Positions 1 through 38,897 of a stretch of 38,897 nucleotides of DNA are shown here, piece by piece; position 1 is the first letter of the stretch, and every line of letters begins with the position of its first letter. Location of the stretch: positions 1 to 38,897 of the forward strand of contig JAIXVM010000238.1 of NCBI GenBank assembly GCA_027482995.1. The letters are read 5' to 3'. The DNA comes from Hyphomonadaceae bacterium (GTDB taxonomy: Bacteria > Pseudomonadota > Alphaproteobacteria > Caulobacterales > Hyphomonadaceae). The position numbers and the translations under genes are program-made. The notes beneath the pieces are model-generated. The model had not been told where the DNA came from. It saw nothing but the letters and a program-made list of their open reading frames with translations, and did no database searches.

Positions 1-1
1 C

Positions 2-757
2 GTCTTCGGGGCAGGCGGGCAGGGGCTCGCCTGTGTGCAGGCGCCGCTGGTGGGCGAGGGGGCGAAGGGCTGGATCGCGGGCCAATGGGCACTGGAATAC
101 GCGGTGCAGTTCCGGCGGCTCCTGCCGGGTCAGGCGCGGCTTGGCCTACCGATCGCGCTGGGCGGCACCAGCAACCATTTCCGCCGCTCCGCGCTGCAGA
201 AGGCCGGCGGATGGGACGCCTGGAATGTCACGGAGGATGCAGACCTCGGCCTCAGGCTGGCGCGCGCCGGTCAGCGCGTCGGCGTGATTGCGCCGCCAAC
301 GCTTGAGGCGCCGCCGGATGCGCTGCGCGTCTGGCTCAGCCAACGCTCGCGCTGGCTGAAGGGTTTCGTACAGACCTGGCTGGTGGTGATGCGGCGGCCG
401 GGCCGGGCGGTGCGCGAGTTGGGGCTGGGTGGTTTCGTGTCGATGCAGCTGACGCTCGGCGCAGCGATCCTGTCGGCGCTGGTGCACGGACCCTGGGCGG
501 TCTGGCTGGCGCTGAGTTTTGCCTTTCCGGCGATGAGCGTGGCGCCGTTGTTCCTGATGCTGGCGGCGGTGTCCTATGCTGCCGGGATGGCCATGGCGCT
601 GGCGGTGCCGGGCCAGAAGGACGGGCGCCGGGTCTGGCTGGCCGCGACGCTGCCGCTCTATTGGCCGCTGCAAAGTATTGCCATGGTGCGGGCGCTCTAC
701 GGCCTCGCGAAATGCCCGCACTTCTGGGCCAAGACGCCGCACAAGCTGCCCGGGTAG
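2..757 (+). CDS. Glycosyltransferase family 2, processive-type (C-terminal part; 5' end outside window)
   Basis: Open frame from nt 2; TEDADLGLRLARAG and QRSRW (QxxRW-type) motifs, followed by hydrophobic TM segments. Confidence 0.8.
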   Translation, partial: VFGAGGQGLACVQAPLVGEGAKGWIAGQWALEYAVQFRRLLPGQARLGLPIALGGTSNHFRRSALQKAGGWDAWNVTEDADLGLRLARAGQRVGVIAPPTLEAPPDALRVWLSQRSRWLKGFVQTWLVVMRRPGRAVRELGLGGFVSMQLTLGAAILSALVHGPWAVWLALSFAFPAMSVAPLFLMLAAVSYAAGMAMALAVPGQKDGRRVWLAATLPLYWPLQSIAMVRALYGLAKCPHFWAKTPHKLPG

Positions 758-854
758 AGCGGGGGCGCAATTCTCTGACGCCGCGTGACCGCTTGGCGGA
801 ACTGGCAGCCAAGACTAAGCTGGCGCAAAGCACATCATTTGAGGGAGTGAGCCC

Positions 855-2069
855 ATGGCCTACGACAATGCCGAGCAACTCGAAGAGTTCCGTCTCGAGA
901 CGCGCAAATGGCTGGAGGAAAACTGCCCGCCTTCGATGCGCACGCCGATGCCGGATGACGAAGTGGTCTGGGGCGGCCGCAACGCCGTGTTCAAGAACCC
1001 GGAGTCCAAACTCTGGCTGGACCGGATGGGCGAGAAGGGCTGGACGTCGCCGGAATGGCCGAAGGAATATGGCGGCGGCGGCCTCAGCCGCGCCGAGGCG
1101 CGCGTGCTCGAGCAGGAACTGCGCCGCATCAAGGCGCGCCCGCCGCTGTTCTCGTTCGGCCTCTGGATGTTCGGCCCGGCGCTGCTGGAATTCGGCAATC
1201 ACGAGCAGAAGCTGCGCTTCATCCCGGACATCCTGAAGGGCAAGACCCGCTGGTGCCAGGGCTATTCCGAGCCGGGCGCAGGCTCTGACCTCGCCGGCCT
1301 CCAGACGCGCTGCGAGGACAAGGGCGACCATTACCTGATCAATGGCCAGAAGGTCTGGACCTCCTATGCCGACAAGGCCGACTGGATCTTCTGCCTCGTG
1401 CGCACCGACACGAGCACCAAGCACGAAGGCATCAGCTTCATCCTGTTCGACATGAAATCGCCCGGCGTGGAAGCCCGTCCGATCCAGCTGATCTCCGGCG
1501 AGAGCCCGTTCTGCGAGACCTTCTTCACTGATGTGAAAGTTCCGAAAGACCAGCTCGTCGGCCGCGTGAATGGCGGCTGGGAAATCGCGAAACGCCTGCT
1601 GCAGTTCGAGCGGTCGTCGATTTCCGCTGGCGGCTTTGGTGGCACCGGCGGCTCGGGAATTCTCGGCCCTGAAGATTACGCCAAGCAACATATCGGCACG
1701 GACGAGTCCGGCCGCCTCACGGACGGCGACCTGCGCGGCCGCATCACCGACCACAAGATGTACGCGAAAGCCTTCTCGCTGACCGTTCAGCGCCAGACCG
1801 AGCAGGCGAAAGCCGGGCAGGCTGTCGGCCACACGGCCTCGATCCTGAAATACGCCGCGGCCAAGATGAACCAGGACCGGCACGAACTGTTGATCGAAGC
1901 TCTGGGTACGGAAGGCCTTGGCTGGGAAGGCGAGGGCTTCGACAAGGGCGCGAAGAAAGTCACCCGCCAGTGGCTGCGCTCGAAGGGCAACTCGATCGAG
2001 GGCGGCACGTCCGAGATCAACCTCAACGTCATCGCCAAGCGCGTGCTCGGCCTGAAGGAGCACCAGTAA
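855..2069 (+). CDS. Acyl-CoA dehydrogenase (subunit with EGGTSEI catalytic-type motif)
   Basis: 404 aa; WCQGYSEPGAGSDLAGLQT, GQKVWTSYA and C-terminal SIEGGTSEINLNVIAKRVLGL are acyl-CoA dehydrogenase signatures. Confidence 0.93.
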   Translation: MAYDNAEQLEEFRLETRKWLEENCPPSMRTPMPDDEVVWGGRNAVFKNPESKLWLDRMGEKGWTSPEWPKEYGGGGLSRAEARVLEQELRRIKARPPLFSFGLWMFGPALLEFGNHEQKLRFIPDILKGKTRWCQGYSEPGAGSDLAGLQTRCEDKGDHYLINGQKVWTSYADKADWIFCLVRTDTSTKHEGISFILFDMKSPGVEARPIQLISGESPFCETFFTDVKVPKDQLVGRVNGGWEIAKRLLQFERSSISAGGFGGTGGSGILGPEDYAKQHIGTDESGRLTDGDLRGRITDHKMYAKAFSLTVQRQTEQAKAGQAVGHTASILKYAAAKMNQDRHELLIEALGTEGLGWEGEGFDKGAKKVTRQWLRSKGNSIEGGTSEINLNVIAKRVLGLKEHQ

Positions 2070-2071
2070 TC

Positions 2072-3208
2072 ATGTCGTTCATTCTCACCGAAGATCAGGA
2101 CATGCTGCGCGAAACCGCGCTGTCCTTCGTGGCTGGCGAGCTGCCCGTGTCGCACCTGCGCGCCCTGCGCGACAAGGGCGCCAACGGCAATGATCCGGCA
2201 ACGCGCAAGAAGTTGGCGGAGCTCGGCTTCTTCGGCGTCATCATTCCGGACGAGCCGGGCGCAGAGACGTTTGGCCTGGTTGGTCTCGGGCAGATCCTCG
2301 AGGCGCAGGGCCGCACGCTCGCCGCAACGCCGCTGCTGCAGACGGCGCTGATTGCAGCCTCGGCGTTGCAACTCGGCGGCACCCCGGCGCAGAAGGTCGA
2401 GTGGTTGCCGAAGATCGCGGCCGGCGAGGCGACGTTTGCGCTTGCGCTCGACGAGTCGGCGCACTTCTCGCCCTATAGCGTTTCGACCGAGGCCGAGCGC
2501 AACGGGCAAGGATTCACGCTCAACGGCCTGAAGAAATTTGTTCCGGATGCGCACTATGCCGACATGCTGATCGTGGCGGCGCGCACCTTCGGCGAAGCGG
2601 GTGACCGCCATGGCATCAGCCTCTTCCTGGTGCCGCGCGGCGCCAAGGGCGTCGGCATTCAGGCGCTGAACACGGTCGACAGCCACGGCGCGGCGCATGT
2701 CAGCCTCGATGATGTGCACGTGCCCGCCTCGGCCTTGCTTGGCCCGGCGGATGAAGGCGCGGACATTCTCGATCCGGTGCTGGACCGCGCCGCGATCGGC
2801 CTTGCCGCCGAAATGCTCGGCTCGGCGCAGGCCGCGTTCGACATGACGCTCGACTACCTCAACAACCGCAAGCAGTTCGGACAGCTGATCGGCTCGTTCC
2901 AGTCGCTGCAGCACCGCGCGGCCAAGATGTTCGTTGAGCTCGAGATGACGCGCTCCTGCGTCGCCGCGGCGCTCGGCGCGGCGGATGCGGGCAAGTCGGA
3001 TGTGGCCGAACTCGCCAGCCTCGCCAAGGCCAAGGCCGGCGAACTCGTGCACCTCGTCTCGAACGAGTGCGTCCAGATGCATGGCGGTATCGGCATGACC
3101 GACGCCGCTGAGCCCGGCTTCTACATGAAACGCGCCCGCGTTCAGGAAGCGCTCTACGGCTCGGCCAGCTGGCACCGCGACCGCTACGCGAAGATCAACG
3201 GATACTGA
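2072..3208 (+). CDS. Acyl-CoA dehydrogenase (partner subunit)
   Basis: ATG at 2072, 2 nt after the previous stop; DYLNNRKQFGQLIGSFQSLQHRAAKM and QMHGGIGMTDA motifs. Confidence 0.9.
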   Translation: MSFILTEDQDMLRETALSFVAGELPVSHLRALRDKGANGNDPATRKKLAELGFFGVIIPDEPGAETFGLVGLGQILEAQGRTLAATPLLQTALIAASALQLGGTPAQKVEWLPKIAAGEATFALALDESAHFSPYSVSTEAERNGQGFTLNGLKKFVPDAHYADMLIVAARTFGEAGDRHGISLFLVPRGAKGVGIQALNTVDSHGAAHVSLDDVHVPASALLGPADEGADILDPVLDRAAIGLAAEMLGSAQAAFDMTLDYLNNRKQFGQLIGSFQSLQHRAAKMFVELEMTRSCVAAALGAADAGKSDVAELASLAKAKAGELVHLVSNECVQMHGGIGMTDAAEPGFYMKRARVQEALYGSASWHRDRYAKINGY

Positions 3209-3233
3209 TCCGCCAGCGGATGGAAAATGAAAG

Positions 3234-3263
3234 GCGCCGGAGGGTAACTCCGGCGCTTTTGTT
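3234..3263 (+). terminator. Rho-independent terminator after the acyl-CoA dehydrogenase pair
   Basis: GCGCCGGAG-ggtaa-CTCCGGCGC followed by TTTTGTTT. Confidence 0.8.
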
Positions 3264-3292
3264 TGATGGCCGCGCAAGCCAGTTCGCAAACG

Positions 3293-4255
3293 CTACTTGA
3301 CGCGTTGGTCAGAGACACTTGAAGCACGCGGTGGCAGCGCTGCAGCCGGGAGCCCCCGCACGTAGTGATCCAGCCATGCGATGGTGTAGCGTGCGATGTC
3401 ATCGTGATGGTCCGATTGACCGTCCGTCCAGGCGAAATGGCCAGCGCCCTTGAACTCGACATAAGAGGCGGGTTCAGGCGTCTGGTCGTAACATCCATTG
3501 GCGCGGCGCACGCTGGGCGTGACACCGGCATCGCGCGTGCCACCCTGGAACTGCACGGGAACGCCAACGCCGCCGAGACCTGTCGTGCTTGTGAACGGAT
3601 TGCACACCGGTGACAGCGCGACCACCGCGCGGATGGAGGGTGTCCGCCAGCTGTCCCAGCCACCCACCAGTCCGAGGGAGGTGTATCCGCCGAGTGAATG
3701 GCCGACCAGGCCGATCTGGTCCGGATTGATCGGGAAGCGGGGATCGGAGATCGCCGCGTCGAGGATCGCCTGCACATCATCGCGCCGGTTCGCGTGCGCT
3801 TCGTCCGTCCAGCTTTCCGGATCACGAAAGGCTGGGTCGGCGCTTTCGCCTGCGTCGTTCCTGCGCCCCGTTTTGCCTTTGCGCTTGCCGCAGCGCGCAT
3901 CGGCATGATTTGGCGCGATCACGATATATCCGGCCTCAGCCAGGCTCTGCGTCAGAAAACTCGACTGGGTCGCGCAGCCACCATCGCCATGCGAAAAGAT
4001 CACCAGAGGTGAAGCGTTTGAGGCGGCGTCTTCCGTCAGTCCCCAGACGACCACGGACCGGCCGGCGAGTGTCATGGCCTCTCCGCCTTTGAGGTCTGAT
4101 GACGTGGGCGCATCTGCGCCGCGCTTCTCCTCCAGGCGTTCCCGCAGCCGCTCCCTGCCGTCCCGCCGGTCTCGCGCGTCGGCGTCGAATCCGGGCAGGC
4201 CGAGCGTGTAAAGAACGAGGGCGCTGATGGCGGCAATCTGCGCTGCGTAACGCAT
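3293..4255 (-). CDS. Alpha/beta hydrolase (dienelactone hydrolase / PAF-acetylhydrolase-like), probably secreted
   Basis: 320 aa; N-terminal hydrophobic signal-like region; GLVGHSLGGYTSLGL nucleophile elbow (GHSLG); FSHGDGG oxyanion-type segment. Confidence 0.85.
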   Translation of the reverse strand: MRYAAQIAAISALVLYTLGLPGFDADARDRRDGRERLRERLEEKRGADAPTSSDLKGGEAMTLAGRSVVVWGLTEDAASNASPLVIFSHGDGGCATQSSFLTQSLAEAGYIVIAPNHADARCGKRKGKTGRRNDAGESADPAFRDPESWTDEAHANRRDDVQAILDAAISDPRFPINPDQIGLVGHSLGGYTSLGLVGGWDSWRTPSIRAVVALSPVCNPFTSTTGLGGVGVPVQFQGGTRDAGVTPSVRRANGCYDQTPEPASYVEFKGAGHFAWTDGQSDHHDDIARYTIAWLDHYVRGLPAAALPPRASSVSDQRVK

Positions 4256-4376
4256 TGGGATTCTCCGTCAGAGGGCTCAGGACTTTCCAGACGCGGAGTA
4301 ACATTAGCTTGAACGGGCTCCGCAGCGCGTTCCGTCGCTGGGTTGCCGCAAAATGCACGGACCGCAGGTGCAGAGA

Positions 4377-4406
4377 GCGCCGGAGGGTCACTCCGGCGCT
4401 TTTGTT
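4377..4406 (+). terminator. Terminator-like hairpin, near copy of the one at 3234-3263
   Basis: GCGCCGGAG-ggtca-CTCCGGCGC-TTTTGTT; 29/30 identical to 3234-3263. Confidence 0.6.
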
Positions 4407-4418
4407 CTGTGCGGTGGG

Positions 4419-5315
4419 TTATGGCTCGATCTGGTAGATCATGCAGACGCCGGCCGAGACCGATTGCTTCTGGTCGTCCGACGGCAGGTTCAGCGCGTCG
4501 ATATCGGCCTGCGTGATCGTCACCTGCTCGCCGCCAATCATGCCCGAGGCAACCGGGGCAGGGGACGGCGGCGGTGGGGGCGGCGCCATCGCGTAGGACT
4601 TTTCATAATAGTCATAGTCATTGCCCGACTGCGTTGACCAGCTGCCGAGGCAAGGACCCGAGCCCTCCTGCACCACCATCAACTTGCCGAGACGTCCGCC
4701 GCTTGCCTTGGCGGTTGCGGCGGCGCGCGCGGCGCCGTCCTTGACGGCGCTCTCGTAGGCTTCGCGGTTGAGTTCGGTCGTCCGCTCCAGGTAGGTCGAC
4801 AGGCCCGACGAGTTTTCCGGACCAAGCGCGAGCGCGCCGGCGCGGGCCTTGCCAGCTTTCGAGACATCTTCGACGACGACGCTGAGGCTGACACGGGCTT
4901 CATAGGCCCGGATCTTGTCCGAGCGCTCATTGTCGATCCGGTTGCCGTCTTTGTCCTTGTACTGCTCATAGAGGGCCGTGACGTTGACCGACGTCTGAAT
5001 GATCGAGTCCTTGCCGGCCGCCTTCTTGATCGTGTCGTAGGCGAGACGCCCGCGCTCGACAGCGAGTTTCATCGCATCCTTCGAGTCCTTGTCTGTCTCG
5101 AGATAGGTGACGGAGAAGGAGGCCCGGTTCGGAGCGACCTGCATTTCGGAACGGCCGAGCACTTCGATGACCGGAACGCGGGTCCAGTAGGGCGTCGTGA
5201 AGGCCTGGTTCTGGAAGTCCGGCGCCGTTTGCGCAAAGGCGGGCGAAAGCGCCGAGACCGCGCACGCGGCGACGAGGCCGCCGGTGATACGGCTGGCAAG
5301 AGAGCGAATTGTCAT
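4419..5315 (-). CDS. SIMPL domain-containing (DUF541) periplasmic protein
   Basis: Signal peptide MTIRSLASRITGGLVAACAVSALSPAFAQ; VIEVLGRSEMQVAPNRASFSVTYLETD is SIMPL-like. Confidence 0.8.
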   Translation of the reverse strand: MTIRSLASRITGGLVAACAVSALSPAFAQTAPDFQNQAFTTPYWTRVPVIEVLGRSEMQVAPNRASFSVTYLETDKDSKDAMKLAVERGRLAYDTIKKAAGKDSIIQTSVNVTALYEQYKDKDGNRIDNERSDKIRAYEARVSLSVVVEDVSKAGKARAGALALGPENSSGLSTYLERTTELNREAYESAVKDGAARAAATAKASGGRLGKLMVVQEGSGPCLGSWSTQSGNDYDYYEKSYAMAPPPPPPSPAPVASGMIGGEQVTITQADIDALNLPSDDQKQSVSAGVCMIYQIEP

Positions 5316-5417
5316 GTTGAACCCCACTATCGATTGTTGGCTGCCTGCTGCAGTCGTTGCTGCAACCTGCTGACTATCAACGACTTATTGCGGCGGGACA
5401 ATGACCGCCCGGAGGCC

Positions 5418-5894
5418 TCAGGCGTTCGCTTCCGATTGCAGCAGCGTATAGCGCTCGATCCCGATCCGCTCGATCAGGGCGAATTGCTTCTCGAGGTAGT
5501 CGACGTGCTCTTCCTCGTTGTGGAGGATTTTCCCGAACAGGTCGCGGCTCACGTAATCGCGCACCTTCTCGCAATGCTCCATCGCGTCGCGCAGAAGCGG
5601 AATCGCGATTTCCTCAATCGCCATGTCGCATTTCAGCACTTCCTCGACGCTCTCGCCGATATGCAGCTTGCCGAGATCCTGAAGGTTCGGCAGGCCGCCG
5701 AGGAACAGCACGCGCTCGATCAGCCAGTCGGCATGGTGCATTTCCTCGATCGATTCCTCGTGCTCGTGCTTGGCCAGCTTCGAGACGCCCCATTCCTTCA
5801 GCATCCGCGAATGCAGGAAATACTGGTTGATGGCGGTGAGCTCGTTCTTCAGGGCGAGATTGAGGAACTCGATGACTTTCTTGTCGCCTTGCAT
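5418..5894 (-). CDS. bfr: Bacterioferritin
   Basis: 158 aa; MQGDKKVIEFLNLALKNELTAINQYFLHSRML, EHEESIEEMHHADWLIERVLFLGGLPNLQDLGKL. Confidence 0.97.
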   Translation of the reverse strand: MQGDKKVIEFLNLALKNELTAINQYFLHSRMLKEWGVSKLAKHEHEESIEEMHHADWLIERVLFLGGLPNLQDLGKLHIGESVEEVLKCDMAIEEIAIPLLRDAMEHCEKVRDYVSRDLFGKILHNEEEHVDYLEKQFALIERIGIERYTLLQSEANA

Positions 5895-5985
5895 GCGCTG
5901 ATCCTGTCGTCCGGGAGGTTGGGATGTCAGCTCCCCATATAGGCGAGCGGTCCGTGCGAGGCAACGAAAAATCCAATAAAATCAG

Positions 5986-6002
5986 TTGCGTATGATAGTG
6001 AG
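5986..6002. promoter_or_regulatory. Candidate Fur/iron-responsive operator upstream of bfr
   Basis: TTGCGTATGATAGTGAG shares GTTGCGNATGA with the site upstream of bfd. Confidence 0.35.
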
Positions 6003-6087
6003 ACACACTTGCAAATGCGCGAACGGGCGGTTCCGCGGGGAGCAGGCAGACGCTTGAAATGTCAGGAGTTCGAAGCGGGTTGCCGCG

Positions 6088-6288
6088 CTACTCGGCAGCG
6101 AGCATCGGGTTTTGCGGAAGGCAGCGGTCCATATGTTCGGAGATCATCTCGCCGATCATCGTGGTGCATTTCCCGCAATTGATCTTGCACCCGTGATGCG
6201 CCTGGACGGCCCGGGGGCTGCGCGCACCGGCACTGACGGCATCCTTCACGGATCGGCAATTGATGCGGTTGCAGACGCAAATGATCAT
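6088..6288 (-). CDS. bfd: Bacterioferritin-associated ferredoxin (2Fe-2S)
   Basis: MIICVCNRINCRSVKDAV...HHGCKINCGKCTTMI: CxC...CxxxCxxC pattern of BFD; adjacent to bfr. Confidence 0.88.
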   Translation of the reverse strand: MIICVCNRINCRSVKDAVSAGARSPRAVQAHHGCKINCGKCTTMIGEMISEHMDRCLPQNPMLAAE

Positions 6289-6306
6289 GAGAACCATTTG
6301 CAGGAG

Positions 6307-6323
6307 TTGCGAATGAGTGTCAA
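6307..6323. promoter_or_regulatory. Candidate Fur/iron-responsive operator upstream of bfd
   Basis: TTGCGAATGAGTGTCAA, an imperfect 17-bp dyad just upstream of the bfd start. Confidence 0.4.
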
Positions 6324-6457
6324 TCGAAGTTTGTGGTTAACCGTGTGCGGCCCAGAGTTTTTCGCGGGCGATCGCCTGCAGCCAGCGGCTTTGCTTGACG
6401 CCCCCCGGCCCCGCCTCTAGGTCCGCCGCTTAACCTTGATGCAGCCGGCAGCCCCCC

Positions 6458-8047
6458 ATGACCGACCTCTCCACGCTCGCCCAATCCGCAAAGGCCTGGC
6501 CCTTTGAACTGGCGCGCGCGCTGGAAAAGCGCGTCGTGGAGCAGATCAAGGCGGGCGAGCGCAGCGCCGACGCGCCGGTGATCTTCGAGACGGGTTATGG
6601 ACCGTCGGGCCTGCCGCACATCGGCACGTTCGGTGAAGTCGTGCGCACGACGATGGTCCGCAACGCCTTCGAAACCCTGACCGGGGGCAAGTACAAGACG
6701 CGCCTGATCTGCGTCTCCGACGACATGGACGGCATGCGCAAGGTGCCGGACACGGTGCCGAACCCGAAGGCGCTGGAAGCCTATCTGCAGATGCCGCTGA
6801 CGACCGTGCCGGATCCGTTCGGCACGCATGCCTCCTATGGCGCGAACATGAACTCGCGTCTCTGCGCTTTCCTCGACCAGTTCGGTTTCCAGTACGAATT
6901 CCTGTCGGCGACCGATTGCTACAAGTCCGGCCGGTTCGACGCGATGCTGCGGCGCGCGGCCGAGAAGTATGATGAGATCATGGCCGTCATGCTGCCGACG
7001 CTCGGGCCGGAGCGGCAGGCCACCTATTCGCCTTTCCTGCCCATTTCGCCGACCACCGGCCGCGTGCTCTATGTGCCGATGACGAATGTGGACGCCCGCC
7101 GGGGCGAAATCACGTTCACGGATGATGATGGCAGCGGGGTCACCCTGCCGGTGACGGGCGGCGCCGTGAAAATGCAATGGAAGCCCGACTTCGGCATGCG
7201 CTGGGCCGCGCTCGGTGTCGACTTCGAGATGTTCGGCAAAGACCACCAGGCCAACGCGCCGATCTATTCGAAGATCGCCCGCATTCTCGGCCACCGTCCG
7301 CCCGAGCAATACGTGTACGAACTTTTCCTCGATGAAAAAGGCGAGAAGATTTCGAAGACGAAAGGCAATGGCATCTCGGTGGAGCAGTGGCTGACCTATG
7401 CGCCGGACGAGAGCCTTGCGCTCTACCAGTTCCAGAAGCCGCGCGTCGCGAAGAAGCTGCACTTCGACGTGATCCCGAAGGCGGTCGATGAATACCTGAC
7501 CTTCCTTGCGAAGTATCCGTCCGAGGCGCCGGCCGCCCAGCTGGAGAATCCGGTCTGGCACATCCATTCCGGCCGCCCGCCGCAATGGTCGAGCCCTGTC
7601 TCGTTTGCGCTGCTCATGAACCTCGTGGCGGTGGCGAACCCGACCGACGTCTCGCAGCTCTGGGCCTACATCACGCGCTATGCCCCCGGAACCTCGCCGG
7701 AGACGCATCCGCTGCTGAACGAGCTCGCTGGCTATGCCATGCGCTATTACCGCGACTTCATCCTGCCCGCGAAAACCTTCCGTGCGCCGACGGACCAGGA
7801 ACGCGCGGCGATGGTCGATCTTGCCGAGCGCCTGCGCAGCTTCCCGGATGAGCCGACCGGCGAGAACCTGCAGACGATGACGTTCGAAGTCGGCAAGACG
7901 CATGGCTTCGAGAACCTGCGGGACTGGTTCAAGGCGCTGTATGAAGTGCTGCTCGGCCAGAGCGAAGGGCCCCGTTTCGGCAGCTTCGCGGCGCTCTATG
8001 GCCAGACGGAAACGGCCGCGCTGATCGACGAAGCCCTCGCGCGTTGA
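6458..8047 (+). CDS. lysK: Lysine--tRNA ligase, class I
   Basis: 529 aa; [16 protein letters not shown] (HIGH-type) and [17 protein letters not shown] (KMSKS-type). Confidence 0.95.
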
Positions 8048-8051
8048 TTTG

Positions 8052-8080
8052 TAAGGTGCGCGGCAGGGCCGTGCGCCTTA
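8052..8080. terminator. Hairpin downstream of lysK
   Basis: GTAAGGTGCGCGGC-agg-GCCGTGCGCCTTAC with G:U pairs; no clear T-tract. Confidence 0.4.
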
Positions 8081-8108
8081 CACTGACGGCTTCAACCGGA
8101 GCTGTGCC

Positions 8109-8441
8109 ATGCGATTCGCCGTTCTATCCCTCGCTATCCTGACCTTGCCGCTCACCGGCTGTCTTGCCACCAAGATTGTCACGGTTCCGGTTGGCCTCGC
8201 GGTGGACGCCGTACAACTCACGGGCAAGAGCGTTGTCTATGTCGGCGGCACAGCCGTGCGCGTGACGGGCGATGCGCTCGATGGTCCGGACGAAATGGTC
8301 CGGCTCACGGTTACCTACAAGAAAGGCGACGGCACCCGCACGACCGAGAAAGTCGTGAAGGCGAAGAATGTCGAACGCGAAATCAAGAAGCTGAGCAAGA
8401 AGGGCAAGGTGCTCGACGTTGAGGTCGAACCGGCGGACTGA
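8109..8441 (+). CDS. Small hypothetical lipoprotein
   Basis: 110 aa; signal peptide with lipobox LTGC (LTLPLTGCLATK). Confidence 0.7.
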   Translation: MRFAVLSLAILTLPLTGCLATKIVTVPVGLAVDAVQLTGKSVVYVGGTAVRVTGDALDGPDEMVRLTVTYKKGDGTRTTEKVVKAKNVEREIKKLSKKGKVLDVEVEPAD

Positions 8442-8447
8442 CCGCGC

Positions 8448-11400
8448 TCACTCTGCCGCGATCAGCGACGTCTTTCCCTTCGGCAGTTTGCCCATCGGCC
8501 AACCCGCCCAGAGCGCGGCCTCGGTGGCCTTCGCTTTCTGCGCCGCCGCTTCCTTCACATGGCCGAAGCCGCGGATCTCGTCCGGCACCTTGGCGATCTC
8601 GACGGCGAGCGCGTGATTGGCGCTCGTGAGTTCGCGGGCGATGCGGCCGAGATTCTCAAGGTAGGTATCGCGCAGCGCGCGTTCCATCTTGCGCTCTTCG
8701 GTATAGCCGAACAGGTCCAGCTTCGTGCCGCGCAGGCCCTTGAACTTCGCCAGAAGTTTGAAGCCGGTCATCATCCAGGCGCCAAAGTGCTTTTTCTCGA
8801 GATGGCCGTGCGAATCCTTCTTCGCAATCATCGGCGGGGCGAGCCAGAAGCGCAGCTTGCCGCCCTTGAACTGGCTGGCGAGCTGCTCTGCAAATTTTCC
8901 GTCCGTGTAGAGACGGGCGACTTCATACTCGTCCTTGTAGGCCATCAGCTTGAAGGCATAGGTCGCCGCCGCGCGGGTCAGGCTATCGCCGAGCCCGGCT
9001 TTCTCTTCGGCGGCGCGGACTTCGGCGACGATAGCCCGGTACCGGGCGGCATAGTCTTCATTCTGGTAGGCGGTGAGGCGGCCGGCGCGGTCTTCGATCA
9101 ACGCGTCCAGCGTCTTCGGCTCGACATGACCGCGCGGGTCGCTTTGCGCCGCAAGGCGCTCGGGCGCCGCAGCGGCGAGGCGGCCGATATTGAACGCCGC
9201 CATGTTGTCCTCGACCTTGGTGCCGTTGAGGCGAATGGCGCGGTAGATGCCGCGCAAGGACACCGGCACCTTGCCCATCTGCCAGGCATATCCGGCCATG
9301 ATCATGTTGGTGTAGATCGCTTCGTGCAGGTAACCGACGGCAAGCGCCTCGGCATCGAACGCGCCGAACTCCGCCGCCTGGCGCTTCACGCGCGCCGAGA
9401 GCAGTTCGCTCTCGAAGCGTTTTGACCGGTTACGGATGAATTCCGATGTCGGTGTCACGTCCGAGTTCGCATAAGCCGCCGTGCGGCCCGCATCCATCAG
9501 GTTGAGGGCGTCGCCGCCGGCCGCGACCACGAGATCGCAGGCGATCACACAATCGGCGCTGGCGGGCGGCACGCGCCCTGTCGAGATCATCTCCGGCTCG
9601 CGCGCGAAGCGGATATGGCTGAGCACTGGTCCGCCCTTCTGGGCGAGGCCGGTCATGTCGAGGGACGACGCGGCGTTGCCGTCCACATGCGCGGCCATCG
9701 CCAGCACGGCGGCCACCGTGGTTACACCTGTCCCGCCGACGCCGGTGAACAGGATGTTCCAGGGCTGGGCGAGGCTCGGCGTCTCCGGCAGGGGCAGGCC
9801 GTCCGCGTTGAACTCGAGGCGCGGCTGCGCCTCCCAGGCAGGCTCGCCGTCCTGGATGGTCACGAAGCTCGGGCAGAAGCCCTTGAGGCAGGAGAGGTCC
9901 GTATTGCAGGACGACTGGTTGATGCGCCGCTTGCGGCCCAGCTCGGTCTCGACCGGCTCCACCGACAGGCAGTTCGATTTCACCGAGCAATCGCCGCAGC
10001 CTTCGCAGACTTCGGTGTTGATGATCGTCCGTACACGGTCCGGCTTGATCATGCCGCGCTTGGAGCGGCGGCGCTTCTCGGTCGCGCACATCTGGTCATA
10101 GATGATGACGGACACGCCCGGCGTGCCGCGCAGTTTCACCTGCACGTCTTCGAGGTCGTCGCGGTGGTGGATCTTCACGCTGCGCGGCAGGCCGGTGACG
10201 TTCGCATACCGCGTCGGGTCTTCGGTCACGATGTGGATCGTGCGGACGCCTTCGGCCTCGACCTGCTGCGCGATCATCGCGGGCGTCTGGCCAGATTCCA
10301 CGTGCTGCCCGCCGGTCATCGCGACGGCGTCGTTGTAGAGGATCTTGTAGGTCATGTTCGCGCCGGACGTGACGGCGGCACGGATCGCGAGGCTGCCCGA
10401 ATGCGAGTAAGTGCCATCGCCGAGGTTGACGAACACATGGTTCTCGTCCGTCGCCCAGTGCTGGCCGATCCAGCCGATGCCTTCGCCGCCCATCTGGCTC
10501 GTCATGTCGGTTTTCCGGTCCGGCATGAAGTTCGCCATGTAGTGGCAGCCGATCCCGGCGAGCGCGCGGCTGCCTTCCGGCACGACGGTCGATGTATTGT
10601 GCGGGCAGCCCGAGCAGAAGTGCGGCGAGCGCACGGTGGGCGAGGCATTGGTGCGGGCCGCTTCGCTCGCGCGTCCGACTCGGTCGAAGTACGCCGTGGC
10701 GCGCGCGGTATCCCAGCCGGACGGCAGCGCATGCATCAGCGCGCCTGCGATTTCCGGTATGGTCAGCGACGCGATATCGGAGAGCAGCGGCGCGCCCTGC
10801 GCGTCTTTCTTGCCTTCGATCACCGGGCGCCGGCTGTCCGGAAGGTCATACAGCGCAGCCTTCAGCTGGTCTTCGATCAACGGGCGTTTGTGCTCGATGA
10901 CGATGACCCGCTCGAGGCCTGCGCAGAATTCGCGAATGCCTTGCGGCTCCAGCGGCCAGGGCATCGCCACCTTGTAGATCGTCAGGCCTAGCGCGCCGGC
11001 TTCCTGCGGGCTGAGGCCGAGCGCGGCAAGGGCCTCGAACACGTCGCGCGCCGCCTGTCCGGTGACGATCAGGCCAAGGCGCGGACGCGGCGAGGGGAGG
11101 ATCACATGGTCGAGGCGGTTCGCGCGCACATAGGCCTGCGCCGCCGGCAGCTTCACCTGGCGCAGGCGTGCTTCCTTGCTCAGCGGCACGTCGCCCCGGC
11201 GCATGTGCACGCCGCCGTCCGGCAGCGCGAAGCCCGGCTGCTGGATGGCAAGCCGCTTGAGATCGACATTGACCACCGCGCCGGAGTCCATCGTGTCGGC
11301 CAGCGCAACCAGGCCAACCCAGGCGCCGGAGTACCGGCTCATCTCCCAGCCATGGATGCCGTAATCGAGAACGTCCTGGATCGAAGCTGGATTCAGGGTC

Positions 11401-11906
11401 GGGATCTCGGCGTCCATCATTGCGTATTCGGACTGTGACGGCAGGGTCGACGACTTGCAGTTATGGTCGTCGCCGACAACCGCGAGGACTCCTCCGAGGG
11501 CGGATGTTCCGGCGGCGTTCGCGTGCTTGAACACGTCGCCGGTGCGGTCAACGCCCGGCGCCTTGCCATACCAGATGCCGAACAGGCCATCGAACTTCGC
11601 GCCCGGGAACAGGCCGAGCTGCTGCGAGCCCCAGACAGCGGTCGCGCCGAGGTCTTCGTTGAGACCTTCCCAGAACTTGATGTCGTGCGCGTCGAGACGC
11701 GATTGTACGGCGCGCAGCTGCTGGTCGTATCCGCCGAGCGGCGAGCCGCGATAGCCGGAGATGAAGCCGCCAGTGTTGTGACCGGCAGCACGGTCGAGAC
11801 GTTTGCGGTCAAGCGGCAGGCGAACCAGCGCCTGGATGCCCGTCATGTAAGCCTTGCCCTCGACAAGATCATATTTGTCGTCCAGCGTGACTTCACGATG
11901 TTTCAT
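8448..11906 (-). CDS. Indolepyruvate ferredoxin oxidoreductase family protein (alpha-beta fusion)
   Basis: About 1150 aa; TPP-enzyme segments (GIGCHYMANFM, MGGEGIGWIGQH, NLGDGTYSHSGSLAIRAA), Fe-S motif CEGCGDCSVKSNC, and C-terminal gamma-type GVGGTGVTTVAAVLAMAAH. Confidence 0.93.
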   Translation of the reverse strand: MKHREVTLDDKYDLVEGKAYMTGIQALVRLPLDRKRLDRAAGHNTGGFISGYRGSPLGGYDQQLRAVQSRLDAHDIKFWEGLNEDLGATAVWGSQQLGLFPGAKFDGLFGIWYGKAPGVDRTGDVFKHANAAGTSALGGVLAVVGDDHNCKSSTLPSQSEYAMMDAEIPTLNPASIQDVLDYGIHGWEMSRYSGAWVGLVALADTMDSGAVVNVDLKRLAIQQPGFALPDGGVHMRRGDVPLSKEARLRQVKLPAAQAYVRANRLDHVILPSPRPRLGLIVTGQAARDVFEALAALGLSPQEAGALGLTIYKVAMPWPLEPQGIREFCAGLERVIVIEHKRPLIEDQLKAALYDLPDSRRPVIEGKKDAQGAPLLSDIASLTIPEIAGALMHALPSGWDTARATAYFDRVGRASEAARTNASPTVRSPHFCSGCPHNTSTVVPEGSRALAGIGCHYMANFMPDRKTDMTSQMGGEGIGWIGQHWATDENHVFVNLGDGTYSHSGSLAIRAAVTSGANMTYKILYNDAVAMTGGQHVESGQTPAMIAQQVEAEGVRTIHIVTEDPTRYANVTGLPRSVKIHHRDDLEDVQVKLRGTPGVSVIIYDQMCATEKRRRSKRGMIKPDRVRTIINTEVCEGCGDCSVKSNCLSVEPVETELGRKRRINQSSCNTDLSCLKGFCPSFVTIQDGEPAWEAQPRLEFNADGLPLPETPSLAQPWNILFTGVGGTGVTTVAAVLAMAAHVDGNAASSLDMTGLAQKGGPVLSHIRFAREPEMISTGRVPPASADCVIACDLVVAAGGDALNLMDAGRTAAYANSDVTPTSEFIRNRSKRFESELLSARVKRQAAEFGAFDAEALAVGYLHEAIYTNMIMAGYAWQMGKVPVSLRGIYRAIRLNGTKVEDNMAAFNIGRLAAAAPERLAAQSDPRGHVEPKTLDALIEDRAGRLTAYQNEDYAARYRAIVAEVRAAEEKAGLGDSLTRAAATYAFKLMAYKDEYEVARLYTDGKFAEQLASQFKGGKLRFWLAPPMIAKKDSHGHLEKKHFGAWMMTGFKLLAKFKGLRGTKLDLFGYTEERKMERALRDTYLENLGRIARELTSANHALAVEIAKVPDEIRGFGHVKEAAAQKAKATEAALWAGWPMGKLPKGKTSLIAAE

Positions 11907-12034
11907 GAACGTCGCTTCCTCGATTTCCACTCAGGTATATTATTGGGTGAATCGCGTGAAATTGCTTGCCTAACTTGCGCAGCTTTTGCTATTTTGAGCA
12001 ATAAATTTTCACGATCAATTGGAATGTCGGAATA

Positions 12035-12532
12035 TTGTCCCAAGAATTAGATAGCGTCGATGCCCGGATCCTGGATCTCATCCAGCGTGACGCGAGCCTG
12101 TCTGTCGCCGAAATTGCCGAGCGGGTCGGCCTCTCCTCGTCGCCCTGCTGGCGCCGCATCAAGCGCATGGAAGAGGCCGGGTTCATCCTCGGCCGCGTCA
12201 CGCTGATCAACAATCACGCCCTCGGGCTGGACTTCGAAGTGATCGCCAGCGCGAAGCTCGCCCTGCCGAGCCGGGAGAACCTCGAAGCTTTCGAGTCCAT
12301 GGTGCAGGACTGGCCGGAAGTGATCCAGTGCATGACCGTGACCGGCGCGGTGGACTACATGCTGCACATCGTGACGACCGACATGCACGCGTACGACAAC
12401 TTCCTGCGCGACAAGCTGCTCGGCTCCAAACTCGTCTCGGATGTCCAGTCGCGCATCGTCATCCGCGTCGCCAAGAAAACCACGGCCCTGCCGCTAGGTC
12501 TCGTGCGGCAGACAACCAAGGTCCATGATTGA
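12035..12532 (+). CDS. Lrp/AsnC family transcriptional regulator
   Basis: 165 aa; LDSVDARILDLIQRDASLSVAEIAERVGLSSSPCWRRIKRMEEAGFI HTH plus RAM-like C-terminus; apparent TTG start. Confidence 0.95.
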   Translation: MSQELDSVDARILDLIQRDASLSVAEIAERVGLSSSPCWRRIKRMEEAGFILGRVTLINNHALGLDFEVIASAKLALPSRENLEAFESMVQDWPEVIQCMTVTGAVDYMLHIVTTDMHAYDNFLRDKLLGSKLVSDVQSRIVIRVAKKTTALPLGLVRQTTKVHD

Positions 12533-12538
12533 GCCGCG

Positions 12539-13423
12539 TCAGCGCAGGTCGAAAGCGGAATAGTCGGACACCAGCACACCCGGCAGCACACTCGCCCCGC
12601 TCGCTTCGTGCGCGGCTATGCCGGACCGGAGCGCTTCGCCAATGTCAGTCCCGGGCTCGCGGGCGTCCGCGAAGATCATGGCGATCGGCCGCTGCGGCGC
12701 GGACAGGTCGGCGCACACCTTCTGGCCGGCAGGGCAGGTGACCTCCGCGCGGCTATAGCCGAGGTCCAGCACGGATGCGGGAACGGCATCCGCCTCGCAG
12801 GGCAGGTTCGCGGCAATCGCGGCCTTCAGCGCATGTCCGCGGGTGTGCGACAGGAATGTGTTCTGCATCGACGTGCCTTCGACCGAAGCCGCGCCGACCG
12901 CAATCACGCGGTCCATCGTGCAGGTGCCGGCGCCGAGATTGAGATTGGCAAAGGCGGTTTCGACCGGTTCGCTGAGACCGGCGGCAAAGATCGCGTCGGA
13001 ACGCGCGAAGGTCCAGGTCTCGTCACCGACGAGCACATAAGCGGTGAAGTCGGCGAGGCGGCCCGTGGAGTCGGCGCCCGTGAACCGGGCCGTCTCGCGC
13101 CAGCGCGCGTCTGAAAACAGCGGCGGCGGCGGGGCGGGCTCGGCGGCGGGCTCCGCAACCGGTTCAGGCGCGGCGGCGACTTCCGGCAGGGGGTCCGGCT
13201 CAGCCACTTCGGCAACCGGTTCGGGCTCAACGGGAGGCACGAGGGCGGCAGCGGGCAGGGACTGCGCCGACAGGACAGGCTCGACACCGATCTCGCCGGG
13301 TTGCAGCCTCAGCGACCACCAGGTGGCGACGAGGCCCAGTAACAGCAACAGCAGGAGGAGGAGAACCGCGCCTTTGAAGCTGCGTTTCTTCTCGGGCGGC
13401 GGAAGTTGATAATAGTCAGACAT
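12539..13423 (-). CDS. Hypothetical single-pass membrane protein with Pro/Ala/Glu-rich linker
   Basis: KKRSFKGAVLLLLLLLLLGLVATWWSL TM segment; PEPVAEVAEPDPLPEVAAAPEPVAEPAAEPAPPPP linker; Cys-containing C-terminal domain. Confidence 0.65.
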   Translation of the reverse strand: MSDYYQLPPPEKKRSFKGAVLLLLLLLLLGLVATWWSLRLQPGEIGVEPVLSAQSLPAAALVPPVEPEPVAEVAEPDPLPEVAAAPEPVAEPAAEPAPPPPLFSDARWRETARFTGADSTGRLADFTAYVLVGDETWTFARSDAIFAAGLSEPVETAFANLNLGAGTCTMDRVIAVGAASVEGTSMQNTFLSHTRGHALKAAIAANLPCEADAVPASVLDLGYSRAEVTCPAGQKVCADLSAPQRPIAMIFADAREPGTDIGEALRSGIAAHEASGASVLPGVLVSDYSAFDLR

Positions 13424-13502
13424 GGGCCTCATCCCCTGATCGGCGCCACCACCATAACCCGGTTTTGCGGATATGGGATCACCCTTTACGCGCCCGCGCG
13501 CT

Positions 13503-14588
13503 TCAGGCGGCAGTCACTTTTGTCACGTGGCCGTTCGACCGCAACAGCCGGTGCTCACCGCCGCCCGGCCACACCTTGAGGAAGGTGATGAAGTCGTTCG
13601 GATTGATGCCGACCTGGTCCGGGCCCTGGAAAAAGGCGGCCGGCTCGAAGCTCAGCCAGGCGAGCGGCCGCGCCGGCGTGGCCTTCGCGCCTTCGGACTC
13701 CAGTGACGCGATCAGCGCCCGGCGAACCTCCGCAGGCGGATATTGCAGGAATACCGAATGATAGACCACCGTCAGGCCTGTTTCAGGCCGCACCGCGAGC
13801 CGGGCCTCGAGCCAGTCGGCTGCGTCCGCCTTCTCCACCTGCACGCCTGTTGCGTTGGCCAGCGCAATCGCGCGGTCGAGGCGATTGCGGCGGGCGGGCT
13901 GGTCCGGCCAGGCATAGGATTTCCGCCGCAGCGCCATCCCGGGATCGGACACATCGATCGGGTTCTGATCGCACGCTGCGCGCGAGGCCACCTCGATACG
14001 GGCGTCCAGATGCTCGGGCACCGGGCCGTTCCACACCGTATCGATCTCGACCGGGCTGCCGCCCGCCCGCGACCAGCTTCCTGTGCGATAGCCAAACCGG
14101 TCCCAGTTCTGGTTGAGGCCGGCGCTGGCCCCAAGCTCCAGCACATGCATCGGCCCCGGAAATTGCGCGGCGAGATGCAGGAACCCCGGTAACAGCGCGA
14201 TCGAGCGCCGCACTTCATTCGTCTGCGGAGGAGATTTGATGAACTCGCGCGCCTCGCGGTCGGTCGCGGTGAGCCAGTCGCTGGCCAGTGGCCAGATCGT
14301 GTCGATCGACCATTCCGCAGCCCAGCCGGGATAGGCTGCCGCCAACGCCGTTGCGGCGCCAGTCAGCACGCTGTGATGCAGGTAGCCTGCAATCCTGAGC
14401 GACAGGGCGTCCCGCCGGGGATTTCCTGGCCAGCCCGCGACGAGTTTCGCCGCCGCGCCGCCCGCCTCGATGTCGTCAGCCATCCGGTCGCAAAGTGCGC
14501 CCATGAAGGGCGATCCGAGCGTCGTACAGAACACGGCCTGATCACGGAAGTGGAGGAGAATGTCCTCCGTAGACGGTATATCATTCAT
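13503..14588 (-). CDS. DUF2332 domain-containing protein
   Basis: ATG at 14588 (MNDIPSTEDILLHFRDQAVFC...); HVLELGASAGLNQNWDRFGY and VYHSVFLQYPP are typical of DUF2332. Confidence 0.8.
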   Translation of the reverse strand: MNDIPSTEDILLHFRDQAVFCTTLGSPFMGALCDRMADDIEAGGAAAKLVAGWPGNPRRDALSLRIAGYLHHSVLTGAATALAAAYPGWAAEWSIDTIWPLASDWLTATDREAREFIKSPPQTNEVRRSIALLPGFLHLAAQFPGPMHVLELGASAGLNQNWDRFGYRTGSWSRAGGSPVEIDTVWNGPVPEHLDARIEVASRAACDQNPIDVSDPGMALRRKSYAWPDQPARRNRLDRAIALANATGVQVEKADAADWLEARLAVRPETGLTVVYHSVFLQYPPAEVRRALIASLESEGAKATPARPLAWLSFEPAAFFQGPDQVGINPNDFITFLKVWPGGGEHRLLRSNGHVTKVTAA

Positions 14589-15214
14589 GTCATCACCGAG
14601 TTGTGCAGTATGGGTTGGTAGCCAGCGCGCAAGGCCTCGCAGCTGATCCGCGGGGTCAGGCGTTCGCCCGCGGCATGCAGGCCCTGCGGACGCCCGTATC
14701 CGGCGAAGGACCAGGCGCGCGCCTCGCCTCGATACTTCAGCCAGGCCCGGCCATCTGCGGCGTAAAACGCGCCGTCCGGAAGGCTGGCGGGCCATATCGT
14801 CTCGCGGTCTGACTTGCGCGTCAGCACATCCTGGATCTCACCGGCCGATTTCGCGTCCAGCGCGCCGATGCGTTCACCGGCGGCCAGATGGCCTGTCCGG
14901 ACCAGGCCATCGCGAAACGCCTTGGCTTCCGGGCGACGGCATTCGAAACAGGGCCGGTGCCCCGCCGCCAGTGCCGACGCCTCATCGAGGAAGAAGAGTT
15001 CGGTATACAATCCCGGCTGCATCAGCGCGCGCCGGCGATCCTTGAAACTCAGCACACAGATGATCCACTGCTGCGAAGCCCAGCGGCGGTCTTTCAGCGT
15101 CTGGTTGTCCCGGTGGAAACAGCCGCCCCGGTTGCCCATGAACAGGCCGCGCTCCGGCACGGCGTGCACGAGGCCAAAGGGATCCACCCTGTTCTGACGC
15201 GGCAAGACCGGCAC
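14585..15214 (-). CDS. Conserved hypothetical protein with GHRPCFECRR motif
   Basis: Open frame; probable GTG start at 15214 because the upstream in-frame ATGs lie inside the thiolase terminator hairpin; stop overlaps the DUF2332 start (ATGA). Confidence 0.65.
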   Translation of the reverse strand: MPVLPRQNRVDPFGLVHAVPERGLFMGNRGGCFHRDNQTLKDRRWASQQWIICVLSFKDRRRALMQPGLYTELFFLDEASALAAGHRPCFECRRPEAKAFRDGLVRTGHLAAGERIGALDAKSAGEIQDVLTRKSDRETIWPASLPDGAFYAADGRAWLKYRGEARAWSFAGYGRPQGLHAAGERLTPRISCEALRAGYQPILHNSVMT

Positions 15215-15221
15215 CCCAAAT

Positions 15222-15260
15222 GAAAAGGCCCGGACAACGCGGTCTCGCATCATCCGGGCC
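15222..15260 (-). terminator. Rho-independent terminator of the thiolase gene
   Basis: Minus strand GGCCCGGAT-gatgcgagaccgcgtt-GTCCGGGCC-TTTTCATTT. Confidence 0.75.
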
Positions 15261-15288
15261 GGATTTCAGCCGTTCGGGCGATGCGGGA

Positions 15289-16470
15289 TCAGACCCGCTC
15301 GACCGCCATGGCGATACCTTCGCCGCCGCCGATGCACAGCGAGGCCATGCCTTTCTTCGCGCCGCGGTCTTCCATTGCCGCGATCAGCGTGATCAGCACG
15401 CGCGCGCCGGAGGCGCCAATCGGGTGGCCCATCGCGCAGGCGCCGCCGTTAACGTTCAGGATGTCATGGCTGATTCCAAGTTCCTTCATGGCGATCATCG
15501 GGACGACCGCGAAGGCTTCGTTCACTTCCCAAAGGTCGACGTCCTCGACTTTCCAGCCGGCTTTCGCGAGCGCCTTCTTCATCGCCGGCACAGGCGCCGT
15601 GGTGAAGTATTCCGGCTCATGTGCATGGCTGGACGAGGCGACGATCTTGGCGAGCGGCTTCAGGCCGCGCTTCTTGGCTTCGGATTCGCGCATCAGCACG
15701 AGGGCTGCGGCGCCGTCCGAAATCGCCGAGGCGTTCGCGGCGGTGACCGTGCCGTCCTTGGAGAAGGCAGGCTTCAGCGTCGGGATTTTCTCGGGCATCG
15801 CTTCGCGCGGCAGCTGGTCGGTGTCGATCACGACATCGCCCTTCTTGCCCTTCACCGTGATCGGGGTGATCTCGCGCTTGAACTTGCCATTCTTGGTGGC
15901 GTTCTGCGCGCGGGTCAGCGTCTCGAGGGCGTAGGCGTCCTGCTGCTCGCGGGTGAATTGGTACTCGCCGGCGATCTTGTCGGCGAACACGCCCATCGGG
16001 CCCTTCGCGTAGGCATCCGTCAGGCCGTCGAGCGCCATGTGGTCCTCGGCGCCCATCGTGCCGTACTTGTGGCCCTTGCGCACGTTCAGCAGGTGCGGGG
16101 CGTTGGTCATCGATTCCATGCCGCCGACGATGACGATGTTGGCGTCGCCCGCCAGGATCGCGTTGCGGCCCATGACGGCCGCCTGCATGCCCGAGCCGCA
16201 CATCTTGTTGATGGTGGTGGCTTCGAGGCCTTTGTCTTCACCCGACTTGATGCCCGCCTGGCGCGCCGGGGCCTGGCCCTGGCCGGCCGGGAGGCAGTTG
16301 CCCATGATGATCTCGTTGGCTTCGCCTGGCTTCAGGCCGGCTTCCGCGACCGCGGCCTTGACGGCCATCGCGCCCAGTTCGTTGGCCGAGAAACCGGCAA
16401 GGTCGCCCAGCAGACCGCCCATCGGGGTGCGGGCCATACCAACGATCACAACGGGGTCTTTGTCAGACAT
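15289..16470 (-). CDS. Acetyl-CoA C-acyltransferase (thiolase)
   Basis: 393 aa; NKMCGSGMQAAVMG, NVNGGACAMGHPIGASGARVLITL and CIGGGEGIAMAVE thiolase signatures. Confidence 0.95.
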   Translation of the reverse strand: MSDKDPVVIVGMARTPMGGLLGDLAGFSANELGAMAVKAAVAEAGLKPGEANEIIMGNCLPAGQGQAPARQAGIKSGEDKGLEATTINKMCGSGMQAAVMGRNAILAGDANIVIVGGMESMTNAPHLLNVRKGHKYGTMGAEDHMALDGLTDAYAKGPMGVFADKIAGEYQFTREQQDAYALETLTRAQNATKNGKFKREITPITVKGKKGDVVIDTDQLPREAMPEKIPTLKPAFSKDGTVTAANASAISDGAAALVLMRESEAKKRGLKPLAKIVASSSHAHEPEYFTTAPVPAMKKALAKAGWKVEDVDLWEVNEAFAVVPMIAMKELGISHDILNVNGGACAMGHPIGASGARVLITLIAAMEDRGAKKGMASLCIGGGEGIAMAVERV

Positions 16471-16559
16471 AGGGCATTCCTTCCTGAAGTTTTTGTGCGG
16501 GTGCTATAAAGAAACTTAGGCGCTGCGCGCGCCGTTTCGTCAAGTCCGGGCGGGGGCGA

Positions 16560-17174
16560 TCAGCCCCCCAGCGCCGCCTCGATGTCCGCAATCAGCTCGG
16601 CGTCGGCCGGGCGGGTCGAGGAAGGGTAGGCCTTGATCGGGGTGCCATCGCCCTTGATCAGCACCTTGTGGAAGTTCCATTTCGGCTGGGCCCCTTCGCC
16701 GATCGCCTTGACGGCGGCGGCATAGAACGGGTGCTGGCCGGCGCCGGTGACCGGATACTTCTTGGTCAACGGGAAGGTCACGCCATAGTTGATCTCGCAG
16801 AAGGTCTTCACCTCCGTTTCGGACCCCGGCTCCTGGCTGCCGAAGTCGTTCGACGGCACGCCGACGATGATCAGGCCCTCGTCCTTCTTGGCGTCGTAGA
16901 GTTCCTGCAGACCCTTGTATTGCGGCGTGAACCCGCAGCGGGAGGCGGTGTTAACCACCAGGATGGCCTTCGCGCCAAGGGCGGCGAGATCAAGCGGCTG
17001 ACCATTGATCGACGTGAATTCGGTGGCGGACATGGCTTTTGTTTCCTTGGAAGCGGCTGGGGCAGGCACCGTGGCGGGTGCGGGTTTGGCGGTGGTGGCG
17101 GGCTCGCTGAGAGCGGGGGCGCCGCAGGCGGACAAGGCAAGCGCTGAAAGCAGGACGGTCAGGGACAGGCGCAT
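16560..17174 (-). CDS. Glutathione peroxidase, lipoprotein type
   Basis: Lipobox LALSACG; LVVNTASRCGFTPQYKGLQELY and KWNFHKVLI. Confidence 0.92.
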   Translation of the reverse strand: MRLSLTVLLSALALSACGAPALSEPATTAKPAPATVPAPAASKETKAMSATEFTSINGQPLDLAALGAKAILVVNTASRCGFTPQYKGLQELYDAKKDEGLIIVGVPSNDFGSQEPGSETEVKTFCEINYGVTFPLTKKYPVTGAGQHPFYAAAVKAIGEGAQPKWNFHKVLIKGDGTPIKAYPSSTRPADAELIADIEAALGG

Positions 17175-17229
17175 GAAGGGCGGCTCCGATGGGATGGGTG
17201 AGCCCGATATAGGCGGCCCGGGCCCGCCG

Positions 17230-17616
17230 TCATCCCTTGCGTCTCGGCTTTGCGCGCGCCGACCGGGGCGCGCTTGTGGCATCGAGGGCAATCGCGGCGT
17301 CGATGATGTCTTCAAGTTCGCCATCGATTTCGTCTTCGCTGCGCACTTTCACGTGCCGCAGTGACTTGCCGCTGCCTTCGATCCGGTCGGGAAACTGTGC
17401 GGCGAGTTCCGCGCCGCGGACAAGCTGCAGGTTGCAATGGGCGCTGTGGCCGATGACGGAGATCACCCAGTCGCGGCCATGCCATGAGGGATAACCATGC
17501 GAGAGCTTTTCGGTCAGCTCGGGTCCGGCGCGCAAGACGGCTTCCCTCAGCGCCAGCGCGACGCGTCTGGGTCCGGGGGCGAGCGTTTTGAAATAGGCTC
17601 CGGTGCCGTCGTCCAA
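17230..17616 (-). CDS. DUF1801 domain-containing protein
   Basis: AYFKTLAPGPRRVALALREAVLRAGPELTEKLSHGYPSWHGRDWVISV; probable TTG start at 17616. Confidence 0.7.
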   Translation of the reverse strand: MDDGTGAYFKTLAPGPRRVALALREAVLRAGPELTEKLSHGYPSWHGRDWVISVIGHSAHCNLQLVRGAELAAQFPDRIEGSGKSLRHVKVRSEDEIDGELEDIIDAAIALDATSAPRSARAKPRRKG

Positions 17617-17623
17617 GGGCCCC

Positions 17624-17854
17624 TTATTTCTTCTTCTTCCCGTTCCCCGATTTCGCGGGCTCGGCGTCAACCTCGAACGTCATCTGCATGTTCACACGGT
17701 ACATGTCGATCTTGCCATTGCGGATCGTCGTGGACATCGAATTGATATGGCACGAGCTGAGGCCACGCACGGTTTTCGAGAACCGGCTGACGGCAATCTG
17801 GATGGCGTCCTCGAAGGATTTCGAGGATTCAGACATGATTTCTTCGGATTTCAT
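17624..17854 (-). CDS. Dodecin family protein
   Basis: SSKSFEDAIQIAVSRFSKTVRGLSSCHINSMSTTIRNGKIDMYRVNMQMTFEV matches the dodecin pattern (about 70 aa). Confidence 0.75.
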   Translation of the reverse strand: MKSEEIMSESSKSFEDAIQIAVSRFSKTVRGLSSCHINSMSTTIRNGKIDMYRVNMQMTFEVDAEPAKSGNGKKKK

Positions 17855-17958
17855 GATGGCCACGGGCGTTTCTCCCTCGGAGCTTCCGGAAGGCAAGTGA
17901 ACGCTCTTGACGAAAATTGGCAAGCGGGCTCGCGCTGGAGGCGAACCCGGAGGGCCGT

Positions 17959-18285
17959 TCAGCTGCGCAGGCGCAGGCCGGCTTCCGAGTTGTTCTGCCA
18001 GACGACGTCGGCTTCGCCTTCTAGGCCGACAGAGCGGGCATGCACGGTGACCACGGGCGGCAGGCGCTCGTTGGTCGGAAAGCGGATGCGCAGGCCCGTC
18101 TCCGTGAAGTCCATCACGACGCCCTTGCGGCGATAGCCGGACTCGTAAGTGACAGAAGCTTCGCGATAAACCGCGGCGCGGACAGGCCGGGCCAGGTCCG
18201 GTTCAGCGTCTGCAACGCCCTTCACCCGGTCTGGTTCGACGGATGCAGACTTCTTGGTTCCGAAGAGCGCAGACAAGATCGACAT
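17959..18285 (-). CDS. PilZ domain-containing protein
   Basis: RPVRAAVYREASVTYESGYRRKGVVMDFTETGLRIRFPTNERLPPVVTVHARSVG. Confidence 0.7.
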   Translation of the reverse strand: MSILSALFGTKKSASVEPDRVKGVADAEPDLARPVRAAVYREASVTYESGYRRKGVVMDFTETGLRIRFPTNERLPPVVTVHARSVGLEGEADVVWQNNSEAGLRLRS

Positions 18286-18366
18286 GGCTAAAACGGCTTC
18301 CTGTTGGCAGCTTTGATACAACTCGCCTGACAGGATGCATAAACCACACCAGTTAAAACCGGATTG

Positions 18367-18397
18367 AAACCGTACGCCTTTCAAGGGCGTACGGTTT
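18367..18397 (-). terminator. Terminator-like hairpin downstream of the M13 peptidase gene
   Basis: AAACCGTACGCC / GGCGTACGGTTT perfect 12-bp stem, 7-nt loop. Confidence 0.6.
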
Positions 18398-18419
18398 CAG
18401 ATTTTCGAGGTAAGTTAAA

Positions 18420-20585
18420 TTACCAGATCCGGATGCGCTGTTCCGGCGGCAGGTAGAGCGCATCTTCCGGGCCGACATCAAACGCTTCGTACCACTCGTC
18501 GAAGTTCCGGACCACGCCGTTGATCCGGTAATCCGGCGGCGAGTGCGGATCGGTCAGCAGCTGCTGGCGCGTGGCTTCTTCGCGGTATTTGGCGCGCCAG
18601 ACCTGCGCCCAGCCGAGGAAGAAGCGCTGGTCACCGGTCAGGCCGTCGATCACCGGCGCCTTTTCAGCCTCGCTGACCGTGCCGTCGCTGTCCTTGTCCA
18701 GGCTCATCTGGTAGGCGCGGTAAGCCATCGACAGGCCGCCGACATCACCGATGTTTTCGCCGAGGGTCAGGCGGCCGTTGACGCAGGTCTTGCCGTCATC
18801 GAGCGGGCAATAGCTGTCATACTGGGCCACTAGGGCATCGGTCAGCATGCGGAACGCGGCAAGGTCAGTATCGGTCCACCAGTTCTGGAGCGCGCCGACC
18901 GCGTCATATTTCGCACCCTGGTCATCGAAGCCATGTCCCATTTCGTGACCGATGACGCCGCCGATGGCGCCATAGTTCACGGCCGGATCGGCGGACAGGT
19001 TGAAGAAGGGCGGCTGCAGGATCGCGGCCGGGAAGACGATCTCGTTGAAGCTCGGGTTGTAATAGGCGTTCACCGTCTGCGGGGTCATGAACCATTCGGT
19101 CTTGTCGACCTTCGTTCCCAGCTTCGACAGGTTGTCCTGCATGGCCCACTTGCCGGCGGCCATCGCGTTGTCGAGCGCATTCGTGCCGACGATCAACGTC
19201 TCGTAGGTCTCGAACTCGACCGGATAGCCGATCTTCGGATCGAACGTGTTCAGCTTCTCGACGGCTTTGACTTTCGTGTCAGCGCTCATCCAGGCAAGAT
19301 CCGCGATATTGGCGTCCATCGCCTTGCGCAGGTTGGCGACAAGCTCATCCATCGCGGCCTTGTTCTCGGCCGGGAAGTGACGCTCAACGAACACCTTGCC
19401 GATGGCTTCACCCAGCACGCCTTCGGTCGCAGACACCGCCCGCTTCCAGCGCTCGCGCTGAGCCGGCTGGCCGCGAAGCGCGGTGCCGTAGAAGGCGAAC
19501 TGGGCCGCGTCGATGTCTTCGGAGAGGACGTCAGCGTGGTCGATCAGGAAATGCGCCTTGAGATAGGCCTTCCAGGTGTCGAGCGAGGTTTTCGAGCTGA
19601 GGGCGAAGATGCCTTCGAACCCCTTGCCGAGCTTGGCGGCGTCGTCGGCGGTCAGGCCGGCCGAGGCGAGTTCTTCCTTGGTCGGAGGAATTTCGGAAAC
19701 GAGGAAGCTTGACTGCGTGCCGACGCCGAGCGTGTCCAGGGCAGTCTGGACCGGGAAGTCGCCGCCGAGCGCGACGAGCTGCTCGCGGCTCAGCTTGTTA
19801 TAGGTCACTTCCGGGTTGCGCGAGACCGTGCGGTCCCAGTCGAGCTTCGCAATCTCGGTTTCGAACGCCATCACATCGGCGGCCGTCTTGGCAGGATCGG
19901 CATAGCCCGCCTTGCCGAGAGCGAAGGTCAGCAGCTCGACATATTTGGCGCGCAGCCCAACCGACTTCTCGTCATCCTTCAGGTAATAGTCGCGGTCCGG
20001 CATGCCGAGGCCGCCGAGCGACATCTGGAAGATGTAGGTCTCGGGATCCTTGTCATCGACGAACACGAAGCCGTTGATCGGCGAGGCATAGCCCACCGTT
20101 GCGGTGATCCGTGCAATGTCGGCCGTGCTGGAGATGGCATCGATCTCGGCGAAGTAGGCCGCGGCCGGGGTGAGGCCGGCGGCGTTGATCGCGGCGGTGT
20201 CCATATAGGCCTTGTAAATGGCTGCGATCTTGCCTTCCGGCGTCGTCACGGCGGGGGAGGTTGCGGCCAGGTCTTCGATGATCCGGCGCACGCGCTGCTC
20301 GGATTTCTCACGCAAGAGGTCGAACGATCCATAACGCGACTTGTCCGCGGGAATTTCGAATTCGGCGAGCCATTTGCCGTTCACATACTTGTTGAAATCG
20401 TCACCCGGTTTCACGGCGGCATCGCCGGTCTCGAGGTTGATGCCCCAGTCGCCCCAAACATCCGGCGAGGCCAGTTGCAGCACTTCTTCAGCGGGCTTCG
20501 CCGCTTCCGGCACGGCCGTATCCTTGTGGTGCGCACAGGCCGTGATCAGCGCCAGCGAGGCTGCGCCAAGCAGAAGTTTCTTCAT
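18420..20585 (-). CDS. M13 family metallopeptidase, lipoprotein
   Basis: Signal peptide MKKLLLGAASLALITAC; zinc motif GGVIGHEMGHGFDDQGAKYD and NIGDVGGLSMAY. Confidence 0.95.
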   Translation of the reverse strand: MKKLLLGAASLALITACAHHKDTAVPEAAKPAEEVLQLASPDVWGDWGINLETGDAAVKPGDDFNKYVNGKWLAEFEIPADKSRYGSFDLLREKSEQRVRRIIEDLAATSPAVTTPEGKIAAIYKAYMDTAAINAAGLTPAAAYFAEIDAISSTADIARITATVGYASPINGFVFVDDKDPETYIFQMSLGGLGMPDRDYYLKDDEKSVGLRAKYVELLTFALGKAGYADPAKTAADVMAFETEIAKLDWDRTVSRNPEVTYNKLSREQLVALGGDFPVQTALDTLGVGTQSSFLVSEIPPTKEELASAGLTADDAAKLGKGFEGIFALSSKTSLDTWKAYLKAHFLIDHADVLSEDIDAAQFAFYGTALRGQPAQRERWKRAVSATEGVLGEAIGKVFVERHFPAENKAAMDELVANLRKAMDANIADLAWMSADTKVKAVEKLNTFDPKIGYPVEFETYETLIVGTNALDNAMAAGKWAMQDNLSKLGTKVDKTEWFMTPQTVNAYYNPSFNEIVFPAAILQPPFFNLSADPAVNYGAIGGVIGHEMGHGFDDQGAKYDAVGALQNWWTDTDLAAFRMLTDALVAQYDSYCPLDDGKTCVNGRLTLGENIGDVGGLSMAYRAYQMSLDKDSDGTVSEAEKAPVIDGLTGDQRFFLGWAQVWRAKYREEATRQQLLTDPHSPPDYRINGVVRNFDEWYEAFDVGPEDALYLPPEQRIRIW

Positions 20586-20652
20586 GGAATGCTCCTTTGT
20601 AAGCCCTCGCCAAACCCGGCAAGGGGCAATGTGAAAACTGTATGGGCCAAGC

Positions 20653-23600
20653 CTACTCGGCGGGCGCGGGGCGGCCCTGGCTGCTCGTGCCGATGAGTTC
20701 TTCCTCGTCGATATTCGCCACGCCGGTATACCCTTCGCCGATCTGGCGATAGGGGCGCCCGCCCCAGGTCCATCCAAAGATCCGCCCGATCTCGCAGCCC
20801 ACCGCATACATGGACGGCACGAGGAACAGGGTGATGAACAAGGCAAAGCAGATCGCGAAGCTGAGGGACACAAGCATCGGTTTCAGGAACTGCGCCTGCG
20901 TCGATTTCTCCGCCAGCATCGGGCCGATGCCGACGAACGTGGTGATCGACGTCAGGAAGATCGGCCGGAAGCGCGAAACCCCCGCATCGATCAGCGCCTG
21001 CATCGCGCCGGCGCCTTGCTCGCGCCGCGTGTTGACGTAGTCGATCAGCACGAGGTTGTCGTTGATGATCACGCCCGCCGCCGCAGCAATCCCGAACAAG
21101 GCGAACATCGCCATCGGCGTATCGGTCAAGGCCAGGCCGAACATCGCGCCGGTATAGGCCAGCGGGATCGCCGTCATCAGCAACAACGGTTGCGCATAAG
21201 ACCGGAACGCGATCGCCAGCAGCATGTACATCGCCGCGATTGCAATCAGCAGCAGGCGCTGGATCTCGGCGAAGAATTCCTGCTCCTGCTCGAAGCCGCC
21301 GGCCTCGCCGCGGGTCACGTCCGGGAATTCCTGTTTGAATTGCGGCCAGAAGTCTTTCTCCATGGCCTCCATGATCTTCGCGCGGCCGCCTTCACCGAGC
21401 ACTTCCGCCGAGACCGAGACCGAACGCACACGGTTGCGGCGCACGATCCGGTTGATGCCGGGCGCAAACTCGAAATCCGCAACCTGGGTGACCGGAATCT
21501 CCCGGCCGTCCAGCGTCCGTATGCGGATCGAGGCCAGGCTGTCGAGGTCGTCACGCGACGCCTCCGGCAGGCGCACGCGCACTTCCACGTCCATGCCGTC
21601 GCGCGGCAGGCGCTGGGCCAATTCGCCGAAATAGGCCTGCCGCAGCTGGTTCGACACATCCGCCAGCGTGATGCCCAGCGTCTCTGCCCCTGGCTTCATC
21701 GTGATGCGGATTTCCTCCGCCGCCGACGACAGGTTGTCGGTGACATCATAGGCCTCGGCATAGGTGGCGAGGTGTGCCTTCAGCTTGTCGGCCGCTGCCC
21801 GCAGACGGTCGAGGTCCGGATGGCTCAACGCGAACTGGACGCCCGTATCAGGCCGGTTAAAGGTGAACTCGAAATTGATTTCCTCCGCATCCTGAATGTC
21901 GCCGGTCGCCTCGCGAAGGGCGTCGGCGAGATCCTTGGAGCGCAGCTCCTCGGGGCGTTCTTCCGGCGGCACCAGGCTGATCCAGGCCTGCACGCTCGTG
22001 CCGCCCGCCACGACGGACGCGTCGCGGATGAGGCCTTCCTTGATTTCCGGAAAATCGAGCGACGTCTTGCGCCGCGCTTCGACCACACCGGCCTGCAACT
22101 GGTCGCGCACCTGCAGCACACGCTCGAACGGCGTGCCGTCCGGCATTTCGATGTTGACCTGGATGAGATCGGCTTCGATCTCCGGCATGAACTTGAACGG
22201 CACGATGCCGTTCGCCTGCATGCTGATCGAAATCATCACCAGCGAGGCAAAGAACGCGATGGTTGCGTACCGGAAGCGGATCGCCGCCTCGAGGGCAGGC
22301 TTGTAGATGTTGGCCGCAAACCAGAGCAGGCTGTCGGCAATCCGGCGCTGCAGCTTGAGGAATGGGCCGAGTGGCCCGTCGAATTTCTGCTTCTCCATGT
22401 GCGCAAGGTGCGAGGGCAGGATCAGCATGCACTCAAGCGTCGAGATGATCAGGGCCGCGATCACCACGAACGAGATTTGCGAGGTGAACATCCGCGTCGG
22501 CCCGGTCACGAACAGCCAGGGCAGGAAGGCGATGATCGTCGTGAGAATGCCGAAGATGATCGGCTTCACCACCAGCTGCGTGCCGACGATGGCGGCATCG
22601 AGCCCCTTGCGCCGTCCGCTTTCCACTTCCTTGTGTATGTTCTCGCCCACCACGATCGCATCGTCCACGATGATGCCGATCACCAGCAGCACAGCGAAGG
22701 TGGAGAGGATGTTCCACGACACGCCGACCAGCGGGAACAGGATCATCGCACCCGCAAACGCGGTCAGAATGCCCGACGTGACCCAGAACGCCACCAGTGG
22801 TCGCAGGAACAGGATCAGGATGAACATCACCAGCAACGCGCCCTGGATGGCGGATGAGGAGATCAACTCCATCCGCGCAACGAAGGTCGTGGAATCGTCC
22901 CACAACTTGTCGATCCGGACGCCTTCCGGAAGGATGCCATTGGCCGGATCGTTCGCGCGGTCGATGTATTCGCGAAACCCTTCGGCATACTTTTCGATGT
23001 TCATCTTGTCCGGCTCGGGCACCATGACAAACACGGTCGTCCGTCCGTTGAAGCTCGCGCTCAACTTGTCGCTCGCAAAGCCGTCGATGACGTTCGCCAC
23101 GTCATCCACGCGCACCGTACCCTGATCACTCGACTGGCGGATGATGATGTTGCCGAACTGCTCGGCTGTGTCAGCAAGGTTGCGCGCCGACAATTGCACA
23201 TCGCCCACCGGCGACTCGATCCGTCCGCCGGAAGAGTTCAGCGATGTCTGGCGCACCGCGTTCGCGACATCCGACATCGACAGGCCGAAGCGCCGCAGCG
23301 CTTCCTCGGACACTTCGATGCTGACCTGCTCTTCCATCGTGCCTTGCAGCACGGCAAGCTCGCCGCCGGGCAGGGCGGCGATGTCATCGCGCACCTTGTC
23401 GCCGATCTTGCGCAGCGTGCGCGCGTCCACGTCGCCGTGAACCGCAAGGCCCATGAACCAGTTGCGCTGTTCCCAGCGCTCCACTTGCGGCTCGAACGCC
23501 GCCTGCGGAAGGTTGTTGATCTGGTCGACCCGCAGCTTCACCTCATCGAGGAAGACGTTCATGTCGATGTCGTCGCGGCCGCGGATGTTGACCACGCCGA

Positions 23601-23865
23601 AGCCTTCGCTGGACGTCGAGGTCACGCGCTCGAGCCCGTCAATGTCGGCGACGGCTTCCTCGATCCGGGTCACGATCTGGTCTTCAATGTCGCGCGGGGA
23701 CGCGCCGGTCCAGGCCACCGAGACGGAGGCACCCGAGACTTTCACCACCGGGAACATTTCCCGTTCCATCGCGGAGTAGCCAAAGGCCCCGCCCGCGAAG
23801 AAGATGAACATCAGCAGGTTGGCGGCAACCGAGTTACGGGCAAACCACGCGACGATACCGTTCAT
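20653..23865 (-). CDS. RND efflux transporter permease subunit
   Basis: 1070 aa; repeated TM blocks; GIIVDDAIVVGENIHKEVE and LIDAGVSRFRPIFLTSITTFVGIGPML. Confidence 0.96.
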   Translation of the reverse strand: MNGIVAWFARNSVAANLLMFIFFAGGAFGYSAMEREMFPVVKVSGASVSVAWTGASPRDIEDQIVTRIEEAVADIDGLERVTSTSSEGFGVVNIRGRDDIDMNVFLDEVKLRVDQINNLPQAAFEPQVERWEQRNWFMGLAVHGDVDARTLRKIGDKVRDDIAALPGGELAVLQGTMEEQVSIEVSEEALRRFGLSMSDVANAVRQTSLNSSGGRIESPVGDVQLSARNLADTAEQFGNIIIRQSSDQGTVRVDDVANVIDGFASDKLSASFNGRTTVFVMVPEPDKMNIEKYAEGFREYIDRANDPANGILPEGVRIDKLWDDSTTFVARMELISSSAIQGALLVMFILILFLRPLVAFWVTSGILTAFAGAMILFPLVGVSWNILSTFAVLLVIGIIVDDAIVVGENIHKEVESGRRKGLDAAIVGTQLVVKPIIFGILTTIIAFLPWLFVTGPTRMFTSQISFVVIAALIISTLECMLILPSHLAHMEKQKFDGPLGPFLKLQRRIADSLLWFAANIYKPALEAAIRFRYATIAFFASLVMISISMQANGIVPFKFMPEIEADLIQVNIEMPDGTPFERVLQVRDQLQAGVVEARRKTSLDFPEIKEGLIRDASVVAGGTSVQAWISLVPPEERPEELRSKDLADALREATGDIQDAEEINFEFTFNRPDTGVQFALSHPDLDRLRAAADKLKAHLATYAEAYDVTDNLSSAAEEIRITMKPGAETLGITLADVSNQLRQAYFGELAQRLPRDGMDVEVRVRLPEASRDDLDSLASIRIRTLDGREIPVTQVADFEFAPGINRIVRRNRVRSVSVSAEVLGEGGRAKIMEAMEKDFWPQFKQEFPDVTRGEAGGFEQEQEFFAEIQRLLLIAIAAMYMLLAIAFRSYAQPLLLMTAIPLAYTGAMFGLALTDTPMAMFALFGIAAAAGVIINDNLVLIDYVNTRREQGAGAMQALIDAGVSRFRPIFLTSITTFVGIGPMLAEKSTQAQFLKPMLVSLSFAICFALFITLFLVPSMYAVGCEIGRIFGWTWGGRPYRQIGEGYTGVANIDEEELIGTSSQGRPAPAE

Positions 23866-25139
23866 TGGGCGGCTCCCTCACTGCCTTTGCCGGTCTCGGC
23901 CTTGGCGACCTTTTCGTCCTTGCCGTCGGCTTTCGCCGGCTTCGGCGGATTGTGAACCTTCACCGTGCCATCTTCCATCCGCTGCATCACGGTGAGGCTC
24001 ATGCCATCAAACGGCGCCTGGACCGGGCTGATGATCGCCAGCTCGCCGACCTTTGCACCTTCATGGAAGTAGGCGCCGTCCTTGTCCGAGTGTTCGATAT
24101 CGACCGTCCGGATCGACAGCTTGCCGCTCTTTGGATCGCCGATGAACAGCTGGTCGTCGCCGCGCAGCGCCGAACGCGGCGCCACCAGCACGCGGTCAAG
24201 GGCGCGGCCCTGGATCTCGGCATTGACGAACAGGCCCGGCGCCATCGGCGCGCCGTTGTCGGCGCCCTTGCCGAACGGATCATTCAGCTCGGCGATGACG
24301 TTGATCTGGCGCGTCTGGCTGTTGATCGCGGCGCCCGTGCGCACGACCTGTCCGCGCCAGGTCCGCGGCTCCCCGCCCACGGTGGCGGTGAAGACAACTT
24401 CCGGCCCCGGCGTCTTGGCGCTGCTGGCGAAGGCGAGCGGCAGTCCGAGCCGGCCGATCTCTTCATCCTTCAGCGGAAGGACGACCTCGACAACATCATT
24501 GCCGAAGATCTGGCCCAGCGACTGGCCGGGTGCGACCACCTGGCCGATATCGACCATGCGCTCGCGCACGCGCCCGTCGAACGGGGCAACGACCGCCGTG
24601 CGCGCCAGCGCCAATTGTGCGTCCTGAAGCTGCGACTTTGCCGCGTCCAGCGCCGCGCGCGCTTCGGCAAGCTGCGGCTCGCGGCGGGCGAGGGGAGAGG
24701 CATCGGTCATGCCGAGGTCTTCAAGGTCTTGTTGTGCAAGCTCGGATTCGGCGATCTCGCGGGCGAGGCGCTGCTCGGCCGAGGCGACGGTCGAGCGCGC
24801 GCGCACGACACCGAGTTCATAGTCTTCGCCTTCGACGCGCACGAGCACCTGGCCCTTGCGGATGAAGCCGCCATCGATGAAGTCCGGCGACACATAGGCC
24901 ACACGGCCCGAAATCTGCGGCGAGACCGAGATCTCGCGCTTCGGGCGCACTTCGCCCTGCGCTTCGACGGTCAAGGTCAGCGCCACTTCCTTCACCGGTT
25001 CGGCGAACACGTTGAGGCCCGCCTGGGGTTCCTCGGATTTCTCCGCCTCCGGCTTGAAGGCGCTGACGGCGATGAACCCGCCCACCCCGAGAATGAGGAT
25101 GATGGCGATCGGGGCGATGATGGCGATAAGGCGTCCCAT
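23862..25139 (-). CDS. RND efflux periplasmic adaptor subunit
   Basis: 425 aa; N-terminal TM, lipoyl/barrel-sandwich pattern, coiled coil; 4-nt overlap with the permease. Confidence 0.93.
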   Translation of the reverse strand: MGRLIAIIAPIAIILILGVGGFIAVSAFKPEAEKSEEPQAGLNVFAEPVKEVALTLTVEAQGEVRPKREISVSPQISGRVAYVSPDFIDGGFIRKGQVLVRVEGEDYELGVVRARSTVASAEQRLAREIAESELAQQDLEDLGMTDASPLARREPQLAEARAALDAAKSQLQDAQLALARTAVVAPFDGRVRERMVDIGQVVAPGQSLGQIFGNDVVEVVLPLKDEEIGRLGLPLAFASSAKTPGPEVVFTATVGGEPRTWRGQVVRTGAAINSQTRQINVIAELNDPFGKGADNGAPMAPGLFVNAEIQGRALDRVLVAPRSALRGDDQLFIGDPKSGKLSIRTVDIEHSDKDGAYFHEGAKVGELAIISPVQAPFDGMSLTVMQRMEDGTVKVHNPPKPAKADGKDEKVAKAETGKGSEGAAQ

Positions 25140-25141
25140 GA

Positions 25142-26605
25142 TTATTGGCTCCTGCCGTCTTCTTCGGCGTCTGCGTCGGGTGTGGTTTCGGTTGCAGGCA
25201 GAACGGGAACACCGCCGCCAAGCGCAAGGTGATAGGATATCCGGTTGGTCGCACGGCTGGCCCGCGCAGACACGAACTGGCTCTCGGCGTTGAGGCGCCG
25301 TGTCTGCGCATCGATCAGGTCAAAGATCGTGATCGTGCCGCTGACATACTGGCGTTCGGCCAGGTCCTCGGCGAACTTCGCTTCTTCGAACGCGACCGAC
25401 TGGGCCGCTTCCTGCTGGGCCAGAAGAACGTCCGCTGTGAGCGCGTCTTCCACTTCGCGCCATGCGTTCAGCACGCCGCCCGCGTAGTTCGCAACCGCCG
25501 CCTCGGCCTGTGCAATCGCCGCCGCCTGCTGCGCCCGCAGGCGCCCGCCGGCGAACAGCGGCTGGGTCAGCCCGGCAATCAGCCGCGCCGCGATCAACGC
25601 AGGATCGACGGCTTCTTCAAACGTGCTCCCGCCGCCGGACGCCGTGGCGCTCAATCGAAGCGCAGGCAGCATCGCGAGGCGTGCTTCTTCGGCCGCAAGG
25701 CCGGCGCCCACGACGCGCGCTTCCAGCGCGGCAACGTCGGGCCGGCGGGTGAGCAACAGCGCCGGGTTGCCCTCGGCGGTGATGGGTTCAAGCTTGGGCA
25801 ATTCCGTTGTCGAGGTCAGCTCTGCGCCGGGATAGCGGCCAAGCAGCACTTCCAGCCGCCGCGTCGCTTCTGCCGAGAACTGCTTGCGCGCCGCAATGGT
25901 GGCTTCGGCCGCCGCCAGCTGGCTACGCGCGGTGCGTAGCTCGAGCGGACCCGAAATGCCGGAACGCACGCGCCGGTCGGTGATGGTCAGCACCCGGTCG
26001 CGCGCCTCGAAGGACAGCTGCGCGATGCGTTCCTGCGCCAGCGCCTCGTTCAGCGCGATCCATGCCCCGGCGGTCTGCGCCGTGATCGACAGCTCGGCCG
26101 CGGCAAGGTCGGCCTCGCTGGCCGCACGGTCCGCATCGGCCTGCGCCACTGAATTGGACACCCGGCCCCACAGGTCGGCTTCCCAGCTCGCGTCCAGATT
26201 GGCGCTGTAGACGGAGTTTTCGATCTGCTCTTCCTGGCCGCCGATGATCACCCCCGTGGAGGTGCTGCCGCCGGAGACGCTGGCGGAAAGGCTGGGCAAC
26301 CATTGGCCCCGCGCACCGCGAGAGCGGGCCTGCGCGGCGCGGGCGAGGGCGGCGCGCGCTTCCAGCGTCGGGTTCGCAGCCAGCGCTTCGGCCACCAGAG
26401 CGGTCATTTGCGGGTCATTGAATTGGCTCAGCCAGTCGGCGGACGGGGCCTGTCCGGCCACGCCGCTGGCGCTCCATTCATCCGGCGCATCCGGCACCGT
26501 GCTGAACAGCGCGTCCCGGTCGTCGATATAGCGTTCGGAGGCGTCCGGAATGGCCGCGCAGGCGGCCAGCATGGCGGTTCCGAAGAGAAGAAAGGACTTT
26601 TTCAT
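25142..26605 (-). CDS. Efflux outer membrane factor (TolC/OprM family lipoprotein)
   Basis: 487 aa; lipobox LAACA; WEADLWGRV and TRRPDVAALEARV OMF motifs. Confidence 0.93.
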   Translation of the reverse strand: MKKSFLLFGTAMLAACAAIPDASERYIDDRDALFSTVPDAPDEWSASGVAGQAPSADWLSQFNDPQMTALVAEALAANPTLEARAALARAAQARSRGARGQWLPSLSASVSGGSTSTGVIIGGQEEQIENSVYSANLDASWEADLWGRVSNSVAQADADRAASEADLAAAELSITAQTAGAWIALNEALAQERIAQLSFEARDRVLTITDRRVRSGISGPLELRTARSQLAAAEATIAARKQFSAEATRRLEVLLGRYPGAELTSTTELPKLEPITAEGNPALLLTRRPDVAALEARVVGAGLAAEEARLAMLPALRLSATASGGGSTFEEAVDPALIAARLIAGLTQPLFAGGRLRAQQAAAIAQAEAAVANYAGGVLNAWREVEDALTADVLLAQQEAAQSVAFEEAKFAEDLAERQYVSGTITIFDLIDAQTRRLNAESQFVSARASRATNRISYHLALGGGVPVLPATETTPDADAEEDGRSQ

Positions 26606-26844
26606 GCGGTCAAGGAACGCCCTGGCTGACTTTTAGGACCGGATACGCCTGCGCTTGCCGAGCGTCAATATGAAATTATCGAAATTCAATAATTTTGACA
26701 CGATGATTTTTCATCTGCCGTTAATCATACGAAAGCCGGGACTTGGCAGATCAGGGGGGCCGGGTTAGCGCCTGCCTGCGCAGCAGATCGCGCGCGCACG
26801 TCACACAGGTGCCCTCCTTGAGCGAAGAGCCAGCCAGCCGGTCG

Positions 26845-28176
26845 ATGACGCGCCGCACGCGGGACTTCACCGTCCTGACCGGCACCACCGGCATCGTGCT
26901 CCTGCTGCTCGTCGCCAACGGCGCGCTTGGGTTGCTGGAAGCGATCAGCGCCCTGATCGTGATTGCCTCGGTTGCGCTTGCCTACTTTGCGGGCTCTGCC
27001 GTCCGCGTGGCGCCGGCCAGCCCGGCCAACGACGCCGAGCCCGCCGCGTCCGGCGCGAACCTTCCGCAAGCCGACCTGCTCGCCGCCCTGCCGCTGCCAG
27101 CCCTTGAAATCGGCGCCGGCCAGAAGATCATGGCCTTCAACGGCGCCGCGGACGATCTCTTCGAACTCAGCAGTCTGCCCTTTGCCCGTGCCAGCGCCGT
27201 GATCCGCTCGCCGGTGCTGCTCGCCGCCATCGATGACGCCCTTGTGCGCCGCGAGGATGGCCCCGTCGGCGTCTCGGCCGAACTCGAGACCGGCCCGGAC
27301 GAGACCTGGCGCGCGCATGTCAGCCGCATCCCGGCCAGCGCAAATGTCCTTGTGCTGATGGAAGACCTCACCCCCGTGAAGCGCGCCGCCCGTGCCCGCG
27401 CCGACTTCCTCGCGAACGCCAGCCACGAGCTGCGCACGCCGCTCACCGCCATCTCCGGCTTCATCGAAACGATGCGCGGCCCCGCAAAAGATGACACCGC
27501 CGCCTGGCCCCGCTTCCTCGACATCATGGCCGGCGAGTCCGACCGGATGAGCCGCCTGATCGCCGACCTTCTCTCCCTCTCGCGGATTGAATCGTCCGAA
27601 CACGTCCTGCCGCGCGGCCGCGAGGATCTCACCGAGATCGTCTCTGCCTCTCTCGCCGCCCTGCAGCCGATCGCGGCCGAAAGCGGCGTCACCCTCCGGA
27701 TCCAGGACGCGCCGCCCGGCCTTCCGGACATCACCGCCCACCGCGACGAGCTCATCCAGGTCGTCGAAAACCTCGTCTCCAATGCCGTGAAGTATTCCAA
27801 GCCCGGCAGCGAGATCACGCTCGGCTACGGCGCCTCGACCTCCCTCGCCGAAGCGCGCACCGCCGCCTCGCAGCGCTGGGACGCGAGCCAGCGCATGACG
27901 CTGCTGCAAACACTTGCCCGCACCAGCGCGCCGGAACCCGCCGTCTGGCTGCGCGTCGAGGATCAGGGCCCCGGCATCGAGCGCGAACACCTGCCACGCC
28001 TCGGCGAACGCTTCTACCGCGCCGACCAGTCGCGCGGCGGCAAGATCACGGGCACCGGCCTCGGCCTCGCCATCGTCAAGCACATCATGGCCCACCACCG
28101 CGGCGGCCTCGCCGTCGAAACCCGCCTCGGCCAGGGCACCGCCTTCGGCGTCTGGCTCCCCGCCGCGCGGGATTGA
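26845..28176 (+). CDS. PhoR-like sensor histidine kinase
   Basis: Two N-terminal TM segments; FLANASHELRTPLTAISGFIETM (H-box), NLVSNAVKYS (N-box), DQGPGI, GTGLGLAIVKHIM. An upstream TTG/alternative start is possible. Confidence 0.9.
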   Translation: MTRRTRDFTVLTGTTGIVLLLLVANGALGLLEAISALIVIASVALAYFAGSAVRVAPASPANDAEPAASGANLPQADLLAALPLPALEIGAGQKIMAFNGAADDLFELSSLPFARASAVIRSPVLLAAIDDALVRREDGPVGVSAELETGPDETWRAHVSRIPASANVLVLMEDLTPVKRAARARADFLANASHELRTPLTAISGFIETMRGPAKDDTAAWPRFLDIMAGESDRMSRLIADLLSLSRIESSEHVLPRGREDLTEIVSASLAALQPIAAESGVTLRIQDAPPGLPDITAHRDELIQVVENLVSNAVKYSKPGSEITLGYGASTSLAEARTAASQRWDASQRMTLLQTLARTSAPEPAVWLRVEDQGPGIEREHLPRLGERFYRADQSRGGKITGTGLGLAIVKHIMAHHRGGLAVETRLGQGTAFGVWLPAARD

Positions 28177-28228
28177 TCCGTAGACGGTACACCGGGCATA
28201 AGCATCTGCACCGGCTGCCGGGCCCGCA

Positions 28229-29752
28229 TCAGGCGGCGTGATCAAACGTAACGGGTCTCAATGTCGGCAGGAAGGGCACATCGTCCTGCCGGCAAATGCT
28301 CTGTATCGCGGCGCGCGCGGTCATCAGGCCCGTCGGCAGTCCCCCGCCGGGCGAGACCCATTGGCCGACCCGTAGCAGGCGGCCGAGGCCGGGCAGCGTC
28401 TGGCGCCTCGACGCGAACAGGGAGCCCGGCGTCGGCAGGAAGCCTTCCATGCTGCCCTTCCAGTTTCGGGTGAAGCGAATGACTGTCGCAGGCGTTGACA
28501 CATCGACCGTCTCGACCCGTCCGCGCAAACCCGGCAAGCGCCGATCCAGAAGGGCGATGACCGTTTCGGCGAGGCGCAACTTTTCGGTGGCATATCCCGC
28601 CGGATCCGTCCGCTGGAGTTCCACCCAATAGGCGAAGTTGTAGGTCGGAAGAAAGCACGTGATCGCCGTCTTGCCTTTCGGCGCGAAGGTCGGATCGTAA
28701 TTGAAAGTCCGGAACGTCACGATGGTCAGGGCCGTCTCCGGGTCGACCCGGAAAGGCTCGCGCGGAATATACGCAAGATGCCCCGGCTCCCCGTTCATAT
28801 CCTGTGCAACGCCCAGCGACACTTGCACGTAAGACGGAAACACCGGCTGCTCTGCGTATAGCCGGTCGATGGCCGCGTTCCTGTATCTGCCGCCCAGCAG
28901 TTCGTGGATCGCCGCGTGTCCGTCCGCCGCAGAGATCACCCAATCCGCCGCTATGGTTTCACCGCTCTCAAGAAGAACGCCGGTGGCAACATCGTTCTCG
29001 ACCGTAATCTCTTCGACCTTTGCGCCCGTGCGCAGCGTGCCGTCGAGCGCGCGAAAGCGTTCGACAATCAGGTCGACAATCGCTTTCGAACCGCCCACCG
29101 GATAGCCGGCATTGCGGCGGTTCATCCAGGCGAACATGAACACCAGCGCAATCACGGACATGCCGGCCGTCCCGCTGTCGCCAAAGAAGCGGCGGAGCAG
29201 TTCGTGCCTGAAGCGCTTGCCATAGTCCGCCGCGCTGATACCCGCCCAATGCTGAAGCAAAGGCAGCCTCGGCGCGAGGCGCAGCATCGCCCAGGCCCGG
29301 CGCGGCCAAGGGCCGTTCATCGCGTCCTGCAAGGGCAGATCGGCGAGCACCCGGATCGCCGATGTGAACGCCTTGATCTCCTCGGCATCTTCGGGCGCCA
29401 CGTGCAGGAACTCGGCTTCCATACGGTCAACATTGGAATAGACGCGCAGCGAAGGGCCGCCCTCGCTCTCCACGCGCTGGTATTCCTCGGCATAGACAAA
29501 GCTGAGCCGGTCAATGTCGAAAACTTCCCGCCATTGCGCGTTGAGCATCTCTCCCGGCGACGATCCGACCAGCCAGTGAATACAGGTCTCGAACGTATAG
29601 GCGCCGCGCGTCCAGCTGGTCGCAAGGCCGCCCGGGGCCGAATGCTGTTCTAGCACCTCCGTTTCATACCCGCAGCTTCGTCCGTACACGCCCGCGCACA
29701 GTCCGGCGACGCCGCCGCCGATGATGACAATCTTGCCTCGCCTTGGCGTCAT
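28229..29752 (-). CDS. FAD-dependent oxidoreductase, CrtI/phytoene desaturase / retinol saturase-like
   Basis: IVIIGGGVAGLCAGVYGRSCGYETEVLEQHSAPGGLATSW dinucleotide-binding motif; AGGAGC Shine-Dalgarno before the ATG. Confidence 0.85.
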   Translation of the reverse strand: MTPRRGKIVIIGGGVAGLCAGVYGRSCGYETEVLEQHSAPGGLATSWTRGAYTFETCIHWLVGSSPGEMLNAQWREVFDIDRLSFVYAEEYQRVESEGGPSLRVYSNVDRMEAEFLHVAPEDAEEIKAFTSAIRVLADLPLQDAMNGPWPRRAWAMLRLAPRLPLLQHWAGISAADYGKRFRHELLRRFFGDSGTAGMSVIALVFMFAWMNRRNAGYPVGGSKAIVDLIVERFRALDGTLRTGAKVEEITVENDVATGVLLESGETIAADWVISAADGHAAIHELLGGRYRNAAIDRLYAEQPVFPSYVQVSLGVAQDMNGEPGHLAYIPREPFRVDPETALTIVTFRTFNYDPTFAPKGKTAITCFLPTYNFAYWVELQRTDPAGYATEKLRLAETVIALLDRRLPGLRGRVETVDVSTPATVIRFTRNWKGSMEGFLPTPGSLFASRRQTLPGLGRLLRVGQWVSPGGGLPTGLMTARAAIQSICRQDDVPFLPTLRPVTFDHAA

Positions 29753-29798
29753 GAGCTCGCTCCTGTTCAATCATCTACCCGGCCGGGTCCGTGCCCGG

Positions 29799-30320
29799 TC
29801 AGGCCGCCGCGAAGCCGGGGGAGGGCGCGCCGTTCTTCAGGGCCTGCCCGGCTTCGACCTTCCGAGCGAATGTCTCGGTCAGGTCCCGCCAGCCATCGGA
29901 GGCCATCGCGGGCTGGTTGACGATCAGTTCGGCCAACGGCGTGCGTCCGCACAGCGCCGCCATCTGGTGAAGCGTCGCCTTGCCGCCGCTTCCGCCCAGC
30001 GTGCAGAACACTGCGGCTTTTTTGATCCGAGTGTTTTCGCGCGCGATATAGGTGCGCATCGGCGTCGCCATGTTGGATGCCCAGACGGGACAGCCGAGGA
30101 TCACGACATCATAGTCCGCCACACTTTTCGTCAGTGGCCGGATCGGCGGGGATCGCTTGAGTAGCGACGCGGTCAGCGCCGCGGGGAAGGCGAAAGGCCC
30201 CCCGCGCGGCTGGATGTCCTGAATGTGCTCGACATCCGCAGACAGCCTCTCTGCGATCAGCCGGGCGACTTTCCCTGTATTGCCCGTCCACGAGTAATAC
30301 ACGACGAGATATCTGGGCAT
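29799..30320 (-). CDS. Flavodoxin family protein
   Basis: MPRYLVVYYSWTGNTGKVARLIAERL FMN-binding P-loop type. Confidence 0.85.
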   Translation of the reverse strand: MPRYLVVYYSWTGNTGKVARLIAERLSADVEHIQDIQPRGGPFAFPAALTASLLKRSPPIRPLTKSVADYDVVILGCPVWASNMATPMRTYIARENTRIKKAAVFCTLGGSGGKATLHQMAALCGRTPLAELIVNQPAMASDGWRDLTETFARKVEAGQALKNGAPSPGFAAA

Positions 30321-30960
30321 GATGCGTAACCTGTCTTGAGGGCGCATGGCCCGTCAGGGTCACGGCGCATTGCTGGAAATCTTCACGCGCGCCTCGGGCG
30401 CGGCGCCGTGGGCCGTCTTTGGAACTCTGATTGTCCGCGCGGTCGCTTGCCTGCCCAGGCAGTCCAACTCCGTACCCGGACGATGGACCACGACGTCGGC
30501 GACCTTGCTGGGCCACCCGCAGACCCCTAGCAGGCCGACACGCGGGTCGAGCGGATCGGGATGTACCCACTCAGCGGCTGGGTCGCACACCCATGCCCAC
30601 GGCTCCCGGTCGGCTACTTGGCGCGGAACGCTCTGCGGCTCGCAGGGCAGATAGAGCGAAGCGAAATCCGCCATCCCGGATCGCAGCGCCCTCGCGTGCG
30701 GTCAGGCCGGACTCTCAACGAGCCCTGCGGGACTGGAACCCGCCCGGGCCACACCTCCCAACATACCGGGCTCCATCCCTGCCAAAAGCGTGCCGAGTGA
30801 GTGAATCATTACACATTAAAATCGACCCGGCCGGGATTGGACCGTCCACACGTCCATGTGGATGGTTTGTGGACGGGGTGGTGAGCGGGCTCCTGGCGCA
30901 GATTTTCAATCCGAGCGAGATGCGGCTGTGGCATAAGCTCGTGCCAGTCCCTCAAAAGCG

Positions 30961-31000
30961 AGACCCCCGGGGCGGGGGAGCGCCGGGGGTCTCTTACGTC
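30961..31000 (-). terminator. Terminator-like hairpin downstream of gcrA
   Basis: GAGACCCCCGG...CCGGGGGTCTC 11-bp stem; minus strand followed by gcTTTTgag. Confidence 0.5.
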
Positions 31001-31021
31001 TGGCGAAGAATTTGCGCGGCG

Positions 31022-31558
31022 TTAGCCGGCAATCCGCCGGACATAGTCATATTCGGATTTGCGGGCTTCGCGCTTGCGGGCCGGCTGGAAGGCGACCTGG
31101 GCGTGTTCGGCGCAATAGGGGCCGCAGTCGGACTTGCGGCCGCAGAAGGCGAATTTCGGGTCCGCCGGGTCGCCGATCGGCCATTTGCACATCGTGTCGC
31201 GCAGCGTGAGGATCGTGGCCGGCGTGCCGTCGACCAGCAGCGGGGGCAGGGGCTTGATCGCGGAGACGCGCTCGATCGCGAGGGCCGGGGCCGGCGCGCT
31301 GGGCGCGGCGATGGCGGGCGCCGCGGCGGCGGCCGCTGCCGATCCATCCGCCATGAAACGGGGCTTCGGCCGGGCGAGGCGCGGTGGGCGCTTGACGGGG
31401 CGCGACGGGGTTGCGCGGCCGGACAGGCCGAGGCGGTGGACCTTGCCGATCACCGCATTGCGCGTGACGCCGCCCAGTTGTTTCGCAATCTGCGAGGCTG
31501 AATGGCCTTCGGCCCAGAGTTTCTTGAGGGTGTTCACCCGCTCGTCATTCCACGACAT
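31022..31558 (-). CDS. gcrA: GcrA cell cycle regulator
   Basis: MSWNDERVNTLKKLWAEGHSASQIAKQLGGVTRNAVIGKVHRLGLSGR plus C-terminal CKWPIGDP...FCGRKSDCGPYCAEH. Confidence 0.95.
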   Translation of the reverse strand: MSWNDERVNTLKKLWAEGHSASQIAKQLGGVTRNAVIGKVHRLGLSGRATPSRPVKRPPRLARPKPRFMADGSAAAAAAAPAIAAPSAPAPALAIERVSAIKPLPPLLVDGTPATILTLRDTMCKWPIGDPADPKFAFCGRKSDCGPYCAEHAQVAFQPARKREARKSEYDYVRRIAG

Positions 31559-31601
31559 GTTGGAAGTCTCCCGCATCTCAGGGCGCGGCTCATCGCTGAG
31601 G

Positions 31602-31725
31602 CCACAGAACCCTATATGTTGTGTTGGCTGTACGCGCCATCTGTTCTGACACCTAGATGTCGTATCAGAGGCGCAACGAAACACAACATGCAGGCACGGC
31701 TTTCCACAGGGTTCTATATCTTGTG
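31602..31725. repeat. Paired 22-nt imperfect direct repeat flanking nested inverted repeats in the gcrA/ABC-permease intergenic region
   Basis: CCACAGaaccCTATATgTTGTG (31602-31623) and CCACAGggttCTATATcTTGTG (31704-31725); inverted ATGTTGTGTT/AACACAACAT (31616-31625/31680-31689). Confidence 0.7.
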
Positions 31726-31788
31726 GAGCGGATTTGCCGCCGCGATGCCCCTCGCAAGCGCGGGCTGCATCGCTTATGTGCAGTAGGC

Positions 31789-32619
31789 ATGAAGACGATT
31801 CCCCCGGCTGATCAATCCCGCCCGCTTCGCCAATACGGCGCGTTCAACGGCCTCGGCCTCTGGACCCTCTACCAACGGGAAGTGGGGCGGTTTCTGAAAG
31901 TCTGGATGCAGACCGTCTTCGCCCCCGTCGTCACGACGCTGCTCTTCATGACGGTGTTCAAGCTCGCCTTCGGGGACCGGGGTCAGCTGACCGGGGATTT
32001 CGAGAACCTGCGCTACAATGATTTCCTCGCGCCCGGCCTGATCATGATGGCGATCCTGCAGAACGCCTTTGCAAACACGAGTTCGAGCCTGGTGCAGGCG
32101 AAGTTCAACTCCACGCATGTCGATTTCCTGATGCCGCCCCTGTCGCCGCTGGAGCTGACGATCGCTTTCCTGGGCGGCGCCGTGACGCGCGCGCTGCTGA
32201 TCGCGCTGATCTGCGGCCTCGCGATCCAGCTGTCGGGCCTCGCGAACCTGCCGGTGCGCCATATCTGGCCGATCCTCTGGTTCTCGGTGTCGAGCGCCGT
32301 CATCCTCGGCGCGGTCGGCATCCTCGGCGGCATCTGGGCCGACAAGTTCGACCACCTCGCTGCGGTGACCAATTTCGTGATCGTGCCGCTGACGTTCCTC
32401 TCGGGAACTTTCTATGATGTCAAAGTGATGGTCGAACCTTTTGAGAGCATCGCGCACCTCAATCCGATCTTCTACATGATCGACGGATACCGCTACGGGC
32501 ACATTGGCGTCGCGAACGGATCGCTCACAACCGGTGTGATCTATACAGGTTTGCTCGCGATCGGATCGGTCTTCTGGGTCTGGGCGATGTTCCGGAATGG
32601 GTACAAACTTAAGTCGTAA
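31789..32619 (+). CDS. ABC-2 type transporter permease
   Basis: Six-TM ABC-2 pattern; NDFLAPGLIMMAILQNAFANTSSSL, FLSGTFYDVKVMVEPF, LNPIFYMIDGYRYG. Confidence 0.9.
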   Translation: MKTIPPADQSRPLRQYGAFNGLGLWTLYQREVGRFLKVWMQTVFAPVVTTLLFMTVFKLAFGDRGQLTGDFENLRYNDFLAPGLIMMAILQNAFANTSSSLVQAKFNSTHVDFLMPPLSPLELTIAFLGGAVTRALLIALICGLAIQLSGLANLPVRHIWPILWFSVSSAVILGAVGILGGIWADKFDHLAAVTNFVIVPLTFLSGTFYDVKVMVEPFESIAHLNPIFYMIDGYRYGHIGVANGSLTTGVIYTGLLAIGSVFWVWAMFRNGYKLKS

Positions 32620-32724
32620 ATTTATCCCCTGAGAGGCGACTTGGTTAATTTTTGCCACATTTGGGGGTCATTTCGCGCCCGCGGAGGGTAAGAAGCCCCC
32701 GGTTTGAGGTGATGGAGAATCCCT

Positions 32725-33309
32725 ATGAAGTTTGGAAAAATCCTGTCGGGCGGGCTGTTGCTCGCCGTGTTGAGTGTTTCTGCGTGCATGAACGTCCCGG
32801 CCGATATGACGGTTGCGGAATATTGCGCCAATCCGAAGAAGGCGAACGAGAACGTCTGCCGCCTGAAAGTCGAGATCGATGGCCAGTCCACCGCCCTCGC
32901 CGATACCAATATGCGCCTCGCTGACGGCCTCAAGCTGACGGCCAACGCACAAGCCACGGCCGATGCGGCTCTGGCCAAAGCCGACCAGGCGCTTGCCAAC
33001 AACATGGTCTGCGAAACCACCACGGTCCAGAAGTCGAGCACCGGCTCCTGCCGCGAAGGTTACACGCTCACGAGCTGCACACAAACGCGCTTCACCTACC
33101 GCGCCGGTGGCCCGTCGATCCTGCGTGAAATCAACGACGAGCAGTGCCGGTTCAACGACCGCGTCCTCGAAATGCAGGTCCGTTGCTGCGGCACGGCCAG
33201 CACGGTTCCGCAACCGGTCGAAGCCGTCGTGACGGCTGAAGAAGCTGCACCCGCTGAAGCGGCAGCTGAGGCCCCGGCCCAGTTCCCGGAAGCTCCGGTT
33301 TCCCCGTAA
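32725..33309 (+). CDS. Hypothetical lipoprotein with Ala/Glu/Pro-rich tail
   Basis: 194 aa; lipobox LSVSAC (LLLAVLSVSACMN); internal Cys-rich domain. Confidence 0.7.
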   Translation: MKFGKILSGGLLLAVLSVSACMNVPADMTVAEYCANPKKANENVCRLKVEIDGQSTALADTNMRLADGLKLTANAQATADAALAKADQALANNMVCETTTVQKSSTGSCREGYTLTSCTQTRFTYRAGGPSILREINDEQCRFNDRVLEMQVRCCGTASTVPQPVEAVVTAEEAAPAEAAAEAPAQFPEAPVSP

Positions 33310-33334
33310 GCCTTCCGCCTACGGAACAATCCAT

Positions 33335-33368
33335 AAACCGTCCATACCCCGCGTATGGACGGTTTTTT
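33335..33368 (+). terminator. Rho-independent terminator
   Basis: AAACCGTCCATAC-cccgc-GTATGGACGGTT followed by TTTT. Confidence 0.9.
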
Positions 33369-33510
33369 GTTGGGCGGTGTGCACAAGCTCGGCGCTTATG
33401 CCTCAATTCCGGTGCGGCGGCGGCGCGCTTTCGCCCGCGCCTGCGCGTCAAGCGGATTATTTTCGCCGGTGCGAATCCGGCAGGGTCTCCGGCGGGGATA
33501 ATCTCCGCGG

Positions 33511-34386
33511 ATGGCGATCTGTCCCTATGAACGAAAAGACCCCGTGATCTACGCCGCGCAGCGCCACCAGCTCGGCGTGCGGGTGCGCGATGGCATGCCG
33601 GTGCGAGCGGCCGCGCGGGTGCTGAACATTCCCTATTCGACGGCCTGGCGCTGGGTGGCGCTGGACGGATTGCGGCGCGCCGACCGCGCGGCGGACGCCG
33701 CGGGGCAGCCGCGCCCGCCGGTGGGGCGATGGGCGCGGGATACGCGCAAGGCGCTGAAGCCGCGGCCCTCGCCGGAGGAGACGGGCGACGGTCTTCCGCC
33801 GTCGGACTATCCGGAGCTGAAGGGCCTCGCGCCGCGGGCGCGGCTGGCCGCGCTTGGCCGGCTGGCGGACTTGGCGGAGGCGCGCGCGCTGGCCGCCATA
33901 GAGGAGGGGTGCATCACGTTCGGGCTGGCCTCGTTGCGGGAGGCGCAGCGGTTGCGGCGTGCGTGGCGGGTTCTGCGTGAAGGGCCGGACCAGGATCCGG
34001 AGCTTGAGGCGGCGGACGAAGGCGAGCAGGACTGGCGGGCGGGGGTCGCAGAGGAGCTGTGCGCGCTGGCCGAAGGACGGGAGCCTGTGCGCCCGCCGCC
34101 GCGGCCAAAGACGGAGGCGGATCTCGTCTCGGATGAGATCTGGGCGGCGATCCATGCCGCCGAGGCCGAAGACCTTGCACGGCGGGGCGTGACGCGGGCC
34201 GACATCGATGACGAGGCGCATGCCTTCCGGCAGCTCGACCTGTTGCAGGAGCACCAAAGGCTGATGCGCGCCCGGGCGCGCTGGGTGAGCCTGCCGGGGC
34301 GGACGCCGCCGGTGATCGTGGTGCGCCTGCCGGAGCGGCGGCGGGGCTGGCTGAAGGAGAAAGAAGAAAGGCGCGGTGCCTTTTGA
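33511..34386 (+). CDS. Hypothetical protein with N-terminal HTH
   Basis: 291 aa; RDGMPVRAAARVLNIPYSTAWRWVALDGLRRADRAAD resembles an HTH; rest highly charged/helical; followed by a hairpin overlapping its stop codon. Confidence 0.65.
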   Translation: MAICPYERKDPVIYAAQRHQLGVRVRDGMPVRAAARVLNIPYSTAWRWVALDGLRRADRAADAAGQPRPPVGRWARDTRKALKPRPSPEETGDGLPPSDYPELKGLAPRARLAALGRLADLAEARALAAIEEGCITFGLASLREAQRLRRAWRVLREGPDQDPELEAADEGEQDWRAGVAEELCALAEGREPVRPPPRPKTEADLVSDEIWAAIHAAEAEDLARRGVTRADIDDEAHAFRQLDLLQEHQRLMRARARWVSLPGRTPPVIVVRLPERRRGWLKEKEERRGAF

Positions 34387-34402
34387 GGGGCGCCGCGCCT
34401 TT
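34367..34402 (+). terminator. Terminator-like hairpin overlapping the stop of 33511-34386
   Basis: AAAGGCGCGG...CCGCGCCTTT 10-bp stem. Confidence 0.5.
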
Positions 34403-34419
34403 CCGGGTGTTTCGAATCA

Positions 34420-34955
34420 GACTACCGAGACACTGTGCTAGCACTCGTGAGCGGTGGTTCGAACATCACCTTCGAGTTCTTTCCGGTCCGCTTCTGAGGC
34501 GCACCTTCCATCACCCTCCGCTTACGGACGTTCGCCCTGGCAGGCGCGCGCTCCGTTTGCGTTGCCCTGATCCGGTTTTCAGCCGGGGGGCTGGGCCCCT
34601 TTTCAGGGACTTGGCCGCCTATCCCGCCCATCTCTGGCGCTTCACTTTGGTCGCACTTGGTCGTTCCGTGCCCTTGCGGGCGCAGTTCTTCTTCATGCTC
34701 CCTGATGGAGCTTTCGGGCTCTTGGCCACCGTCTTTCGGACTTGCGCCCCGGTAACGGCTTCCGGCTCCCAGTGTGCGGGTCTAGCTCCCGCGCTCCGGG
34801 CCACCGCCTGTTTTTATCCCTTGCTTCCTGCCTGGCCCTTCGCGCGGCCGGTCTCCCGGCTCTGCTCCTGGCCCGGCCACCCGCATGGGGGCGATGGGCT
34901 CGCCTCCGCTCCACTTTGCGGGTTGTCTCCCGCCGGGATTTCGTTGGCTTGACGT
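34420..34955 (-). other. Compositionally anomalous segment (A-depleted on +, purine/A-rich on -); possible structured RNA or degenerated gene
   Basis: Hand count 34501-34920: about 30 A versus about 108 T in 420 nt on +; no frame with a recognisable protein. Confidence 0.45.
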
Positions 34956-35042
34956 AACGATCTCACCGAATTTGGTGTGAGTCGAGAGGGTGATTCGCTT
35001 TTCCGGGGATAAATTTCACAGATTTAAGACTGCGAGGGATTT

Positions 35043-35063
35043 GGAAATCGCACGGCGATTTCC
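35043..35063. repeat. Palindrome GGAAATCG-cacgg-CGATTTCC
   Basis: Perfect 8-bp arms; same arms as the palindrome at 35224-35245. Confidence 0.8.
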
Positions 35064-35123
35064 CCGAGCAGGCCGCGCGCCGGAAGGCGCGTGGCGGGGA
35101 TAATCTGTGGGCGGACGTTTCTT

Positions 35124-35167
35124 CTCCCCTCGCCCCGCTTGCGGGGAGAGGGGCCGGGGGTGAGGGG
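35124..35167. repeat. REP-like element CTCCCCTCGCCCCGCTTGCGGGGAGAGGGGCCGGGGGTGAGGGG
   Basis: Palindromic core CCCCGCttGCGGGG with a GGGGTGAGGGG tail; intergenic. Confidence 0.75.
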
Positions 35168-35204
35168 ACTACGATGAGGCGGTGCACTTCGGGGAGAGGT
35201 TGAG

Positions 35205-35281
35205 CCCCCTCACCCCCGCGCTCAGGAAATCGTATACGATTTCCTGTCTTCGCGCGCCCCTCTCCCTCCTGGAGAGGGGGG
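35205..35281. repeat. Inverted second REP-like copy interrupted by a 22-bp perfect palindrome
   Basis: CCCCTCACCCCCGCGCTC-[AGGAAATCGTATACGATTTCCT]-GTCTTCGCGCGCCCCTCTCCCTCCTGGAGAGGGG. Confidence 0.75.
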
Positions 35282-35283
35282 CT

Positions 35284-35577
35284 TTAGAGGTCCTCAAACA
35301 AGTCCAACGTCTCGTCGCTGGGGCGTTTGCCGCGAAGGCGGTCGAAGCAGGGGTGGGGGATGAGGCGGCCGGAGGGGAGGATTTCGCTGATGGCGGTGCC
35401 GCCATGCTGCGGGCGGGAGACGCGGATGGCGGCGCTGCAATGCGGGCAGCGCTCGTCCCAGCCCTGGCGGGGCGGGGGCTCGTCCGTGTCGGGGAGGTAG
35501 TAGACCGTGGCGGCGACCTTCGAGCGCTCCGGCCGGTCGCTCGCATTGCGGAAGTGTTCCTTGCGGTGAATCCACAT
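35284..35577 (-). CDS. Conserved-looking hypothetical protein (97 aa) with CPHC motif
   Basis: MWIHRKEHFRNASDRPERSKVAATVYYLPDTDEPPPRQGWDERCPHCSAAIRV...; upstream spacer and GC3-rich codon use. Confidence 0.55.
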   Translation of the reverse strand: MWIHRKEHFRNASDRPERSKVAATVYYLPDTDEPPPRQGWDERCPHCSAAIRVSRPQHGGTAISEILPSGRLIPHPCFDRLRGKRPSDETLDLFEDL

Positions 35578-35705
35578 CTCGTGGGCGTCTCCTTCGCGTT
35601 GGCGCTAGGGATAGCAGGGAGGGGTTAAAGTTGGGTGGCGGTTGGAACATTCGCCTCGTGAAAATCCAAACCGGCGCACCCTTGGCTTGCTGGCAGAATC
35701 ATTGC

Positions 35706-35733
35706 CCAATTCGGTCGGCTGGGCTTGAATTGG
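35706..35733. promoter_or_regulatory. Dyad upstream of the two-gene cassette, candidate operator
   Basis: CCAATTC-N14-GAATTGG. Confidence 0.35.
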
Positions 35734-35781
35734 TGCCATTTATACCCAAATCCGAAGCCAGAATTAGCCAAAAGGTGTCCC

Positions 35782-36384
35782 ATGACCAGTCAAGATAGCC
35801 GTGTCCATCTTTCGATAAAGCCCGATGGATCAATAGAGATAGACTGCCCACCCGAGCACTTTTCTGCGGCGATAGAGAAAACGAAGGAACTGGCACAGGC
35901 TCTAAATCTGGCGAATGCCAAACAACCCGCAAAGCCGGCCGATGTCGTACTGGATGCCGAAGATGTTCCCGCATCCAATAAACCTAAAGGTAAAAAGGCG
36001 CGTACTCTTGGCGGTTCATCGGGCCGCACTGGCAGAATCGGGAGCTTTGAAGAGGTCAAAGGTCTGCTGACGGAAGAGCAGGAAATTGCACTTCGTGGGT
36101 TTATGCAGGGTCTAAATCTCGCGGAACAAAAAGATGAAGTATTGGTCGCCATGTACAAAGGCGAAGAGTTGTTGGGCCGCAAAGGCTTCTCATACAACGA
36201 AGTTTACACATTGATGTGGCTAGGCGGGATCAAAGAGCTTCCCAAGGCACTCGATCAAGTTCTTCGCGACATGATTGGCGAGCAATTGATTGTGCGCAGC
36301 GACAAAGGTTTTGAGGTGAAGTTTGTTGGACGGGCGCGGGTCGAAAAGGATTTGCAGAAGGTGAAGGAAGCCCCGGGTGGATGA
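35782..36384 (+). CDS. Hypothetical protein with predicted C-terminal winged-helix domain (first gene of low-GC cassette)
   Basis: MTSQDSRVHLSIKPDGSIEIDCPPEHF...; C-terminus KDEVLVAMYKGEELLGRKGFSYNEVYTLMWLGGIKELPKALDQVLRDMIGEQLIVRSDKGFEVKFVGRARVEK reads as wHTH. Confidence 0.75.
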   Translation: MTSQDSRVHLSIKPDGSIEIDCPPEHFSAAIEKTKELAQALNLANAKQPAKPADVVLDAEDVPASNKPKGKKARTLGGSSGRTGRIGSFEEVKGLLTEEQEIALRGFMQGLNLAEQKDEVLVAMYKGEELLGRKGFSYNEVYTLMWLGGIKELPKALDQVLRDMIGEQLIVRSDKGFEVKFVGRARVEKDLQKVKEAPGG

Positions 36385-37126
36385 ACAAGCGGTTGTTAAG
36401 GGGATCGTTGAACAACGCCTGACGGAACTAGAAGCAAGCATTCGGTACGTTTGGTTTCGAACGGCAGTTGTCGGGGATAAGCAAGTACCCATTTCTGACG
36501 TGCTCGATTTCTTTCCACGACATGCGATTGGACACCCAAATTCGACGCGGCTGAAGCAAAAGATAATTGCTGACAAACGGACGCTTTATTCGAAAGCGTC
36601 GGGCTCCATTCGGCTCAAAGCAGTTGCTGTTGCTGAAATGCAGGAACTGCTCGACTCGACAGAAAAGCAGCCTACGCCATCCGAACAGCAAGTTGGCCAT
36701 CTCGAAGTCGAGGTTTTGCGGATTAAGTCGGAGCAGACGCGCTCGTTCGTTACCGAGGCCGTTAATTGCGCTAAGTCTGGAAATCCGAGAGCCGCGATAC
36801 TTATGTCGTGGATTGGAGCGGTGGCTCTTCTTCAAGATTATGTGTTTGATAACAAGCTGAAAGAGTTCAATGCCGATGCGGTGGCAAACGGAGTATTAAA
36901 ACGTCCGGCTACGAACATTGAAGACTTAAGGGGGATTTCCAAGGAGAGTCATTTTCTTGATAGCTTGCAGCGCATTTCTGTGATCGACCAAGCCACAAAA
37001 AGGGGGCTGAAAAGATGTCTCGACCGCCGAAATGACGCAGGTCATCCATCCGAGATTAAGTTTTCAAATGCGGCAGTCGGCGATCATCTAGAAACTTTGG
37101 TTCTGAACGTTTTCCAAAAGTACTAA
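36377..37126 (+). CDS. Hypothetical protein with HEPN-like RX4H motif (second gene of low-GC cassette)
   Basis: GTG start overlapping the upstream stop by 8 nt; C-terminal AAILMSWIGAVALLQDYVF...LDRRNDAGHPSEIKF contains R-N-D-A-G-H (37028-37045). Confidence 0.75.
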   Translation: MDEQAVVKGIVEQRLTELEASIRYVWFRTAVVGDKQVPISDVLDFFPRHAIGHPNSTRLKQKIIADKRTLYSKASGSIRLKAVAVAEMQELLDSTEKQPTPSEQQVGHLEVEVLRIKSEQTRSFVTEAVNCAKSGNPRAAILMSWIGAVALLQDYVFDNKLKEFNADAVANGVLKRPATNIEDLRGISKESHFLDSLQRISVIDQATKRGLKRCLDRRNDAGHPSEIKFSNAAVGDHLETLVLNVFQKY

Positions 37127-37177
37127 ACATGCACCGAGCAGTGTTTGGAAACATCGCGCTTAAACTCTCGCTAACCC

Positions 37178-38896
<1,719 letters not shown>

Positions 38897-38897
38897 C

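Follow-up and report, generated by a model that had tools for sequence, protein, structure and literature searches.

The window analysed here is a stretch of 38,897 nucleotides from the draft genome of a Hyphomonadaceae bacterium (335 contigs, ~85% complete), in which two overlapping plus-strand genes lie beside uvrB. Gene 1 (35,782–36,384) encodes a partner protein of 200 amino acids that has homologous partners in relatives, and gene 2 (36,377–37,126) encodes a predicted effector of 249 amino acids. Both open reading frames were confirmed, as was the 8-nt overlap (36,377–36,384, plus strand) that places the GTG start of gene 2 inside the end of gene 1; the overlap and a weak start are conserved in relatives. 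The preliminary description had set the cassette at 35,706–37,126, of which the end stands and the start does not. Since AAGGTG lies just upstream of the ATG at 35,782, and relatives likewise begin shortly before the β-hairpin described below, gene 1 is best started there, and the true pair spans 35,782–37,126. A plausible ribosome binding site of gene 2, AAGGAAG, is located at 36,364–36,370, and no terminator or promoter was found around the pair by a prediction that covered one promoter type, sigma-70. The pair is AT-rich as first noticed, with a GC content of 0.51 for gene 1 and 0.49 for gene 2 compared with 0.65 for both flanks (0.50 for the pair versus 0.64 for the whole window), and the original hand count of 28 G+C among the 60 nucleotides at 36,541–36,600 is exact. 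The described setting between a repeat region and uvrB is also correct, with an inverted repeat upstream (35,155–35,218) and uvrB running on the minus strand from 37,178. The left neighbour of the pair is a small minus-strand gene, 'MWIHRKEH' (35,284–35,577).

An inserted block at a uvrB-adjacent hotspot

Comparison of the site by blastn across 15 genomes of the same genus revealed empty sites of 138–139 bp in two sister species (G442 and G023), whose flanks are 90–94% identical to the window. Homology to the empty-site species ends at about 35,637 and resumes at 37,178, the uvrB stop codon, and these breaks define 35,638–37,177 as an insertion or replacement block with a GC content of 0.50 versus 0.64 for the window. 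The two-gene cassette is a recently acquired insert.

In 14 other species of the genus, both flanking genes lie close together, separated by a gap of 139 to 3264 bp. Variable insertion next to uvrB, which the preliminary description had proposed as a check, is thus shown by the empty sites and by alternative cassettes in sister species: the gap between 'MWIHRKEH' and uvrB (35,578–37,177 in the window; L062, L070, L074 and L075) is a genus-level hotspot for interchangeable small cassettes. At this site, G441 carries a DUF5343 protein together with a Swt1-type HEPN protein, which is the PADLOC candidate pair PDC-M34 (E 5e-46 for PDC-M34A and 2e-38 for PDC-M34B), and in G007 the site holds three genes that form a version homologous to the window cassette. 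Two proteins are encoded there in G022: a small one, similar at its N-terminus to the third gene of G007 (P 3.5e-4), and another that we read, from its sequence, as having an RN...GH motif and possibly a winged helix. The site is occupied by a RelA/SpoT-domain protein in G009 and by a dCTP-deaminase-like protein in G013.

Two further elements were observed nearby. A palindromic intergenic element (35,107–35,290), with inverted arms at 35,155–35,170 and 35,203–35,218, lies just outside the hotspot. A helix-turn-helix protein, which gave us the impression of a small terminase-type protein, is encoded at 33,511–34,386 in the window, ~1 kb away from the site, and within the site in G007, G015, G022 and G441 (L072–L075).

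Predicted domains of the two proteins

The C-terminal part of gene 2 (residues 101–249; 36,677–37,123, plus strand) was identified as a HEPN domain by its AlphaFold2 model and by profile matches. When modelled with an alignment of 40 sequences, the domain forms a helical bundle with a pLDDT of 92–98 for nearly all of its residues, in line with the helical HEPN fold first suggested for it. The top-ranked PDB folds (2hsb, 2q00, Csm6 and HepT) are all HEPN proteins, but their Foldseek E values are weak, the best being 0.34. The RNDAGH sequence followed by proline, noticed at the outset, corresponds to residues 218–224 (37,028–37,048, plus strand) and constitutes a predicted RX4H catalytic motif, R218-N-D-A-G-H223-P. 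By itself, such a motif could be a chance occurrence. In the alignment, R218, N219, H223 and P224 are invariant in 40/40 sequences, as are E127, R138 and W145, and R218 and H223 are placed together at the end of one helix in the model, so that the anticipated conservation and adjacency of the two residues hold. Sequence and model together indicate that gene 2 is very probably a HEPN protein of the active type, with predicted RNase activity.

Pfam and NCBIfam searches gave no name for gene 1 or gene 2, and as a single sequence gene 2 matched only the PADLOC model of PD-T7-3 (E 2e-4) and an unnamed PHROG (E 1e-7). The PD-T7-3 model is matched by 38 of the 40 family members (best E 1.7e-8), and the family profile also matches the PDB entries named 'Dandelion' (9wx2, E 7e-5; 9wxf, E 5e-4), whose HEPN stretch is that of PD-T7-3 (PADLOC model match, E 1.5e-59). 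PD-T7-3 is a validated anti-phage gene; the protection that it gives E. coli is stronger for T-even phages than for T7 (PMC9519451).

The wHTH-like C-terminus proposed for gene 1 is borne out by the AlphaFold2 model, in which residues 89–196 (36,046–36,369, plus strand) form a winged helix, mostly with a pLDDT above 90. It is preceded by an N-terminal β-hairpin and helix (residues 9–46; 35,806–35,919, plus strand), carrying the motif KIRIKxGxIEIEYEG that is common to relatives, and by a disordered linker at about residues 47–88. Fold matches of gene 1 are MarR-like, with probabilities up to 0.99 and E values of 0.04 or worse. No match to gene 1 was obtained with PADLOC models or with the Pfam nucleotidyltransferase, nor in a single-sequence search of 385 genomes and 72,556 plasmids. 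The N-terminal part of gene 2 (residues 1–98; 36,377–36,670, plus strand) is probably a winged helix as well; residues 1–95 have a pLDDT of ~58 and are modelled without the wing.

Relatives, partner types and gene coupling

Of 385 alphaproteobacterial genomes sampled, 8 contain relatives of gene 2, the source genome included. A contig search of the genome collection gave no match with the single gene 2 sequence and 41 loci with an aligned query; an alignment of the first nine relatives had been too diverse to serve as a query. Counted among the 41 is L061 (457 aa), which was ruled out as a family member as it is a PD-T7-3-like single gene, and which had no megablast match in E. coli genomes. 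Altogether, the family comprises ~50 loci in Alpha-, Beta- and Gammaproteobacteria and in single Myxococcota and Chloroflexota assemblies, and no relatives of gene 2 were found in phage records or viral contigs.

Homologs rarely found together would, by the preliminary description, have refuted the pair, but they are almost always found together: of 48 informative loci, meaning distinct gene 2 loci with a visible neighbourhood and leaving out L034 and L035, which start at contig ends, 47 have a partner gene adjoining gene 2. The sole exception, L057, is a truncated remnant with an intact HEPN motif and no partner. Conversely, a type I gene 1 occurs as an orphan without an effector in G654 (L094). 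Partners of type I were found at 37 loci, those of type II at L011, L017, L018, L019, L060, L092 and in the window, and those of type III at L059 and, divergently transcribed, at L091. In addition, L020 encodes a gene-2-like HEPN protein with a partner bearing a PDC-M34A-like tail, which was counted as a partner and in which the winged helix is putative.

Several loci depart from the simple two-gene layout. In some loci, such as L013 (8808–9356), L021 (4949–5470) and L039 (4973–5500), a third gene stands ahead of the pair, marked by an N-terminal helical motif (ALxxLDxxxRxRV), and a gene of this kind is the only partner in L059 and L091. L042 (4942–6714) has a tandem pair of partner genes ahead of one effector. 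In L014 (7637–8375, G104), the HEPN-coding part of gene 2 contains an in-frame TAG and the effector is possibly broken, with an intact gene 1 beside it. The partner HMM also matches inside long open reading frames of the genome family f27.

The main partner HMM did not match the sequence-divergent gene 1 of the window, whose link to the type II partners comes solely from profile comparison, in which its winged helix aligned with the profile of the L011, L017, L019 and L060 partners (hhalign P 3.4e-5). The winged helices of the two genes are themselves homologous, since type II gene 1 aligns with the N-termini of type II gene 2 (hhalign P 2.5e-6) and of type I gene 2 (P 8.5e-6). In the window gene 2, the HEPN half is nearer to type I (141 bits versus 72), and the N-terminal half is nearer to type II, weakly so (HMM E 0.0015 versus 0.1). 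These comparisons are suggestive of a mosaic, in which a type I HEPN core would be combined with a type II gene 1 and, on weaker evidence, with a type II N-terminus of gene 2. If the two winged helices touch each other, they would be expected to be swapped jointly, although this is a single, suggestive case.

At type I loci, gene 2 starts within gene 1 or directly at its end, and nearly all of these loci offer TTG as the sole nearby in-frame start; at ~14 of them, TTG is the single standard start left by an in-frame stop upstream. The effector starts with ATG in L058, an exception, and with GTG in the window. In many loci, a GGAG/GAGG-like sequence lies 7–9 nt upstream of the TTG, within conserved C-terminal codons of gene 1. 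Across L021–L059, the end of gene 1 (for example L024, 5263–5273) thus combines a TTG start, unusually conserved for a weak start codon, with a ribosome-binding site encoded in LExKLA. The conserved TTG inside gene 1 suggests throttled and coupled translation of the effector, whose output would accordingly be low and tied to translation of its partner.

In the gene 2 tree, near-identical effectors appear in Sphingobium, Brytella (Acetobacteraceae) and Aquamicrobium, sequences from Rhizobiales and Rhodobacterales are intermixed, and the window gene 2 forms a long branch. Judged from the sequences, the pair is spread horizontally. The dN/dS values are 0.02–0.13 for gene 2, indicating purifying selection, and 0.10–0.19 for gene 1 in two pairs. 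As its ratio exceeds that of gene 2, the protein sequence of the partner changes faster, as that of a phage-facing sensor might. Genes next to the pair are mostly ordinary, and a few loci have restriction-modification, MADS or integrase genes. The setting is of the defence type, in that the hotspot cassettes include PDC-M34 and transfer is horizontal; in other genomes, the neighbours are only partly defence genes.

Proposed function and comparison with known systems

We consider it fairly probable that the pair is a horizontally moving module of the abortive-infection type, in which gene 2 would be the predicted HEPN RNase and gene 1 a partner that restrains it, senses the infection, or both. 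In such a module, the two proteins would form a complex in which the related winged helices make the contact and the HEPN dimer is held inactive. A phage cue, either a phage protein or phage nucleic acid to which the winged helices bind, would alter the complex, and the HEPN dimer would then cut cellular or phage RNA and growth would stop, as in abortive infection. This reading is favoured by the HEPN fold and motif, the homology of the HEPN half to PD-T7-3, the adjacent partner, the homologous winged helices, the horizontal spread, the purifying selection on gene 2 and the alternative cargo of the hotspot. Weighing against it are the weak Foldseek matches, the low-confidence N-terminal domain of gene 2 modelled without a wing, the ordinary surroundings of most relatives, the partnerless remnant L057 with its intact motif, and the lack of matches in phage records and viral contigs. 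The fold family, the invariant motif, the pairing, the mobility and the defence-type site are the elements that sequence shows; we infer that RNA is cut, that the proteins form a complex, and likewise the trigger, the abortive outcome, phage protection and the direction of control.

The same features could be read as a classical type II toxin–antitoxin system, with gene 2 as the HEPN RNase toxin, gene 1 as an autorepressing antitoxin open to proteolysis, and addiction as the reason for its persistence; this reading differs from abortive infection mainly in purpose, and we hold it to be rather unlikely. The order of the genes with the partner first, their overlap, the DNA-binding type of the winged helix and the weak conserved TTG start of the effector would all suit it, as would the occurrence of orphan gene 1 alongside a lone effector seen just as the truncated L057. 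However, barely related partner types serve one effector family, which fits the swapping of sensors better than neutralisation of a toxin, and the HEPN half is related to a directly anti-phage protein at an insertion site that trades with candidate defence pairs. It is improbable that the pair regulates transcription or RNA metabolism, the winged helices binding host promoters and the HEPN domain merely dimerising. Winged helices in both proteins and the MarR-like model of gene 1 would agree with this, but the invariance of R, N, H and P in all 40 sequences is unlike inactive HEPN domains, and a patchy distribution (8/385 alphaproteobacterial genomes) with horizontal transfer is unsuited to housekeeping.

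That the open reading frames arose by chance, or are genes in decay where a draft contig ends, was a possibility raised by the fragmented assembly and by the long branch of the window gene 2. It is refuted by the intact overlapping frames, the ~50 homologous loci, the strong purifying selection in relatives and the complete catalytic motif, and we give it a negligible chance. The mosaic make-up would fit the tentative idea, which we would not yet favour, of a wider and undescribed class of HEPN immunity modules, in which the sensor would consist of two matched winged helices, carried by the small partner and by the effector and swapped as a unit between HEPN cores, and the effector dosage would be throttled by a TTG start within the partner gene.

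With this pair, the HEPN immune effectors gain a two-gene family that is widespread and has no name. The HEPN core known from the single-gene defence protein PD-T7-3 is here linked to a modular build, in which the winged-helix partner is a protein of its own, so that the trigger of this core becomes a testable question. The uvrB-adjacent site, for its part, is a defence hotspot that is small and can be traced within one genus, where empty sites allow comparison.

The preliminary description recognised no named system with this pairing, which holds for the pair, but its HEPN half has a named relative in PD-T7-3. PD-T7-3/Dandelion shares the homologous HEPN domain with its R...H motif, and is a single protein of ~430–460 aa with an N-terminal HEPN domain and a long C-terminal part. 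In contrast, the 249-aa gene 2 carries its HEPN domain C-terminally, behind a domain of winged-helix type, lacks a C-terminal extension and nearly always has a partner gene. A literature search found no relevant paper on Dandelion, on PDC-M34 or on DUF5343 with HEPN. BxaP is structurally related to PD-T7-3; its N-terminus is predicted to be HEPN, its defence is likely abortive, and the P121A mutation in the N-terminal region lowered protection (PMC10799925). Compared by description, BxaP is a BREX/RM-associated single gene with a DUF4145-like N-terminus and a C-terminus likened to HEAT repeats. PDC-M34 resembles the window pair in that it is a candidate defence module of two genes, one for a small partner and one for a HEPN effector, and is found at the identical uvrB site in G441, but it combines a HEPN_Swt1 effector (M34B) with a DUF5343 partner (M34A), and the window pair matches neither model. 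HepT–MntA (HEPN/MNT) likewise has a HEPN toxin fold, an RX4-6H motif and an adjacent partner gene, and HepT is among the fold matches of gene 2; its partner is a minimal nucleotidyltransferase, whereas gene 1 models as a winged helix. By analogy, the window pair may work like other HEPN effectors that are encoded with partner genes.
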